From positions 1,610,001 to 1,674,000 of the forward strand of contig NC_003062.2 of assembly GCF_000092025.1 (NCBI RefSeq): DNA of 64,000 bases, written 5' to 3'. The DNA is from Agrobacterium fabrum str. C58 (GTDB lineage: Bacteria; Pseudomonadota; Alphaproteobacteria; Rhizobiales; Rhizobiaceae). Shown here one piece after another: positions 1-64,000 of the stretch (within the stretch, counting starts at the first letter, position 1; each line of letters starts with the position of its first letter). Below the pieces are notes generated by a model that was given only the letters and a program-made list of their open reading frames with translations, was not told where the DNA came from and did not search any database. Made by a program: the position numbers and the translations under genes.

Positions 1-548
1 TGCTGGTCAGCAACTTCGAAGCCGTCGCAATAGGGGCATGGGATAACGGATGTGCCCCAGTTCTCGGCAAAACCCGAAACATCAGGCATTTGGTCAACAA
101 CGCCATAGCTCAGGATCAGGCGGCGCGCGCTTAGGGTTTCACCATCGCCAGTAAGGACGGAGAAATTGTCGATGGTACCGGAGATGCTGTCGGCGCGGGC
201 ATTGACAATCCTGATAGCAGGGTAGCGCGCGAGTTGCTGCCGCGCCTCGGCCAGGATTGCGGACGGTGGCTTGTCATCGTGACCCAGCATACCGTGCGAG
301 CGGCCAGCGAAGCGGTTGCGCTGAAGGCCGGTATCGAGAACGATGACTTTGCGGCGAGCACGGCCAAGCTGCAGAGCGGCGGCGAGGCCAGCAAAGCTGC
401 CGCCGATGATGATGACATCATTCATGGTGATGGATTCCTTGTTGTGGACGGAGGGTAGCAGGCTGAGGCTGGGGCTGGCGGTGGCCTTGGTATAAGGGAC
501 GCCGATGGTTGAAAGCGCGGCCAGCTTCAGCAGTGTTCGTCGTTGCAT
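1..548 (-). CDS. Thioredoxin-reductase-like FAD/NAD(P) oxidoreductase, 3' part cut by window edge
   Basis: Likely a flavin-dependent pyridine-nucleotide disulfide oxidoreductase. Read from 548 on the minus strand, the frame opens with MQRRTLLKLAALS, which resembles a twin-arginine (Tat) export leader. A second ATG at 425 (MNDVIIIGGSFAGLAAA) starts exactly at the FAD-binding Rossmann motif and has its own AAGGA site. A CPYC motif followed by DGF (about residues 171-176 of the long form) is the redox-active pair typical of thioredoxin reductases. The two ATGs are in frame (41 codons apart) with no stop between, so either start is possible. The C-terminus lies beyond base 1. It is divergent from a TetR regulator, which may control it. 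Family confidence is high; the substrate is unknown. Confidence 0.8.
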   Translation of the reverse strand, partial: MQRRTLLKLAALSTIGVPYTKATASPSLSLLPSVHNKESITMNDVIIIGGSFAGLAAALQLGRARRKVIVLDTGLQRNRFAGRSHGMLGHDDKPPSAILAEARQQLARYPAIRIVNARADSISGTIDNFSVLTGDGETLSARRLILSYGVVDQMPDVSGFAENWGTSVIPCPYCDGFEVADQ

Positions 549-645
549 GGCGCCCTCGTGTTTCGCTTAATTCTTCGGCTTGCTTATTTCAGAAACTCCA
601 TGGTATCCTAATTCCACAATAACGATACTGTCAAGGACTGCAATT

Positions 646-1305
646 ATGGTGACTGAAAATAGTCAGAGCCGGCGCGGCCGGCCCGTCAACGAAGCACTTG
701 GTCAAACGATCGTCGACACTGCAGGCGAACTCTTTGCGGAGCTGGGTTTTCAAGCGACGACATTGGACAAGGTCGCTCAGCGGGCGAAGATATCCAAACT
801 CAGCATCTATCGTCACTTCGAGAATAAAGAGGCGCTGTTTGGCGCAGCCTTTGCGGCCCGCTGCCATCAGTTAATACCACAGGTCCTTTTCGAAGGCGTC
901 GACGGTTCGGCCGAAGATCAGCTCATGGCGGTGGGATCATCCCTGCTTCGGACGCTGTTGCGCCCGGACGTTCGCAGTGTCGAAGCCATGGTCACGGCCG
1001 ATGTCACAAGTCAAAAGTCGTTGAGCAAGATTCATTACGAAGCCGGTCCCGCCCATATGATTGCCCAAATCGAGGCCTTGCTGCGTCAGTTGCACGCGAA
1101 GGCGCTTCTGAATGTGCCTGATCCTGTCCAGTCCGCCCGCCTGTTTGCCGCGCTTTTCAAAGGCTCTGATCTCCTGATTATTGCACGCTTCGATGAGGCG
1201 AGAGCAGAGGACGACAACGAAATCGAATCCTATTGCCGGTCGGCCGTCGCCATGTTCATGGCCGCGCACGGTGGCGACGACCACGTGTGCGCACAGCCTG
1301 GTTAA
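646..1305 (+). CDS. TetR/AcrR-family transcriptional regulator
   Basis: About 219 residues. The N-terminal helix-turn-helix is clear: GRPVNEALGQTIVDTAGELF, then TTLDKVAQRAKISKLSIYRHF and the F-x-N-K-E-A-L-F segment that closes the TetR DNA-binding domain. The rest is a helical ligand/dimerisation domain. An upstream in-frame ATG exists at 580, but the start at 646 (MVTENSQSRRGRP) is preceded by AAGGAC at good spacing and fits the family length better. It is divergent from the flavoprotein at 548 and 29 bp upstream of a methyltransferase, so it probably represses one or both. No ligand can be inferred. Confidence 0.88.
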   Translation: MVTENSQSRRGRPVNEALGQTIVDTAGELFAELGFQATTLDKVAQRAKISKLSIYRHFENKEALFGAAFAARCHQLIPQVLFEGVDGSAEDQLMAVGSSLLRTLLRPDVRSVEAMVTADVTSQKSLSKIHYEAGPAHMIAQIEALLRQLHAKALLNVPDPVQSARLFAALFKGSDLLIIARFDEARAEDDNEIESYCRSAVAMFMAAHGGDDHVCAQPG

Positions 1306-1334
1306 GAACGGATCGGAAAAGAAAGGATGTGGAC

Positions 1335-2198
1335 ATGGCACAACAAAATGCGGAGCATATTGCCGACTGGAGAGGCCAAAGCGGGGAGCGCTGGGCCGCC
1401 TACCAGGCCCGGCTCGATGCCATGATGGCGCCATTCGGCCAAGCTGCGATCGAAGCCGCCGCGCCCACTACCGGCGAACGCGTACTGGACGTCGGCTGCG
1501 GCGCGGGGGCGTCCAGCCGAGATCTGGCCGCTCGCGTCGGCGCGGAGGGCCATGTGCTGGGCGTGGACATATCCGAACCGCTGATCGAGAGAGCCCGCGC
1601 CCTCGCGCCACAGGATATGTCGGTCGTGTTCCGGGTAACCGACGCCAGCAGGGCCGAGTTGCCCGACGGCGCGTTCGACATCCTGTTCTCACGTTTCGGG
1701 GTGATGTTCTTCAACGATCCGACAGGGGCGTTCGCCCATATGCGCCGTGCGCTCAAGCCGGGCGGGCGGGCCGCTTTTGTCTGCTGGCGCGGCGTGACTG
1801 AGAACGATTGGATGCGGTTGCCGATGGGCGCGATGAAGGGCATCCTCCCATCGATGACGCCGCCTGGTCCGGAAGCCCCCGGCCCGTTCTCGTTTGGCGA
1901 CCAGGAGCGTGTGGAGCGCATCCTGACGAAGGCAGGGTTCACCGATATCGCTATCGAGCCTTTCGATGCTTCAGTCTCGTTTGGCGAGGGCGCAACACGG
2001 GACGCGGCGCTCGATGACGCAGTGAACATGACACTTGAGGTCGGCCCGTTGTCGCGGGTGCTCGCTGATCAGCCCGACGACATACGCGACCGCGCCTCGG
2101 TTGCGGTTCGTGCCGCTTTGTCGGGATGCCCCGGTGAGCGGTCGGTGATGATCAACGGCGCGACATGGATCGTCACCGCGCGCAATCCCGCAAGCTGA
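1335..2198 (+). CDS. Class I SAM-dependent methyltransferase
   Basis: 287 residues. The SAM-binding motif I is VLDVGCGAGASSRDLA (about residues 50-65), followed by an acidic motif II (VLGVDISEPLIERAR) and the post-I segment AFDILFSRFGVMFFNDP. This is the Methyltransf_11/25 type of small-molecule methyltransferase. The ATG at 1335 follows AAAGGATGTGG. It lies 29 bp after the TetR gene and is probably co-transcribed with it. The methyl acceptor is unknown. Confidence 0.85.
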   Translation: MAQQNAEHIADWRGQSGERWAAYQARLDAMMAPFGQAAIEAAAPTTGERVLDVGCGAGASSRDLAARVGAEGHVLGVDISEPLIERARALAPQDMSVVFRVTDASRAELPDGAFDILFSRFGVMFFNDPTGAFAHMRRALKPGGRAAFVCWRGVTENDWMRLPMGAMKGILPSMTPPGPEAPGPFSFGDQERVERILTKAGFTDIAIEPFDASVSFGEGATRDAALDDAVNMTLEVGPLSRVLADQPDDIRDRASVAVRAALSGCPGERSVMINGATWIVTARNPAS

Positions 2199-2797
2199 CA
2201 GGGATTAACAGTCGGCAGGCAGAATGCGGCGCGGGTCTCTCGGAGACAATTGGCGTCACGACGATAAATAAGGGAGGCCGGCAAGAAAGCCGGCCATGGT
2301 GAGGCACAACGTTGTTCCCAGGCATGGCCGATGATTGTGCCGTCTCCCTTTCACCGCATGAGCCTTAATCGGCCGCCATGGCCTTGGTAAATTGCGACTG
2401 AAATCGGACTTGCAGCCCTTCGAATCGATCCGATCGAAATGCGGCTTCTGATGACGCGTCAAAACTCGATCATTTCGGATCGGCAGAGCAAGCTTTCAAT
2501 GGCGGGACCTCAGCCGCCCGGCAGTCCCAGTCGGCAATTGTTACTGTAGACATCGAGACAATTTACGCGAATTCAAACCGGGTTTCATCCCGGCTTTTTC
2601 TTTCGGTTCATGCCATTGGCCAATTTTGACATCCTGGGTGGCCAAAAGTACTTGTGCTTTGAGGTTCGTGGGTTCAAGTATCAAAGGGTTACAGCGGGAA
2701 TGGCCAGTATTCGGATACATTGCTCATCTGATCATCCGGATGAACCCTTGAAAGGCGGCGCCAGGCGCTGCTTTTCTGTTGATGCGGAGGGAACATC
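2199..2797. other. Gene-poor intergenic stretch (about 600 bp)
   Basis: No convincing coding frame. It contains a GGCCGGC-AAGAAA-GCCGGCC hairpin at 2276-2295, 77 bp after the methyltransferase stop, which may end that transcript although no T-run follows. It also contains a hairpin with a T-tract at 2575-2599 (listed separately) that does not follow any visible gene. The last 100 bp presumably hold the promoter of the epimerase gene. Confidence 0.5.
2575..2599 (+). terminator. Orphan intrinsic terminator
   Basis: CCGGG (2578-2582), a six-base loop, CCCGG (2589-2593), then CTTTTTC. It has the form of a Rho-independent terminator on the plus strand, but the nearest plus-strand gene ends 376 bp upstream. 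It may end a small RNA encoded in 2300-2575. Confidence 0.5.
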
Positions 2798-3688
2798 ATG
2801 CGGATAGTGCTGACGGGCAGCTCCGGTCGGGTCGGCCGCGCGATTTTCAGTGCCCTCGCCGGCCGGCATGATGTCACTGGCATAGACCGCTCCCCCTTTT
2901 CCACCACCCATATCGTCGACGATTTCGCGGACGAGTCGCTGCTGCGGAGAGCTTTTGAGCGAGCGGATGCGGTAATTCATACGGCGGCCCTTCATGCTCC
3001 GCATGTTGGTTGCGTTCCGAATGCCGAATTCCAGCGCATCAATGTCGATGGAGCCCGCATGGTGGCGGAAGCGGCGATGGCGACCGGCGTGCCACGGCTG
3101 GTCTTCACCAGCACCACGGCACTCTACGGACACGCTGTTTCTTCGGGGTCCTGCACCTTCATCGATGAAGATACGCCGCCCCAGCCAAAAAGTATCTATC
3201 ACCGCACGAAGCTAGAAGCCGAGCATCTGCTAGAGGAAATGGCCGGACCGCACCTCGCTGTGCGCGTGCTCCGCATGTCACGCAGTTTCCCGGAGCCCGC
3301 CGACGTGATGGCAGCATATCGGCAACATCGCGGCGTCGATATCCGTGATGTCGCCGACGCTCATGTGCTGGCGCTGGGCAATGCGGGAGAAGACTTCCAG
3401 CGCTATATCGTATCGGCCTCCACCCCGTTTTTCGCTGATGACTGCGACGCCCTCGCCAAGGATGCGCCCTCCGTTCTCCGCCAGCGGACCCCGGGCCTCA
3501 CAGACGCTTTCGCACAGGAAGGCTGGGCGCTGCCGACGACCATCGACCGCGTCTATTCACCCGCCCGCGCCGTAGAGGGGCTTGGCTGGACATCCCAGTT
3601 CGGCTCCGATGAAGTGCTGGCCCAGCTTGCCCGGCGCAGCCTGGAAGTGCTGCCGGCCGGCGCCAATATCGGCAGGAAATCCGAATAG
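2798..3688 (+). CDS. NAD-dependent epimerase/dehydratase (extended SDR)
   Basis: 296 residues. The N-terminal Rossmann motif is TGSSGRVGRAIF (glycine-rich TGxxGxxG). The active-site YHRTK (YxxxK, about residue 141) follows a serine/threonine-rich strand (LVFTSTTALYG), as in extended short-chain dehydrogenases acting on nucleotide sugars. A strong GGAGGG site precedes the ATG. The stop is 7 bp from the stop of the convergent clpP. The actual sugar or other substrate cannot be told from sequence. Confidence 0.87.
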   Translation: MRIVLTGSSGRVGRAIFSALAGRHDVTGIDRSPFSTTHIVDDFADESLLRRAFERADAVIHTAALHAPHVGCVPNAEFQRINVDGARMVAEAAMATGVPRLVFTSTTALYGHAVSSGSCTFIDEDTPPQPKSIYHRTKLEAEHLLEEMAGPHLAVRVLRMSRSFPEPADVMAAYRQHRGVDIRDVADAHVLALGNAGEDFQRYIVSASTPFFADDCDALAKDAPSVLRQRTPGLTDAFAQEGWALPTTIDRVYSPARAVEGLGWTSQFGSDEVLAQLARRSLEVLPAGANIGRKSE

Positions 3689-3695
3689 GCCGGCC

Positions 3696-4304
3696 CTATG
3701 CCGCCGCATCCTCTCGCACTTCCAGAATGCGGTCGATCAGCCCCCATTCCAGAGCCTCCTGCACCGTCATGAAGCGGTCGCGATCCATCGCCGTTTCGAA
3801 TTCTTCGTAGCTGCGCCCGCAATGCTCGGCATAAAGCCGCGTCATGCGATGTTTCGTCTGCCTGATCTCTTCGGCATGGATGAGCATGTCCGACGCCTGC
3901 CCCTGAAAGCCACCGGAAGGCTGGTGAATGAGGATGCTGGCATTGGGCAACGCCGCCCGCGTGCCCGGTTCACCCGCCATCAGCAGGAATGACCCCATCG
4001 AACGGGCCGTACCCATGCAGAGCGTATGCACCGGCGCACGAATGTAACGCATGGTGTCATACATGGCGAAACCGCTGGTCACCATGCCACCCGGCGAGTT
4101 GATATAGAGGTGGATCGGCTTCTTCGGGTTTTCCGCTTCGAGAAACAGCAATTGCGCGCACACCAGCGCTGAGACCGTATCGTCGACCTCCCCGTTGAGA
4201 AAGATAATCCTTTCCCGCAGCAGGCGGGAATAAATGTCGAAAGACCGTTCTCCCCTTGAGGATTGTTCGACTACCATAGGGACGAGTTGCATCGTTTCGC
4301 GCAT
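3696..4304 (-). CDS. clpP: ATP-dependent Clp protease proteolytic subunit (ClpP paralogue)
   Basis: 202 residues, the usual ClpP length. Serine peptidase of family S14 that degrades proteins fed by Clp/Hsp100 unfoldases. Catalytic serine lies in [13 protein letters not shown], histidine in [16 protein letters not shown], and aspartate in [12 protein letters not shown]. The block around the serine reads GTARSMG, where housekeeping ClpPs usually have GQAASMG. This suggests one of the accessory ClpP copies that rhizobia carry. A single gene without a clpX neighbour also fits a paralogue. Family call is secure; partner and paralogue number are not. Confidence 0.93.
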
Positions 4305-4347
4305 CGGCGAACTCCTGTCGTTTGAAAATGTTGGGAAACGTGCCGGA

Positions 4348-4704
4348 TCAGGCCGCGAGCTTGATCGGCGAACCGTTGTGGTTTGCAGCAGCCTTCGTCA
4401 TCCGGCCGGACTTGATGGCGGGCAGGTCGTGAATAATACGCAGACTGGTGCCGCCACGGTCATTCGACGCGATCTGGAACGTCACGGTGCTTTCCAGGAA
4501 TGGCGGTGTGTCCTCCCGCAGCCTGTAGCAGACTTCCCGTCCAGGCGAGACCTTGATCGCTTCGGGCTGCGCCAAGGCTTCCTTCGGCAACCAGTGTTCC
4601 CGAAAGGCGGGAATGCTGATCGCCCGCCACACCTTCTGCGGCGGCTCGTCCAGATCATATTCAAGCTCGATGGCATCCGGCACTTTGGGTATCTGCCTGT
4701 TCAT
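4348..4704 (-). CDS. SRPBCC (AHSA1-like) domain protein
   Basis: 118 residues starting [23 protein letters not shown]. It shows the typical AHSA1/START-like opening (a beta strand followed by [19 protein letters not shown]) and a strand-rich middle. These small cavity proteins often sit beside ArsR regulators. Its ATG overlaps the stop of the upstream ArsR gene (ATGA), so the two are translationally coupled. The ligand or enzymatic role is unknown. Confidence 0.8.
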
Positions 4705-5015
4705 TGATCCATATCCTTCAGCAAGAGCTTGAGTGCGTCGATACGCTGCGGCCAGTAGGCGCGATATTTGCCGAGCCATGCCGCGATACGCGTCAGCCCG
4801 TCCGGATCAACCTCGTAATTGACAAAACGGCCCTGCCGCCTCTCCACCACGAGCCCCGCCCCGCGCAGCACCGAAAGATGCTGCGACATGGCCGGCTGGC
4901 TGATCTCGAGCCCTTCACGCAGGGCGGAAGCGTTCATGGCGCCATCCGCCAGCTTCTCAAAAATGGCACGGCGCGTGGGATCAGCCAGCGCCCGGAAAAT
5001 ATCATTCTCTGTCAT
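4701..5015 (-). CDS. ArsR-family winged-helix repressor
   Basis: 104 residues. MTENDIFRALADPTRRAIFE begins the ArsR winged helix, and ISQPAMSQHLSVLRGAGLV is the recognition helix. No CxC metal-binding cysteines are visible, so a metal sensor is unlikely. This subgroup (with SRPBCC partner) is usually an uncharacterised repressor. The start at 5015 is chosen because it matches the family N-terminus and sits 6 bp from a near-perfect palindrome at 5022-5041. Longer in-frame starts upstream would run through that operator. Confidence 0.88.
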   Translation of the reverse strand: MTENDIFRALADPTRRAIFEKLADGAMNASALREGLEISQPAMSQHLSVLRGAGLVVERRQGRFVNYEVDPDGLTRIAAWLGKYRAYWPQRIDALKLLLKDMDQ

Positions 5016-5021
5016 GACAAC

Positions 5022-5041
5022 ACATAAGCACGTACTTATGT
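5022..5041. promoter_or_regulatory. Probable ArsR operator (20-bp palindrome)
   Basis: ACATAAGCAC and GTACTTATGT form a 10+10 palindrome with one mismatch per half-site pair (outer 7-bp arms perfect). It lies just upstream of the ArsR start codon, the classic position for autorepression by a winged-helix dimer. Inference from position and symmetry. Confidence 0.7.
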
Positions 5042-5170
5042 CATTCACAAGCCCCCTGATGCTGAAGCCGGCTTTTTTCGTCACGCCAGCATCTGCTGTG
5101 GTGAACGCTTTATCTCCTCGCGCGTTTGTATTCCGCCTGATAATCTTCAGGCCGGGAGCGACAAACAACA

Positions 5171-6727
5171 GTGACTGCATTTACGGTCTTCATCATCATT
5201 CTTCTCATGCTCATTGGGCCGAGCCTGTTCGTCGTCATCGGCAAACAGCGGGAAAAAGCCATTCCCAAACGCCCCTCCACCGCTCTGCCGGTTACCGAAG
5301 ACGAAACGGCGCTGGACCGGCACTGGCAATCGATCAGAAACGGCTGGAACGAGAAGAATGCACTCTGCCTCTTACATTCCAACCTCGATGCCTTTGCCGT
5401 GCGTGTGGCGGCGGCGCGGGCCGCCGGGCGCAGCCTCGATCTCATGTATTACATGTGGAATGCCGACCTGACCGGGCGGCTGATGATGCGCGAGGTCATC
5501 GCCGCCGCTGATCGCGGCGTGCGGGTGCGGCTGCTGCTCGATGATCTCGGCGTCTCCATGTCAGACCGCATCTTCCATGCCATCGACAGCCACCCCAATA
5601 TCGAACTCCGCCTGTTCAATCCCACCCGGGCACGGGAAAACATCCTGCATCGCAGCCTCGAACTGGTGCTGCGCTTTCGAAGCGTCAACCGGCGCATGCA
5701 CAACAAGGCATGGATTGCCGATGGCCGCGCCGTGATCGTCGGCGGCCGAAATATTGGCGACGCTTACTTCGACGCCGCCGAACGGGCAAATTTCCACGAT
5801 TTCGACATTCTCGGTTTCGGCGGGATCGTTGCCGACGCCACCGAAATCTTCGACGATTACTGGAACAGCGCCGTTTCCGTGCCAGTACGCTCGCTGCTGG
5901 CGCGCCGACCGAACAAACTTGCCAAACTGCGGCGCGAACTGGACGCCCTGCCGCAAAGCGAAGCCGCGAGACCCTATCTGGAGCGGGTGGAGAGCCAATA
6001 TGGTCGTGATCATTTCCTGATGTCGGACCGCCTGCACTGGGTCGATACGGCAGATGTGCTTGCCGATCCGCCCGAAAAAGCGGCGGGAAAACGCCGCAAG
6101 GGCCATAATTTCCTGATGGAAAGCCTATTGCCGCTGATGCAGGCGGCGGGAGAGAGCCTGCACATTACTTCTCCCTATTTCATTCCCGGTAAACAGGGTG
6201 TGGAGATTTTTCTCGATCTCGCCGAACGCGGCGTGTCGCTCGCCATCCTCACCAATTCACTGGCCGCAACCGATGTCGCCGCCGTTCACGCCGGTTATGC
6301 GCGTTACCGGAAACCGCTTCTCTCCGGCGGGGTACGTTTGCATGAATTGCGTTCGCAGGCGGATCAGGGCAGCTTCACCCTGCGCGGTTCGGGACAGGCA
6401 AGCCTGCACACCAAGGCCTTCACCCGCGATGGCGAGACCGGCTATATCGGCTCACTCAATTTCGATCCCCGCTCCGCCTCGCTCAATACGGAAATGGGCG
6501 TGGTGTTCAATTCAGCCCCGCTGGTGGCCCGCATGGACGAGATATTCGCCGAAGAAATCCGCCGCACGATGAGCTTCGAACTTGATATCGACAGCGCCAA
6601 CCGTATCGTCTGGATGACGGAAGAACGGGGGCAGCCAAAGATCTACCGGCGCGAACCCGACGCGGCGATCAGCCGCCGGATCATCGCCGGCATCATGCGT
6701 GTCCTGCCGCTTGAATCTCAGCTTTGA
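5171..6727 (+). CDS. Phospholipase D-superfamily protein, cardiolipin-synthase-like
   Basis: 518 residues with a GTG start. An N-terminal membrane segment (FTVFIIILLMLIGPSLFVVI) is followed by two HKD catalytic modules: MHNKAWIADGRAVIVGGRN around residue 177, and LHTKAFTRDGETGYIGSLNF around residue 413. Paired HKD motifs transfer phosphatidyl groups, so a cardiolipin synthase/PLD role at the inner membrane is likely. A TGAAC-N16-CGTT sequence (5102-5126), one mismatch from the EcfG stress consensus, lies about 45 bp upstream. The substrate is not proven. Confidence 0.85.
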   Translation: MTAFTVFIIILLMLIGPSLFVVIGKQREKAIPKRPSTALPVTEDETALDRHWQSIRNGWNEKNALCLLHSNLDAFAVRVAAARAAGRSLDLMYYMWNADLTGRLMMREVIAAADRGVRVRLLLDDLGVSMSDRIFHAIDSHPNIELRLFNPTRARENILHRSLELVLRFRSVNRRMHNKAWIADGRAVIVGGRNIGDAYFDAAERANFHDFDILGFGGIVADATEIFDDYWNSAVSVPVRSLLARRPNKLAKLRRELDALPQSEAARPYLERVESQYGRDHFLMSDRLHWVDTADVLADPPEKAAGKRRKGHNFLMESLLPLMQAAGESLHITSPYFIPGKQGVEIFLDLAERGVSLAILTNSLAATDVAAVHAGYARYRKPLLSGGVRLHELRSQADQGSFTLRGSGQASLHTKAFTRDGETGYIGSLNFDPRSASLNTEMGVVFNSAPLVARMDEIFAEEIRRTMSFELDIDSANRIVWMTEERGQPKIYRREPDAAISRRIIAGIMRVLPLESQL

Positions 6728-6741
6728 CGGGAAAACCCGGC

Positions 6742-7575
6742 TCAGGCCGCCGGCCTTATCCCCGCTTTTGCCAGCTGTATCTGCACCAGCGTATCGAGGT
6801 TCTGGTTGACGCGGCAATAAAATTCCTCGTCGATGAAGGGCCGCAGCATGAAGTCATTGCCACCCGCCTTCAGGAATCGCGCCGAGAGAAGACGGTTGGT
6901 GGAGGACGACACGCCGATAATGCGCAGCTCATGCGAACCGCGCACGGTGCGGATGCGCCGCGTCAGTTCAAAACCGTCAATATCGGGCATATTATAGTCG
7001 GTCACGACGAGACCGATATCGGGATTGGCCCTCAGGATTTCGAGCGCCTTGGCACCACTGTCAGCAAGACTGACACGGAAATTATAGCGTTTGAGCCGGC
7101 TCGACAGCAGCGCCCGCGCTGTCGGACTGTCATCGACGATCAGCACATGATGGCGGTGATTGGTGAGGAACCGACAGACCGATTCCGTCAGCATGTCCAC
7201 GGCGAAGATATTGTCCTTCAGGATATAATCCACCACATCCTTGGCGATCAGCGTTTCGCGCGTCGCCTCATGGAAGGTGCTGGTGAAAACGATGGTCGGG
7301 ATCGAAAGATCGATCAGATATTCCAGCGCCTCACCCTTTTCCGCCCCTGGCAGGTTGATGTTGGAAATGGCGAGTGTCACCGGCTCGGGCGAATGTTCGT
7401 AACAGGCCTGCAACTCTTCGAACGAGCGGCATACCTCCACGGAAACGCCCAGCATTTCATTGAGCCGCATGCTCACCATCTGGGTGAACACATTGCTGTC
7501 TTCCGCCAGTAAAATGCGGTTGTTGGTAAAAGGCACGCCCGAATATTGCATGCCCGTAATGCCCAGGAAATTCAT
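6742..7575 (-). CDS. Response regulator with two receiver domains
   Basis: About 277 residues from the chosen ATG (MNFLGITGMQYSG); in-frame ATGs at 7611 and 7635 and a TTG at 7656 are alternatives. Receiver 1 (RILLAEDSN...) has asparagine where the phospho-acceptor aspartate should be (SNINLPG). Receiver 2 (VLIVDDSPTARALL) keeps the aspartate (TDYNMPDIDG) but has arginine (FMLRPF) in place of the usual conserved lysine. There is no output domain, so it probably works by protein-protein contact, as in chemotaxis or phosphorelay adaptors. No cognate kinase is adjacent. Confidence 0.85.
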   Translation of the reverse strand: MNFLGITGMQYSGVPFTNNRILLAEDSNVFTQMVSMRLNEMLGVSVEVCRSFEELQACYEHSPEPVTLAISNINLPGAEKGEALEYLIDLSIPTIVFTSTFHEATRETLIAKDVVDYILKDNIFAVDMLTESVCRFLTNHRHHVLIVDDSPTARALLSSRLKRYNFRVSLADSGAKALEILRANPDIGLVVTDYNMPDIDGFELTRRIRTVRGSHELRIIGVSSSTNRLLSARFLKAGGNDFMLRPFIDEEFYCRVNQNLDTLVQIQLAKAGIRPAA

Positions 7576-7686
7576 TCTGCCCCGATCCCCAATCGTATGT
7601 GAGGAAAACATATCAGGCTCATTTTTCAGAATCATTAATAGCACTTTTGCCAGCAAGGAATGCGGGCATATGCTTACCTAAACGGA

Positions 7687-7711
7687 AATACGGCCCGCGA
7701 GGGGCCGTATT
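7687..7711 (-). terminator. Strong hairpin after the dehydrogenase gene
   Basis: Perfect 10-bp arms AATACGGCCC / GGGCCGTATT with a 5-base loop, 23 bp past the stop codon of the minus-strand oxidoreductase. On the minus strand it is followed by TCCGTTT, a weak T-tract. Confidence 0.7.
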
Positions 7712-7733
7712 CCAGCTTTGGGAGGGAATGATC

Positions 7734-10247
7734 TTATGCGCGCAGCAGCGCATTTTCCGTGTCGAACGGGCTTTCTTCCACCACCTCGGCATCATAAAGC
7801 GTACCGAGAATGCGGATCTTCAGCTTCGTGCCAACCGCCGCATATTCCGGTTTGAGCATGGCAAGTGCAATCGACTTGCCGATGCGCCAACCGAAGCCGC
7901 CGCTGGTGACACGACCGGCAAGAACGCCGTTTTCATCCGAAATCGCTTCCGACCCGCGGGCATCGACATCCGTATTGCCCGACACGGTCAGCGTCGAAAA
8001 CACCGACTTCAGCCCGGCTTCCTTATAGGCTACCAGCGCATCGCGGCCGATGAAGGATTTTTCCGGCCGCAGGAAGCGGTCGAGACCGGATTCATAGGCG
8101 TTATATTCCACCGAAAGCTCGCGGCCCATGTTGCGATAGGACTTTTCGAGCGACATCGACACCATGGCCCGGATGCCGAACGGCTTGATGCCGAATTCCG
8201 CACCCGCTTCCATCAGCCGGTCGAAGATGTAATTCTGCATCTCGATCGGATGGTGCAGCTCCCAGCCCAACTCGCCCACGAAGTTGACGCGTAGCGCATG
8301 CGCCGTCGCCACGCCAACGGAAATCTGCTTGCCGGTGAGCCAGGGGAAATCCTTGTTCTCGAGGCTGGTGCGGGTCAGCTTCTTCAGGAGATCGCGCGAC
8401 TTCGGACCGGCCAGCACCAGCACGCCGTATTTCTGGGTGATCGGCTGCAGCACCACGGAACCGTCGGTGGGTGCAAGACGGCGCAGAACGTCATGGTCAT
8501 GTGCCTCAAGACCGCCTGCCGAAACCATGTAGAACCGGCCAGGCGCCCATTCATAAACAGTGAACTCAATCTTCACACCGCCATTCGGCGTCAGAAGATG
8601 TGTCAGCGCAATACGACCGCGCTTCTTCGGCACGATATTGGCCAGAATACTGTCCAGCCACGCACGCGCGCCGGGGCCGGAAACCTCCATCTTGGCGAAG
8701 GCCGACATATCAAGCACGCCGACATTGTTCGTGACGTTCTTCACCTCGTTGCCGACATGTTCGAAATAGTTCGAGCGGCGGAACGACCATTTCTCGACGA
8801 TACGGCCATCGTCCAGCGGCGGCGCGTAATTGTGGCTGGTGATGACATCGGCGCCGACGCCGAGGTCTTCTTCCCGCAGCGCATAACCTTCCGGCGCATA
8901 CCAGTTGGCGCGCTCCCAACCGTAAACGGAGCCGAACACGCCGCCGAGCTTTTTCAGGCGGTCGTAAACCGGCGTCGTCTTCAAGGGACGAGCGGCGGAA
9001 CGCTCTTCATCAGGATAATGCATGGTGAAGACGTTGGCATAGGCTTCCTCGTTCTTGGCAATGAGGTAACCTTCCGTAGCGTGCGGTCCGAAACGACGCG
9101 GATCGACACCCATCAGGTCGAGCGTCGGTTCGCCATCGACGATCCATTCGGCCAGCTGCCAGCCGGCGCCGCCGGCGGCGGTGATGCCGAAGGAATGGCC
9201 CTCGTTCAGCCAGAAATTCTTGAGGCCCGGCGCAGGGCCGACGATCGGGTTACCGTCAGGCGTATAGGCGATCGCGCCATTATAAACCTTCTTGATGCCC
9301 ACTTCGCCAAAGGCCGGAACGCGCACCATTGCCGTTTCGATATGCGGCATCAAGCGGTCGAGTTCTTCCTGGAACAGCTCATATTCGCTGTCGTCGGAGG
9401 GACCATCGACATAACAGACCGGCGCGCCGACTTCATACGGACCGAGGATCAGGCCGCCCGCTTCCTCGCGCATGTACCAGGCAGAGTCCGATTCACGCAG
9501 GACGCCCATTTCCGGCAGCCCCTGACGGCGGCGCTCCAGAATGGCCGGATGCGGCTCAGTGACGATATATTGATGCTCGACCGGGATGACCGGAATATCG
9601 ATGCCAACCATCTCGCCGGTCTTGCGGGCGAAGTTGCCGGTGCAGGAGATGATATGTTCGGCGATGATCTCGCCCTTGTCCGTCGTCACCTTCCAGTGAC
9701 CGTCTTCCAGCTGCTCGATGGCGGTAACTGTCGTGTTGCGATAGATCGTCGCCCCACGGTCACGCGCGCCCTTGGCGAGAGCCTGTGTCAGGTCGGCGGG
9801 CTGGATATAACCGTCGTCAGGATGCTGGATGGCGCCGAGCAGACCGTCGGTTTCGCAGAGCGGCCAGATTTCCTTCACCTGCTCCGGCGTCAGCATGTTG
9901 ACGCGCACACCGATGGTCTCGGCAATGCCGGCATAATACATATATTCGTCCCAGCGATCCTTGGTACGGGCGAGACGGATATTCGAAACCTTGGAGAAGC
10001 CGACATTCATGCCGGTCTCTTCCTGAAGCTCCTCGTAGAACTTCACGGAATATTTGTGGATCTGGCCAACCGAATAGCTCATGTTGAACAGCGGCAAGAG
10101 GCCTGCCGCATGCCAGGTGGAACCGGAGGTCAGCTCCTTGCGCTCGATGAGAACGCTGTCGCTCCAGCCCTTTTTGGCAAGATGATAAAGCGTCGAGACG
10201 CCGACAACGCCGCCACCGATCACCACCGCCCGTGCATGTGTCTTCAT
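7734..10247 (-). CDS. Dimethylglycine/sarcosine-dehydrogenase-like FAD and folate enzyme
   Basis: 837 residues, the length of two-domain dimethylglycine dehydrogenases. The N-terminal DAO domain starts AVVIGGGVVGVSTLYHLAK. The motif SGSTWHAAGLLP contains the histidine that covalently binds FAD in this family. The C-terminal half (from about residue 430) matches the FAO_M and GCV_T aminomethyltransferase folds, which accept the methyl carbon on tetrahydrofolate. It probably oxidatively demethylates a glycine-betaine breakdown product. It stands alone, flanked by hairpins. Exact substrate (dimethylglycine, sarcosine or a relative) is uncertain. Confidence 0.88.
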   Translation of the reverse strand: MKTHARAVVIGGGVVGVSTLYHLAKKGWSDSVLIERKELTSGSTWHAAGLLPLFNMSYSVGQIHKYSVKFYEELQEETGMNVGFSKVSNIRLARTKDRWDEYMYYAGIAETIGVRVNMLTPEQVKEIWPLCETDGLLGAIQHPDDGYIQPADLTQALAKGARDRGATIYRNTTVTAIEQLEDGHWKVTTDKGEIIAEHIISCTGNFARKTGEMVGIDIPVIPVEHQYIVTEPHPAILERRRQGLPEMGVLRESDSAWYMREEAGGLILGPYEVGAPVCYVDGPSDDSEYELFQEELDRLMPHIETAMVRVPAFGEVGIKKVYNGAIAYTPDGNPIVGPAPGLKNFWLNEGHSFGITAAGGAGWQLAEWIVDGEPTLDLMGVDPRRFGPHATEGYLIAKNEEAYANVFTMHYPDEERSAARPLKTTPVYDRLKKLGGVFGSVYGWERANWYAPEGYALREEDLGVGADVITSHNYAPPLDDGRIVEKWSFRRSNYFEHVGNEVKNVTNNVGVLDMSAFAKMEVSGPGARAWLDSILANIVPKKRGRIALTHLLTPNGGVKIEFTVYEWAPGRFYMVSAGGLEAHDHDVLRRLAPTDGSVVLQPITQKYGVLVLAGPKSRDLLKKLTRTSLENKDFPWLTGKQISVGVATAHALRVNFVGELGWELHHPIEMQNYIFDRLMEAGAEFGIKPFGIRAMVSMSLEKSYRNMGRELSVEYNAYESGLDRFLRPEKSFIGRDALVAYKEAGLKSVFSTLTVSGNTDVDARGSEAISDENGVLAGRVTSGGFGWRIGKSIALAMLKPEYAAVGTKLKIRILGTLYDAEVVEESPFDTENALLRA

Positions 10248-10362
10248 TTACAGAACCCCTGAAAAGCGCCGGCCTCGCCTTATTCCGCCGACATTGGATG
10301 GGAGGAATATGAAGCGCTTGCCTGCCGTTCAGCCGCCTGATTGCGACATGGCCAAGGGGTGC

Positions 10363-10389
10363 TGCGACAGGGAGGAAATTGCTGTCGCA
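10363..10389 (-). terminator. Hairpin after the MscS-like gene
   Basis: TGCGACAG (10363-10370) pairs with CTGTCGCA (10382-10389), beginning 23 bp beyond the stop of the minus-strand channel gene. There is no T-tract, so termination is only suggested by position. Confidence 0.4.
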
Positions 10390-10411
10390 GACACGACCAT
10401 GTCGGTGATCA

Positions 10412-12970
10412 TCATTTGGCCTTGCCGGGGGTCTTGGCGGTTGCAGCGTTTGCGGGAGCCGCCTCATCGTCGGTCTCAGGACCGTCTTTTGGGAGCGTCG
10501 CGCTGCTAGTCGGCGCGGCAGCCGCCCCTGTATGGCCCACCACGGCCTTGTCGCCCTCTTCCGAAAGCAGCGCCGCCAGCATCTGCGGATTGGCGTCGCC
10601 TTCCACATGGATGTTGAGGTTGCGCTGCGGGAACGGGATGGCGATGCCCTCTTCACGGAAACGGTGGAGGATGGCGATCCGCAGCGCATTTTTTACAGCC
10701 AGCCCGTTCGAAAGATCGGCAAGGTGGAAACGCAATTCGAAATCCAGCGAAAAATCGCCGAAACGCAGGAATTCCACATGCGGCTCGGGGTTGCGCAGCA
10801 CCGGCGGCTGGGCGCGCACCAGCTCCAGCAAAATATCCATCACCTGCTGCGGATCGGAATCATAAGCCACGGAAACCGGAATTTCCGCCCGCATGATGCG
10901 GTTGCGGTGCGTCCAGTTCCCGACAGAAGAATTGATGAATTCCGAATTCGGCACGATGATCGACTGGCCGCGAAAAGTTTCGATTTCGGTGGCGCGCACG
11001 GAAAGCCGCTTGACGGTTCCCTCCGTCGTGCCGGTCACCACCCAGTCTCCCACCTTGAACGGGCGTTCGACCAGGAGGATGAGGCCCGAGACGAAATTCG
11101 AGACGATGTTCTGCAGACCAAAACCGATACCGACCGAAAGGGCCGAAGCGACCAGCGCCAGGCTTGAAAGATTGAGTCCGGCGGAGGAGACGCCAAAGAT
11201 GGCCGCAACGGCGATGCCGAGATAACCGATGCCTGTTTTGACCGAGTTGCGCACCCCGGCATCCACCTGGCCCCGCGCCATGACGTTATTGTCCAGCCAC
11301 TTCTGGAACCAGCGGGTGATGATATAGCCGATGGCGAAGACGAGGACGCCGCCGAACAGACCGATCAGCGAGATGGAGGCATTGCCGACGGTGATGCCGG
11401 TCAGCAGGCGATAGGCCCAGCTTTCGATATCGCCCGGCTGGAAACCCCAGGAAAACAGGATGAGCGGCACGCCGAAAGCAAGCGCCACGACATATATGCC
11501 GAGCCCTGCAGCAAGGCCGGCCTGATCGAGCGCAACCGGACCGAGGCTGAAACGCCGCGCGAGATAACGCCCGGCAAGGGATTCGCCAAAGGCACCCTGC
11601 CGCGAAATCGCCTTGCCGGAGAGAATGCCGATATACATGGTCGCCAGCACCGCACCGGTCGCGACGATCTGAGTGGCGAGGAAACGCGCAAGCCCGACAT
11701 AACCGGTCAGGCAAGCGCCGATGAGGATGAGGCCACCCACCCGCAGCAGAATGACGAGCCAGCGCGGCAGGCGCTGATTGCCGGTGTCGTAATCCTGTTC
11801 CTCGCCGATCATCGGCCGCAGGAACGATACGGTGAGCAGAATGAGCCCGATGATGATGGACGCGATGAAACTCTTGGCGACGGTGACGATCAGCGGCGAA
11901 TAAAGCGTCTCGCTGATCGTGCCGAACAAATAATCGAGACCGTTGACGAGCGCCATCAGCAGCACCGCCGAAGACAGCGTATGCGCGCCCTTGTTGGACA
12001 CCTTCAGCAGGCGCCATTCCGGCTGCGTCGGCGCAAAGATCGCATAGCTCAGTCGCGAGACGAAATAAACAAAACCGGTGATCGCCATCGCCCCGAACAG
12101 GATCGGCGCTATGTCGGACCGCAATACGTTGAAATTATCGAGGAAGAAGGCCGAAGTGACGAGAAACAGGAACAGCGACAGAGACTGCACCATGGTTGAC
12201 CAGAAAGCCACCGAAAGCCTTCTGAGATAAGAAGGCTCGCCCGTAAAGGCACGCCGGTCCATGCGGCTGCCGAAAAAGCGGTAACCGCCGACCAGAAACA
12301 ACAGCGCCGCCATGATCGACAGCATCACGGCCCCGAACATCGGCAACCGCTTGTAGTTCCAGACATAGGCCGTCCAGTTGCTGAAGGCATTGTTGAGATT
12401 GGTAAGCTCGGCCAGAAAGGCGGAGGATGCGTCGCCCAGCGTCTGGGCGGAAACTTCCGTGCGCTTGAACAGGGTGGCGGCAAAAAGAGCCCGGCGAACC
12501 GCCGTGATATTGTTGGAAATCTGCGCGGCATTGTTGGCGGTGGCCTCCACTTCGCCCGCCATGGCATTCACCTCGCCGCGCTCCGCCGTCAGCCGGTTTC
12601 GTTCTTCCGTCACCAGGCTTGCCTCCGGCGGCTGGCCTTCGCCTGGTGCCGCACCCAGTGCATCCAGCCGGGTCTTGATCTGGTCCAGCCGTGCCCGAAG
12701 TTTGGCATTGGCGGCGGCGGCATCGGCAGCGATGCCATCGGCCCGCCCCTTGAGGTCAACCAGTTGGACGTCGTCGCGTCCACCCGCCTCCACCTGCCCC
12801 GAGATGAACGCGATGTCCGTCTTCCATTTTTCGAGATCTGATCTCGTTTGCTCGACCGTAGAGGCCTGGATGGCGCCCGGCGCTGCCGGCGTCGTTGTTT
12901 CCTGCGCAAGGGCCGGCATCACCCAAAGGCTGCTGAGGAGGGCAAAAAGAACGACCAGAATCGGGGCCAT
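10412..12970 (-). CDS. Large mechanosensitive channel, DUF3772-MscS type
   Basis: About 852 residues. A signal peptide (MAPILVVLFALLSSLWVMPALAQ) leads into a periplasmic coiled-coil region (about residues 30-170) typical of DUF3772. Eleven or so membrane segments follow, then the MscS core: GLQNIVSNFVSGLILLVERPF and VGDWVVTGTTEGTVKRLSVRATEIE, the conserved beta domain. A low-complexity Ala/Pro/Lys tail ends the protein. The ATG at 12970 has a GAGGTG site and begins the signal peptide; an in-frame ATG at 13057 would add an Arg-rich N-terminus. It releases osmolytes on hypo-osmotic shock. Confidence 0.88.
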   Translation of the reverse strand: MAPILVVLFALLSSLWVMPALAQETTTPAAPGAIQASTVEQTRSDLEKWKTDIAFISGQVEAGGRDDVQLVDLKGRADGIAADAAAANAKLRARLDQIKTRLDALGAAPGEGQPPEASLVTEERNRLTAERGEVNAMAGEVEATANNAAQISNNITAVRRALFAATLFKRTEVSAQTLGDASSAFLAELTNLNNAFSNWTAYVWNYKRLPMFGAVMLSIMAALLFLVGGYRFFGSRMDRRAFTGEPSYLRRLSVAFWSTMVQSLSLFLFLVTSAFFLDNFNVLRSDIAPILFGAMAITGFVYFVSRLSYAIFAPTQPEWRLLKVSNKGAHTLSSAVLLMALVNGLDYLFGTISETLYSPLIVTVAKSFIASIIIGLILLTVSFLRPMIGEEQDYDTGNQRLPRWLVILLRVGGLILIGACLTGYVGLARFLATQIVATGAVLATMYIGILSGKAISRQGAFGESLAGRYLARRFSLGPVALDQAGLAAGLGIYVVALAFGVPLILFSWGFQPGDIESWAYRLLTGITVGNASISLIGLFGGVLVFAIGYIITRWFQKWLDNNVMARGQVDAGVRNSVKTGIGYLGIAVAAIFGVSSAGLNLSSLALVASALSVGIGFGLQNIVSNFVSGLILLVERPFKVGDWVVTGTTEGTVKRLSVRATEIETFRGQSIIVPNSEFINSSVGNWTHRNRIMRAEIPVSVAYDSDPQQVMDILLELVRAQPPVLRNPEPHVEFLRFGDFSLDFELRFHLADLSNGLAVKNALRIAILHRFREEGIAIPFPQRNLNIHVEGDANPQMLAALLSEEGDKAVVGHTGAAAAPTSSATLPKDGPETDDEAAPANAATAKTPGKAK

Positions 12971-13202
12971 GCCGCCACCTCGCCTGCCAGCAACCGCTCG
13001 CCCGCGCCACACCCGTCCGCCATTCATCCATCCGCCGAACATCAATCGCACATCCATGCCTTTCGTCTCTTTGCGCCGCTTCAGGCTATTTAGCGCCTGT
13101 GGCGCGGAAAACCACCCGCATCAGGCGAGGTTTTCAGGAGTTTGCTTGCTTTTCACCACAGGAATCATCACCTTTGATGATGCAGCAACATGGGAGGAAA
13201 TC

Positions 13203-13457
13203 ATGGAATCTGCTGGCATTGGCTGGATTGCAGCTATCATCATCGGTGGGGTCGCCGGGTGGCTCGCCGAACAATTCATGAAAAGCAATATGGGTGTTTT
13301 CATGAACATCCTTCTTGGAATCGTCGGCGCGATCGTCGCCAACGCCATTCTTGCAGTATTTGGAATCGTTTTGACCGGCTGGCTCGGTTATCTCATTGCC
13401 GGCTTCGTCGGCGCCTGCATCCTCATCGCCATCGGCAGAGCTTTCAGACGCGGGTGA
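13203..13457 (+). CDS. GlsB/YeaQ/YmgE-family small membrane protein
   Basis: 84 residues with three hydrophobic segments and Gly-rich repeats (GWIAAIIIGGVAGWLAEQFM, then NILLGIVGAIVANAIL and LIAGFVGACILIAIG). This is the transglycosylase-associated/GlsB-YeaQ family, commonly induced by stress; molecular role unknown. GGGAGGAAATC ahead of the ATG is a strong ribosome-binding site. It is divergent from the MscS-like gene. Confidence 0.87.
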   Translation: MESAGIGWIAAIIIGGVAGWLAEQFMKSNMGVFMNILLGIVGAIVANAILAVFGIVLTGWLGYLIAGFVGACILIAIGRAFRRG

Positions 13458-13553
13458 ATAAAGGAAAAATCCGTAAAACCCCGGATTTTCAGGCTTTTCC
13501 AGCGCGACTGAAATTTTTTCGTCACAAAAATCGAAGAAATTTCATTTCCGCGC

Positions 13554-13582
13554 TGGACAAGCCCAAACTTCCCCTTTATAGC
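13554..13582 (+). promoter_or_regulatory. Sigma-70-type promoter of tRNA-Lys
   Basis: TGGACA (13554-13559) and TATAGC (13577-13582) are separated by 17 bp, and the mature tRNA begins 29 bp downstream. This is a good match to the housekeeping consensus. Confidence 0.6.
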
Positions 13583-13611
13583 CCCCCTCACACCGCCACA
13601 CGGTGCCGGTC

Positions 13612-13687
<76 letters not shown>

Positions 13688-13853
13688 AATTCTCCTTTAA
13701 TGGCATGATGTTGCGATGCTTGCTCAAAGCATCGTATTGACGTTTCATTTTGACGTCTGCCTGTATAGTCCACCTCGGCAGTGACAGACAGCGATCATTA
13801 CCGGCGCCGCAGACCTCAACAGCTACTCTTGCAAAAATTGCAGTACGAGATAG

Positions 13854-14291
13854 CTACAAAGCCGTTTCCGAAGAACTTTTTGTCCCCATGAAGCGCGTCT
13901 CCAGTGGGCGGCCAGCAATGCGGCTTCCGAATTCCTCCGTGAAAGCTACCGGCGCTGCCTGCTTTACCGCATTGATGGCGGATTCGATAAAGGCCTGTCG
14001 TCTCGGGCTCTCTTCCTGCGGACGCGCGGCAATGACGACCACTTTTCCCCTTATCTGCCCGTCCTTGTGGAGAATAAACCGCAGCGTCACCACCAACCCT
14101 TCCGTATCCTCCGGCGGTACCCAGCAGGCATAGATCGCATCAAACATTTCGTTGAGATTGCGGGCCGGGGTCGGATCCCGGCAGATACGTGACTGAGCTG
14201 AAACCTGCGTCATGGCAGCTGCGAGCAGAATGCTCAAAGCCACAAGAAAGGGCAGCTTGAAACAACGGCACAAGGACAGGTAGCCGGTCAT
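13854..14291 (-). CDS. Secreted protein, TonB C-terminal-like
   Basis: 145 residues. The signal peptide (FLVALSILLAAAMTQVSAQS) is followed by a short domain with VVTLRFILHKDGQIRGKVVV and a helix AFIESAINAVKQAAP. This pattern resembles the C-terminal domain of TonB-like energy transducers or the TolA C-terminus seen in stand-alone periplasmic proteins. Two cysteines (CRDPTP, YACW) may form a disulfide. It borders a very AT-rich stretch. The fold assignment is tentative. Confidence 0.65.
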   Translation of the reverse strand: MTGYLSLCRCFKLPFLVALSILLAAAMTQVSAQSRICRDPTPARNLNEMFDAIYACWVPPEDTEGLVVTLRFILHKDGQIRGKVVVIAARPQEESPRRQAFIESAINAVKQAAPVAFTEEFGSRIAGRPLETRFMGTKSSSETAL

Positions 14292-14600
14292 TCAACAATC
14301 CTGATTTTAAAGTAATACTTTAGATATCAATAGCTTAAAATAAATAATAACCGTATATACCATAAGCAAAAATATAAAAAAATGAAACAAAAATAATTTA
14401 TGCAAAAATTACAAAATAATTTAATACATGATATTAATTAATATAATAATTTTAAATTACATCTGCGAAACTAATAAATGCATAATAACATACAAACAAG
14501 CCTATCCCCTCGCCTCTTAACCAACGGCAGCAGTTTATATTGCAAGCCTCTGATTTAGCTGTATGGATTACCTGCCAGAACAAGGGGCAAAGGGGATATC
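14292..14600. other. Very AT-rich intergenic stretch
   Basis: About 300 bp between divergent small genes, with the core 14300-14500 almost entirely A/T, in sharp contrast with the GC-rich surroundings. No gene is visible. It must contain the divergent promoters; such islands in high-GC genomes often mark transferred DNA or binding by a silencer protein. Confidence 0.6.
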
Positions 14601-14933
14601 ATGACATCAAAATGGATTATGGCAGCATTTTTTGGCGCCACGATTGCGGCTGCCGGTGCGGCACAGGCGGAGGACCTTGTGTTCACGCTGAAGAATGGAA
14701 CAGGGTCTGTTCTCAATGCCTTCTACACCTCACCCGTCGGCGTTGGTGAGTGGGAAGATGACGTCTTCGGAAAGAACGCGCTTGGTCCGGGCGAAACAAT
14801 AGAAATCACAATCGCCGATGGCCGCAAAGTCTGCAAATACGACATGCGCTTCGAGTTCCAGGGCGATGCGCTCGAAGACCTGGAAGACACGCAGAATCTA
14901 TGCGAACTCGGCGAATACACGATCACCGAATAA
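14601..14933 (+). CDS. Small secreted protein of unknown function
   Basis: 110 residues: a clear signal peptide (WIMAAFFGATIAAAGAAQA) then an acidic beta-rich domain containing FTLKNGTGSVLNAFYTSPVG and two cysteines (KVCKYD, NLCELG) that could form a disulfide. An AAAGGGG site precedes the ATG. The family recurs in Proteobacteria without a known role. The adjacent AT-rich DNA suggests an accessory locus. Confidence 0.75.
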   Translation: MTSKWIMAAFFGATIAAAGAAQAEDLVFTLKNGTGSVLNAFYTSPVGVGEWEDDVFGKNALGPGETIEITIADGRKVCKYDMRFEFQGDALEDLEDTQNLCELGEYTITE

Positions 14934-15112
14934 GTCAGCGTCCATGCAGCCCTGCCTGGTTCTGGCGGGGCACGCAACGCCATAAGATATTGCCCCCAGG
15001 TTTCGACCTCCAGCGACGACTGAGCAGCAGAAAACTGCCGGAACGATGATTATCAGCGTTGCCGCAGCACCTTCTCCCCAAAGCTGTCTCAATCATCCCT
15101 ATGATCGGGGCC

Positions 15113-15352
15113 ATGAGATTACTCATCAACATATCGCTTTTCATTCTCGGCGCTGTCGGGAGCGGCATATGCGCGTTTTTATTATCGGCAGCCCTTGCCG
15201 ATTCCGGCTTTCTCGGCTCCTGTTTTGAGGGAAACTGTGCCTATGCGGCGCTTTTCATGGTGCTGCCCGTCACATGGTTCGTGCTTTTTGCGCTTTATGT
15301 CATGGCGCTTTTGATCTGGCGGCGAAAACCGTTCCGGAACGGAAGGCTCTGA
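15113..15352 (+). CDS. Small two-helix membrane protein
   Basis: 79 residues from the ATG at 15113 (MRLLINISLFILGAVGSG); an ATG at 15101 would add four residues. Two hydrophobic segments (LFILGAVGSGICAFLLSAAL and FMVLPVTWFVLFALYVMALL) flank a loop with CFEGNC. The C-terminus is basic (RRKPFRNG). No family was recognised. Confidence 0.6.
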   Translation: MRLLINISLFILGAVGSGICAFLLSAALADSGFLGSCFEGNCAYAALFMVLPVTWFVLFALYVMALLIWRRKPFRNGRL

Positions 15353-15554
15353 AAAAGAGCATGGCAGCATCATCGCTACCGAACGTTCGTTGACAGCGAT
15401 CGAGACTTGCCGTTAACGTCCGCCTGCTGGGGGATTCGCTGCCAGTGATATGCGGTGCTCTTAAACGTGCGCGATATCACGGGCCTCTGAATGTGCATGT
15501 TCCGATTTGCGTTTTGCGTAGGAAGAGCATGTCGGAAAACAGGGAGACCAAAGG

Positions 15555-15785
15555 ATGCGGGCCGCAATTAATTCCCCGTCGCTTTCGATCGACACCATGG
15601 ACTATCAGGCCGAGTGCCAATTCGCACTGGAGCCTTCCATTCAAGGGCTGATCGAAAAAGCGGAACATGCCGGCTGGAACCGCCAGCAGGCCGCCCTTGC
15701 CATCGTCGCGCTCGCCAGCGAGCATCTCACCGATCTCCTGACCGCCGGCGGCCTCCCCGCGCCGGACCAACGCCCCCTCTCCTGA
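15555..15785 (+). CDS. Small hypothetical protein
   Basis: 76 residues from 15555, or 62 from an internal ATG at 15597 (MDYQAECQFALEPSIQ). GGGAG and AAAGG precede the first ATG. The core is a helical domain (GLIEKAEHAGWNRQQAALAI) with no recognised motif. The length and composition fit small rhizobial cytosolic proteins. Confidence 0.55.
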   Translation: MRAAINSPSLSIDTMDYQAECQFALEPSIQGLIEKAEHAGWNRQQAALAIVALASEHLTDLLTAGGLPAPDQRPLS

Positions 15786-16019
15786 TCCCCTTCTGATGCC
15801 GGGCGGATCAGCGCCCCGTCATATCGAGACATCATAACGAAAATCGACCCTGCAGACCCGGAGTGTCCCGACCGACACTGCCGGAACGCTGGCTCGCGTC
15901 GTGGAAGCCGCCACGCAGCTGGAGTCGGTCTCGTATGACCTCGCGGCCGGCTGCCCTGTTTCAGGCCATGCTCATCCTCAAACACATATCGTTGGCCCGT
16001 CAGAAACCGTGCCATAGTG

Positions 16020-16057
16020 TTGACACAAGCCACCAATAATGAGAACATAAAGTGAAC
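16020..16057 (+). promoter_or_regulatory. Promoter with LexA-type box (GAAC-N7-GAAC)
   Basis: TTGACA at 16020-16025 forms a good -35. GAACATAAAGTGAAC at 16043-16057 covers the expected -10 region and matches exactly the GAAC-N7-GAAC operator described for LexA in Rhizobiaceae. The small gene begins 17 bp downstream. SOS control is therefore plausible, but this is a short motif and could also belong to another regulator. Confidence 0.55.
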
Positions 16058-16073
16058 ATTATGGAGGTCAGCG

Positions 16074-16262
16074 ATGAATACGTCAGACGCAGCCATAGAA
16101 AATGCCCTTTCCGTCGTCGCCCGCTCCCGCGACATGCGTGAGCGCGCGCTTGAACGGCGCCGCGAACTGCAACGCCGCACGGAAGTCATCATCACCCGGC
16201 CGCTTTACGTTCTCAAAAAGAACGAAGGGCCGAAGCAGCTGTCGCTTAAACTCGATAGCTAG
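16074..16262 (+). CDS. Small basic protein, possibly SOS-controlled
   Basis: 62 residues, highly charged (MRERALERRRELQRR) and predicted as a long helix with no membrane segment. ATGGAGGTCAGCG ahead of the start is a good ribosome-binding site. It is preceded by a GAAC-N7-GAAC box and followed by a terminator-type hairpin shared with the convergent gene. No homologous family was recognised; an RNA- or DNA-associated role is only a guess from charge. Confidence 0.65.
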   Translation: MNTSDAAIENALSVVARSRDMRERALERRRELQRRTEVIITRPLYVLKKNEGPKQLSLKLDS

Positions 16263-16341
16263 TCGCCATGGACATGCTCGGGAGGCTCGCGAAGCAGGCC
16301 TTGACTGCAATACCCCTGCTTCCCCCTCGTCTCCAAAAACG

Positions 16342-16375
16342 AAATCCCGTGCGGATCATCTCACGCACGGGATTT
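16342..16375. terminator. Bidirectional terminator hairpin
   Basis: Perfect 12-bp arms AAATCCCGTGCG / CGCACGGGATTT around a 10-base loop, flanked by A-rich and T-rich ends, placed between two convergent small genes. Confidence 0.85.
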
Positions 16376-16402
16376 TCTGAATGAAGAAGTTATTGTTCTT
16401 GT

Positions 16403-16651
16403 CTATTGCATGCGCTGCATTGCGGCTTCGGGCTCACCGGTCGTCGCAACTGCTGCCGGAAGTCGGTCAGTCTTTTTCAGGACGACGATGGGCTTGTCCA
16501 CCGGGTCCGTCGGCGGAACAATGCTTGCGGTTTTGAATTCACGGTCGACGGCAGGAACGGAAGCGTTGATCTTTTCATGACCTGCGCATTCCGCAAGCGC
16601 TGCACTGGCGGAAAAACCAAAGACAGCGGCGATAATGAGAACTGATTTCAT
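16403..16651 (-). CDS. Small periplasmic protein of unknown function
   Basis: 82 residues: signal peptide MKSVLIIAAVFGFSASAALA, then a short polar domain with one cysteine (ECAGHEKINASVP). A GAAGGGAGAATGAC leader gives a good ribosome-binding site. An inverted repeat (16719-16736) sits 68 bp upstream and may be an operator. Function unknown. Confidence 0.7.
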   Translation of the reverse strand: MKSVLIIAAVFGFSASAALAECAGHEKINASVPAVDREFKTASIVPPTDPVDKPIVVLKKTDRLPAAVATTGEPEAAMQRMQ

Positions 16652-16718
16652 GTCATTCTCCCTTCGCTTTTATGGCAATCTCCAGTCTAGGTGGAGACGA
16701 ACCGGATTGAAAATCACA

Positions 16719-16736
16719 CTTTAGAGACATCTAAAG
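16719..16736. promoter_or_regulatory. Inverted repeat upstream of small periplasmic gene
   Basis: CTTTAGA-GACA-TCTAAAG, perfect 7-bp arms, about 70 bp upstream of the minus-strand start at 16651. Size and position suit a dimeric regulator; the regulator cannot be named. Confidence 0.5.
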
Positions 16737-16784
16737 CTCATCATCATGTCGGCAGTCGTCGTTTTGATGTGCGGGCAAGTCGAA

Positions 16785-16801
16785 GGGCGATTGCATCGCC
16801 C
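16785..16801 (-). terminator. Short terminator of the 52-residue gene
   Basis: GGGCGAT-TGC-ATCGCCC hairpin that begins in the stop codon of the minus-strand small gene and is followed by TTCG. It is weak but exactly placed. Confidence 0.5.
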
Positions 16802-16959
16802 TATTTTTTCCGCACATCCAGCGGATTTCGGCAAAGCGGCCTGCGAAATATCATCGCCACGTAACTTCCCTTCAGGGAAATGAGACTGGGCGTATAAGTC
16901 GAAACCGTCGCCGTATTGGCGGCCTTGATCGTTCTTCCCTCAGAGGGTTTCTGTTGCAT
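16801..16959 (-). CDS. Small stress-type protein (52 residues) behind an EcfG promoter
   Basis: Starts MQQKPSEGRTIKAANTATVS and ends RKK. It has an unusually strong ribosome-binding site (AAGGAGG, 7 bases before the ATG). A perfect general-stress promoter (GGAAC-N16-CGTT) lies upstream at 16984-17008 and a hairpin follows the stop. The protein contains a central hydrophobic/aromatic stretch (YTPSLISLKGSYVAMIF) but no recognised domain. The reading frame is supported by these signals rather than by homology. Confidence 0.6.
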   Translation of the reverse strand: MQQKPSEGRTIKAANTATVSTYTPSLISLKGSYVAMIFRRPLCRNPLDVRKK

Positions 16960-16983
16960 GGCACGCCTCCTTCCATGAGCGAT

Positions 16984-17008
16984 AACGAAAATGCGCCGAT
17001 CTTGTTCC
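16984..17008 (-). promoter_or_regulatory. EcfG (general stress sigma) promoter
   Basis: On the minus strand GGAAC (17008-17004) and CGTT (16987-16984) are 16 bp apart, matching the alphaproteobacterial EcfG/RpoE2 consensus. The start codon at 16959 is 24 bp beyond. Confidence 0.7.
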
Positions 17009-17178
17009 GATCACAGTTCCGTTGGTGCGCACGAGAACGACCACACCGCCCCGGATTGCCAGCAACACCCAACGCTTGAAAAATCCACCCGAAAGCTCTA
17101 TATGGTCAAGCGCGAGGACGACCTCGGCCAAATCGGCGACAGCATGCGGGACGGCCCGGTGATATACCGGAGAATGAA

Positions 17179-17616
17179 ATGCGCTCCCTGCAAGATCGTA
17201 TCCGCCACGCGCTCAGCTTTGAAATCATCGGCCTCATGCTCGTCATTCCCCTGGGCGCGCTGCTTTTCGGCATGCCCATGGAAGATATCGGCATCGTCGG
17301 CCTCGTCAGCGCCACGCTCGCCACGGTCTGGAACTATGTCTACAATCTCGGCTTCGACCATGCCATGCAACGGCTGAAGGGCACGACGCTGAAGACGCCG
17401 GCGATACGGGTCGCCCACGCCGTTCTGTTCGAACTTGGCCTGCTAATCGTGCTGATGCCGTTCATCGCCTGGTATCTGAATATCAGCCTTGTCCACGCGC
17501 TGGTGATGGATATCTCCTTTGCGCTGTTTTACGTGGTCTATGCTTTTGTCTTCAACTGGAGCTACGACCGGATTTTCCCGCTGCCGGAATGGAAGTCGCA
17601 GCAGGACGCCGCCTGA
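17179..17616 (+). CDS. PACE-family efflux transporter (AceI-like)
   Basis: 145 residues with four membrane helices in two repeated bacterial transmembrane pair (BTP) units. The first begins DRIRHALSFEIIGLMLVIPL and contains TVWNYVYNLGFDHAM; the second has VAHAVLFELGLLIVLMPFIA and FALFYVVYAFVFNWSYDRIF. These matched E, N and D positions are signatures of PACE proton-coupled exporters of chlorhexidine and related biocides or polyamines. The native substrate is unknown. Confidence 0.88.
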   Translation: MRSLQDRIRHALSFEIIGLMLVIPLGALLFGMPMEDIGIVGLVSATLATVWNYVYNLGFDHAMQRLKGTTLKTPAIRVAHAVLFELGLLIVLMPFIAWYLNISLVHALVMDISFALFYVVYAFVFNWSYDRIFPLPEWKSQQDAA

Positions 17617-17674
17617 GCGGCGTCTAATCGGCGGAAATTCGCCTGCATGAGTTGCCGTTAATGCGGCGCGATGC

Positions 17675-18280
17675 TCAGAGTGACTTCAGCGTCCAGGCCA
17701 CGATCTCCCGCGTGGCAGCGGCGAAGGCCTGATCCAGCGCCTTCACGAAATTGGCGTTGCCGGAACCGCTGACACGGGCGCTGGCGCGGAACACTTCCTG
17801 CGCCTTTACCGTGCCGTTGCGGTCGTTCAGCAGCTTCACCGATATCTCGATATTGGCAACATTTCTTGCCGTATCGATCTCGAAGGCGCGGATGTCGCTC
17901 ACGACCTGATAGTCGATCGCCAGCCCCTGCCCCGGACGCCCGACGCCGCCGAGCTTACCGGTATCCTCGAAGGCTTCCACGAGCTTGGATTGCACCATAC
18001 GCGGCAGGCGGTCGCTCCATTGCGAATTGCCGAGATATTGCACTTCCGAGCCGGAAAGCCGCACCACGATGTTTTCGCTATCCAGTGCCTTCAACGCCGT
18101 CGGATCGGCAATCAGCAATTGCCGGCTTTTCAGCGAGGGACCCTGAGTAACGGCCGCCGAAGAGACGGAGAGATCGAAGGTGTCGTTATTCGGCGCACCC
18201 GCACAGCCTGCCATCAAGGCGGCAAACAGCGGAGCCAGAAAGAGGGCGCGGCGCTTTTGGCCGTTTATAGATAGTCTCAT
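17675..18280 (-). CDS. ABC-type transport auxiliary lipoprotein (PqiC/ABC_trans_aux)
   Basis: 201 residues. A lipoprotein signal with lipobox LMAGC is followed by a domain containing LLIADPTALKALDSENIVVR and WSDRLPRMVQSKLVEAFEDTG, typical of the outer-membrane-tethered auxiliary protein of MCE transporters. It is the last gene of the four-gene operon (ATG 15 bp from the MCE gene stop). It probably anchors the system to the outer membrane. Confidence 0.88.
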   Translation of the reverse strand: MRLSINGQKRRALFLAPLFAALMAGCAGAPNNDTFDLSVSSAAVTQGPSLKSRQLLIADPTALKALDSENIVVRLSGSEVQYLGNSQWSDRLPRMVQSKLVEAFEDTGKLGGVGRPGQGLAIDYQVVSDIRAFEIDTARNVANIEISVKLLNDRNGTVKAQEVFRASARVSGSGNANFVKALDQAFAAATREIVAWTLKSL

Positions 18281-18295
18281 TGGCCTATACCCCTC

Positions 18296-19666
18296 TTAGC
18301 GCCTTGTTCTGCCATCATATTGTTTCACGGTTTCGCCGCCGAAAATCAACCGCTGCGGATCGCGGTCGATATTGGTGATGGCATTGTTGAGATTGTCGAC
18401 CGTCTGTCGCGTGCTGCCGATCAGCGCCTGGAAATCTTTCAGGCCCGAGCTGGAGAAGCGGGTCAGATTGTCGGCGATCGGCCCGATGCGGGCATTGAGA
18501 TTGTCCGCTACCGCCTTGAACGAGGTAAGCGTCTCGCGTGCCTTGGCAAACAGCGAATTGGCGTCGTCGGTGCCGAGCATGCCGTCCACCTTGGCGAGAA
18601 TGCCATCGACGCGGCTGGAGGCGAGGTTCAGCTTGCGACCCATCTCGGTGAAATCGGAAACCGCCTGGTCGATATCGGCGCGACGGGCACCGACATCGTC
18701 GGCTATCCGCTTGAAATTCGCCACGGCGTCACGCGCATCGGCAGTCGCTGCGGAAACATCGCCCACCACGGTGCTGACCTTGGCGGGATCGACGGAGGCC
18801 AGAAGCTCATCCGCGCGCTTCACGACCGTCTGCACCTCCGTGCTCGCCGCCTCGAAATTGCGCGCCGTGCTCTGCACCGTTTCCATGATGCCCTGGATAT
18901 CGCTGGAAGCCGAGGCAACATCCTTCGTCACCTTGTCGACATTGGAAAGGATGGAGTCAATCTTGCCGGCATCCACCGCCTTCACCAGATTTTCGACGGC
19001 GGTCAGCGTGCCGTCGAGGCGCACCGAGACCGACTGTACGGTGGTGGAAAGCGAGCTGAGGCTTGCTATAAAATTCTTGATACCGTCGGAATTGGCCGCC
19101 AGCGCATCGGAAAACTTCTCGGCATTGCGCACCGTCTGCGTCAGCGGGCCACGGGCATCCTGCACGAAACCCTGCAATTCGCCGATCGCGCCATCGGCGC
19201 GCTTCAGGATCTTGTCAGCCGTGGCAAGCAGGTTGGTGACGCTGGAAAGATCGGCCGTCAACTCGGCGGGAACACCGCTTTCGACGGACTTCTGGAGAAT
19301 GCGCTCGCCATCCTTGTTGCCACCGGAAAGCTCGATATAGGCGGCACCCGTCAGGCCCTGAATTTCAAGCACGGCGCGTGTGGAAGGGAAAACCGGCGCA
19401 TCCGCCTGCACTTCGGTAAAGGCGATGGAATAGGCCGGGTCGTCGCGGTCGATGGCAAGGCCGCGTACGGTGCCGACCGGAATGCCGTTGAAGCGCACCG
19501 GCGAGCCGACGGAAAGACCGTTGGCGGAGCCGGGAATACGCACCACGAGCTGCGCCGTCGGGCCGCCACGGCCGAATTCCGCCATCCAGTAAACGAAGCC
19601 GAATGCGGCCGCGATCACGATCAGCGTGAAAATTCCGACTATGGTGTAGTTCGCCTTGGTTTCCAT
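18296..19666 (-). CDS. mlaD: MCE-domain substrate-binding protein (MlaD family)
   Basis: 456 residues. An N-terminal membrane anchor (TIVGIFTLIVIAAAFGFVYW) leads to the MCE domain (GSANGLSVGSPVRFNGIPVG, about residues 46-65). A long helical C-terminal part (about 150-440) follows, larger than in E. coli MlaD, with repeated Asp/Val/Ala heptad-like segments that could form a periplasm-spanning tube. It binds phospholipids between the membranes. The gene lies 8 bp after the ATPase gene in a tight operon. Confidence 0.9.
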   Translation of the reverse strand: METKANYTIVGIFTLIVIAAAFGFVYWMAEFGRGGPTAQLVVRIPGSANGLSVGSPVRFNGIPVGTVRGLAIDRDDPAYSIAFTEVQADAPVFPSTRAVLEIQGLTGAAYIELSGGNKDGERILQKSVESGVPAELTADLSSVTNLLATADKILKRADGAIGELQGFVQDARGPLTQTVRNAEKFSDALAANSDGIKNFIASLSSLSTTVQSVSVRLDGTLTAVENLVKAVDAGKIDSILSNVDKVTKDVASASSDIQGIMETVQSTARNFEAASTEVQTVVKRADELLASVDPAKVSTVVGDVSAATADARDAVANFKRIADDVGARRADIDQAVSDFTEMGRKLNLASSRVDGILAKVDGMLGTDDANSLFAKARETLTSFKAVADNLNARIGPIADNLTRFSSSGLKDFQALIGSTRQTVDNLNNAITNIDRDPQRLIFGGETVKQYDGRTRR

Positions 19667-19674
19667 GCTTCCCG

Positions 19675-20511
19675 TTACTCCACCGGATTTTCATGTTTGC
19701 CGTCCGGAAGAACGACAGAGCGCGCCCGTTTGCCGCGGAAATAAGATTGCACCCACGGGTCGTCGCAGGCGAACATGTCCTGCAATGTCCCTTCCACCAG
19801 AACCCGCTTGTCGCCGAGGACCGCAATGCGGTCACAGACGGAAAACAGACTGTCGAGGTCGTGTGTCACCATATAAACGGTCAGGCCGAGCGAATCGCGC
19901 AACCGCGCGATCAGCATATCAAATTCCGCCGCCCCGATGGGATCGAGGCCGGATGTCGGCTCATCGAGGAAAACGAGGTCGGGATCGAGCGACAATGCCC
20001 GGGCAAGGGCCGCACGCTTGATCATGCCGCCCGAGAGTTCGGACGGGTATTTGTCGCCGGCATCGGGCTTCAGGCCCACCATCTCGATCTTGAGATAAGC
20101 AAGCTCGTCCATCAGCTTTTTCGGCAGATCGAGATATTCCCGCATCGGCAGCTGAATGTTTTCCTTCACCGTCAGGCCGGAAAACAGCGCCCCCTGCTGG
20201 AACAGCACGCCGAGCCGCTGGTCGAGCATCATGCGGTCGTCTTCACTTGCCTTGTCGTAATCGGTGCCGAGAATGCGGATGGCACCCGCCTGCCGCGGCA
20301 GGAGCCGCAGGATCGCGCGCATCAAGACGGATTTGCCCGCGCCGGACGGACCGATGAAGCCGAGGATTTCGCCGCGATAGACATCGAGATTGAGGTCTTC
20401 CAGCACGTTGCGGCCATTGAAACCGACAGTCACGCCCTCGACGGAAAGCACCGCCTCGCGGCCGTTCTTCGCAGTTTTCGTCTCTTGCGGTTTCTGGTCC
20501 TGAGTTTCCAA
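19675..20511 (-). CDS. mlaF: ABC transporter ATPase of the Mla/MCE lipid system
   Basis: Walker A GPSGAGKSVLMRAI, signature LSGGMIKRAALARAL and Walker B LVFLDEPTSGLDP define an ABC ATPase of the MlaF group. A TTG at 20511 preceded by GGGAGGGCGC is the preferred start because it follows the permease stop at 20522. An ATG at 20562 would overlap the permease by 41 bp. It powers movement of phospholipids to or from the outer membrane. Confidence 0.9.
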   Translation of the reverse strand: METQDQKPQETKTAKNGREAVLSVEGVTVGFNGRNVLEDLNLDVYRGEILGFIGPSGAGKSVLMRAILRLLPRQAGAIRILGTDYDKASEDDRMMLDQRLGVLFQQGALFSGLTVKENIQLPMREYLDLPKKLMDELAYLKIEMVGLKPDAGDKYPSELSGGMIKRAALARALSLDPDLVFLDEPTSGLDPIGAAEFDMLIARLRDSLGLTVYMVTHDLDSLFSVCDRIAVLGDKRVLVEGTLQDMFACDDPWVQSYFRGKRARSVVLPDGKHENPVE

Positions 20512-20521
20512 CGCGCCCTCC

Positions 20522-21682
20522 CTAAAAATCGATGGCTGCGTAGAAGATGGCAAAAAGACCATCCACCAGAATGACGACGAAGATAGACTTCACCACCGAC
20601 GAGGTGACGTGTTTGCCGAGCGATTCCGCCGAACCGCCCACCTTCATGCCCTCGACCGCCGCAACGATGCCGATGATCAGCGCCATGAACGGCGCCTTGA
20701 TCATGCCGGCTGCGATGGTCGATTCCTCAACCGCGCCATGCAGGCGCGACAGGAACACCTCGAAGGTAATGCCGGAATAGGCCAGCGCCACGATGGCCGC
20801 GCCGAAAAGTGCAGCGAAATTGGCAAGGATGGTCAAAAGCGGCAGCGCAATTGTCAGAGCCACCAACCGCGGAAACACCAGCACGCCAACTGGATTGAGC
20901 CCGATCACCTTCAGCGCGTCGATTTCCTCGCGCATCTTCATCGAGCCGATTTCGGCCGTGATCGCGCTGCCGGACCGGCCAGCGATCATGATCGCGGTCA
21001 GCAGCACACCGATTTCACGCAATTGCAGAATGCCGACGAGATCGACGACGAAGACTTCCGCACCGAAATATCTGAGCTGGAACGCGCCCTGCTGGGCGAT
21101 GATGGCGCCGATCAGGAACGACATCAGCATGATGATCGGCACGGCGCGCACGCCCATATGGTCGATCTGGTTGACGATCGCCGCCGGCGATACACCGCGC
21201 CCGCGCCCGAGCTTCATCTGCGCGCCGCGCACGGCCGAGCCGAGAATATACATGCCCGCCAGGAAATCCGCGCCGTTCTGAACCACGGCCTGGCCGATGG
21301 GCGCAAAAATGCGTTCTACCAGCCCTTCGCGGGCAACGGGTTCGACGTCCATCTCGGCCTTGTCGGGCAATTGGCCAATCACGTCCTCGATCCGGTCATT
21401 GCCGGTGAGCGTGACGGTTGCGCCACTCGCCTCAAGGTCCTTGCGCAGGCGCTGAATGATCCACGCGCCCGTCGTATCGATCGCCTCCACGGCGGAGAGA
21501 TCGATATCCACAGGACTGGCAGGTTTGCTTTTTTCAATCCTGTCGAGACTTTCGAAAATGCCGGAGAGATTGCTGTTGCGCCAGGAGCCGCTCAAGACAT
21601 AACGCGAGCCGCCGCCGGAGACGGCATCGTCTTCGGTGATTGCGGCCGGGTTCGCCTGTTGCCGTGTGTCCTGTTCTTGCAT
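20522..21682 (-). CDS. mlaE: MlaE-family permease with N-terminal STAS domain
   Basis: 386 residues. Residues about 25-105 form a STAS domain (VDIDLSAVEAIDTTGAWII), which in E. coli is the separate protein MlaB. The rest is the MlaE permease with conserved VGILQLREIGVLLTAIMIAG and REEIDALKVIGLNPVGVLVF. Natural fusion of MlaB and MlaE is common in Alphaproteobacteria. The start at 21682 (MQEQDTRQQ) is chosen over 21769 because the extension is not family-like. First gene of the operon; divergent from the epimerase. Confidence 0.9.
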   Translation of the reverse strand: MQEQDTRQQANPAAITEDDAVSGGGSRYVLSGSWRNSNLSGIFESLDRIEKSKPASPVDIDLSAVEAIDTTGAWIIQRLRKDLEASGATVTLTGNDRIEDVIGQLPDKAEMDVEPVAREGLVERIFAPIGQAVVQNGADFLAGMYILGSAVRGAQMKLGRGRGVSPAAIVNQIDHMGVRAVPIIMLMSFLIGAIIAQQGAFQLRYFGAEVFVVDLVGILQLREIGVLLTAIMIAGRSGSAITAEIGSMKMREEIDALKVIGLNPVGVLVFPRLVALTIALPLLTILANFAALFGAAIVALAYSGITFEVFLSRLHGAVEESTIAAGMIKAPFMALIIGIVAAVEGMKVGGSAESLGKHVTSSVVKSIFVVILVDGLFAIFYAAIDF

Positions 21683-21783
21683 AATGCTCCGAGCGAGTGC
21701 AGCCGTCACGAGATTCTTAATGGTTTCATAACGGTTTGGCCTTCGGCAAGCCACAGTGACGGCCGACAATTCGCGATAAATTT

Positions 21784-21806
21784 GGCGTCATGTGTCTTTT
21801 GACGCC
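21784..21806. promoter_or_regulatory. Inverted repeat in the mlaE/epimerase intergenic region
   Basis: GGCGTCA (21784-21790) and TGACGCC (21800-21806), perfect 7-bp arms, lie 20 bp before the epimerase ATG. It may be an operator or a leader hairpin. Confidence 0.4.
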
Positions 21807-21825
21807 TATTAGGAAGTGAAAAAAC

Positions 21826-22809
21826 ATGCCCCGTTACCTTCAAGCCACAACTGAACGTTTCGCCGTTGCTGGCAGCTTCACCATTTCACGCGGCACCCGG
21901 ACGCATGCGGATGTCGTAACGTGCACCATCCGCGATGGTTCCTTCACCGGAATTGGCGAATGTGTGCCCTATCCGCGTTATGGCGAAAGCATCGAAGGCG
22001 TCACCGCCGATATCGAAGCGATGGCGGATCGAGTAGCAGCCGGCCTGACACGGCAGGAATTGCAGCAGGTGATGAAACCGGGGGCCGCCCGCAATGCGGT
22101 CGATTGCGCGCTCTGGGACCTCGAAGCGAAGATGAGCGGCAAGAGAGCCGCCGAACAGGTTCTCGGACAGCCGGCACAACCGCTCGTCACCGCCTATACG
22201 ATCTCGCTCGCCGACCCGGACACCATGGCCGCAAAGACCGCGGAAAATGCCGGCCGCCCGCTCCTGAAGATCAAGACCGGCACCGCCGATGACGAAGCCC
22301 GCCTGCGAGCCGTGCGCGCCGCGGCACCCGAGGCGCGTATCATCATCGATGCGAACGAAGGCTGGAACGACGACAATATCGAATATTATCTGAAGCTTGC
22401 GGCGGAACTGAAGATATCGCTGATCGAACAGCCCCTGCCCGCCGGCAAGGATGCCATGCTCGCCCGCATCGAACACCCGGTTCTGATCTGCGCCGATGAA
22501 AGCGTGCATTCCACCGAAGACCTCGCCGGCCTTCGCGACCGTTACGATGCAATCAACATCAAGCTCGACAAGACCGGTGGCCTGACGGAAGCGCTCGTCA
22601 TGAAGGCGGAAGCCGAACGGCTCGGTTTCACCATCATGGTCGGCTGCATGCTCGGCACCTCGCTGGGAATGGCCCCCGCCGTGCTGGTCGCCCAGGGCAC
22701 GGCCTTTGCCGATCTCGACGGGCCGCTGTTGTTGGCTGAGGATCGTGATCCGGGGCTGGTTTATGAGGGTTCGCTGGTTTATCCGGCGCGGCCGGAACTG
22801 TGGGGGTAA
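21826..22809 (+). CDS. dgcA: Dipeptide (L-Ala-D/L-Glu-type) epimerase, enolase superfamily
   Basis: 327 residues. The catalytic KxK is LKIKTG (about residue 150). Metal ligands are in IDANEGW, IEQPLP and CADES, and the opposite lysine in NIKLDKTGG. These place it in the muconate-lactonising subgroup of the enolase superfamily as a dipeptide epimerase, which isomerises muropeptide-derived dipeptides for recycling. Exact specificity may differ. It is monocistronic and divergent from the Mla operon. Confidence 0.85.
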   Translation: MPRYLQATTERFAVAGSFTISRGTRTHADVVTCTIRDGSFTGIGECVPYPRYGESIEGVTADIEAMADRVAAGLTRQELQQVMKPGAARNAVDCALWDLEAKMSGKRAAEQVLGQPAQPLVTAYTISLADPDTMAAKTAENAGRPLLKIKTGTADDEARLRAVRAAAPEARIIIDANEGWNDDNIEYYLKLAAELKISLIEQPLPAGKDAMLARIEHPVLICADESVHSTEDLAGLRDRYDAINIKLDKTGGLTEALVMKAEAERLGFTIMVGCMLGTSLGMAPAVLVAQGTAFADLDGPLLLAEDRDPGLVYEGSLVYPARPELWG

Positions 22810-22851
22810 GCCCTGAAATTAAAAAAAGATGAGGTGCTACGCCGCCGCGTA

Positions 22852-22974
22852 TTTCTTCTCCCCGCCGGGGAGAAGGTGGCCCGAAGGGTCGGATGAGGGG
22901 GCACCGTTGCCGGATTTCGGAGAGCTTGCCCCTCATCCCGCTGCCGCGACCTTCTCCCCGGCGGGGAGAAGAAA
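22852..22974. repeat. RIME-type palindromic element, copy A
   Basis: Perfect 25-bp terminal inverted repeats (TTTCTTCTCCCCGCCGGGGA... and its complement) enclose a shared core with CCCGAAGGGTCGGATGAGG. The structure and sequence match rhizobial intergenic mosaic elements. The same core appears inverted at 29524-29649 and internally deleted at 44049-44080. Confidence 0.85.
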
Positions 22975-23063
22975 CAAGCGACATCCACTCGCCCCACACG
23001 AGCGCGTATTGATCTCAAGGAAAACACCGAAGGCCAGGTATCCCTTTAGCCCGCAGGTCCCAA

Positions 23064-23894
23064 TCACGCCGCGTGCTTGCCGATCAGCCCCGGAATATTC
23101 ACCGGCTCCATTTCATCCGAAGCATGTTCAGCGGTGGCTTCACTCGTCTGCATCCAGGTGATCAGCTCGAAGCTGCCATCGGCATTTTCGGCAATCGCCG
23201 TGCAGCTCTCCACCCAGTCGCCGGTGTTGATGTAGCGAATGCCGTCCATGTCTTCCATGATGGCGTGGTGAATGTGACCACAGATCACGCCGTCGACATT
23301 GTTGCGCCGCGCCTCGTCGGCCACCACGCGCTGGAACTCGCCGATGAAGTTGACGGCGTGTTTGACCTGCAGCTTGGCCCAGGCCGAGAACGACCAGTAA
23401 GGCAGGCCGATGCGGCGGCGCACGGCGGCGATGGCGATGTTGATGGCGATTGCCGCGTCATAGGCCCAGTCGCCGAGATAGGCGAGCAGGCGGGCGTTGC
23501 GCACCACCACGTCGAACTCGTCGCCGTGGATGACGAGATATTTCTTGCCGTCGGCAGCCTCGTGGATCATGCGCTCGGCCACTTCGATGCCGCCGAAATG
23601 CATGCCCGGAAATTCCCGCAGGAATTCGTCGTGATTGCCGGGAATGTAAACGATGCGGGTTCCCTTGCGGGCCTTGCGCAGCAGCTTCTGCACCACGTCG
23701 TTGCAGCCCTGCGGCCAGTACCAGCTGCGGCGCAGCCGCCAGCCGTCGACGATGTCGCCGACCATGATGATCGTCTCGGCCTCGTGGTATTTCAGGAAGT
23801 CGAGCAGGAAATCCGTCTTGGCCGCCTTGGAGCCAAGATGAACATCCGAAATGAAAAGCGTTCTGAACTGTCTGGTTTCGATTTGACCGGCCAC
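23064..23894 (-). CDS. Metallophosphoesterase, UDP-2,3-diacylglucosamine diphosphatase-like
   Basis: 276 residues. Metal-binding motifs appear in order: ISDVHLGS, MVGDIVDGW, IPGNHDEF, VIHGDEFD and GHIHHA. It carries the binuclear metallophosphatase set and resembles the LpxH-like group that cleaves UDP-2,3-diacylglucosamine in lipid A synthesis. Many Alphaproteobacteria use the unrelated LpxI, so a lipid A role is not certain. Confidence 0.82.
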   Translation of the reverse strand: MAGQIETRQFRTLFISDVHLGSKAAKTDFLLDFLKYHEAETIIMVGDIVDGWRLRRSWYWPQGCNDVVQKLLRKARKGTRIVYIPGNHDEFLREFPGMHFGGIEVAERMIHEAADGKKYLVIHGDEFDVVVRNARLLAYLGDWAYDAAIAINIAIAAVRRRIGLPYWSFSAWAKLQVKHAVNFIGEFQRVVADEARRNNVDGVICGHIHHAIMEDMDGIRYINTGDWVESCTAIAENADGSFELITWMQTSEATAEHASDEMEPVNIPGLIGKHAA

Positions 23895-24138
23895 GGATTT
23901 ATTCCCCCTGTTCGGTTGCGTCCCTGCGGCTTTCTTACCTCTCAGAACCAGACTCGTGTTTCAGCAACATGACAGCGGCGGGTTTTTGTATGGAATATGA
24001 CTGACGGCCTCACGAAAACGCGAATAACGCCCAAAGATTGCTCCGAATGTTTTCACATACTTCACAACCAACGGCGTCTTGGCTGCACCACAAATTTTTC
24101 TAACGCATACAGCGCCCCGGTAAGCCACGCCGAAAGTA

Positions 24139-25353
24139 CTATGCCCGCGGTTCCGTTACCGCCGCTGATGGTGGAGCTTTCCTTTTGGCGATCTGAGAGC
24201 CAAGCTTTCGAAAGGGGTCCTCGATTGTGTTATAGAGTGTCCAAGAAAGCAGAACGATCACTGGAAAGCTGGCAAGCAATAAAAGAAGAGCGTAGGTCTG
24301 CGATACATTCTCGACACCAACGGTTCGCACATAGAGACCCAGCACGACGCTAAAAACAGGAATATGAATAAGGTAAGTAGAGTAGGACCAACTGCCCATT
24401 TTTGCGACCACGCCATTAAACGCGACAAGAGCACCGAAATGTCGCAAAATAGGGATGTTGAGATCTGTAAGCTTGCTTTCGTATGCTGCCAGCGCGAAAA
24501 ACACTATCCAAATCAAAGCAACCCAAGTCGGCACAAACAAGAGCAAGAAGGCCGTAATCAACACAACATCCAAATAGACCTGTTTTCGGTACATCTTTTC
24601 CAGAACAAGACGGGACAGGATGCCAATAACGAAGTAGCTAATTATCTTGGGCAAGAACCCATTGTATTGCCATTCGAAGACCTGCTGGTGCGCGACCAAC
24701 CACTGCATGCCGAGCAAAAGTAACGCGCCCAAGAGTGCAAAATTCATGTTTCGAATAAGCAGCGTAATGAGGAAGGGCGCGACCAGATAGAACTGCCATT
24801 CAAGACTGAGGCTCCAGGCTGGGGAAAGGATCGATGTACTGGAGAACGGCAGTAGGTTATCAGGAACTATCCCGTGCAGCATCGTCAGGTGAAGGCCGAG
24901 ATGAGTCCAGAATTGGCCTTGTTGCTCGTCGAAACGAGCAATGCGCATATCACGGTTAAGAGCAAACGGGTATTCAACCCATGCCGCCTGGTAGAGATCA
25001 ATTGTCGCAATCGCGATAAATAATGTAACGAGGTAGATTGGGAATATGCGGAACGCCCGCCGCGTAATATATGGAACGTAAGATTCCTGCTTGTTGATCA
25101 TTAGGTGGGTGATGACAAAGCCACTGATGATGATGAAAACGTCAACCGGCGGCCCGCCGTCGAGAATTAAGTTCATGATCTTCGAAGGCACGAATGACAG
25201 AAAACCGTTTGTCCCAGCGCCCACGAGTTGCAGTGCATGACCGAGAACAATCCACCAAGCCATCCACGCTCTAAGCGATTCCAGTGACCGAAAACTTTTC
25301 ACTCCAATCCCCAATCTAAATCGTGATAAAAATCCGCTGACAGGATTCAGCAA
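24139..25353 (-). CDS. Acyltransferase-3 family membrane protein (O-acetylase-like)
   Basis: 404 residues with about ten membrane helices. The opening FRSLESLRAWMAWWIVLGH carries the conserved R and H of the family, and PPVDVFIIISGFVITH the FFxxSGF-type motif. Such enzymes add acyl groups to O-antigen, exopolysaccharide or peptidoglycan. Codon use is clearly more AT-rich than in its neighbours and the 5' flank is strongly AT-rich, pointing to horizontal acquisition. Target polymer unknown. Confidence 0.87.
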   Translation of the reverse strand: MLNPVSGFLSRFRLGIGVKSFRSLESLRAWMAWWIVLGHALQLVGAGTNGFLSFVPSKIMNLILDGGPPVDVFIIISGFVITHLMINKQESYVPYITRRAFRIFPIYLVTLFIAIATIDLYQAAWVEYPFALNRDMRIARFDEQQGQFWTHLGLHLTMLHGIVPDNLLPFSSTSILSPAWSLSLEWQFYLVAPFLITLLIRNMNFALLGALLLLGMQWLVAHQQVFEWQYNGFLPKIISYFVIGILSRLVLEKMYRKQVYLDVVLITAFLLLFVPTWVALIWIVFFALAAYESKLTDLNIPILRHFGALVAFNGVVAKMGSWSYSTYLIHIPVFSVVLGLYVRTVGVENVSQTYALLLLLASFPVIVLLSWTLYNTIEDPFRKLGSQIAKRKAPPSAAVTEPRA

Positions 25354-25902
25354 TGAATAAATATACAGCCTTAAAAAAACGATTTATGTTCTGGATATAA
25401 ATACGAAACTAATTAATTAACTTCAGTACCAAAACAAAAACGACAAATATAATAAAATACCGAAATATAATACATCTACATAGATATTAAATAATACATT
25501 TTTGCAATAAAAAAAATTGGCGTCTATTTATAATTTGTTACCGCAAGGTGACTTTTGAATATTATATACACAATAAGATGACTGCCAGAAAGTCACAACA
25601 TTCCTGCTCTACGACACAAAGACACAGTGCTTTGTGAATGGTGTAGGTCCATTCATATCAACGCCCAATGATTTGGACTCACAGGATTCCATTAGAAAAT
25701 CATAATTCAGCGCCACGAAGCGAGATTAGCCATTGGGGCAGCACTTAGATGCGCAGGGACGACATCTCTGACACCAACGCCAATGATTAGAACGCGTTGG
25801 GGGTTGGTATCAGCCATGCCTGCATTTGCATGAGAAGGCGGTAAATAACGGCTGTACCCTGGGGAAGTTTGTTGTATTCAGGGGGCCGGAATTGAACCAG
25901 AT
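25354..25902. other. AT-rich intergenic stretch flanking the acyltransferase
   Basis: About 550 bp without a plausible gene. The first 250 bp are strongly A/T-rich and rise toward normal composition near malic enzyme. It looks like part of the same acquired segment as the acyltransferase. No inverted repeats, integrase or tRNA border were found. Confidence 0.6.
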
Positions 25903-25917
25903 ATGACGGTGGAAGAC

Positions 25918-28233
25918 ATGACCTCTCACGATAAGAACAACACGCCCGCCAACACGGCAAAGGCCGACATCGAGGAACAGGCGCTCTTTTTCCACCGCTA
26001 CCCACGCCCCGGCAAGCTGGAAATCCAGGCCACCAAGCCACTCGGCAACCAGCGGGATCTGGCGCTTGCCTATTCGCCGGGTGTTGCCGCCCCCTGCCTC
26101 GCCATCCATGAGAACCCGGAAATGGCAGCGGAATATACCGCGCGCGCCAATCTCGTCGCCGTCATCTCAAACGGCACGGCGGTGCTCGGCCTCGGCAATA
26201 TCGGTCCGCTCGCTTCCAAGCCTGTTATGGAAGGCAAGGCCGTCCTCTTCAAGAAATTCGCCGGTATCGACGTGTTCGATATCGAGATCGATGCGCCCGG
26301 CATCAACGACATGGTCTCCACCATCGCCGCGCTGGAACCCACCTTCGGCGGCATCAACCTTGAGGATATCAAGGCGCCGGAATGTTTCGAGGTGGAACGC
26401 CAGCTGCGCGAAAAGATGAACATCCCGGTCTTCCACGATGACCAGCACGGCACGGCGATCATCGTCGCCGCCGCCGTCACCAACGCGCTGGAACTGGCCG
26501 GAAAATCGCTCTCGAGCGTCAAGATCGTTGCGTCCGGTGCCGGTGCGGCAGCGCTTGCCTGCCTCAACCTGCTGGTCGCCATGGGTGCAAACAAGGAAAA
26601 CATCTGGGTCCACGATATCGAAGGCCTCGTTTATGAAGGCCGCAACACGCTGATGGACGAGTGGAAAGAAGTTTACGCCCAGAAGACAGACAAGCGTGTG
26701 CTGGCGGATTCGATCGACGGTGCCGATGTCTTCCTCGGCCTTTCCGCCGCGGGCGTGCTGAAGCCGGAACTCTTGGAGCGCATGGCGGAAAATCCGCTGA
26801 TTCTCGCGCTTGCCAACCCCAATCCCGAAATCATGCCGGAGGCTGCCCGTGCCGCCCGCCCGGATGCGATGATTTGCACCGGCCGTTCGGATTTCCCGAA
26901 CCAGGTCAACAATGTTCTCTGCTTCCCCTACATCTTCCGCGGCGCGCTGGATTGCGGCGCAACCACGATCAACGAGGAAATGAAGATGGCCGCCGTGCAG
27001 GCCATTGCAGAGCTTGCCCGCGAGGAAGTCTCGGAAGTCGCCGCCAGAGCCTATAGCGGCGAAACGCCGATCTTTGGCCCGAACTATCTCATTCCCTCGC
27101 CGTTCGATCCGCGCCTCATCCTGCGCATTGCACCCGCCGTTGCCCGCGCTGCGGCGGCAAGCGGCGTGGCCACCCGGCCGATCACCGATTTCGAGGCCTA
27201 TTTCGACCAGCTGAACCGTTTCGTCTGGCGCTCCGGCTTCATCATGAAGCCGGTCTTCAATGCCGCCAAGGCGGCCGAAAAGAAGCGCATCATCTTTGCC
27301 GAAGGCGAAGACGAGCGCGTGCTGCGCGCCGCCCAGGTGCTTTTGGAAGAAGGCACCGGCGTCCCGATCCTCATCGGTCGCCCGCAGATCATCGAAACGC
27401 GCCTGAAGCGCTTCGGCCTGCGCATCCGCCCGCATGCGGATTTCGCCGTGGTCAACCCGGAAGACGATCCGCGCTACCGCGAATATGTGGATGATTATTT
27501 CGCCCTCGTCGGTCGCGCCGGCATCAACCCGGAAGCCGCCCGCACCATCGTGCGTACCAACTCCACCGTCATCGGTGCGCTGTCGGTGAAGCGTGGCGAA
27601 GCGGATGCGCTGATCTGTGGTCTGGAAGGCCGTTATGACCGCCATCTGCGCGACGTGAACCAGATCATCGGCAAGCAGGAAAGTGTGCGCTCCTTTGCGG
27701 GCCTCAGCCTTCTCATTACCCAGCAGGGCGCCCTGTTCCTGACCGATACCTTCGTCAACAACGACCCGACGTCAGAAGAAGTGGCCGAGATGGCGATCCT
27801 TGCGGCGAAGGAAATCCGTCGTTTCGGCATTACGCCGAAGATCGCGCTCGCCAGCCATTCCAACTTCGGATCGCGTGACTCGGAAAGCGCCCGCAAGATG
27901 CGCCGCGCACTGAAGATCATCCAGCAGGCAGCGCCAGAACTGGAAGTGGATGGTGAGATGCAGGGCGGCTCGGCACTCTCCGAAGCGCTGCGCAAGCGTG
28001 CCATGCCCAACAGCGTGCTGACCGGCGAGGCGAACCTTCTGGTCTTCCCGAACCTCGATGCCGCCAATATCACGCTCGGTGTCACTCGCACGCTGACGGA
28101 AGGCCTGCATGTCGGCCCGATCCTGCTCGGCACGGCCCTGCCCGCCCACATCCTGTCGCCCAGCGTCACCTCGCGCGGCGTCGTCAACATGGCGGCCTTT
28201 GCCGTGGTGCAGGCCTCGCACCCTTCGGTGTGA
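25918..28233 (+). CDS. maeB: NAD(P)-dependent malic enzyme with phosphotransacetylase domain
   Basis: About 771 residues, the length of the fused proteobacterial malic enzymes. The N-terminal malic domain has [16 protein letters not shown]-type [14 protein letters not shown] and a Rossmann motif ([12 protein letters not shown]). The C-terminal half (from about residue 440, [20 protein letters not shown]) is a phosphotransacetylase-like domain, usually regulatory. It decarboxylates malate to pyruvate. The ATG at 25918 follows GGTGGAAG; another lies in frame at 25903. NAD versus NADP preference (Dme or Tme of rhizobia) cannot be read directly. Confidence 0.9.
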
Positions 28234-28368
28234 TGAAGGCGCATTAACGCAGTTTTGAACATGCTGTTGCCGCAATGCGGCAACAGCATATGTTATCTTC
28301 CCGAAACACGGATTTCCTGAAGCGTAACACCCCTGCCACCGGCCGGGGACATCAAACGGATCGCACAA

Positions 28369-29484
28369 TTGACCCGGCGCAGCCGCATCATCGGCCTCCT
28401 GCTTCCCCTTGTTTTCACGGCTCCTGCCGCCGCTTTTGCGGAGCAGGTGTGCGATACGCTGTATCAACAGCTGCGCGAGCCGCCTCGCGTTATCGGCAAC
28501 ACGGCCGAGGTGCGGCGTTATGCCAATGCGCTCGCCCGCCAGAACATCGTCATCCGCAAGATCAGGAACGACATGCGCAGCTATGGCTGCTCATCAGGCA
28601 GCGTCATCGTTTATGGCAATCCCAATGCCAGCGTCTGCGCCGAGATCGGCGATGCGCTGGTGGATGCCGAGGCCGAACGTGACGCGATCATCCGCGATCG
28701 CGACGACGCCATGGCGGCAGCGCGCAATGACGACGGCGACGTCAGGCGCCAGCGCATTCTCGCCGCCCTCGATGCCAACGGTTGCAGCACAATGCCGGAA
28801 ACGGACACGCGACTGCCGCAGGCTCCCGATGTGACGCGTTATCCCGATGCCTTCCGTCAGCAGGAAAATGAGCCGGGACAGGCAGGCCTTTCGCCCTACC
28901 CCAATGCCGCCGCTGAGGGCGGGCTTCGCACACTCTGCGTGCGCACCTGCGACGGTTCATTCTTCCCGATTGCCTCCAACGCCTCGCCGCTCGATTTCCG
29001 CGCCCAGGCCGAACAATGCCAGAAAATGTGCCCGGGAACCGAGACGGAGCTTTATTTCCATTCCATGACGGATCAGGAAACAGCAGACATGGTGTCTGCG
29101 CAAACCGGCAAACCCTACAAAGACCTGCCGACCGCCTTCGCCTATCGCAATTCCTCCCCGAAAGCGCCGGGCTGCGCCTGCAACATGGCCGCCTACCACC
29201 AGGACATGCAGAAGCAGGAAGAGGCCGCCCGGCCGCAAGCCGAAAGGCCCTATTCCAGCATCAGCACCATTCCATCACCCCAGGGTGACAAGAGTGGAGA
29301 CAAGCCGCAGAAATCCGCCGAGCAGCAACAGGCCGCAAAGCCGCCGGAACAACCCGTTCCCGAACGCGACTATGACCCGAACGACACCAGGGTGCGCGTC
29401 ATCGGCCCCAAATTCCTGCCGGATCAGACAGGCCGGATAGACCTGAAGAACCCGGCACTTAAAGGCATTCAGCCGCAGCAGTGA
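28369..29484 (+). CDS. DUF2865 secreted protein
   Basis: 371 residues with a probable TTG start and a signal peptide (IIGLLLPLVFTAPAAAFA). The conserved cysteine-rich core (LCVRTCDGSFFPI, QCQKMCPGTETELYF and PGCACNMA) is the DUF2865 signature. A coiled-coil-like charged stretch precedes it, and a Pro/Gln/Lys-rich low-complexity tail follows. It is likely periplasmic with disulfides. Function unknown. Confidence 0.82.
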   Translation: MTRRSRIIGLLLPLVFTAPAAAFAEQVCDTLYQQLREPPRVIGNTAEVRRYANALARQNIVIRKIRNDMRSYGCSSGSVIVYGNPNASVCAEIGDALVDAEAERDAIIRDRDDAMAAARNDDGDVRRQRILAALDANGCSTMPETDTRLPQAPDVTRYPDAFRQQENEPGQAGLSPYPNAAAEGGLRTLCVRTCDGSFFPIASNASPLDFRAQAEQCQKMCPGTETELYFHSMTDQETADMVSAQTGKPYKDLPTAFAYRNSSPKAPGCACNMAAYHQDMQKQEEAARPQAERPYSSISTIPSPQGDKSGDKPQKSAEQQQAAKPPEQPVPERDYDPNDTRVRVIGPKFLPDQTGRIDLKNPALKGIQPQQ

Positions 29485-29523
29485 AATCTCTTGCGCGTGC
29501 GTAATGGGGCGAGCGCGCCCCTG

Positions 29524-29649
29524 TTTCTTCTCTCCGAGGGGGAGAAGTTCGTGACAGCGGGATGAAGGGGCAACGTCAGCGATATTCGGTGAGCTAGCCC
29601 CCTCATCCGACCCTTCGGGCCACCTTCTCCCCATGCGCGGAGAAGGAAC
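29524..29649. repeat. RIME-type palindromic element, copy B (inverted)
   Basis: Carries the same core as copy A in opposite orientation (GCGGGATGAAGGGGC ... CCTCATCCGACCCTTCGGGC) with diverged terminal arms. It fills the gap between the convergent DUF2865 and bluB genes. Confidence 0.8.
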
Positions 29650-29677
29650 GAGAGGCGACGCTATCGCATCTCATCCC

Positions 29678-30397
<720 letters not shown>

Positions 30398-30494
30398 TTA
30401 ACCCCAACAATGCGGGCGCGCCGGTGCAGAAACCATGCCGGTTTTGCAGCGATGACGCGCCTCTTCAGCAACCTGCCGCCGTCCGCGCGGTTCG

Positions 30495-30662
30495 GTCTAT
30501 CCTGCCAGGCCGGTCTTCTGACTAAGCTTCATCCGCCCCTTTCGCCTTCCCGAATTGCTTCAGTGGCATGAGAAAAAGAGCATCCGCCTTACAGCGTTGG
30601 GCACGTTCCGGTCTTTCACCGGATTCCCGATTCTCCCGCCGCAAGGGCGGGCACCTGACCGG
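30495..30662 (-). promoter_or_regulatory. Cobalamin riboswitch upstream of bluB
   Basis: On the minus strand the element runs GGTGCCCGCC, then GGGAATCCGGTGAAA, the B12-box core GCCACTG (30568-30562) and AGTCAGAAGACCGGCCTG. These match the ordered conserved blocks of adenosylcobalamin riboswitches. It ends about 100 nt before the bluB ATG, so high cobalamin should switch bluB off. Boundaries are approximate. Confidence 0.9.
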
Positions 30663-30708
30663 AGAAGCTATGGGCAAAAAAGCTTGCAAGCACAAGTGTC
30701 CCACGGGT

Positions 30709-30734
30709 GGTGCGGCAATGTGGCCTGCCGCACC
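30709..30734 (-). terminator. Hairpin after the TolB-like gene
   Basis: Perfect 9-bp arms GGTGCGGCA / TGCCGCACC with an 8-base loop, ten bases after the minus-strand stop at 30744. No T-tract; it separates that gene from the bluB leader. Confidence 0.5.
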
Positions 30735-30743
30735 TTACCGTCA

Positions 30744-31574
30744 TCATTCCACCGGGAAATACCTGACATAAGCAAACTCATCGCCATCAGGAGACCAGTT
30801 GGGCGAATTCATCGTTCCTTGCCCGCCAAACAGGTCGAACAGCGTTTCGACATTGCCGCCATCCATATCCATCAGCTGCACCCGCACATCGAGATCACGC
30901 GGATGATCGAAGACATCGGCGTCATAAGAAACGAACACCACCTTGTCACCCGAAGGAGACGGATGCGGGAACCAGTCGCCATAGGCGCTGTCGGTGATGC
31001 GCTCGACGCTGGAACCATCCACCCGCACGCGCCAAATCTGCATCTGGCCGGTTCGGCTGGAGTTGAAATAGATCCATCGTCCATCCGGCGAATAATCCGG
31101 GCCGTCGTTGCGGCCTTCACCATGGGTGAGGCGCGTTTCAACGCCGCTGTCTATGTCCATGGAATAGATGTCGAAAACCTGGTCGCGAATGCCGCAATAG
31201 GTAAAACTTTTCCCGTCCGGCGACCAGCCATGCCAGTAGGAGGGAAGGTTCTTCGTCATCAGCCGCGGTGTGCCGCCCGTCGACGGCAAAAGGTAGATCG
31301 CGCTCTTGCCGAACTCCACCTTGTCGGAAATGGCATAGAGCGCACCATCGGGCGAAATGCCGTGGTCGTTATTGCAGATTGTCGCAAAGCCGGTGTCGAC
31401 CTTTTCCGGCGAAGGGTCGCCGGCAAGTGACAGGCGATAAAGCAGCCCTTCGCTGTTCAACAGCAGATATTTCCCGTCCGGCGACCAGTTCGGCGCTTCA
31501 AACAGCTCCGGCGTCTGCCAGACCACCCGCATCTTCCGGGTCCGGATGTTGAAGATTTCGATGGAACTGCGCAT
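30744..31574 (-). CDS. TolB-like WD40/PD40 beta-propeller protein
   Basis: About 276 residues from MRSSIEIFNIRTRK (GGGAGGCAGC precedes the ATG). At least five repeats of the form W/Y-S-P-D-G-K are visible (NWSPDGKYLL, GWSPDGKSF, DYSPDGRWIYF, NWSPDGDEF). There is no signal peptide, unlike periplasmic TolB, so it is probably cytosolic. It may be a sensor or scaffold; no enzyme motif was seen. It lies downstream of nadE on the same strand with a 69-bp gap. Confidence 0.8.
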   Translation of the reverse strand: MRSSIEIFNIRTRKMRVVWQTPELFEAPNWSPDGKYLLLNSEGLLYRLSLAGDPSPEKVDTGFATICNNDHGISPDGALYAISDKVEFGKSAIYLLPSTGGTPRLMTKNLPSYWHGWSPDGKSFTYCGIRDQVFDIYSMDIDSGVETRLTHGEGRNDGPDYSPDGRWIYFNSSRTGQMQIWRVRVDGSSVERITDSAYGDWFPHPSPSGDKVVFVSYDADVFDHPRDLDVRVQLMDMDGGNVETLFDLFGGQGTMNSPNWSPDGDEFAYVRYFPVE

Positions 31575-31643
31575 GCTGCCTCCCGGGCCTGTCGATAGTC
31601 TGGTGTGGAGCGTCGACTGGCGCATACATTCCGTTTGCGCACC

Positions 31644-33323
31644 TTACCGATCCCGAAACCGGTTGGTAATCGGATAACGCCGGTCCCGCCCAAAATTCTT
31701 CTTGGTGATCTTCACACCCGGAGCCGATTGCCGGCGCTTGTATTCGGCCAGATAAAGCAGATGCTCGACCCGGTGCACGGTGGCCACATCATGGCCGCGC
31801 GCCAGAATTTCCTCGACCGACATTTCCTTCTCGACAAGGCACTCGAGAATATCATCCAGCACCGGATAGGGCGGCAGCGAATCCTGGTCGGTCTGGTTGG
31901 GGCGCAGTTCGGCCGATGGCGCCTTGGCGATGATATTGGCTGGGATAACCTCGCCGGAAGGGCCAAGCGCGCCCGGCGGCACATGGGCGTTGCGCCAGCT
32001 GGAAATGGCATAGACCTGCATCTTGTAGAGGTCCTTGATGGGATTGAAACCGCCATTCATATCGCCATAAAGCGTCGCATAGCCCACCGACATTTCCGAC
32101 TTGTTGCCGGTCGTTACCACCATCGAGCCGAACTTGTTGGAGACAGCCATCAAAATGGTGCCACGCGTGCGGCTCTGCAGATTTTCTTCGGTAATGCCCT
32201 CTTCCGTGCCCTCGAAGAGTTCGGAGAGCGCCGAAAGAAAGCCTTCCACCGGCTCGACGATCGGCACGATATCGTAACGGCAGCCGAGCGCTCTCGCACA
32301 ATCGGCGGCGTCCTTCAGCGATTCTTCCGAGGTGTAGCGGTAGGGCAGCATGATGCAGCGTACCCGCTCCTCACCCAGCGCATCGACGGCAAGGGCTGCG
32401 CAGATCGCCGAATCGATGCCGCCGGAAAGGCCGAGAACCACGCTCTTGAAGCCGTTCTTGTTGACGTAATCCCTAAAGCCCAGCATGCAGGCGCGGTAAT
32501 CCGCCTCCTCGCCCTCAGGGATTTTCGAGAAAGGCCCGCTGTCGCAATGCCAGCCGTCTGCGGTGCGTTTCCAGTCGGTGACAGCGAGCGTGGCCTCGAA
32601 CTGGCTCATCTGAAAGGCCAGCGTCTTGTCGGCATTAAAGCCGAAGCTCGCACCGTCAAACACCAGCTCATCCTGTCCGCCCAGCTGATTGGCGAAAACC
32701 AGCGGCAGGCCGCTTTCGATCACCTGCCTGAGCGCCACCTGATGGCGCACATCCAGCTTGCCGCGATAATAGGGCGACCCATTCGGCACCAGCAGGATTT
32801 CCGCCCCGCTTTCGGCCAGCGTCTCGCACACGCCCATGTCGTTCCAGATTTCCTCGCAGATCGGAATGCCGATCCGCACGCCACGGAAATTATAGGGCCC
32901 GGAAATCGACCCTTCTTCGAAAACACGTTTTTCGTCGAACTCGCCGTAATTCGGCAGATCGATCTTGTCACGCAACGCGATGATCTTGCCACCATCCAGA
33001 AGCGCCACCGAATTGTGCCGGCCTGTCTCGCCCTGACGCGGAAAACCGATGACGACGCCCGGCCCGCCATCGGCAGTCTCCGCCGCCAGTTCTTCCACAG
33101 CCTTCAGGCAGGCCTTCAGAAAAGCCGGCTTAAGCACCAGATCCTCCGGCGGATAGCCTGAAATGAACAGCTCCGTCAGGAGCAGAAGGTCGGCACCCTG
33201 CGTCGCCGCATCGGCCCGTGCCTCACGCGCCCTGGCGAGATTGCCCGCCACGTCGCCAACAGTCGGATTGAACTGCCCGACGGCAATTCGAAGATGGTTC
33301 TGGATATCGTGTCTGTCGCTCAT
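31644..33323 (-). CDS. nadE: Glutamine-dependent NAD+ synthetase
   Basis: 559 residues in two domains. The N-terminal nitrilase-fold amidase has the E-K-C triad (LLTELFISGYP, LRDKIDLPNYG, GIPICEEIW). The C-terminal synthetase has the PP-loop LGLSGGIDSAICAALA and the adenylate-binding TTGNKSEMSVGYATLYGD. It amidates nicotinic acid adenine dinucleotide using glutamine. Its upstream region carries a GAAC-N7-GAAC repeat and a Pho box, both reading toward it on the minus strand. Confidence 0.95.
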   Translation of the reverse strand: MSDRHDIQNHLRIAVGQFNPTVGDVAGNLARAREARADAATQGADLLLLTELFISGYPPEDLVLKPAFLKACLKAVEELAAETADGGPGVVIGFPRQGETGRHNSVALLDGGKIIALRDKIDLPNYGEFDEKRVFEEGSISGPYNFRGVRIGIPICEEIWNDMGVCETLAESGAEILLVPNGSPYYRGKLDVRHQVALRQVIESGLPLVFANQLGGQDELVFDGASFGFNADKTLAFQMSQFEATLAVTDWKRTADGWHCDSGPFSKIPEGEEADYRACMLGFRDYVNKNGFKSVVLGLSGGIDSAICAALAVDALGEERVRCIMLPYRYTSEESLKDAADCARALGCRYDIVPIVEPVEGFLSALSELFEGTEEGITEENLQSRTRGTILMAVSNKFGSMVVTTGNKSEMSVGYATLYGDMNGGFNPIKDLYKMQVYAISSWRNAHVPPGALGPSGEVIPANIIAKAPSAELRPNQTDQDSLPPYPVLDDILECLVEKEMSVEEILARGHDVATVHRVEHLLYLAEYKRRQSAPGVKITKKNFGRDRRYPITNRFRDR

Positions 33324-33444
33324 GCCATTTCAATACCGCGCCCGTGGCCGCTCCGCAACGCGGCAATTGCATGCCGTCGCCTGGGCAAGACGCCACGGCT
33401 GCGTTCACGCTAAGGTTATCACCGCCCCAGCCATCCTCCGCAAA

Positions 33445-33459
33445 GTTCATGTCGCGTTC
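33445..33459 (-). promoter_or_regulatory. TGAAC-N5-ATGAAC direct repeat upstream of nadE
   Basis: On the minus strand TGAACGCGACATGAAC forms two GAAC half-sites 11 bp apart. The same arrangement is found at 39307, 58783 and 58982. Position is about 120 bp before the nadE start. Confidence 0.45.
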
Positions 33460-33470
33460 ATCGCGCTTAT

Positions 33471-33488
33471 GTGACAGTTACATGACAA
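33471..33488 (-). promoter_or_regulatory. Putative Pho box (PhoB site)
   Basis: TTGTCAT-GTAA-CTGTCAC on the minus strand matches the CTGTCAT-N4-CTGTCAT consensus at 12 of 14 positions. It lies 58 bp before the LtaS-like gene on the plus strand and 148 bp before nadE on the minus strand, with the box oriented toward nadE. Confidence 0.6.
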
Positions 33489-33545
33489 TTTTGCGACGTC
33501 CGATTCACCTCCCCGGATCGGCGCTGCCGCCTGAAATACCGGAGT

Positions 33546-35486
33546 ATGAGTTTGAGAGATTCGGCGCCAAAAACAACGGCTTCCGAAAAGGCTGGTCTTG
33601 TCTTTTCGCCTGCGGGACTGAGGAGCCTTTCGAAGCTTTCGGGTACGGCCTATACGCTTGCCAATCTGACGATCGCATCCATTGTGCTTGTCGTGGCGCT
33701 GGAATGGATCGCCCGCGGTTCGCTCCGTGATGTCGGCGCTTTCCTCACCTCCCCGGCCCGCCCGGGCGTAACCACCATCGCCGCCGTGCTCGCCCTTCTC
33801 CTGGCGCTGGATGCGATCCTTGGCAGGCGTTACCTGTCGCTGATTGCCGTCGCGCCGCTCTGCGCGCTGACGGGACTGATTTCCGCCCAGAAACAGACTT
33901 ATCTCTCCGATCCACTTTACCCTTCCGACCTTTTATTCGGCCGGCAGATCCTCGAGCTTCTGCCGACCATGTTGAAGGCCCAGCCCCTGACGGCAGCACT
34001 GGTGGTCCTCGGCCTCTGCGCCGCCATCGCAGCCCTTGTGGCGTTATGGCTGCTGGCGCGCCGCCATTCGCCGGGCTTGAGCTGGCGTGAGCGCGCCGCG
34101 GGTCTTGTGCTGGCGTTGCCGCTTCTCGCCGGTCTTGCCTCGCTGATGGACTATTCGCATTATTCCTGGGTGCGCGATCGCCTCAACATCATTCCCATGA
34201 TGTGGGATCAGCAGGAGAACTACCGCCATAACGGCTTCCTGATGGCCTTCGCCTTTAATATCCCCATGGCCAATGTCGCGGCACCCGAGGGTTATGGCGA
34301 CAACAGCATCGCCGACCTCACCTCGAAATCCGCTTCCTTCGCCGCCAACAAGGGCGATTACCCTGATGTCATCATGCTGATGAGCGAATCGCTATGGGAT
34401 CCGACCCGGCTGGAGAATGTCGAACTTTCGGCCGATCCCATGCCGACCATCCGCGCCAAACAGTCCGGCAATGTGTTTTCGCCTGAGTTCGGCGGCATGA
34501 CGGCCAATGTGGAATTTGAGGCGCTGACCGGTTTCTCCAACGCCTTCCTGCCCTATGGTAGCATTCCCTATCAGCAATATATCCGCCGTCCGGTGCCCTC
34601 GCTCGCAAGCTTCTTCCGGGGCGAAGGATATTCCGCCATCGCCATGCATCCGTTCCAGGAATGGTTCTGGAACCGCAAGCAGGTCTACAAGAATTTTGGC
34701 TTCGAGGAATTCCGCTCCGAAGAGACGCTGCCGGCGATGGAAAAACGCGGCAACTTCGCCTCCGACGATGCCTTGATGAACGAGATCATGGCGACCGCCG
34801 ATACGGCGAAGAACCCGCTCTTCCTCTTTGCCGTCACCCTGCAGGGACACGGCCCCTACGAAGCGGCCCGTTATGCCGAAAACACGATTGATGTGACGGG
34901 CGGTCTTTCCGCCTCGGCCTCGCAGGCGCTTGCCACCTATTCGCAGGGTGTCGTGGAAGCCGATGACGCGTTGTTGAAACTGATGCGCTGGGCAAAGAAG
35001 CGTGACCGCGAAACCATCATCGTCCTCTTCGGCGATCACCTGCCGCCGCTCGGCCAGACCTTCGTGGAAAGCGGTTACATGCCGGGCATGGTGGCCAGCC
35101 GCCGCGCGCCGCTGGAGGTGATGAAGAAGGAACACGAAACACCGCTCGTCGTCTGGTCCTCCAAGAAAGGCGTGCGCAAGAATATCGGCACCATCAGCCC
35201 GGCGCTCCTGCCCTATCATGTGTTGAAGACCGCGGGCTTCTCCGATCCTTTCTACACCGGCACGCTGGGTGACGTTCAGCAGGAATTCTCCGTCATCGAC
35301 CGGCACATGCTGGTGGCGACGGATGGCGAGGCCATGCCCGACTGGTCGATCGCGCCGAACGCGGTTCCCGATGTGGTGCGCGATTATCGCCTGCTGCAAT
35401 TCGATATGATGTTCGGCGCGCAATATGGCCGCGAGCGTTTCTTCCCCGGCTTTAACTGGCTGCATGAGGGCGCACCGGCGGTGTGA
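33546..35486 (+). CDS. LtaS-like sulfatase-fold membrane phosphotransferase
   Basis: 646 residues. Five N-terminal membrane helices (to about residue 205) precede an extracytoplasmic alkaline-phosphatase/sulfatase domain. Features of the LTA-synthase group are MLMSESLWD, a candidate nucleophile threonine in GGMTANVEFEALTG, and LFGDHLPPLG with metal-binding D and H. In Gram-negative bacteria such enzymes transfer phosphoglycerol from phosphatidylglycerol to periplasmic glucans (OpgB/CgmB-like). A Pho box upstream suggests phosphate control. Acceptor uncertain. Confidence 0.82.
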   Translation: MSLRDSAPKTTASEKAGLVFSPAGLRSLSKLSGTAYTLANLTIASIVLVVALEWIARGSLRDVGAFLTSPARPGVTTIAAVLALLLALDAILGRRYLSLIAVAPLCALTGLISAQKQTYLSDPLYPSDLLFGRQILELLPTMLKAQPLTAALVVLGLCAAIAALVALWLLARRHSPGLSWRERAAGLVLALPLLAGLASLMDYSHYSWVRDRLNIIPMMWDQQENYRHNGFLMAFAFNIPMANVAAPEGYGDNSIADLTSKSASFAANKGDYPDVIMLMSESLWDPTRLENVELSADPMPTIRAKQSGNVFSPEFGGMTANVEFEALTGFSNAFLPYGSIPYQQYIRRPVPSLASFFRGEGYSAIAMHPFQEWFWNRKQVYKNFGFEEFRSEETLPAMEKRGNFASDDALMNEIMATADTAKNPLFLFAVTLQGHGPYEAARYAENTIDVTGGLSASASQALATYSQGVVEADDALLKLMRWAKKRDRETIIVLFGDHLPPLGQTFVESGYMPGMVASRRAPLEVMKKEHETPLVVWSSKKGVRKNIGTISPALLPYHVLKTAGFSDPFYTGTLGDVQQEFSVIDRHMLVATDGEAMPDWSIAPNAVPDVVRDYRLLQFDMMFGAQYGRERFFPGFNWLHEGAPAV

Positions 35487-35602
35487 TGGTTCTGGCTAGG
35501 GCGCCTGAACCGCATGGCGGTGGAAATCGTTTGAATTCCGCCACCATGCGGGTTTATCTCGGGAAAACGCACAAGCACCCCCATCAGAACCGGAGACACA
35601 CC

Positions 35603-36136
35603 GTGTCAGATATCTCCGACTATATCGTCTCGCATTTCAAGCGCTCCTCCCGCGAAATCGGCGAGGTGGAACGGCGCATCCTGGAACTGTCGCACCAGAA
35701 GAAGCTGGTTTCGAGCGACATCAATGCGGAATTTTCCGCCGGCGCCAGTTTGGGCGACAGGCTGGCGGATAATATCGCCAAGGTCGGCGGTTCCTGGGGG
35801 TTCATTCTCAGCTTCTGCTTTTTCCTGATCTTCTGGGCCATCATCAACACCATAGTGCTGACCACCCGCGCCTTCGATCCCTACCCCTTCATCTTCCTCA
35901 ATCTGCTTCTCTCGATGCTGGCCGCCATCCAGGCGCCGATCATCATGATGTCGCAGAACCGACAGGCCGCCCGCGACCGTTTCGAGGCCGCCAAGGACTA
36001 TGAGGTGAACCTGAAGGCCGAGCTGGAGGTTCTGTCGCTGCATGAAAAGATCGATGTGAAGGTGCTCGCCGAACTGGCGGCACTGCGCCAGGACATCGCC
36101 GCCATCCACCACCACGTCACCCGCAAAGACGACTGA
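35603..36136 (+). CDS. DUF1003 membrane protein
   Basis: 177 residues from a GTG start (VSDISDYIVSHFKR) with a CGGAG site. Two membrane helices (GFILSFCFFLIFWAIINTIV and FIFLNLLLSMLAAIQAPIIM) are followed by the diagnostic MMSQNRQAARDRFEAAKDYE of DUF1003 and a coiled-coil tail. An ATG at 35483 would add 40 unlike residues. The function of the family is unknown. Confidence 0.85.
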   Translation: MSDISDYIVSHFKRSSREIGEVERRILELSHQKKLVSSDINAEFSAGASLGDRLADNIAKVGGSWGFILSFCFFLIFWAIINTIVLTTRAFDPYPFIFLNLLLSMLAAIQAPIIMMSQNRQAARDRFEAAKDYEVNLKAELEVLSLHEKIDVKVLAELAALRQDIAAIHHHVTRKDD

Positions 36137-36189
36137 CGCGAAAAAACATCTTCCCCGCTTTTCCCCACCCCGCGCCGCACTGTTAGAGT

Positions 36190-36450
36190 GAACGCAGTCC
36201 TGCCGGGTGAACGCCAGACGTGGCGGAAACTAGAGGACGGTCCTGGTGGTGGAACGCCGGCAACGTTCGTGGAAAGGACCATTTCGCAAAGCGCCGTGCA
36301 CGGCCCTTGCGAGATACGGCATGGTGAAAGACCCGGCTGCGCAACGCATCCGACCCACACCAACCTCACCTGAAGCGCAGCCGGGGATCGCCCGGTGCTC
36401 TCCATCCATACCCCGCATGGCAGCGCTGTGCGGGATGAAGCTGTTGGTTT
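36190..36450 (+). ncRNA. Candidate structured RNA with tandem hairpins
   Basis: Two consecutive 40-42-nt units both begin GTCCTG and end AGGAC (36197-36238 and 36239-36280) and share the inner GAACGCC. They are followed by a stem TCGCAA...TTGCGA enclosing GCCGTGCACGGC (36284-36312), an 11-bp perfect stem CCCGGCTGCGC/GCGCAGCCGGG (36332-36385), and a final CCCGCA/TGCGGG hairpin (36412-36434). I recognise no known RNA family; the strand is assumed. Confidence 0.35.
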
Positions 36451-36492
36451 TTGGGGCGTTTTCAGGAAGTGAACGGAAGTGCGTACGGCTTA

Positions 36493-36646
36493 CCCCCCTC
36501 TGCCCTGCCGGGCATCTCCCCCTCAAGGGGGGAGATCGATCTGCGGCGAGGTTCCGCCCCTCTCAACGTTTGAGGATGAAGCGACAAAAGGGCCTCCTGC
36601 TGATCTCCCCCCTTGAGGGGGAGATGCCGGCAGGGCAGAGGGGGGG
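36493..36646. repeat. Large palindromic intergenic element
   Basis: 45-bp arms (36493-36537 and 36602-36646), complementary apart from a single-base gap, flank a 64-bp core. The arm begins CCCCCCTCTGCCCTGCCGGG. This is a second type of rhizobial intergenic palindrome, different in sequence from the RIME copies A and B. Confidence 0.8.
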
Positions 36647-36892
36647 TAAAGTCCCACCCACCGTCCCTCCGATACGAATCGGACAACCCTCCCGAAAATC
36701 CATCCCCAGTTACGAATCCGTCAGATTATTACGCTACAGATTGACGCAGGCGTTTGTTGCATTGCACACTTACGGGCAAGGCTGATACGGGAATCACTCC
36801 CCATCGTCCAAATGGCATCACGACCATTTCGCGACGACGCCACGCCGGATGCGACATCCGGTATCGAAATATATTCTGTTCCGGGGTTTTTC

Positions 36893-38296
36893 ATGTACCA
36901 GTTCGATCTGATTGTTGTCGGCAGCGGTCCGGCGGGAAGACGGGCCGCCATCCAGGCCGCCAAGCTCGAAAAGAAGGTTCTGGTCATCGAGAAAGGCAGC
37001 CGTGTCGGCGGTGTTTCCGTGCATACCGGCACCATCCCGTCCAAGACCCTGCGCGAAACCGCGCTCAATCTCACCGGCTGGCGCGAGCGCGGTTTTTACG
37101 GCCGTGCCTATCGCGTCAAGCAGGAGATCGACGCCGACGATCTGCGCCGCCGTCTGCTCATCACGCTCGATCATGAAGTCGAGGTGCTGGAGCATCAGTT
37201 CGCCCGCAACCGCGTGCAGCACATTCGCGGCACGGCAAGCTTCATCGACGCCAACACGATGAAAGTCGTGAAGAGCGACGGTGAAGTCATGACCGTCACT
37301 GCCACCTCCATTCTGCTCACCATCGGCACCCGGCCCTACCGGCCGCCGCATATTCCCTTCGATGGCCAGGCGGTGCTCGATTCGGATGAGATTCTCGAGA
37401 TCAAGGAATTGCCGCGCTCCATGGTCGTCGTCGGTGCCGGCGTCATCGGCATCGAATATGCGACGATCTTCAGCGCACTCGACACACAGGTAACGGTGGT
37501 GGAACCACGCGAGACCATGCTGGAATTCATCGATAAGGAAATCGTCGAGGATTTCACCTATCAGCTGCGCGACCGCAACATGAAGCTGATCTTCGGCCAG
37601 AAGGCGGAAAAGGTGGAGCGCGACGAAAGCGGCAAATGCCTCGTTTCGCTCAGCAACGGCCGCGTCCTGAAAGCCGAGACCGTACTCTTCGCCGCCGGCC
37701 GCGTCGGCGCCACCGATACGCTCAATCTTTCCGCCTGCGGGCTGGAGGCCGACAGCCGTGGCCGCCTGAAGGTCGATCCCGAGACCTTCCAGACCTCGGT
37801 GCCGAACATCTATGCCGCCGGCGACATCATCGGTTTCCCGAGCCTTGCCTCCACGTCAATGGAACAGGGCCGCATCGCCGCCCGCCATGCCGTCGGCGCA
37901 CCGGCCGGCGAGCCGCCGCAATTCTTCCCCTACGGCATCTATGCCGTGCCTGAGATCTCCACCTGCGGCCTGACGGAAGAGGAAGTTGTTGAACGCGGCA
38001 TTCCCTATGAATGCGGCATCGCCCATTTCCGCGAAACCTCGCGCGGCCACATCATGGGCCTCGACAGCGGTCTGTTGAAGATGATCTTCTCGCTGAAAAC
38101 CCGCCGCCTGCTCGGCGTCCACATCGTCGGCGAAGGCGCGACAGAACTGGTGCATATCGGCCAGGCGGTGCTAAACCTCAAAGGCACGGTGGAATATTTC
38201 GTGGAGAATACGTTCAACTATCCGACGCTGGCAGAAGCCTACAAGATCGCCGGGCTGGATGCGTGGAACCGCATGGGTGAGTTGAAGAAGGATTGA
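36893..38296 (+). CDS. sthA: Soluble pyridine nucleotide transhydrogenase
   Basis: 467 residues, start MYQFDLIVVGSGPAGRRAAI. FAD-binding motifs are at both ends (VVGSGPAGRRAA and YAAGDIIGFPSLAS), and the central NAD-binding motif is VVVGAGVIGIEYATIF. Where related dihydrolipoamide dehydrogenases have CxxxxC, this protein reads GGVSVHTGTIPSK, with no redox cysteines, as expected for SthA. It transfers hydride between NADH and NADPH pools in the cytosol. Confidence 0.93.
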   Translation: MYQFDLIVVGSGPAGRRAAIQAAKLEKKVLVIEKGSRVGGVSVHTGTIPSKTLRETALNLTGWRERGFYGRAYRVKQEIDADDLRRRLLITLDHEVEVLEHQFARNRVQHIRGTASFIDANTMKVVKSDGEVMTVTATSILLTIGTRPYRPPHIPFDGQAVLDSDEILEIKELPRSMVVVGAGVIGIEYATIFSALDTQVTVVEPRETMLEFIDKEIVEDFTYQLRDRNMKLIFGQKAEKVERDESGKCLVSLSNGRVLKAETVLFAAGRVGATDTLNLSACGLEADSRGRLKVDPETFQTSVPNIYAAGDIIGFPSLASTSMEQGRIAARHAVGAPAGEPPQFFPYGIYAVPEISTCGLTEEEVVERGIPYECGIAHFRETSRGHIMGLDSGLLKMIFSLKTRRLLGVHIVGEGATELVHIGQAVLNLKGTVEYFVENTFNYPTLAEAYKIAGLDAWNRMGELKKD

Positions 38297-38350
38297 GGCT
38301 TTGTTGCAGGTAAGAGATCATCTGCGATGTGCAAAAACTCTCCTGCCCAT

Positions 38351-38432
38351 CACGCTCGGGCCTGTCCCGAGCATCTGCAACGTTTCGCTTTATGCGACGT
38401 GATTAGATTCTTGGGACAAGCCCAAGAATGAC
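38351..38432. repeat. Palindromic repeat, diverged copy
   Basis: Imperfect inverted repeat (CTCGGGCCTGTCCCGAGC ... TTGGGACAAGCCCAAGAATGAC) of the same family as the perfect element at 56861-56941. It lies between convergent genes and may end both transcripts. Confidence 0.7.
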
Positions 38433-38495
38433 GCCGCGTATGGAACGAGGATGCCTATCACCTCGCATTCATTCGATGATGGGTGACGCGCACCC

Positions 38496-39143
38496 TCACC
38501 ACCGAATGCTATACCGCGCACTCACCCCTGGCCGGAAATGATCCGCATATCCCTGATCAAGCGTACCCCGCACCGTCAGGTGGTCGCCCAGTTTCTGCTC
38601 CACCGCCACACCGCTGCTGAACTCGTTGAAACTGTTGCGGCTCGCCCCCGTCAGCACAAAGGCGGTGCCGGTTTCGGAGCGGGACAGGCGCAGTGACTGT
38701 GATACATCGAGCCCGTTCCATTGCTGCGCCGTGCCGTCGTAACGCACGGTAAAATTACGGTTCGCCTCGATATCAAGTTCCGGCGTGACGATACGCTTCT
38801 GCTGCGAGGTCATGGAAACGCTGCTCGACCCCGTCAGCGCGTTGACCATGACGCCGACATCCCGCGCGAGCGAAACACCGGGCAACTGTTCCGCCAAAAG
38901 GGTGACATTACCCCATAGCCTCACCGGCGTATCCACCACCTGCCCCGCCTTCGAAGCACTCATGCCCATTTCCAGCCCGGCGCGAATCGGCGTATCGACC
39001 GGCAGCTTCGCGCCGATGCGCGCGGTATAAGATCGGTCGGAATTCTTGACCGGCTTCCAGATCAACCCGGCGTCATCGGCACGGGCCGCACCCGCGGCGA
39101 TGAAGAGCGATAATACAAGGGCAGAACCCGTTCGGAGCGACAT
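38496..39143 (-). CDS. Outer-membrane-like beta-barrel protein
   Basis: 215 residues from MSLRTGSALVLSLF, a signal peptide ending AARA. The mature part has alternating hydrophobic strands and ends SARYSIRW, with the aromatic C-terminus typical of outer-membrane barrels. Strand-like segments (LTVRGTLDQGYADHF, FTVRYDGTAQQW) support this. CAGGGAC precedes the ATG; an ATG at 39209 would disrupt the signal peptide. No specific family recognised. Confidence 0.65.
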   Translation of the reverse strand: MSLRTGSALVLSLFIAAGAARADDAGLIWKPVKNSDRSYTARIGAKLPVDTPIRAGLEMGMSASKAGQVVDTPVRLWGNVTLLAEQLPGVSLARDVGVMVNALTGSSSVSMTSQQKRIVTPELDIEANRNFTVRYDGTAQQWNGLDVSQSLRLSRSETGTAFVLTGASRNSFNEFSSGVAVEQKLGDHLTVRGTLDQGYADHFRPGVSARYSIRW

Positions 39144-39578
39144 ACTTGTCCCTGGCAAATTAAGGGCGCGCCGGGAGACCCGGCAAGCACGGTAAAAGCT
39201 TAAGGCCAATGGTTTGGCAGCGATGAGGCCACGTCAAAGCGGCGCACGAAGCCCGAATGGCCGCAATGCGCGACCAGGGCAAATCATGCTGCGCAGGGTG
39301 CCAGATGAACGGGAGATGAACAAGAGCAGATGCAGCAAAAAATCATGTTGCACTGCATTGTGATCAGGATCTTCACGCGGCCGAGTGCCCCGGCCGCTTG
39401 ACGAATCGGTGTTTTCCAACGGATATTTGTCACCGCGTAGCCTGCGCTAAACCTCCATGACCTTCCCCAGCAGGGTCTTCAACGGAGGCAAAGGGACTGT
39501 TGTCTCAGGTAACTGTCTTGGTCCGATCGTTTCGGGTGGGTTGCTGGGGAACTGCGTCCGAAACGTGAAAGGCCGACA
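39144..39578. other. Intergenic region with GAAC direct repeat
   Basis: About 435 bp between the divergent barrel-protein and nitrilase-like genes. It contains TGAACGGGAGATGAAC at 39306-39321 (two GAAC sites 11 bp apart). A tiny frame MQQKIMLHCIV... (39330) has no good ribosome-binding site and was not called. Confidence 0.5.
39307..39321 (+). promoter_or_regulatory. GAAC-N7-GAAC direct repeat
   Basis: GAACGGGAGATGAAC, preceded by T, gives the same TGAAC-N5-ATGAAC arrangement as three other sites in the window. It could serve either divergent gene. Confidence 0.4.
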
Positions 39579-40568
39579 ATGACTGAAAATAGCAATCTGA
39601 AACGTCGTGTAAGAGCTCGCGCAGCCAAAACCGGCGAATCTTATACTGCTGCTCTCCAGCATATTCGCAGAATACCGGACGCTCCTTCGAGCAACTCAAT
39701 ACGAGTGGCGGTCGCGCAAACATCCTTGTTCAACGATCCCCGCGACGTTTCCGCCCTGAAGACCTGCGGAAACGAGATACGCCGTCTCATGGGTAATGCC
39801 CATAATGCTGGCACACGTCTCATACACTTCCCTGAAGGGGCAACGTGCTGGCCGCATAAACGGATCATGTCAGAGACTGGCCCGCGGGAAATCGGCCCTG
39901 CCGACTGGACACGCTTTGAATGGAAAACTCTGCGCGAAGAACTGGAGGCGATCAGGAAATTGGCGCGAAAACTGAAACTCTGGACAGTTCTAGGTGCCAT
40001 TCATCAACTGACGCCGCCACACCGTCCATATAACAGCCTCTATGTCATCTCAGATCGTGGAACGCTCATAACCCGCTATGATGAGCGCCTTTTGTCGAAA
40101 ACCAAAATCTCGTTCATGTACTCGCCGGGACGCCTCCCGGTGACGTTCGAAGTCGATTGCTTCCGTTTCGGTTGCGCGCTTGGCATGGAGGCGCATTATC
40201 CGGAAATATTCATGGAATATGAGAAGCTGAATGTTGATTGCGTGCTGTTTTCTACCGCAGGCGAAGACGCTTCAAATGCCCATGCGTTTGCCGCCGAGAT
40301 ATTGGGTCATGCAGCGAGCAACACCTATTGGGTCAGCTATTCCACACTTGCCGCCCAAAGTCCCGGCGCCCCATCGGGAATAGCAGCACCGGATGGTCAA
40401 TGGGTTGCTCAATGCCCAATGAATGGGTTACCGGCAATTGCGCTGGCGGACGTCATCATCGATCGGGAACATCCCGCGCGACCATGGCGGCAAAAAGCTC
40501 GTACCGATCTATATGCCCCTCATCAGGTGGATAACGATCCGAGAAGCGATAGCCGGAAGGAGTTCTAG
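39579..40568 (+). CDS. Nitrilase-fold protein lacking the catalytic cysteine
   Basis: 329 residues. Residues 1-30 (LKRRVRARAAKTGESYTAAL) form a short module seen at the N-terminus of various bacterial proteins. Residues about 40-300 match the carbon-nitrogen hydrolase fold: glutamate in IHFPEGATCW and lysine in ERLLSKTKIS. The nucleophile region reads CALGMEAHYPEIF, where active members have C-Y/x-D/E-x-x-F-P-E; the cysteine position is glycine. It is therefore probably inactive as a hydrolase or uses another residue. No operon partner. Confidence 0.75.
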   Translation: MTENSNLKRRVRARAAKTGESYTAALQHIRRIPDAPSSNSIRVAVAQTSLFNDPRDVSALKTCGNEIRRLMGNAHNAGTRLIHFPEGATCWPHKRIMSETGPREIGPADWTRFEWKTLREELEAIRKLARKLKLWTVLGAIHQLTPPHRPYNSLYVISDRGTLITRYDERLLSKTKISFMYSPGRLPVTFEVDCFRFGCALGMEAHYPEIFMEYEKLNVDCVLFSTAGEDASNAHAFAAEILGHAASNTYWVSYSTLAAQSPGAPSGIAAPDGQWVAQCPMNGLPAIALADVIIDREHPARPWRQKARTDLYAPHQVDNDPRSDSRKEF

Positions 40569-40701
40569 CGTAGCGCCCAGTGGCGATGATTATGCCGCTG
40601 GCCAACCGGTTCAAGGCCGAACACATCGCATCCTGAATCAAACGAAAAGGCCGCAGCTTTCGCCACGGCCCTTCAATTCAATCAGCTTGCACTGAAGAAG
40701 A

Positions 40702-42180
40702 TTATTCGGCGTCGGCCTCAGTGGCCTTCTTCTTTGCCGGAGCCTTCTTCTTCGGAGCGGCTTCTTCGCCTTCAGCGGCGTCGTCAGCCTTGGCAGCAGC
40801 CTTTTTCTTGGCCGGAGCCTTCTTTTTGGTTTCCGTTTCTTCTTCGCCGTCGTCAGCCAGCAGCTCTTCCTTGGAAACGGTCTTGTCCGTTACCGAGATT
40901 TCGGTGAGCAGCTTGTCGATGACCTTCTCTTCGAAGATCGGAGCGCGCAGCGAAGCGGAAGCGCCGGGGGTGTTGCGGAAGAAATCGAGGATTTCCTTCT
41001 GCTGGCCCGGGAACTGCTGCAGCTGCTGGAACAGCGCGCGCTGCATTTCTTCTTCGGTCACTTCGACGCCGGCCTTTTCGCCGATTTCAGAAAGAACGAG
41101 GCCGAGGCGGACGCGGCGTTCAGCAAGCTTGCGATATTCTTCGCGGGCTTCTTCTTCGGTCGTGTCTTCGTCAGCGAAGGTCTTGCCGGACTGGGCGAGA
41201 TCGGTGTTGATCTGGCGCCAGATGTTGTCGAACTCGGCGTCGACGAGGCCAGCCGGCGTGTCGAACTTGTACATCTCGTCCAGCTGGTCGAGGATCTGAC
41301 GCTTGACCTTCTGGCGGGTGACGTTGCCGAACTGGCTTTCGATCTGGCCCTTGACGATCTCCTTCAGCTTTTCAGCCGATTCGAGACCGAGCTTTTCAGC
41401 CAGTTCGTCGTTGATTTCGACAGCAGCAGCGGCAGCAACTTCCTTGACGGTGACGTCGAAGGTGGCGTCCTTGCCTGCGAGGTTCGCAGCCGGGTAGTCG
41501 GCCGGGAAGGTCACAGTGATGGTCTTTTCGTCGCCGGCCTTAACGCCAACGAGCTGGTCTTCGAAGCCGGGGATGAAGCGGCCCGAACCGAGAACCAGTT
41601 CAGCGTCTTCAGCAGTGCCGCCATCGAAGGCAACGCCGTCAACCTTGCCGAGATAGTTCATAGTGACGCGGTCGCCATCAGCGGCCTTGCCCTTCTTGGT
41701 CTCGTAGGTACGGGCGCTTTCGGCGATCTTGAGGATCTGCTCGTTGATTTCGTCTTCGGAGACTTCAACAACTTCGCGGGTAACCTTGATGCCGTCATTG
41801 GCCTTCAGTTCGATGGCCGGAATGATTTCGTAGGCAACGGTGAATTCGAAATCGGATTCGGCCGACAGGATCTTTTCGGCTTCCTGCTCGTCTTCGGTCA
41901 TGGAGATGGCCGGCTGCGTTGCAGACTTCTCACCGCGGCTGGAAAGGATTTCGGAAGGCTTTTCACGAACCAGCTCGTTGACGAGGTCGGCCATGATGGA
42001 CTTGCCGTACATCTTCTTCAGATGGCCCATCGGCACCTTGCCGGGACGGAAACCGTTGATGCGAACCTTGTCCTTGGCGTCAACCAGGCGCTCATCCAGA
42101 CGGGCCTTCATGTCGGCAGCCGGGATAACGATTTTGAGTTCGCGCTTCAGCCCATCAGCGAGCGTTTCGATAACCTGCAT
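40702..42180 (-). CDS. tig: Trigger factor
   Basis: 492 residues from [20 protein letters not shown]. The ribosome-binding signature is [17 protein letters not shown]. The central FKBP-type domain has [19 protein letters not shown] and [11 protein letters not shown], followed by the helical chaperone arms. It has a long Lys/Ala/Pro-rich tail (repeated [10 protein letters not shown]) not found in E. coli Tig, histone-H1-like in composition. It assists folding of nascent chains and cis-trans prolyl isomerisation. Confidence 0.95.
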
Positions 42181-42420
42181 TTTCCTAACCTTCACATCAT
42201 GGCGGCGGTGCTCAGACAGCCGTTGGTTTACTTTCGAGCACTGCGCCGGAAACGTCGTTCCCCGGCCGTGGCTTCCCTTATTTCTTTACACAAGCGCCTG
42301 CCGGACACCGTTTCGCCTGCACCGGAGAAAAAGACCAAAGGGGAGAAATGAACCCCGAAGCTCCCCGCATCTTATAAAGATGCACTCTGGCACAAGCGTG
42401 GCACAGCCATGCTTTGCTTG

Positions 42421-42503
42421 TGGTGCGGGTAGAGAGACTCGAACTCCCACGCCGAAGCGTTGGTACCTAAAACCAATGCGTCTACCAATTCCGCCATACC
42501 CGC
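42421..42503 (-). tRNA. tRNA-Leu (anticodon TAG)
   Basis: 83 nt with encoded CCA. GCGGGTA pairs with TACCCGC. The anticodon stem TTGGT/ACCAA encloses TTTAGGT, giving anticodon TAG (leucine, CUA). The long variable arm CGCTTCGGCG is typical of class II tRNAs. Confidence 0.95.
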
Positions 42504-43159
42504 ACGTTGGGCGGCGGTATGTCACAATGTTCTGAAAGGGTCAAGCACGCCGTATGGCCGCCTTTCGTTTCCTTCGGACTTTTATTGACCGCACCTAACT
42601 GGTGGAAGGCGGCGAGCCCTCTTCCGCTGCTTGCCACCAGCGCGGGATGGAAATGAGCAGGCAATCAGGCAGGCGTTGTCCCGAACAGGAAAACCACCCG
42701 CATCTCCACCCTTCGTTCTCAATGCAGCCCCGCGCCTGCAAGGGAAGGCATCCGGCAAGGCGGCAATATTTATGCGGCTATGCTGACATTATATATAGCA
42801 CCGCTTGCGGCTGGCAGTGCCGAAGAGTTGCCCGCTGTCAAACCCCGCAATCCAGCCTTCCGCCTTCGCACACCGCCCCGCACCGGCTTGCACCGGCTCC
42901 GCCGCACGTCTTCGCATCGCAGAACCCTCTATAGCCACCAAAAGCTCATAAATTGGTCACAAATTATGCATGAATCACCGCAATCGGGTCAATTTACCGG
43001 CTTGCCTTGCGTTTCGTGCATAGGTGACATCTTGCTTTGTCTGTTTTTGTTTCGCTTAAACCGATTATATTCATGGTCATACAGAGATCAGTTCAGCCCC
43101 GGACCAAAGCCTCCCAAGACTGGCCGCAGAGACTGAACAGCACGAAGAGGAAGATGAAA
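42504..43159. other. Intergenic stretch upstream of a DUF1127 gene
   Basis: About 650 bp between tRNA-Leu and the first DUF1127 gene. No credible gene. It includes TTATATATAG around 42790 and the motif CACAAATTATGCATG around 42958. A similar CACAAATGCATG motif occurs upstream of the second DUF1127 gene, near 43623. Confidence 0.5.
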
Positions 43160-43306
43160 ATGAACATTGCACGCTCGCTGACCAACTGGCGCAAGTATCG
43201 TCAGACCGTAACCGAACTCGGCCGCATGAGCGACCGCGAACTGAATGACCTCGGCATCGGCCGTCAGGACATCCGCCGCGTCGCCAAGACCGCCGTCGGC
43301 TTCTAA
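43160..43306 (+). CDS. DUF1127 small protein, copy 1
   Basis: 48 residues: MNIARSLTNWRKYRQTVTEL, then LGRMSDRELNDLGIGRQDI and a short basic end. This is the DUF1127 (YjiS-like) family: arginine-rich, with the L-x-x-L-x-D-x-x-L-x-D-I-G pattern. AGAGGA lies nine bases before the ATG; a further ATG is at 43154. In related Rhizobiales these small genes, together with AbcR sRNAs, are activated by the LysR regulator VtlR. Shared TGCATG motifs upstream of this pair would fit common control. Confidence 0.88.
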   Translation: MNIARSLTNWRKYRQTVTELGRMSDRELNDLGIGRQDIRRVAKTAVGF

Positions 43307-43356
43307 TAATAAAACGCGCCGCCGCTCATTGCGGCGGATGCGAAGACGACTTCCCC

Positions 43357-43391
43357 AAAAAGGCCTGAGGCTCCCGTCTCTGGCCTTTTTT
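43357..43391 (+). terminator. Terminator of DUF1127 copy 1
   Basis: AAAAAGGCC and GGCCTTTTTT form a U-tailed hairpin about 50 bp after the stop codon. Confidence 0.85.
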
Positions 43392-43757
43392 CGTTTGGGC
43401 TCCGAACACCCAAATGCATCGTCGTGCATCTTCAGGGCATGACGCATCAAAACGCATGCGTCAAAGCAGCGCCGGCAGGCCCTCCGGCCTCCTCCGCCGG
43501 CCCGAAACACCCGCCAAAACCCTCCGCATCAGCCGAATCCAGCAAAAGCGCCCGAAACGCAGTCACTTCCGCCCATATTTTGCTCAGGTGCCGCTTGAAG
43601 CCGCAAATTTAGCCGACATAGTGCACAAATGCATGGCAGTAGCCTAAATTCTGCACTGCACAACATGGCCTAATGTCTATATATAAAACCTCAACAGCCG
43701 AGAGCACAGAAACACTGAGCCGGCCGACGAAATCAAAGAAAGATTGAGGAAACGATC

Positions 43758-43901
43758 ATGAACCCTATCCGCATCGCAAAGAACTGGATCTCCTACCGCC
43801 GCACGATCAACGAACTCGGCAGCCTGTCCAACCAGGCCCTGAGCGACATCGGCCTGACACGTTACGACATCCGTAACGTTGCTTCCCGTTCGTTCCGCTA
43901 A
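43758..43901 (+). CDS. DUF1127 small protein, copy 2
   Basis: 47 residues: MNPIRIAKNWISYRRTINEL, GSLSNQALSDIGLTRYDI and RNVASRSFR. About half of the residues match copy 1, so the pair arose by tandem duplication. TTGAGGAAACGATC gives a ribosome-binding site. A strong terminator follows at 43965-43990. The long 5' leader (450 bp from the previous gene) and CACAAATGCATG upstream suggest its own promoter. Role probably in RNA or small-molecule response, unproven. Confidence 0.88.
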   Translation: MNPIRIAKNWISYRRTINELGSLSNQALSDIGLTRYDIRNVASRSFR

Positions 43902-43964
43902 GGCGTAAAAGATCGTCCCGCTGCCCGACCTCCAGGGCGCGACGATCGAGCGACAGGTTTTAAG

Positions 43965-43990
43965 AAAACGGCGCCTCTGGCGCCGTTTTT
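43965..43990 (+). terminator. Terminator of DUF1127 copy 2
   Basis: AAAACGGCGCC-TCT-GGCGCCGTTTTT, 11-bp arms with a T-run, 63 bp after the stop. Confidence 0.92.
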
Positions 43991-44048
43991 GATTCCGGGG
44001 GTTCGGCTGGAGAAACCAGCCTTTGGAAAAGCGCCCGGCATCGCAGCA

Positions 44049-44080
44049 TATTTCTTCTCGCCAGCGACGAGAAGAAACAA
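44049..44080. repeat. Collapsed RIME remnant, copy C
   Basis: ATTTCTTCTCGCCAGCGACG followed directly by AGAAGAAACAAG joins the two ends of element A without the core. The flank (AAGCGGCATGCGCTCG) also resembles the flank of copy A (AAGCGACATCCACTCG). Confidence 0.6.
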
Positions 44081-44266
44081 GCGGCATGCGCTCGATCCAT
44101 AACGCCAATCGGCTCTTCCCGCGCTTATTCCCCCCGCAAAAACATTTGGCTGCCCCGGCCATGCATGCTAGTGCATCCCGCAACAATGCCGCGTCCCCGA
44201 GGGACCCGCGCGAACCATCACTCGAATGACAGCCGCCGGACGGGAGCTTTGCCCCGCGTGCGGTTC

Positions 44267-45724
44267 ATGGACGCCAGTATGCAAGACAAGACCCATTCTC
44301 CCATTCACGTCGTGGGCGGCGGACTGGCCGGCTCGGAAGCCGCATGGCAGATTGCTGAGAGCGGCGTGCCCGTCATCCTGCACGAAATGCGCGGCGTGCG
44401 CGGCACGGATGCGCATAAGGGCGATACGCTGGCGGAACTGGTCTGTTCCAACTCCTTCCGCTCCGACGACGCGACGGCCAATGCGGTCGGCGTCATCCAT
44501 GCGGAAATGCGGCTTGCCGGCTCGCTGATCATCGCCTGCGCCGACAAACACCAGGTGCCGGCCGGCGGCGCACTGGCCGTCGACCGTGACGGGTTTTCGC
44601 AGGCCGTGACGGATATGCTTGAAAATCACCCATTGGTGACAGTTGTCCGCGAAGAAGTAACAGGCCTGCCCCCGAAGGAATGGGGCAGCACCGTCATCGC
44701 CACCGGCCCGCTCACCTCACCGGATCTGGCAGCAGCGGTTCAGGCTGAGACGGGCGAAGATGCGCTGGCATTCTTTGACGCCATTGCCCCCATCCTGCAC
44801 CGCGACAGCATCAACATGGATATCTGCTGGTACCAGTCGCGTTACGACAAGGTCGGCCCCGGCGGCACGGGCAAGGATTATATCAACTGCCCGATGGATG
44901 AGGAACAGTACAACGTCTTCATCGACGCGCTGATCGCCGGCGACACGGTCGGTTTTAAGGAATGGGAAGGCACGCCCTATTTCGACGGCTGCCTGCCGAT
45001 CGAGATCATGGCGGAGCGCGGCCGTCAGACGCTGCGCCACGGCCCGATGAAGCCGATGGGCCTCACCAACGCCCATAACCCGACCGTTAAAGCCTATGCG
45101 GTCGTCCAGTTGCGGCAGGACAATGCGCTCGGCACGCTCTACAACATGGTCGGTTTCCAGACCAAGCTGAAATACAGTGTGCAGGCGGACGTGTTCCGCA
45201 TGATTCCGGGTCTGGAAAATGCGGAATTCGCGCGCCTAGGCGGCCTGCACCGCAATACCTATATCGATTCTCCCATCCTGCTCGACCGCTCGCTGAGGCT
45301 GAAATCGCGGCCCGACCTGCGTTTTGCCGGCCAGATTACCGGCTGCGAAGGGTATGTGGAAAGCGCCTCCGTCGGGCTGCTCGCCGGCCGCTTCGCCGCT
45401 GCGGAGCGCAAGGGCGAGGCCCCGAGCCTGCCGCCGGCCACCACGGCGCTGGGCTCGCTCCTCAACCACATCACCGGCGGCCACCTCTCATCCGATGATG
45501 AGCCGGGCAAGCGTTCCTTCCAGCCGATGAACATCAATTTCGGCCTGTTCCCGGAACTGGAGCCGGGCTCCATCGTCAAGCCTGATGGTGTGAAACGTTT
45601 TCGCGGCAAGGACAAGACGATCATGAAACGCCAGCTGGTTGCAGCGCGGGCGCTGAAGGATTGTGCGGCGTGGCTTGGCGTGGAACGCGTCGCAACGGAA
45701 CAAGAGAGCGACGCAACGCCATAG
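44267..45724 (+). CDS. trmFO: tRNA m5U54 methyltransferase TrmFO (folate/FAD)
   Basis: 485 residues. The N-terminal FAD-binding motif is [20 protein letters not shown]; characteristic family blocks are [31 protein letters not shown] and [13 protein letters not shown]. It methylates U54 of tRNAs using methylenetetrahydrofolate. An alternative ATG at 44279 ([11 protein letters not shown]) is closer to the Rossmann motif. A terminator hairpin follows the stop. Confidence 0.94.
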
Positions 45725-45751
45725 GCCCTGCCCGTATCTATCAGCCAGAAT

Positions 45752-45782
45752 AAAGGGGCGTGTGACCGCACACGCCCTTTTT
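45752..45782 (+). terminator. Terminator of trmFO
   Basis: AAAGGGGCGTGTG and CACACGCCCTTTTT form a strong T-tailed stem-loop 28 bp after the trmFO stop. Confidence 0.9.
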
Positions 45783-45874
45783 CCATTCCGGGTCACCGGA
45801 TTTTGCCTTGCCCGGCCAGCCGCGCTCGGGCAAAACCTTTTTACTTTGATATTAAAAGACTGAGGAGATCGAAT

Positions 45875-47002
45875 ATGGACGTTCGCGCCGCCGTTGCCAT
45901 TCAGGCAGGAAAACCGCTCGAGGTCATGACCGTTCAGCTTGAAGGTCCCCGCGCCGGTGAAGTGCTGATCGAAGTCAAGGCGACCGGCATCTGCCACACC
46001 GACGATTTCACCCTCTCTGGCGCTGACCCGGAAGGCCTGTTCCCGGCAATCCTCGGCCATGAAGGTGCGGGCATCGTCGTGGATGTCGGCCCCGGCGTCA
46101 CCTCGGTCAAGAAGGGCGACCACGTCATTCCGCTCTACACGCCGGAATGCCGCGAATGCTACTCCTGCACCTCGCGCAAGACCAATCTCTGCACCTCCAT
46201 CCGCGCCACCCAGGGCCAGGGCGTGATGCCTGACGGCACCTCGCGCTTCTCGATCGGCAAGGACAAGATTCACCACTATATGGGTTGCTCGACCTTCTCG
46301 AATTTCACCGTCCTGCCGGAAATCGCGCTGGCCAAGATCAACCCGGACGCGCCCTTCGACAAGGTCTGCTACATCGGCTGCGGCGTCACGACCGGTATCG
46401 GCGCCGTCATCAACACCGCCAAGGTCGAGATTGGCTCCACGGCGATCGTCTTCGGTCTCGGCGGCATCGGTCTCAACGTGCTGCAGGGCCTGCGTCTTGC
46501 CGGTGCGGACATGATCATCGGCGTCGATATCAACAACGACCGCAAGGCCTGGGGCGAAAAATTCGGCATGACCCACTTCGTCAATCCGAAGGAAGTCGGC
46601 GACGACATCGTGCCCTATCTCGTCAACATGACGAAGCGTAATGGCGACCTCATCGGCGGCGCAGACTATACGTTCGACTGCACCGGCAATACCAAGGTCA
46701 TGCGCCAGGCGCTGGAAGCCTCGCATCGCGGTTGGGGCAAGTCGGTCATCATCGGCGTCGCCGGCGCCGGCCAGGAAATCTCCACCCGTCCGTTCCAGCT
46801 GGTCACCGGCCGTAACTGGATGGGCACCGCCTTCGGCGGCGCGCGCGGCCGCACCGATGTGCCGAAGATTGTCGACTGGTACATGGAAGGCAAGATCCAG
46901 ATCGACCCGATGATCACCCACACCATGCCGCTCGAAGACATCAACAAGGGCTTCGAGCTGATGCACAAGGGTGAATCGATCCGCGGCGTCGTTGTTTATT
47001 GA
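45875..47002 (+). CDS. frmA: S-(hydroxymethyl)glutathione dehydrogenase (class III ADH)
   Basis: 375 residues. Catalytic zinc ligands are in GICHTDDF, GHEGAG and the later CGV; the structural-zinc loop is CRECYSCTSRKTNLC. The Rossmann motif is VFGLGGIGLNVL. It oxidises the formaldehyde-glutathione adduct, and can reduce S-nitrosoglutathione. TGAGGAG precedes the ATG. No S-formylglutathione hydrolase gene follows here; the next gene is a GNAT-like protein. Confidence 0.95.
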   Translation: MDVRAAVAIQAGKPLEVMTVQLEGPRAGEVLIEVKATGICHTDDFTLSGADPEGLFPAILGHEGAGIVVDVGPGVTSVKKGDHVIPLYTPECRECYSCTSRKTNLCTSIRATQGQGVMPDGTSRFSIGKDKIHHYMGCSTFSNFTVLPEIALAKINPDAPFDKVCYIGCGVTTGIGAVINTAKVEIGSTAIVFGLGGIGLNVLQGLRLAGADMIIGVDINNDRKAWGEKFGMTHFVNPKEVGDDIVPYLVNMTKRNGDLIGGADYTFDCTGNTKVMRQALEASHRGWGKSVIIGVAGAGQEISTRPFQLVTGRNWMGTAFGGARGRTDVPKIVDWYMEGKIQIDPMITHTMPLEDINKGFELMHKGESIRGVVVY

Positions 47003-47167
47003 TTCCAGACGAAGGTGGGCGCGCCTGACGGTGCGCCCGCCATTCATGCAAATGTGATCGCCGCCGGCCTCCTGCAGCCATGGCGATTAACGGCACGGTA
47101 AATCTATCGTCGTAAGCCAATACTGCGCGGCGGAGTTGAAAATCTCTCCCCGGCCAGAGCAAGGCCA

Positions 47168-48025
47168 GTGAGCGGAGAGCGACCCCTGAAAATCGTGCCG
47201 ATAGACAACGGAAACCGCGCCGCCGCCGTTGGCCTTCTGGCGAAAGGTTTCCCGGAAAAAAGCGAGGCCTTCTGGGCGCGTGGCCTGTCGCTTATCGGTG
47301 AACATCACGAGCGGCGTCATCTCGGCCCGATCGGCCAGTTGCTGATGAAGGGCGACGATGCCGCAGGTGTGCTGCTGACGATCAGAAGCCGCCTGCCCGA
47401 TACCGGCCGGGTTATCGTCAATCTTTCAAGCTGGTATGTCGAACCGTCCTGCCGCTGGTTCGCGCCGCGCATGCTGCAGATGGCGTCATCGGACGAAAAC
47501 GAACTCTTCACCGATCTCACCGCCTCGCCCGAAGCCAGCAAGCTGAACGAGCGGCTGGGTTTTCACACGGTGACGGATTGCACATTGTTTTATCCCCTGC
47601 CGCTGACGGCATTTCGTCCGGCAGGCGCGCGGCTCCATCCGCTGACGCGGACAACGGCGGAAACCCTGTCTTCTGAAATACGCGAGATGCTGGAAGACCA
47701 CGCCCGTCTCGGCTGCATCGTGGCCATCCTGGAGGCGGAAGGCCGACGCCACCCGCTGGTATTCCTGAAAACCACGACGAAGAAACTGCCCTCCGCCCGT
47801 CTGATCTATTGCGAGGACCGGGAGATCGCACAACGGCACCTGCCCGCCATTGCCCGCCACCTGCTTGGCAAAGGCCGGCTTGCCCTGACCATGGCGGCTT
47901 GCGAAAAAGACCGTCGCGCCGGTGGCTTTGCCGCACATAAATTCGCGCCAATACAAGTAAAAGGCGCATGGAACCCACAATTTATTAACGAAACATACTC
48001 AGAGTTGGTGTTATTGCCACCCTAG
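47168..48025 (+). CDS. GNAT-like acyltransferase beside the carrier-protein cluster
   Basis: 285 residues with a GTG start. The N-terminal part has the GNAT-like pattern GVLLTIRSR...VIVNLSSWYVEPSCRWFA and a strand-helix ASKLNERLGFHTV. The remainder may be a second, degenerate GNAT unit. It is 106 bp upstream of the acyl carrier protein gene and on the same strand. By context it may transfer an acyl group loaded on that carrier, or decorate the cluster's product. Homology is weak and substrate unknown. Confidence 0.65.
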   Translation: MSGERPLKIVPIDNGNRAAAVGLLAKGFPEKSEAFWARGLSLIGEHHERRHLGPIGQLLMKGDDAAGVLLTIRSRLPDTGRVIVNLSSWYVEPSCRWFAPRMLQMASSDENELFTDLTASPEASKLNERLGFHTVTDCTLFYPLPLTAFRPAGARLHPLTRTTAETLSSEIREMLEDHARLGCIVAILEAEGRRHPLVFLKTTTKKLPSARLIYCEDREIAQRHLPAIARHLLGKGRLALTMAACEKDRRAGGFAAHKFAPIQVKGAWNPQFINETYSELVLLPP

Positions 48026-48131
48026 GTATTCTAGTGAATCCTGCGTGACCTGATGGAATCCTGGCCTTTACAGGGAAAGCGTCGTTCCGGAGCGGGTCCA
48101 TGGGGATCAAACGGGGAATTGGAGAACAAGC

Positions 48132-48395
48132 ATGCTCGTGGCGAAAGAAAATGAAATCGACGTTGCCGACACCATTTATTCCTACCTTGCTGACCGTTTT
48201 CCCGCCTACACGCCTTTCTCCGCCGACACCGAGCTTCTCGAAGGCGGCGTGATCGATTCGCTCGGCTTTCTGGAACTGATGGTCTTTCTCGGCGAAAGTT
48301 TCGGCATCATTCTGAATGACGAGCATTTCACCCCTGACAATCTCGGCACGCCCGCCGATCTCATCACCTTCGTTCTGAGGGAACGGAGGAAATGA
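48132..48395 (+). CDS. Dedicated acyl/peptidyl carrier protein
   Basis: 87 residues. The phosphopantetheine-attachment serine is in the motif GGVIDSLGFLELMVFL (DSL, about residue 43), with a helical bundle pattern and acidic surface typical of carrier proteins. GGAGAACAAGC precedes the ATG. Its stop overlaps the start of the ligase (ATGA), so the two are translationally coupled and the ligase is very likely the enzyme that loads it. It is not the fatty-acid AcpP by sequence or context. Confidence 0.9.
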   Translation: MLVAKENEIDVADTIYSYLADRFPAYTPFSADTELLEGGVIDSLGFLELMVFLGESFGIILNDEHFTPDNLGTPADLITFVLRERRK

Positions 48396-49924
48396 CACCG
48401 CATTTCCTGCTGCACCATCTTCTGGCTGCCCGTGCGGCTAGCGAGGATCAGGCGCTTGTGCATAAGGAACAATCGCTGACTTATCGCGAATTCGCGGAGG
48501 CAGCAGCACATTGTGCAGCGGCATTGCATGAAGCAGGCACAGAGCGCGGCGATCGCGTCGTCATCTACCTGCCGCGCGGCTTCGAGGAATGCTGGTCGAT
48601 CTTCGGCGTCAGCATGGCATCCGGCGTTTTCGTGCCGGTCAATGCGCTGCTGAAGGCACAGCAGATTCGCCATATCGTTACCGACTGCGGCGCGAAGATC
48701 GTCATCAGCAGCATGGCAATGATGGATGAGCTGAAGGCAGCATTGACTGACCTTCCTGATATCACGATCCTGCTGGCGGAAGAGATCACGGCACGCAAAA
48801 GCGCGCCCGCCCGCCCTTCGGCGGCGATCGGCGAAGACCTCGCGGCCATCCTTTATACATCCGGCTCCACCGGCTCGCCCAAGGGTGTGATGCTGTCGCA
48901 CCGCAATCTTCTGGCCGGTGCGCGGATCGTGCGTACCTATCTCGATATTACCGGCAAGGACCGCATTCTCTCCCTCCTGCCCTTCAGCTTCGATTATGGT
49001 CTCAACCAGCTGCTGACGGCGGTGGAACAGGGCGCGACCACTATTATCTCCACCTTCCGGCTGGGCGACGAGATCGTCCGCGACCTGCGCGACCAGGCCA
49101 TCACCGGCCTTGCCGGCGTGCCGACCATCTGGGCGATCCTGACGCGGGCAGCCCCTTTGCTCGCGAAAACGCCCCTACCGCATCTGCGCTACCTCACCAA
49201 TTCCGGCGGGCGTGTGCCGCAGGAGACCGTGAAGGCGCTGCGCGAAAAGCTGCCGGACACGAAAATCTACCTGATGTATGGCCTGACCGAGGCCTTCCGC
49301 TCCACCTTCCTGCCGCCGGACGAAATCGACCGCCGCCCGACCTCCATCGGCAAGGCCATTCCCGAATGTGAAATCTTCATCGTCACCGACAAGGGACAAA
49401 GGGCAAAACCGGGCGAGCCCGGCATTCTCGTGCATCGCGGCCCAACCGTCTCTCTCGGCTATTGGAACCGGCCGGAAGACACCGCCAAGGTCCTGCGCCC
49501 TCACCCTTTCATTCCGGCTGCGCGCGGCGGCGAGACCGTGTGTTACTCCGGCGATCTTGCGGTGGAAGACGAGGACGGCTTCTTCAGCTTTGTTGCCCGC
49601 AACGATGCCATGATCAAATCCTCGGGCTATCGCATCAGCCCGACTGAGGTCGAGGAAAGCCTGATGTCGACGGGGCTTTTCCGTGAGGTTGCCGTCATCG
49701 GCCTGCCGGACCCGTTTGCCGGTGAAAAGGTGCATGCCGTGGCAACCGCGGCCAGTGAGACTATCGATGTTTCGGCAGCGCTGAAGAAGGCCGCCGAAAT
49801 GCTCGCCCCCTTCATGATCCCGCGCGCCATCGAACTGGTCGAGCGGCTGCCGATCACCGCCAATGGCAAGGTGGATTACCGCGCGTTGGTGCGCGAACGG
49901 ACGGACAATGGCGCCCACGGATAA
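48392..49924 (+). CDS. AMP-dependent ligase (acyl/aminoacyl adenylation enzyme)
   Basis: 510 residues of the ANL superfamily. Core motifs: ILYTSGSTGSPKGVMLSHRN (A3), YLMYGLTEAFRS (A5), YSGDLAVEDEDGFF (A7), ARNDAMIKSSGYRISPTEVE (A8) and ITANGKVDYRAL (A10, catalytic lysine). It resembles the AMP ligases found with carrier proteins and PLP decarboxylases in exosortase-linked loci. It should activate a carboxylic or amino acid and pass it to the adjacent carrier protein. The binding pocket does not reveal the substrate. Confidence 0.88.
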   Translation: MTPHFLLHHLLAARAASEDQALVHKEQSLTYREFAEAAAHCAAALHEAGTERGDRVVIYLPRGFEECWSIFGVSMASGVFVPVNALLKAQQIRHIVTDCGAKIVISSMAMMDELKAALTDLPDITILLAEEITARKSAPARPSAAIGEDLAAILYTSGSTGSPKGVMLSHRNLLAGARIVRTYLDITGKDRILSLLPFSFDYGLNQLLTAVEQGATTIISTFRLGDEIVRDLRDQAITGLAGVPTIWAILTRAAPLLAKTPLPHLRYLTNSGGRVPQETVKALREKLPDTKIYLMYGLTEAFRSTFLPPDEIDRRPTSIGKAIPECEIFIVTDKGQRAKPGEPGILVHRGPTVSLGYWNRPEDTAKVLRPHPFIPAARGGETVCYSGDLAVEDEDGFFSFVARNDAMIKSSGYRISPTEVEESLMSTGLFREVAVIGLPDPFAGEKVHAVATAASETIDVSAALKKAAEMLAPFMIPRAIELVERLPITANGKVDYRALVRERTDNGAHG

Positions 49925-51185
49925 ATCCCAGAACCACGGCCCGGCCCTTGCCGCCGGACTATTCGATATCAGCGAAAACGATCTATTGATCGGCGGACTT
50001 TCGGTGCGCGATATCGTTGCAGAAACCGGGACCCCGTGTTTTCTCTATGATAACAGCGCCATGCGCCAAGCCTATCGCGATCTCGAAACGGCGCTTTCCG
50101 GTTTTGCCGATATCTATTATTCGGTGAAGGCCAATCCCCTGCCCGCCATCATCTCACTTTTCCGCGAAGAAGGCGCCGGCGCGGAAATCGCCTCCGTTGG
50201 CGAATATCGCGCCGCTGTAAAGGCCGGCGTCGCGCCTGATAACATCATCTTCGCCGGCCCCGGCAAGAGCATGGCCGAATTGCGCGAAGTGATCGAGGGC
50301 GGTATCGGTGAAATCCACATCGAGAGTGCGGAAGAAATCGCCCGTATCGAGGCGATCAACAGGCCGGTCAAGGCGTCGATCCGCATCAATCCGGTGCCGG
50401 ATGCGCAGGCGGGCGCCATGCGCATGGGCGGCAAGGCCACGGCCTTCGGTTTCGACGAGGAGGAACTGGAAAACGTCCTGAAGCTCTTTGCGAACGTCAG
50501 ACATATCGATCTCGTTGGTATCCATATTTACGGCGGCACGCAGATCCTCGATGCCGACATGCTTGTCTCCCAATGGCGACACGCCATCGCTCTTGCAGGT
50601 CGCATGGCGCAAATGCTCGGCAAACCGCTCGAAACCATCGATCTCGGCGGCGGCCTCGGCATTCCCTATTTCGCCGGGGAAACATCGCTCGATCTCGCCA
50701 AGGTGGCTGCCGCCATTCCCGATCTCAAGGCGCTTCTAAAGGCGCATCCGCTGATCGCCGATGCCCATGTCATAGTCGAACCCGGCCGCTTCCTCGCCGG
50801 CCCTGGCGGCCTCTATGTGGTAGAGGTCAACTCGGTAAAGACCTCGCGCGGCACCACCTTCGTGGTCACGGATGGCGGCATGCACCACCACCTGGCAGCC
50901 TCCGGCAATCTCGGCCAGATCGTCAAACGCAACTACCCCATCGTCGCACCGGCCATGATGCAGGCGGCACACGATGAGACAGCCACCATCGTCGGCCCGC
51001 TCTGCACCCCGCTCGATACGCTCGCCCGCAATGCGACCCTGCCGAAACTGAACGCCGGCGATCTCCTCGCCATCCTGCAATCCGGTGCCTATGGCGCGAG
51101 CGCCAGCCCAGGCGGTTTTCTCAGCCATACGGTAGCGAAGGAAGTGCTGGTGGAGGATGGTGCGTTTGAGGTGATCGGGCGCTGA
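49908..51185 (+). CDS. PLP-dependent decarboxylase (LysA/ornithine decarboxylase fold)
   Basis: 425 residues. The PLP lysine is in YYSVKANPLPAI; other fold-III motifs are VGIHIYGGTQ, IDLGGGLGIPYF, VEPGRFLAGPGG and VGPLCTPLDTL. It starts 17 bp inside the ligase gene, so it is co-translated. Homologous trios (carrier protein, ligase, decarboxylase) occur in exosortase systems, but no exosortase or polysaccharide gene is here. It probably decarboxylates an amino acid, either free or carrier-bound. True substrate unknown; housekeeping diaminopimelate decarboxylase is less likely by context. Confidence 0.85.
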   Translation: MAPTDKSQNHGPALAAGLFDISENDLLIGGLSVRDIVAETGTPCFLYDNSAMRQAYRDLETALSGFADIYYSVKANPLPAIISLFREEGAGAEIASVGEYRAAVKAGVAPDNIIFAGPGKSMAELREVIEGGIGEIHIESAEEIARIEAINRPVKASIRINPVPDAQAGAMRMGGKATAFGFDEEELENVLKLFANVRHIDLVGIHIYGGTQILDADMLVSQWRHAIALAGRMAQMLGKPLETIDLGGGLGIPYFAGETSLDLAKVAAAIPDLKALLKAHPLIADAHVIVEPGRFLAGPGGLYVVEVNSVKTSRGTTFVVTDGGMHHHLAASGNLGQIVKRNYPIVAPAMMQAAHDETATIVGPLCTPLDTLARNATLPKLNAGDLLAILQSGAYGASASPGGFLSHTVAKEVLVEDGAFEVIGR

Positions 51186-51304
51186 GAGAGTTGCGACAGC
51201 GAACCGGCGCAGTTTTTCTGGCAGACGGATGCAGTCATCGCATTTAACTCTGCATCTTCAACCCCAACTATCCCCATACTGAGGACAATTTCAGCGGAGT
51301 CCGA

Positions 51305-51339
51305 ATGCGCCGGCGCGCGAATTCTTCGCGCCGGCGCAT
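51305..51339. terminator. Strong hairpin between convergent genes
   Basis: Perfect 13-bp arms ATGCGCCGGCGCG / CGCGCCGGCGCAT with a 9-base loop, between the decarboxylase and the Gly-rich gene. No T-tract on either side. Confidence 0.6.
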
Positions 51340-51356
51340 GTCAGGCAATGGCTCAA

Positions 51357-51944
51357 TCAGAATTTCCTAGGTGAGCAATAGGCGCCCTGGCACGCTGTAT
51401 ACGAAACCGAACCCTTTATTTTCGTTATAGTCGAGCGCTCCCCAGCGGGCGCACCGCTCATGCAACGGGTACGGCAATTTCCGCTATCGCGCCATCTGAC
51501 GACAATCGGGACATTGCAACTGTTGACGATGAAGTCGGCGAGCGAGTTGCTGCGCCGGTCGAACGTGACGCAACTGCTGGCGTCGGCGGAAGCATTCTCA
51601 GCCCGCTTTTTTTTCGCCTCCATCGCCCGACGCCAGCGCTCGCGGGATTCTCGATTGAGTTGATCGCCGGACTTTTCTTCTCCTGCCGACGCCTCAGGGC
51701 GCCCAGATGGAGCATTGGCCAACCCTTGAAGAAGCAGGCCCATACCCAGGCCTATAAGGGCGCCTGTTGCGGCGGAGCTACCGGAACCACCACCGCCGCC
51801 GCTACGTCCGCCGCCACCGCGTGTCTCGATCCCATGCGAAGAACCGTGACCAGCCATTGCTTGTGATGACGTATCGACCACCGCACCGAAAATTATTAAA
51901 AGTGACGCGACGGCAGCGCGGATTGTAAAAGGTTTAAAGTACAT
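51357..51944 (-). CDS. Secreted Gly-rich, Cys-rich protein of unknown function
   Basis: 195 residues from MYFKPFTIRAAVASLLIIFG, a signal peptide. Then a glycine/serine-rich linker (GGGGRSGGGGGSGSS), a short hydrophobic segment (GALIGLGMGLLLQGLA), a charged helix and a C-terminal domain with five cysteines (SCVTF, NSCNVP, NCRTRC, ACQGAYC) likely paired in disulfides. AGAGGA precedes the ATG. Divergent from a LuxR-type regulator; the intergenic region is AT-rich. Confidence 0.65.
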   Translation of the reverse strand: MYFKPFTIRAAVASLLIIFGAVVDTSSQAMAGHGSSHGIETRGGGGRSGGGGGSGSSAATGALIGLGMGLLLQGLANAPSGRPEASAGEEKSGDQLNRESRERWRRAMEAKKKRAENASADASSCVTFDRRSNSLADFIVNSCNVPIVVRWRDSGNCRTRCMSGAPAGERSTITKIKGSVSYTACQGAYCSPRKF

Positions 51945-52247
51945 CAAGAGATATTCCTCTATTAGAGTAGTATAATCGCGGTAAAATTCCGTTTGAAACA
52001 GCTTATCCCGGCGCTCCCCGTTCCCGCAGCAACGGTTCACAATTCCCTTCAATCTCCTCTGGTTTTGTTCGCGTATTCATACATTGACGCCGCTATGCAC
52101 CACTCACCCAATTGGAGTAGCGACTAAAATTCGTACCGTTTCGGTCGAAAAAATCATTAAACTACAGATAGACTTCAACATTTAGAGATATACTATACTG
52201 TAAACTTTAATTATTATTTAGTAATACTTAAATCTCAAAGGCAACCC
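51945..52247. other. AT-rich divergent promoter region
   Basis: About 300 bp between the Gly-rich secreted protein and the LuxR-type regulator, with an A/T-rich part near 52140-52240. No gene seen; it should contain both promoters. Confidence 0.5.
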
Positions 52248-53345
52248 ATGGTGTGTACCGCGTGGAATATTGACGGGCTTGCGGAGATTTTTTCGGACGC
52301 GGCACTCGGGCGCCAAACCTGGCGACATGCCCTTGACGCATTAAGCGAGGGAATTGGAGCGACCGGCGCCGCGTTTATACCACTCAAGGGCGCAGCAGCG
52401 CAGCTCCCAACAAGTTCGAGCTGCGTGGAGTTAGTCGATCAATATTTGAAGGACGGTTGGAGCAAGGCCGATCCACGCTTTCGTGGAGTTTCGATGTTGT
52501 ATCGCGAGGGTTTAGTTACGGATCTGGATTGCCTGACTGTAGAGGAAATAACCAGAGACCCCTTTTATCAGGAACTACTCCGCCCTTTCGGTCTGAAGTG
52601 GTTCGCCGGAATAAGGATAAAAGGACTTGAGGAGGAGTGGGCGCTGTCCATACAGCGGTCTGAGGCGCAAGGACCGTTTTGCGACGCCGAGACCGGCCTG
52701 CTTCTACGCTTGTCCACGAGCCTGTCGGCCAACGCCTTGCTTGCCGAGACGCTTGCGTCCTCCAGCGCCGTTGCAGCGCTTGAGACTTTCAATTTAAGCG
52801 ACAAGGCGGTTGTGATGTTGAACCGCCTGGGCGAGGTCGTTCGCACCACTGTTGCGGCCGATAAGATGTTTGACGACGATCTGCGTATTCGGGACAAACG
52901 CCTTGTTTCGGCATGCCGACAGTCGGCGACGCGGCTCGAACGCGCCATCGGTCGGGCATGCACGCATCCACAGGAATGTTTTAACAACCCCGTATTGTTA
53001 AAAAGGTGGAACTCGACGCCAGTCGTCGCCTTTGTTTCTCCTGCTAGAGGCGTCGCCAGAGACATTTTTTCACCCTGCCAGACCTATGTCATCCTGGTCG
53101 ATCCATACGAGCGCGGCACACCGGCAGCGGCGGTTCTGCAAGAACTTTTCGGCCTGACCCGCACCGAGGCCGCATTGGCTGGACGTTTGTCTCGCGGAGA
53201 AGCCCTGCGTGACATCGCGCGCGTCATGGCAATGTCCTACGAAACGGCCAGAACTCATCTTCGCAGCGTGTTCGCCAAAACTGGCCTGAACGATCAGGCC
53301 GATCTCGTCGCGTTTCTTTTACGCCTGGATACAGGAATGAATTAG
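52248..53345 (+). CDS. LuxR-type (GerE HTH) transcriptional regulator
   Basis: 365 residues. The C-terminal HTH is clear: LFGLTRTEAALAGRLSRGEA, LRDIARVMAMSYETARTHLR and SVFAKTGLNDQADLVAFLL. The N-terminal 250 residues lack autoinducer-binding signatures and resemble PAS/GAF-like sensor regions of orphan LuxR proteins. It carries seven cysteines, so redox sensing is possible but unproven. The 5' flank is AT-rich. Likely regulator of the divergent secreted protein. Confidence 0.82.
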   Translation: MVCTAWNIDGLAEIFSDAALGRQTWRHALDALSEGIGATGAAFIPLKGAAAQLPTSSSCVELVDQYLKDGWSKADPRFRGVSMLYREGLVTDLDCLTVEEITRDPFYQELLRPFGLKWFAGIRIKGLEEEWALSIQRSEAQGPFCDAETGLLLRLSTSLSANALLAETLASSSAVAALETFNLSDKAVVMLNRLGEVVRTTVAADKMFDDDLRIRDKRLVSACRQSATRLERAIGRACTHPQECFNNPVLLKRWNSTPVVAFVSPARGVARDIFSPCQTYVILVDPYERGTPAAAVLQELFGLTRTEAALAGRLSRGEALRDIARVMAMSYETARTHLRSVFAKTGLNDQADLVAFLLRLDTGMN

Positions 53346-53349
53346 CAGA

Positions 53350-54522
53350 TCACCCCCGCAGCAACCTGTCCCCCACCGCGAATTTCGATTTCAGCAGACA
53401 CTCATCATATTCCGCCTCCGCCACGGAATCGAACACGATGCCGCCACCGACATTAAAGACCGCACGGCCGTCATCGAACAGCGTCATCGTGCGGATCGCC
53501 ACCGAAAACCGCATATCACCATTGGGGGACATAAAGCCGATCGCGCCGCAATAGGCGTTTCGCGACGACGCTTCCAGTTCACGCAGGATTTTCATCGCCC
53601 ACATTTTTGGCGCGCCGGTGACCGAGCCGCAGGGAAACAGGGCCGAAAAAATGTCCTCCACGGTCACCTCGGGCAGAAGTTTCGCCCTGACATGGCTGAC
53701 CATCTGATGCACGGTCGGATAAGTCTCGATATCGAACAGGCGCGGCACATCGAGGCTGCCGACTTCGGTGATGCGGGAAATGTCGTTGCGCAGGAGATCG
53801 ACGATCATGCGGTTTTCGGCGAGCGTCTTGTCATCCTCAAGCATCGCCGCGATGATCGCCCGGTCCTCTAGCGCATTCGCGCCGCGCGGCGTGGTTCCCT
53901 TCATCGGGTGGGTTTCGATAAAACCCTCGCCATCGACCGAGAAAAACAGTTCCGGCGAACGTGACAGGATGATCGGGCCGCCAAGATCAACCAGCGCGCC
54001 GTATTTCACCGGCTGGCGTTCGATCAGCGACCAGAAGGCCGTTAGCGGATCGCCATTCCAGCCGGCATGCACGGGCATGGTCAGATTGCCCTGGTAACAA
54101 TCTCCCCGGCGCAGATGATCGTGCAGCTTCCCGAAACGCTGCTGATATTCGGGAAGCGTCCAGGCCGCTACCGGATCGGTAAGAAACGCGTCCGCATCTG
54201 GCACCGCGTCAGGCCGCGCAAAGCGACCCTCATCCGGCTGCGGGCCGGAGAAGACGCCGAAATTCAGAAACGGTACATTGCGGGGCTCGGCGGCAAAGGG
54301 CGCAAGTTTCGGTTCGAACAGGAAACCGGCCTCGTAGGACATATAGCCGGCGAGATATTTCCCGGCACGGCGCAACTCTTCCATGCGCTGAAGCGCGGTA
54401 AAAAACGCCTCGGGCTCGTCCGCGACGATGATTTCCTCCGGCTCGGTGAAGGCTGTCACCGTGCCGGTCGTGTCATCCCGGAAAAGAACGTAAGGCGCAT
54501 GTGCCAAGGAAAGCGTCCGCAA
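53350..54522 (-). CDS. pabB: Aminodeoxychorismate synthase component I
   Basis: 390 residues of the chorismate-utilising family. Motifs are THPMKGTTPRG (the K that distinguishes PabB from anthranilate synthase), VDLLRNDISRI, LFPCGSVTGAPKMWAMKIL and RNAYCGAIGF. It adds ammonia to chorismate to form aminodeoxychorismate for folate. No fused pabC domain. Its 3' end is 4 bp from the convergent LuxR gene stop. Confidence 0.92.
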   Translation of the reverse strand: MRTLSLAHAPYVLFRDDTTGTVTAFTEPEEIIVADEPEAFFTALQRMEELRRAGKYLAGYMSYEAGFLFEPKLAPFAAEPRNVPFLNFGVFSGPQPDEGRFARPDAVPDADAFLTDPVAAWTLPEYQQRFGKLHDHLRRGDCYQGNLTMPVHAGWNGDPLTAFWSLIERQPVKYGALVDLGGPIILSRSPELFFSVDGEGFIETHPMKGTTPRGANALEDRAIIAAMLEDDKTLAENRMIVDLLRNDISRITEVGSLDVPRLFDIETYPTVHQMVSHVRAKLLPEVTVEDIFSALFPCGSVTGAPKMWAMKILRELEASSRNAYCGAIGFMSPNGDMRFSVAIRTMTLFDDGRAVFNVGGGIVFDSVAEAEYDECLLKSKFAVGDRLLRG

Positions 54523-54544
54523 CAGGAGGAAGAGTCGGAAAAGA

Positions 54545-55675
54545 TCAGACCGGGTCTATGTCGCCCCGCGCCCACATTTCGATGGTTTCCGCATAAAAAT
54601 CGGCGAAACGACCTTCCTCGATCGACGTGCGGATACCCTGCATCAGCTCCTGATAATAGGCAAGATTGTGCCAGGAGAGCAGCATGCCGCCCAGCGCTTC
54701 GTTGGAGCGCGTGAGGTGATGCAGATAGGCGCGGGAATAATCGCGCGAGGCCGGGCAGTTGGACTGCTCGTCGAGCGGGCGCATATCCTCGGCATGACGG
54801 GCGTTGCGGATGTTGACGCGGCCACGGCGGGTAAACGCCAGCCCGTGACGGCCCGAGCGGGTCGGCATCACGCAGTCGAACATGTCGATGCCGCGCGCCA
54901 CCGATTTCAGGATATCGTCAGGCGTGCCGACACCCATCAGGTAACGCGGCTTTTCGGTGGGCAGCACCGGCAGCGTGATATCGAGCATGCCGAGCATCAC
55001 ATCCTGCGGCTCGCCGACGGCAAGACCGCCGACGGCATAACCCTTGAGATCAAGTTCTTTCAGCCCTTCGGCGGAACGGATACGCAGGTCCGGCTGGTCG
55101 CCGCCCTGGACGATGCCGAACATGGCCTTGCCGGGCTGTTCGCCAAAGGCGACGCGGCAGCGCTCGGCCCAGCGCAGCGACATTTCCATGGCACGCTCGA
55201 TTTCCTTACGCTCGGCCGGCAGCGCGATGCACTCGTCAAGCTGCATCTGAATGTCCGAATCTAGCATGCCCTGAATTTCGATCGAGCGTTCCGGCGACAT
55301 GTGGTGCAGCGAACCGTCCACATGGCTCTTGAAGGTCACGCCCTTCTCGTCGAGCTTGCGCAGGCCGGAAAGCGACATCACCTGAAAGCCGCCGCTGTCG
55401 GTGAGGATCGGGTGCGGCCAGCGGATCAGCTCGTGCAGACCGCCGAGACGGGCAACGCGCTCCGGGCCGGGCCGCAGCATCAGGTGATAGGTATTGCCGA
55501 GAATGATATCGGCCCCCAGCTCGCGCACCTGGTCGAGATACATGGCCTTGACGGTACCAACGGTGCCAACCGGCATGAAGGCGGGCGTGCGGATGACACC
55601 GCGCGGCATGGCGACTTCGCCAAGGCGCGCGCCGCCGCTCGTGGATTTCAGGGTGAAGGTGAATTTCTCGTGCAT
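54545..55675 (-). CDS. tgt: tRNA-guanine transglycosylase, with reduced zinc site
   Basis: 376 residues. Active-site aspartate region [13 protein letters not shown] and the second catalytic segment [12 protein letters not shown] are present. The zinc-binding block usually reads C-x-C-x-x-C; here it is [18 protein letters not shown], with only one cysteine of three, though the distal histidine (SWHNLAYY) is kept. It exchanges guanine-34 for preQ1 in tRNA. It overlaps the stop of queA (TGATG), forming a queuosine operon. Confidence 0.93.
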
Positions 55676-56775
55676 CAGTTTTTCCGGAACAACAGGCTGG
55701 AATCGCCATAGGAATAGAAGCGGTATCCGGTTTCGATGGCGTGCCTGTAAGCGTCACGCATCGTTTCGAGACCGCAGAAAGCCGAAACCAGCATGAACAG
55801 CGTGGATTTCGGCAGATGGAAATTGGTCATCAGCATATCGACAGCGCGGAAACGATATCCGGGCGTGATGAAGATGCCGGTGGCATCGGACCATGGGTGG
55901 ATGGTGCCATCTTCGGTGGCCGCACTTTCGATCAGGCGCAGCGAGGTGGTACCGACGCAGACGATGCGCCCGCCCCGCGCCTTCACCGCATTCAGCCGGT
56001 CAGCAGTCTCTTGCGACACATACCCGATCTCGAAATGCATCTTGTGATCGTCGGTATCATCGGACTTCACCGGGAGGAAGGTGCCTGCCCCAACGTGAAG
56101 CGTCACGAAATGCCGTTCGATGCCGGCACTGTCGAGCGCTTCGAACAGATCGGGGGTGAAATGCAGCCCGGCGGTGGGGGCGGCAACCGCACCCTTCTCG
56201 CGGGCGTAAATGGTCTGATAGTCGGTCTGGTCCTGCTGGTCCTCGGGCCGCTTGGCGGCGATGTAAGGCGGCAAAGGAATATGGCCAACAGAGGCTATCG
56301 CCTCATCCAGCACCGGGCCGGAAATGTCGAAAAGCAGCGTGATCTCGCCCTCCTCGCCCTTTTCCTCGACGGTGGCTTCGAGATGGGCAAGACCGCAGGC
56401 CCCGCTGGATGAATTAACAGTGTCGCGGTCATAACCGAAACGGATACGGTCGCCTTCTTTGATGCGCTTGCCGGGCCGCGCGAAAGCCTTCCAGCGGGAT
56501 TGATCGGCACGCATATGCAGCGTCGCCGACACCGCCGTTTCCGGCGCACCTTCGCGCAGGCGCACGCCTTCCAGCTGGGCGGGAATGACACGGGTGTCGT
56601 TGAAGACAAGCGCATCACCGGGCCTCAGGAACGACGGCAGGTCGAAGACGCGATGGTCTTCCATGCGGTTTTCATTCGGATCGACCACCAGCAGGCGCGC
56701 GCTATCGCGCGGGTTCGCCGGGCGAAGGGCGATATTCTCCTCGGGCAGGTCGAAATCGAACAGGTCTACACGCAT
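55675..56775 (-). CDS. queA: S-adenosylmethionine:tRNA ribosyltransferase-isomerase
   Basis: 366 residues. It starts [20 protein letters not shown], the canonical N-terminus of QueA. Further blocks are [30 protein letters not shown] and [19 protein letters not shown]. It forms the epoxyqueuosine intermediate on tRNA downstream of Tgt. An in-frame ATG at 56865 would add unrelated residues. First gene of the queA-tgt pair. Confidence 0.95.
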
Positions 56776-56860
56776 TGCAAGGGCTCTCGAAAATATCAAA
56801 ACCCGCCCTGCATGGCATGGGGCGGGTGGAAGGTGGTGACAGGGTGCTTCTACACTCGAC

Positions 56861-56941
56861 GTCATCCTCGGGCTTGTCCCGAGGATCTAACGATCCACAA
56901 CGTCAACGTGGTTAGATCCTCGGGACAAGCCCGAGGATGAC
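56861..56941. repeat. Perfect palindromic intergenic element
   Basis: 31-bp perfect arms (GTCATCCTCGGGCTTGTCCC... and complement, 56861-56891 and 56911-56941) around 19 bases. This is the family copied in diverged form at 38351-38432. It may also serve as terminator of the cyclophilin gene. Confidence 0.85.
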
Positions 56942-57024
56942 GCCTGAGAGGTTGGCACCCTTGTCACCAATGTGAAACGCCCCGCAGTTTCCTGCGGAGC
57001 GGGTAAATACGTTATACGCTATTC

Positions 57025-57534
57025 TCAAGCCGCAGAAGCAAGCTTGATGGAAACGATCGAATCGGGATCCTTCACCGGCTCGCCGCGCTTGATCTTGTCG
57101 ATGGCTTCCATGCCTTCGATGACCTGGCCCCAGACCGTGTACTGCTTGTTCAGCCACGGGGAATCCGTGAAGCAGATGAAGAACTGCGAGTTGGCGGAGT
57201 TCGGGCTCTGCGAACGGGCCATGGAGCAGGTGCCGCGAACGTGCGGAATGGCGGAGAATTCCGCCTTCAGGTCTTCCTTCTCGGAGCCGCCCATGCCGGC
57301 GCGGGCCGGGTTGAAGCTCTCAGAACCCTTCTTGCCGAACTTCACGTCGCCCGTCTGGGCCATGAAGTCTTCGATGACGCGGTGGAACACGACGCCGTCA
57401 TAAGCGCCTTCCGATACCAATTCCTTAATGCGGGCAACGTGGCCCGGCGCAACTTCCGGAAGCAGCTGGATCACGACCTTACCGGTCGTCGTTTCCATGA
57501 TGATGGTGTTTTCCGGATCCTTGATCTCGGTCAT
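57025..57534 (-). CDS. ppiB: Cyclophilin-type peptidyl-prolyl isomerase, cytosolic
   Basis: 169 residues without signal peptide. Cyclophilin motifs YDGVVFHRVIEDFMAQTGD (catalytic R and F), MARSQSPNSANSQFFI and NKQYTVWGQVIEGMEAID are intact. It accelerates prolyl isomerisation in the cytosol. It lies 36 bp downstream of the secreted paralogue, showing a tandem duplication. Confidence 0.94.
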   Translation of the reverse strand: MTEIKDPENTIIMETTTGKVVIQLLPEVAPGHVARIKELVSEGAYDGVVFHRVIEDFMAQTGDVKFGKKGSESFNPARAGMGGSEKEDLKAEFSAIPHVRGTCSMARSQSPNSANSQFFICFTDSPWLNKQYTVWGQVIEGMEAIDKIKRGEPVKDPDSIVSIKLASAA

Positions 57535-57570
57535 GGTTATTCTCCTCTTTTCGGGCTCTATTGCCCTACC

Positions 57571-58140
57571 TTACTTCTTGCCGACGGTGACCTTGATCAT
57601 CCGGTCGGGGTTGGAAACTTCGCCGTTGCCGCCGGCGCCGCGCTTGATCTTGTCCACGGCTTCCATGCCGGACACGACCTTGCCGACCACGGTGTACTGA
57701 CCGTTCAGGAACGGACCGTCGGCAAACATGATGAAGAACTGCGAATTGGCGGAATTCGGATCGCTGGAGCGAGCCATGCCGACCACGCCGCGGGTGAACG
57801 GTGTCTTGGAGAATTCAGCCGGAATATCGGCCATGTCGGAGCCGCCGGTGCCGGCGCGCTGGGCATTGAAGCCCTTCTCCATGTTGCCATACTGAACGTC
57901 ACCGGTCTGCGCCATGAACCCGTCGATGACGCGGTGGAAGGCAACGTTGTCATAAGCGCCCTTTTTCGCCAGCGCCTCGATCTGCGCCACATGCTTGGGC
58001 GCAACCTGAGGCATCAGTTCGATGACAACAGGGCCGTCCTTCAGCTGGACGGTCAGAAGTTCAGCAGCCGAAGCAAAAGTGCTGGCGGCAAGCGCGCCGG
58101 CAAACAGGGCGCCGGCAAAGGCAAATCGAACGAGTTTCAT
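57571..58140 (-). CDS. ppiA: Cyclophilin-type peptidyl-prolyl isomerase, periplasmic
   Basis: 189 residues with signal peptide (LVRFAFAGALFAGALAASTFASA). Catalytic blocks: YDNVAFHRVIDGFMAQTGDV, MARSSDPNSANSQFFIMFAD and NGQYTVVGKVVSGMEAVD. It acts on exported proteins. Together with coaD (29 bp upstream) and ppiB it forms a coaD-ppiA-ppiB operon. Confidence 0.94.
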   Translation of the reverse strand: MKLVRFAFAGALFAGALAASTFASAAELLTVQLKDGPVVIELMPQVAPKHVAQIEALAKKGAYDNVAFHRVIDGFMAQTGDVQYGNMEKGFNAQRAGTGGSDMADIPAEFSKTPFTRGVVGMARSSDPNSANSQFFIMFADGPFLNGQYTVVGKVVSGMEAVDKIKRGAGGNGEVSNPDRMIKVTVGKK

Positions 58141-58169
58141 CGGATTGGCTCCAGAATGTAAGGCTGAAG

Positions 58170-58664
58170 TCAGCGCTTCAGCTTGGCGTTGAGGGCTTCA
58201 AGCACGGCTTTCGGCACGAAGGCATCGACATTGCCGCCCATGGCGGCGATCTGCCGGACCAATGTGGCTGTAATGGGTCGCGACGAGGTGCCGGCGGGCA
58301 GGAACACGGTCTGAATATCAGGCGCCATCTGGCGGTTCATGCCGGCCATCTGCATTTCATAATCGAGATCGGTGCCATCGCGAAGGCCGCGCAGCAAAAG
58401 ATGCGCGCCATGCTGGCGGGCGGCATCGACAACCAGATTGTCGAAGGACACGACTTCCACGCGTGCCGCCTCGCCCGGCAGGGTTTCGGAAAGCGCCCGG
58501 CTTATCAGTGCCGCCCGCTCGTCGAAGCTGAACAGCGGTGCTTTTCCGGGATGGATGCCAACGGCGACGATGACTTTCGACGCCACGTTCAGCGCCTGGA
58601 TAAGCACATCCAGATGTCCGTTGGTCATCGGATCGAATGATCCTGGATAAAAGGCAATCGTCAT
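58170..58664 (-). CDS. coaD: Phosphopantetheine adenylyltransferase
   Basis: 164 residues. The nucleotide-binding T/HxGH motif lies in [16 protein letters not shown] and the second motif reads [34 protein letters not shown] is also diagnostic. It makes dephospho-CoA, the penultimate CoA step. Confidence 0.95.
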
Positions 58665-58782
58665 ATCGCTCTCAGATGGTGGGCGCGCTTCGATGCTGGA
58701 TATTCATGTGCCCGCCTTTTGTCATGGAGAGCCACGCGGCGCAAGACTTTATAACCACGCGCCACAACCGGAAGGGTGGCGT

Positions 58783-58873
58783 GAACCGCGCATGAACGGG
58801 CCGTTCAGTGCGGTTTCACAGCTATTTTGTTTAAATGCACAGCATCGGGAAACCGAAACGCTCCTCACCCGTT
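58783..58873 (+). promoter_or_regulatory. Stress promoter region of the 22-residue gene
   Basis: GAAC-N7-GAAC at 58783-58797 (within TGAACCGCGCATGAACGGGC) is followed by GTTCA and GGTTTCAC. A weaker EcfG-like promoter follows: GGAAA (58848-58852), 17 bp, CGTT (58870-58873). The whole layout repeats upstream of the gene at 59103. Confidence 0.5.
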
Positions 58874-58893
58874 AATCACCCGGAGAATTGAAA

Positions 58894-58962
58894 ATGCTGG
58901 CCTTCATGATCGTCCTTTCGGTCATCGCATCATTCGCAGCTGAGTATCTTTTTCTCGAATGA
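58894..58962 (+). CDS. 22-residue hydrophobic micropeptide
   Basis: MLAFMIVLSVIASFAAEYLF plus LE. A single membrane-spanning helix with a CGGAGAATTGAAA ribosome-binding site and a stress-type promoter region at 58783-58873. Too short for homology; supported only by signals and its similarity in context to the next small gene. It may be a small membrane stress peptide or a leader peptide. Confidence 0.45.
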   Translation: MLAFMIVLSVIASFAAEYLFLE

Positions 58963-58981
58963 CGCCCCTCGCCAGTTTTCT

Positions 58982-59077
58982 GAACGCCAGATGAACGAGC
59001 CATTCAAGGAAGTTTCACCGGGGCGATGCTAATCGATTTTTACGGTTAACGCGGAACATGTTGAAACATGGTGCGTT
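58982..59077 (+). promoter_or_regulatory. EcfG promoter with upstream direct repeat
   Basis: GGAAC (59053-59057), 16 bp, CGTT (59074-59077): an exact EcfG match 26 bp before the ATG at 59103. Upstream, TGAACGCCAGATGAACGAGC (58981-59000), CATTCA and GTTTCAC repeat the organisation of 58783-58820. TTAACGC/GCGTTAA overlapping the promoter could also form a hairpin. Confidence 0.7.
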
Positions 59078-59102
59078 AATAAAAAACCAAAGGAACAGAC
59101 AG

Positions 59103-59282
59103 ATGTTTGTAAGAGAAAAACAGTCAACTTCGGCGAAAATCAGCGTCATCAGCACCGCCTGGACAGTTCTGGTTATCGCAATGGTAGCAACGACGTTTAG
59201 CCTTTATGATCAGAAGCCTGAAGCCCAGGGACCGGACTACCCGCAGCTGACTGCCCGTTATCAGTATATGAATTATTACTGA
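59103..59282 (+). CDS. Small single-pass membrane protein under EcfG promoter
   Basis: 59 residues: MFVREKQSTSAKISVISTAW, then a membrane helix (TVLVIAMVATTFSLY) and a polar C-terminus ending in MNYY. AAAGGAACAG precedes the ATG. A perfect GGAAC-N16-CGTT promoter places it in the general stress response. It is 41 bp upstream of another small membrane gene, probably one operon. No family recognised. Confidence 0.65.
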   Translation: MFVREKQSTSAKISVISTAWTVLVIAMVATTFSLYDQKPEAQGPDYPQLTARYQYMNYY

Positions 59283-59323
59283 GCAGCGGGGAGAATTTCC
59301 TCAAAACTCTAGGAGACGATATC

Positions 59324-59458
59324 ATGTTCACATTTCTGACGATGCTTCTGGCCCTGATCAGCGTAATGTTCGTGACGTCGATGATCTCCGTCGTCGCCGA
59401 GATGCGGCGTGAGGATGAGGAATTCAAGGCGACGATCCGTCGAAACCGCGCTTTCTGA
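59324..59458 (+). CDS. 44-residue membrane protein
   Basis: MFTFLTMLLALISVMFVTSM, then ISVVAEMRREDEEFKATIRR. One N-terminal membrane helix and a charged helical tail. AGGAGACGATATC before the ATG is a strong site, and a terminator follows at 59502. Likely co-transcribed with the gene at 59103. Function unknown. Confidence 0.6.
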   Translation: MFTFLTMLLALISVMFVTSMISVVAEMRREDEEFKATIRRNRAF

Positions 59459-59501
59459 GCGCGGCGGATCGGCCTCAGCGCTTTTTAAAATGATTCTTCG
59501 T

Positions 59502-59533
59502 AACCGCCTGGACCCTCCGGGCGGTTTTATTTT
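59502..59533 (+). terminator. Terminator of the small membrane-gene operon
   Basis: AACCGCC (59502-59508) pairs with GGCGGTT (59520-59526), followed by TTATTTT; 43 bp after the preceding stop. Confidence 0.8.
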
Positions 59534-59726
59534 GCCGTCTCACAGGGCAATACGAAGAAGATGACGGCGGAAAAACCGCCCTCCAATCACACAAGCGTTT
59601 TCAAAACCCCGTTTTTCCAAGGCAAATTCCCTTCAATTTCCCTTTGGATTGATTTAAGGAACGCCGATACGTTGCGGGCCGGAAGGCTGGCGACCGCGAT
59701 GACGTTCCTGTGAGGTTTGCATAACG

Positions 59727-61619
59727 ATGCTCGATTCCCTGAGAAATGCTTCTCGAACCATGGCAGCCAAGCTGCTGCTTCTCCTGCTTGTTGTTTCGTT
59801 CGGCGTCTGGGGCGTCTCCGCATCGCTTGTCACCGCCAATTCCCATGCCGTCATGACGGTGGGCGACCAGACGGTCAGCCCGCAGGAATTCCGCCTTGCC
59901 TATCAGCGCCAGGTTTCCGATCTCAGCCGCCAGTTCGGCACGAGACTGACGACCGAACAGGCCAAGGCCTTCGGCATCGATCGTCAGGTGTTCAGCCAGC
60001 TTGCGGCCGGTGCGGCGCTTGACGAACTGGCTTCGAAGATGAATCTCGGCCTTTCGGAAAACCGCCTCGCCAACCTCATCGCCGAGGACCCGGCCTTCAA
60101 GTCGGTCAACGGTCAGTTCGACCGTAATCTCTTCAGCGAGCGCCTGCGCAATTCCGGCTTCCGTGAAGACGACTATATCAAGGAGCGCAGCAAGGTTGCC
60201 GTCCGCAGCCAGATCGTCGAAGCCGTCTCCGATGGTTTTGCCGCACCGCAGGTGCTGGTGGATGCGCTGAAGCAGTATCGCAACGAACAGCGCGCCGTCG
60301 ATTACGTCATTCTGTCCAACGCCGTCATCCCGCCGGTCAAGGCACCGGGCGACGACGTGCTCACACCCTGGTTCGAAACCAACAAGTCGAAGTACCGCGC
60401 GCCTGAGTTCCGCAAGTTCACCTATGTGAAGCTGGAACCGTCCGATATCGCCGAGCCAGCCTCGGTAACGGACGCGCAGATCGCCGATTATTATAACAGC
60501 CACAAGGACAGCTTCCGCACCGCCGGTCGCCGCACCGTAGAGCAGCTGACCTTCCCGGACAAGGAAATGGCTGCCGCTGCCGCCGAGCAGATCAGGCTCG
60601 GCAACACCACCTATGACCAGGTGGTGAAGGACCAGGGCAAGACTGCCTCCGATGTTACCCTCGGCGAATTCACCAAGGATACCATCCCCGACCAGTCGAT
60701 TGCCGATGCCGCCTTCGCCATCCAGAAGGATGGCGGCGTATCGCCGGTGGTTGATGGTTCCTTCGGCCCGATCCTTCTGCGCGTCACCGGCATCAAGCCG
60801 GAAACCACCCGCACGCTTGATGAAGCCAAGGAAGATATCCGCAAGGACCTCGCCACCGCCGCCGCCGCGGAAGAAATCACCAATGTGCATGATCGCTATG
60901 AGGATCTGCGCGCCGGTGGCTCTTCGCTCGCCGATGCCGCCAAGCAGCTCAACCTGAAGCCCGTCACCATTGACGCCATCGACGCCGCCGGCCTCAATGA
61001 AAAGGGCGATGCGATCGAGGGCCTGCCGTCGCCGCAGCTCGCACAGGACGTGTTCAAGACCGAACCCGGCACTGACGCCCTGCCGATCAATCTCGGCCGT
61101 GAAGGTTATATCTGGTTCGACGTCGAGCAGATCATCCCTGCCCGCGACCGCACGCTTGCCGAAGTCCGCGACGATGTCGTGGCCGACTGGACGGCAGAGC
61201 AGCAGCGCACCGCGCTTGCAGCGAAGGCCGACGAGCTGAAGGCCCGCGTTGAAAAGGGCGAAACGCTGGAAGCCGTCGCCGGTGAGCTAAGCCTTGCCGT
61301 CGAGCAGAAATCCGGCCTGCGCCGCACCAGCGAGGATGCGATTTTCGGCCGACAGACCATCGCCGCCGTCTTCTCGGGCGCCGAAGGCGTGGTCGGCACC
61401 GCGGCCGATGCCGACGGTTCCAGCCGTATCCTCTTCAAGGTCACCTCGGTTGACGCCAATGCCCCGGCAGACGCGCTTGCCAATGACGACCAGCAGTTTA
61501 CCGCCATTGCCCGCGCGGCCGGCGACGACATGCTGGATCAGATGGTCAACCGTCTGCAGAATGATTATGGTGTGACGATCAACCAGGCCCTCGCCGATCA
61601 GGCGATGGTCGGTTTCTAA
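59727..61619 (+). CDS. ppiD: PpiD-like membrane-anchored parvulin chaperone
   Basis: 630 residues. An N-terminal membrane anchor ([20 protein letters not shown]) and the SurA_N-like segment ([19 protein letters not shown]) match PpiD. A central parvulin-type domain lies around residues 260-360 ([11 protein letters not shown]...[10 protein letters not shown]), and helical wings follow. It helps fold exported outer-membrane proteins at the inner membrane. It opens the ppiD-trpD-trpC-moaC cluster with short gaps. Confidence 0.88.
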
Positions 61620-61633
61620 CCGGGGGGCGAGAC

Positions 61634-62662
61634 ATGGCCGAACTGAAGCCGCTGATCGCCAAGGTCGCGAACGGAGAAAGCCTGAACCGCGAGGATGCGC
61701 GCACGGCTTTCGATATTCTGATGTCGGGCGAAGCCACCCCGTCGCAGATCGGCGGTTTCCTGATGGCGCTGCGTGTGCGCGGCGAAACGGTCGACGAAAT
61801 CGTCGGCGCGGTTTCTTCCATGCGTGCCCGCATGCTGCCGGTTTCGGCCCCCGCCAATGCCATCGATATCGTCGGAACCGGCGGTGATGGCATCGGCACC
61901 TACAATATCTCGACGCTGGCCTCGATCATCACAGCCGGCACGGGCCTGCCGGTCGCCAAGCACGGCAACCGGGCGCTGAGCTCTAAATCCGGCACGGCGG
62001 ATGCGCTCTCCGCGCTCGGCGTGAGGCTCGATATCGGCCCCGATCTCATCGCCCGCTGCATCGCTGAGGCTGGCCTCGGTTTCATGTTCGCGCAGATGCA
62101 CCATTCCGCCATGCGCCATGTCGGCCCGAGCCGCGTCGAACTTGGCACCCGGACCATCTTCAACCTGCTCGGCCCGCTCTCCAACCCGGCCGGCGCAAAA
62201 CGACAATTGCTCGGCGTCTTTTCGCCACGCTGGCTGGTGCCGCTTGCCGAAGTGCTGCGGGATTTGGGTTCCGAGAGCATCTGGGTCGTCCACGGCGACG
62301 GCATGGATGAAGTCACCACCACGGGCGTCACCCATGTGGCCGCACTGGAAGACGGCAAGATCCGCACCTTCGATCTGACACCGAAAGATTTCGGTGTCGA
62401 GCCGGCCCTGATGAACGATCTCAAGGGCGGCGATGGCATCGCCAATGCAGCGGCGCTGCGCGAGGTTCTCTCCGGCAAGCGCAACGCCTATCGCGACATA
62501 TCGCTGTGCAACGCGGCTGCCGCGCTGGTCATTGCTGGCAAGGCGGAGACGCTGAGCCAGGCGATGACGATTGCCAGCGATGCGCTCGACAGCGGCAAGG
62601 CCGCCGCGGCGCTCGACCGTCTGGTCGCCGTATCCAACGAAGCCAATTCAGGGCAGGAATGA
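61634..62662 (+). CDS. trpD: Anthranilate phosphoribosyltransferase
   Basis: 342 residues. The PRPP-binding [29 protein letters not shown] and [16 protein letters not shown] motifs are intact. It is the second step of tryptophan synthesis. A CGGGGGGCGAGAC leader gives the ribosome-binding site, 14 bp after ppiD. Confidence 0.96.
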
Positions 62663-62672
62663 GAGCGAGACC

Positions 62673-63488
62673 ATGAGCGACATTCTCAAAAAGATCGAGA
62701 CCTACAAGCTGGAGGAAATCGCCGCCGCCAAGGCCAAGGTTTCGCTGGCCGATCTGAAGGCCATGGCCGCAGACCAGAGCGCACCGCGCGGTTTCTATAA
62801 GGCGCTGCGCGCAAAGCAGGCCGCAGGCAAGTTCGGCCTCATCGCCGAAATCAAGAAGGCCAGCCCCTCCAAGGGCCTCATCCGCCCGGATTTCGACCCG
62901 CCGGCGCTGGCCGCTGCCTATGAGGCGGGTGGTGCCGCCTGCCTCTCGGTCCTGACGGATACGCCGAGCTTTCAGGGCGCGCCGGAATTTCTGACCGCCG
63001 CCCGTAATGCCTGCGCTCTGCCGGCACTGCGCAAGGATTTCATGTTCGATACCTATCAGGTGCATGAGGCCCGCGCCTGGGGTGCGGATTGCATCCTGCT
63101 GATCATGGCATCGCTTTCCGACGACGAGGCGAAGCGGCTCGAGGACGAGGCTTTTGCGCTTGGCATGGACGTGCTGATCGAAGTTCATGATGCGGAGGAA
63201 ACCGAACGGGCGCTGAAACTCACTTCCCCGCTTCTCGGTATCAACAACCGCAATCTGCGCACCTTCGAAGTCGGCCTCGAAACCAGCGAGAAGCTCGCAG
63301 GCCTCGTGCCGGCCGACAAGCTGCTGGTCGGCGAAAGCGGCATCTTCACCTTCGAGGATTGCCAGCGCCTGGAAAAGAGCGGCATCAGCACATTCCTCGT
63401 CGGCGAAAGCCTGATGCGCAAGGACGATGTGACGGCGGCGACCAAGGCCCTGCTGACCGGCCACTCCGGCATTCTGGCCGCGGAATAA
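62673..63488 (+). CDS. trpC: Indole-3-glycerol phosphate synthase
   Basis: 271 residues from [23 protein letters not shown]-barrel motifs: [19 protein letters not shown] (phosphate and catalytic lysine), [12 protein letters not shown] and [13 protein letters not shown] monofunctional TrpC, not fused to TrpF. It lies 10 bp after trpD. Confidence 0.96.
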
Positions 63489-63495
63489 TACGCCG

Positions 63496-63987
63496 ATGAG
63501 CGATGGCCAGAAGCTCACCCATATCGATGCGAGCGGCGAGGCGCATATGGTCGATGTCGGCGACAAGGCCGAGACCGTCCGTGTCGCCGTAGCCGAGGGT
63601 TTCGTGAAGATGAAGCCGGAAACGCTGGCGCTCATCCGCGACGGCAACGCCAAGAAGGGCGATGTCATCGGCACCGCGCGCCTCGCCGGCATCATGGCCG
63701 CCAAGCAGACGGCAAACCTCATCCCGCTCTGCCACCCGCTGATGCTGACCAAGGTAGCCGTGGACATTACCGAGGACACCGGCCTGCCCGGCCTCCGCGT
63801 CGAGGCCATGGTGAAACTGTCTGGCAAGACCGGCGTGGAAATGGAAGCGCTGACCGCCGTCTCCATCGCCTGCCTGACGATCTATGACATGGCCAAAGCC
63901 GCCGACAAAGGCATGGAAATCGTCAATATCCGTCTTCTCGAAAAGAGCGGCGGCAAATCCGGTGATTTCCGCCGCCAGGAGAGCTGA
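63496..63987 (+). CDS. moaC: Cyclic pyranopterin monophosphate synthase
   Basis: 163 residues. Motifs [29 protein letters not shown] and [11 protein letters not shown] are the substrate-binding and catalytic blocks of MoaC. It makes the pterin precursor of molybdenum cofactor. It starts 7 bp after trpC. Confidence 0.95.
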
Positions 63988-64000
63988 ATGAACCCGTTGC
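63988..64000 (+). CDS. Start of the next gene, probably moeA (cut by window)
   Basis: An ATG directly follows the moaC stop (TGA-ATG), with CAGGAGAG before it. Only four codons (MNPL) lie in the window. A moeA identity is inferred solely from the usual trpC-moaC-moeA order in Rhizobiales. Confidence 0.4.

Follow-up and report, generated by a model that had tools for sequence, protein, structure and literature searches.

Four co-directional genes occupy positions 47168-51185 on the plus strand of the window, the whole 64,000-nucleotide stretch of Agrobacterium fabrum str. C58 DNA that was analyzed. The first gene (47168..48025) has a GTG start and encodes a GNAT-like protein of 285 aa with two GNAT-fold halves, which matched no Pfam family and no NCBIfam family. 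After a gap of 106 nt it is followed by the genes for a stand-alone carrier protein (48132..48395, 87 aa) with a predicted phosphopantetheine site at Ser43, an AMP-forming ligase (48392..49924, 510 aa) and a fold-III PLP decarboxylase (49908..51185, 425 aa). All four frames are intact with a single terminal stop in each, and the overlaps within the carrier-ligase-decarboxylase trio, already noted in the original prediction, were confirmed as 4 nt (ATGA) between carrier and ligase and 17 nt between ligase and decarboxylase. The decarboxylase frame also holds an earlier ATG at 49863; the start was taken as 49908 because aligned relatives favour this position. The longest frame listed in the region 42000-56500 is 519 aa, and neither a PKS-sized frame nor a VinM/VinK-like gene was seen there. 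Of the window genes examined, none next to the cassette was recognized as an acceptor, exporter or glycan gene. A defence-system reading was dropped, as PADLOC gave zero matches for the six proteins submitted.

Gain and loss affect all four genes together. Their order was kept in all 20 other Agrobacterium loci and in all 10 Phreatobacter-type (g24) loci that were fetched, which is more than chance would give, and the genes are thus conserved together, as the original prediction had set for test when it grouped a dedicated carrier, a ligase, a decarboxylase and a GNAT-like gene. The decarboxylase was present in 24 of 39 Agrobacterium genomes and absent from 15. In 8 of the 15 Agrobacterium genomes without the cassette, the class-III ADH gene (ending at 47002) and the pabB-like gene that flank it here are neighbours, and the unit of gain and loss spans 47004..51290, the right border being approximate. 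The four-gene set proved not to be general across Rhizobiaceae. A ligase relative (E ≤ 1e-75) was found in 40 of 199 genomes of this family, and besides the window's own genome only one member of the same genus (G480) had a close one, at 90%, the best of the remaining relatives reaching 49% and most lying at 36-44%. Planctomycetota, Actinomycetota and Zoogloea have less compact versions of the four-gene set; those of actinomycetes come without an exosortase, and in Zoogloea and Nocardioides the members of the set are separated by other genes. Open reading frames of the neighbour loci were mapped by codon scoring; a longest-ORF rule favoured shadow frames of the GC-rich DNA.

The decarboxylase carries the Pfam domains Orn_Arg_deC_N and Orn_DAP_Arg_deC, with a predicted PLP lysine at K74. 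Its best solved relative is BtrK of butirosin biosynthesis (269.8 bits), the next kind scoring 174.5, ~95 bits lower, and BtrK decarboxylates a glutamyl-carrier, as described in the accessible text of PMC7857480. The two enzymes share a GPLCTPxD motif, which reads GPLCTPLD (CTPLD at C366) in the cassette enzyme and CTPED in BtrK; the LysA of the genome has CETGD, and the LysA CExGD motif is absent from the cassette decarboxylase. A match to the lysA model TIGR01048 could suggest an ordinary diaminopimelate, lysine or ornithine decarboxylase with unrelated neighbours, but at 275.5 bits this match is below the cut-off (297.9) and is exceeded by that to TIGR03099, the top NCBIfam match (414.5 bits, also below its cut-off of 478.45). 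As the original prediction required, the enzyme is not the only lysine/DAP decarboxylase of the genome, which carries three PF02784 decarboxylases, one of them a separate LysA at 485.2 bits (cut-off 297.9). Identity as a lysine/DAP decarboxylase was rejected on the TIGR01048 score, the CTPLD motif and the separate LysA; with the four genes also coming and going jointly, we regard an ordinary decarboxylase as extremely improbable. Since its nearest characterized relative works on a loaded carrier and the LysA motif is absent, the enzyme appears to fit the carrier-dependent kind, and decarboxylation of a carrier-tethered substrate is likely.

The carrier protein had no match in a Pfam search and gave weak NCBIfam matches, all below cut-off, to AmcB, OlsHI-type and DltC carriers; it contains a G-V-I-D-S motif that includes Ser43. 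In the ligase, which has the AMP-binding and AMP-binding_C domains and whose top NCBIfam match is TIGR03098 (576.6 bits, below the cut-off of 592.35), the pocket residues are D201, Y202, S271, F302 and R303. The comparison of this pocket with characterized ANL enzymes that had been proposed earlier pointed to VinN. The pocket loop matched VinN (3wv4, 3wvn) best among solved structures, without gaps, and the same loop is longer in DltA (by 3 residues) and in the second LgrA domain (by 2). A full-length search placed LgrA first by the sum of two domains (139.8 + 181.8 bits), the best single-domain match being VinN with 221. According to the accessible text of PMC11253843, which assigns 3WV4 and 3WVN to VinN, D230 of this enzyme binds the beta-amino group, and the pocket also holds F231, S299 and, on a shortened loop, K330/R331. 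The equivalence of D201/Y202 to VinN was deduced via CmiS6, IdnL1 and the family alignment rather than by direct alignment of VinN residues, and a 16-residue offset between the PDB chain and the published VinN numbering was adopted because S299, K330 and R331 all fit.

The ligase accordingly shows the VinN-type combination of Asp, a bulky next residue, Ser, Arg and a short loop, with VinN K330 not kept and F302 standing at that position. D201 and R303 were found in 17/17 ligase-cluster members of the fetched loci at ≥ 35% identity, whereas among 21 less similar AMP-ligases from these loci, 19 of which cover the site, R303 was found in none and the Asp in 10. The VinN-like pocket makes an amino-dicarboxylic acid, bound through its side-chain carboxylate, the likely substrate, and narrows the choice of acid that the original prediction had left open. 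From this pocket, an aspartate-like acid is predicted to be activated at its side-chain carboxylate, and loading in this way would leave the alpha-carboxylate free for the decarboxylase. Possibly, the ligase family uses more than one acid, given F302 in place of K330 and an Ala following the pocket Asp in 42 of the 79 ligase rows of named loci.

A proven set of this kind is VinN, VinL and VinO, which provide the beta-amino acid starter unit of vicenistatin and in which the thioester must precede decarboxylation (accessible text of PMC11284099). Like the cassette, it comprises a stand-alone AMP-forming ligase, a stand-alone carrier and a PLP decarboxylase; the last of these takes the loaded carrier as its substrate, as is predicted for the cassette enzyme, and VinN shares with the cassette ligase the pocket Asp, an aromatic residue, Ser, Arg and the short loop. 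The likeness of the cassette decarboxylase to VinO is one of described activity, not of sequence comparison, and of the two sets the cassette is the one with a double-GNAT gene. As a whole, the cassette probably produces a beta-amino acid bound to its carrier. In the first step the ligase would adenylate an acidic amino acid at the side-chain carboxylate and load it onto the 87-aa carrier; L-aspartate or something closely analogous is the most likely acid. The PLP decarboxylase would then strip the alpha-carboxylate from the carrier-held acid, giving a beta-alanyl-carrier or near analogue, and the double-GNAT protein would either pass the carrier-bound aminoacyl group on to an acceptor amine or acylate the free amine of that group. 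The sequence of activation, loading, decarboxylation and transfer put forward in the original prediction appears broadly right, with its substrate logic and presumed spread corrected.

Whether the acid is of the aspartate type, rather than glutamate or another, is evenly balanced. Rather unlikely in our view is the same module with L-glutamate loaded by its gamma-carboxylate and a gamma-aminobutyryl-carrier as product, as in butirosin biosynthesis: the loop of the ligase pocket resembles that of VinN, which uses 3-methyl-Asp/Asp, likeness to BtrK leaves the chain length undecided, and the butirosin loading enzyme BtrJ is an ATP-grasp ligase, whereas that of the cassette is AMP-forming. In favour of glutamate, BtrK leads the solved decarboxylases by the margin given above and yields a GABA-carrier, and the carrier BtrI is also 87 aa (both in the accessible text of PMC7857480). 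We note as a point against aspartate that the nearest decarboxylase of known activity uses a glutamyl and not an aspartyl substrate. As the product predicted for an aspartate-type acid is a beta-alanyl-carrier, the cassette might also be seen as a second beta-alanine route for coenzyme A; this is very unlikely, since the genome already carries panD (PF02261, 129.1 bits), the decarboxylase is missing from more than a third of the Agrobacterium genomes, and the GNAT-like protein would be left without a role.

Both cassette enzymes have the 'exosortase A system-associated' pair TIGR03098/TIGR03099 as their top NCBIfam matches, but below the curated cut-offs in the window and in Phreatobacter alike; of the 80 named decarboxylase loci, 77 also hold a ligase of the TIGR03098 kind. 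The absence of an exosortase, observed earlier for this region, extends to the whole genome, where PF09721 gave 0 matches (1 of 14 control genomes matched), and the exosortase-system reading was dropped. The ligase/decarboxylase set also occurs in genomes without a detected exosortase. TIGR03098 and TIGR03099 are present in many environmental bacteria, labelled only 'exosortase-associated' and with no reaction attached; the literature searched contained no published reaction for such a ligase/decarboxylase pair, although one may still be in print. The pocket and motif evidence offers both NCBI families a concrete, testable chemistry.

The structure model of the GNAT-like protein (pLDDT 92.3, pTM 0.89) predicts a double GNAT fold. 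The canonical acetyl-CoA pyrophosphate loop is R/Q-x-x-G-x-G/A, which is not matched by the corresponding R96-W-F-A-P-R of the window protein. Among seven members from other genera, six of them readable, none has the full motif (0/6), the Nocardioides protein keeping the first Gly. The altered loop and the neighbourhood of a carrier gene also set the protein apart from known double-GNAT proteins (3ddd, the Clostridium glucosamine N-acetyltransferase 5kga, Eis and N-myristoyltransferases), with which it shares ~6-14% identity. The loop sequence makes it doubtful that the protein N-acetylates the carrier-bound amine from acetyl-CoA as a protecting step, with another enzyme releasing the product, even though the predicted GNAT fold is consistent with such a role and the amine left by decarboxylation is of a kind that GNAT enzymes naturally accept. 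VinN-type pathways do include a protecting step, VinM adding an amino acid in vicenistatin (accessible text of PMC11284099).

Relatives of the GNAT-like protein adjoin three kinds of carrier-loading set: a VinN-like ligase with a decarboxylase, a short AMP-ligase with an SDR, and the tRNA-synthetase-like Bll0957 ligase. In one locus of the last kind (L077), the amino acid--[carrier protein] ligase, a seryl-tRNA-synthetase homologue where the cassette has an AMP-binding enzyme, is immediately followed by a GNAT relative, and a carrier-cluster gene is near; a decarboxylase of the cassette kind was not found at that locus. Because its relatives stand beside these three kinds of set, the most likely role of the GNAT-like protein is to transfer or alter aminoacyl groups held on a carrier; we put action on such a group here at about even odds. 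For related sets, a surface glycan could supply the acceptor in the form of a sugar amine, and we regard transfer to an amine of this type or to a glycan as unlikely rather than expected. The protein would also tie this chemistry to the carrier ligases of the Bradyrhizobium type, since its relatives adjoin those too; to our knowledge the purpose of amino acid--carrier ligases in Bradyrhizobium and kin is open, and no published GNAT-carrier link with a reaction was found for such genes in the literature searched, which is not proof of absence. A more speculative reading, which we consider somewhat less likely than not, is that the GNAT-like protein represents a new family of carrier-dependent aminoacyltransferases serving three unrelated loading enzymes. 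The cassette would then be a portable unit that decorates amines of the cell surface or of small molecules with beta-alanyl-type groups, and the 'exosortase A-associated' ligase and decarboxylase would be a glycan-linked branch of this unit.

A GNAT-profile match was found in only 10 of the 80 named loci, so that ligase and decarboxylase often stand without the GNAT; a wider profile, built with members of those loci, again gave 10/80. In the GNAT tree the Aminobacter protein groups with GNATs of other carrier sets (99/96), but the tree is equally compatible with a single branch (1 change, 78/72) that separates all decarboxylase-set GNATs from the rest, as seen in 79% of 200 bootstrap trees. 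That Aminobacter recruited the GNAT a second time is therefore not shown. For the four cassette genes, dN/dS (NG86) was 0.08-0.32 against the 11 Agrobacterium loci compared, the carrier being saturated against L238 and giving no value, and 0.29-0.45 against a Phreatobacter locus (L117), where dN was highest for the GNAT-like gene (0.68) and 0.25-0.43 for the other three.

All four reading frames of the cassette are intact and lie on the plus strand: the GNAT-like protein (47168-48025), the carrier protein (48132-48395), the AMP-forming ligase (48392-49924) and the fold-III PLP decarboxylase (49908-51185). In a Pfam search neither the GNAT-like protein nor the carrier gave a match; the ligase showed AMP-binding domains and the decarboxylase the two Orn/DAP/Arg decarboxylase domains. 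The nearest NCBIfam models are the 'exosortase A system-associated' families TIGR03098 (ligase) and TIGR03099 (decarboxylase), both matched under the curated cut-off. The genome (5.67 Mb, four contigs; window at G000:C1:1610001-1674000) has Agrobacterium and one Rhizobium rhizogenes record as close relatives.

Within the genus, the decarboxylase (E <= 1e-60) was found in 24 of 39 genomes, own included, and 20 of the 23 other loci were fetched. The order GNAT, carrier, ligase, decarboxylase was identical in all 20, and likewise in all ten loci fetched (of 12) from g24, a genus taken as Phreatobacter, which bears out the original prediction that the four genes belong together. A class-III alcohol dehydrogenase precedes the cassette in 19/20 Agrobacterium loci, the exception (L238) being a strongly diverged cassette (36-68% identity) at a different place, and a pabB-like gene follows the decarboxylase within 1.7 kb in 19/20. 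The dehydrogenase is also present in all 15 cassette-less genomes, with a pabB-like gene close behind it in eight and no pabB match within the 1.5-kb flank in the remaining seven. Between decarboxylase and pabB the window carries a minus-strand ORF of 231 aa and a LuxR-type regulator (51357-53345; GerE 20.8 bits, cut-off 23.5), neither of which was detected in the 20 other fetched Agrobacterium stretches except for a 43-residue LuxR-like remnant in L273. The empty-site adjacency (8/15), together with pabB lying close downstream without these two genes (19/20), indicates that what is gained or lost amounts essentially to the four genes. NG86 dN/dS of the four genes was 0.08-0.32 across 11 Agrobacterium loci (one carrier value saturated) and 0.29-0.45 against Phreatobacter. 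Taken together, the four genes are a genuine conserved unit, gained or lost as one block. At one Agrobacterium locus (L233:4154-4998, genome G497) the GNAT gene is broken across two frames, by either decay or sequencing error.

In 297 genomes drawn evenly from the order, the decarboxylase (E <= 1e-60) was found in 21 and the GNAT (E <= 1e-3) in 32. Twelve of the 21 belong to g24, where the ten cassettes fetched occupy at least three different surroundings. Carrier, ligase and decarboxylase were present in Methylobacterium (L118) and in two of four f42/g86 loci (L067, L068), the other two (L062, L066) having the decarboxylase alone within the 20 kb fetched. Across the family, 40 of the 199 genomes searched have a ligase relative (E <= 1e-75); apart from the window's own genome, a single one reaches 90% identity and the others at most 49%. 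The Methylobacterium-type trio at L067:11837-18911 adjoins transglutaminase, circularly permuted ATP-grasp and DUF2126 amidoligase genes, and at L071:8056-10488 (G265) the decarboxylase domain lies inside an 810-aa frame, a possible fusion.

Comparison of the ligase pocket with characterised enzymes, as originally proposed, gave the vicenistatin ligase VinN (3wv4, 3wvn) as best solved match, aligning without a gap across the pocket region. According to a review (PMC11253843), the VinN pocket comprises D230 (for the beta-amino group), F231 and S299, and a shortened loop that bears K330/R331. The residues of the window ligase are D201, Y202, S271, F302 and R303. With the fragment around D201, the beta-amino-acid ligases CmiS6 and IdnL1 were the sole matches at E <= 1e-3, and weak ones (E about 4e-4). 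D201 and R303 are kept in all 17 ligase-cluster members of the fetched loci at >=35% identity, with Tyr (15) or Ala (2) at position 202 and Ser (14) or Thr (3) at 271. Among 21 less similar AMP-ligases from these loci, 19 cover the sites, with R303 in none and the Asp in ten. In the ligase rows of the best 80 named loci, TE-x-x-R was found in 75/79, and the residue after the pocket Asp was Tyr in 29, Ala in 42 and unreadable by pattern in 8; a pocket divided between Tyr and Ala in this way suggests more than one acid substrate across the wider family.

The cassette decarboxylase is not the only one of the genome, as a separate LysA and a third paralogue (GPTCDSAD at the same motif) are present. 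Its motif GPLCTPLD differs from GPVCETGD of LysA and resembles GPLCTPED of the butirosin decarboxylase BtrK, its best solved relative; this position presumably recognises the substrate's distal amine. The most economical account of the cassette is a carrier-bound path, in which an acidic amino acid would be converted to a beta-aminoacyl group while on the carrier and the GNAT would hand that group on. BtrK acts on a glutamyl-carrier (PMC7857480), and in the proven VinN/VinL/VinO system loading comes first and decarboxylation follows on the carrier (PMC11284099). That the cassette instead supplies beta-alanine is unlikely, since panD is present in the same genome. No glycan gene was recognised beside the cassette, hence a glycan acceptor for the beta-aminoacyl group, if any, would be made elsewhere in the genome.

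The GNAT is the part of the cassette that could prove new. Among the best 80 loci, several of them truncated by contig ends, of at least 598 stretches in named genomes, the ligase was matched in 77, the carrier profile in 54 and the GNAT profile in 10: two Agrobacterium-type records, Phreatobacter, Aminobacter, two Blastopirellula, Zoogloea, a Streptosporangiaceae, Micromonospora and Nocardioides. Outside Agrobacterium and Phreatobacter the arrangement of the set varies, and other genes are interposed in Zoogloea and Nocardioides. In Aminobacter (L119:6202-10302) the GNAT gene follows the decarboxylase gene, and the protein clusters with GNATs from other carrier sets, possibly reflecting a second recruitment. 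Another GNAT relative (L077:9018-10915) directly follows a Bll0957-type amino acid--[carrier protein] ligase, a seryl-tRNA-synthetase homologue whose system has no known biological role.

An exosortase was matched in 24 of the 35 genomes tested out of the 80 (23 above cut-off; some drafts) and in just three of the ten with a GNAT (both Blastopirellula and Zoogloea), with no match in the other seven; an exosortase is thus not defining for the set. Glycosyltransferase genes lie near the set in L069, L143, L192, L122 and L137, with a Wzy-type gene in L143 and one below cut-off in L069. In the Acidobacteriaceae locus (L122:3998-5014), a 339-aa protein missed by the GNAT profile precedes carrier, ligase and decarboxylase and has weak Pfam GNAT matches.
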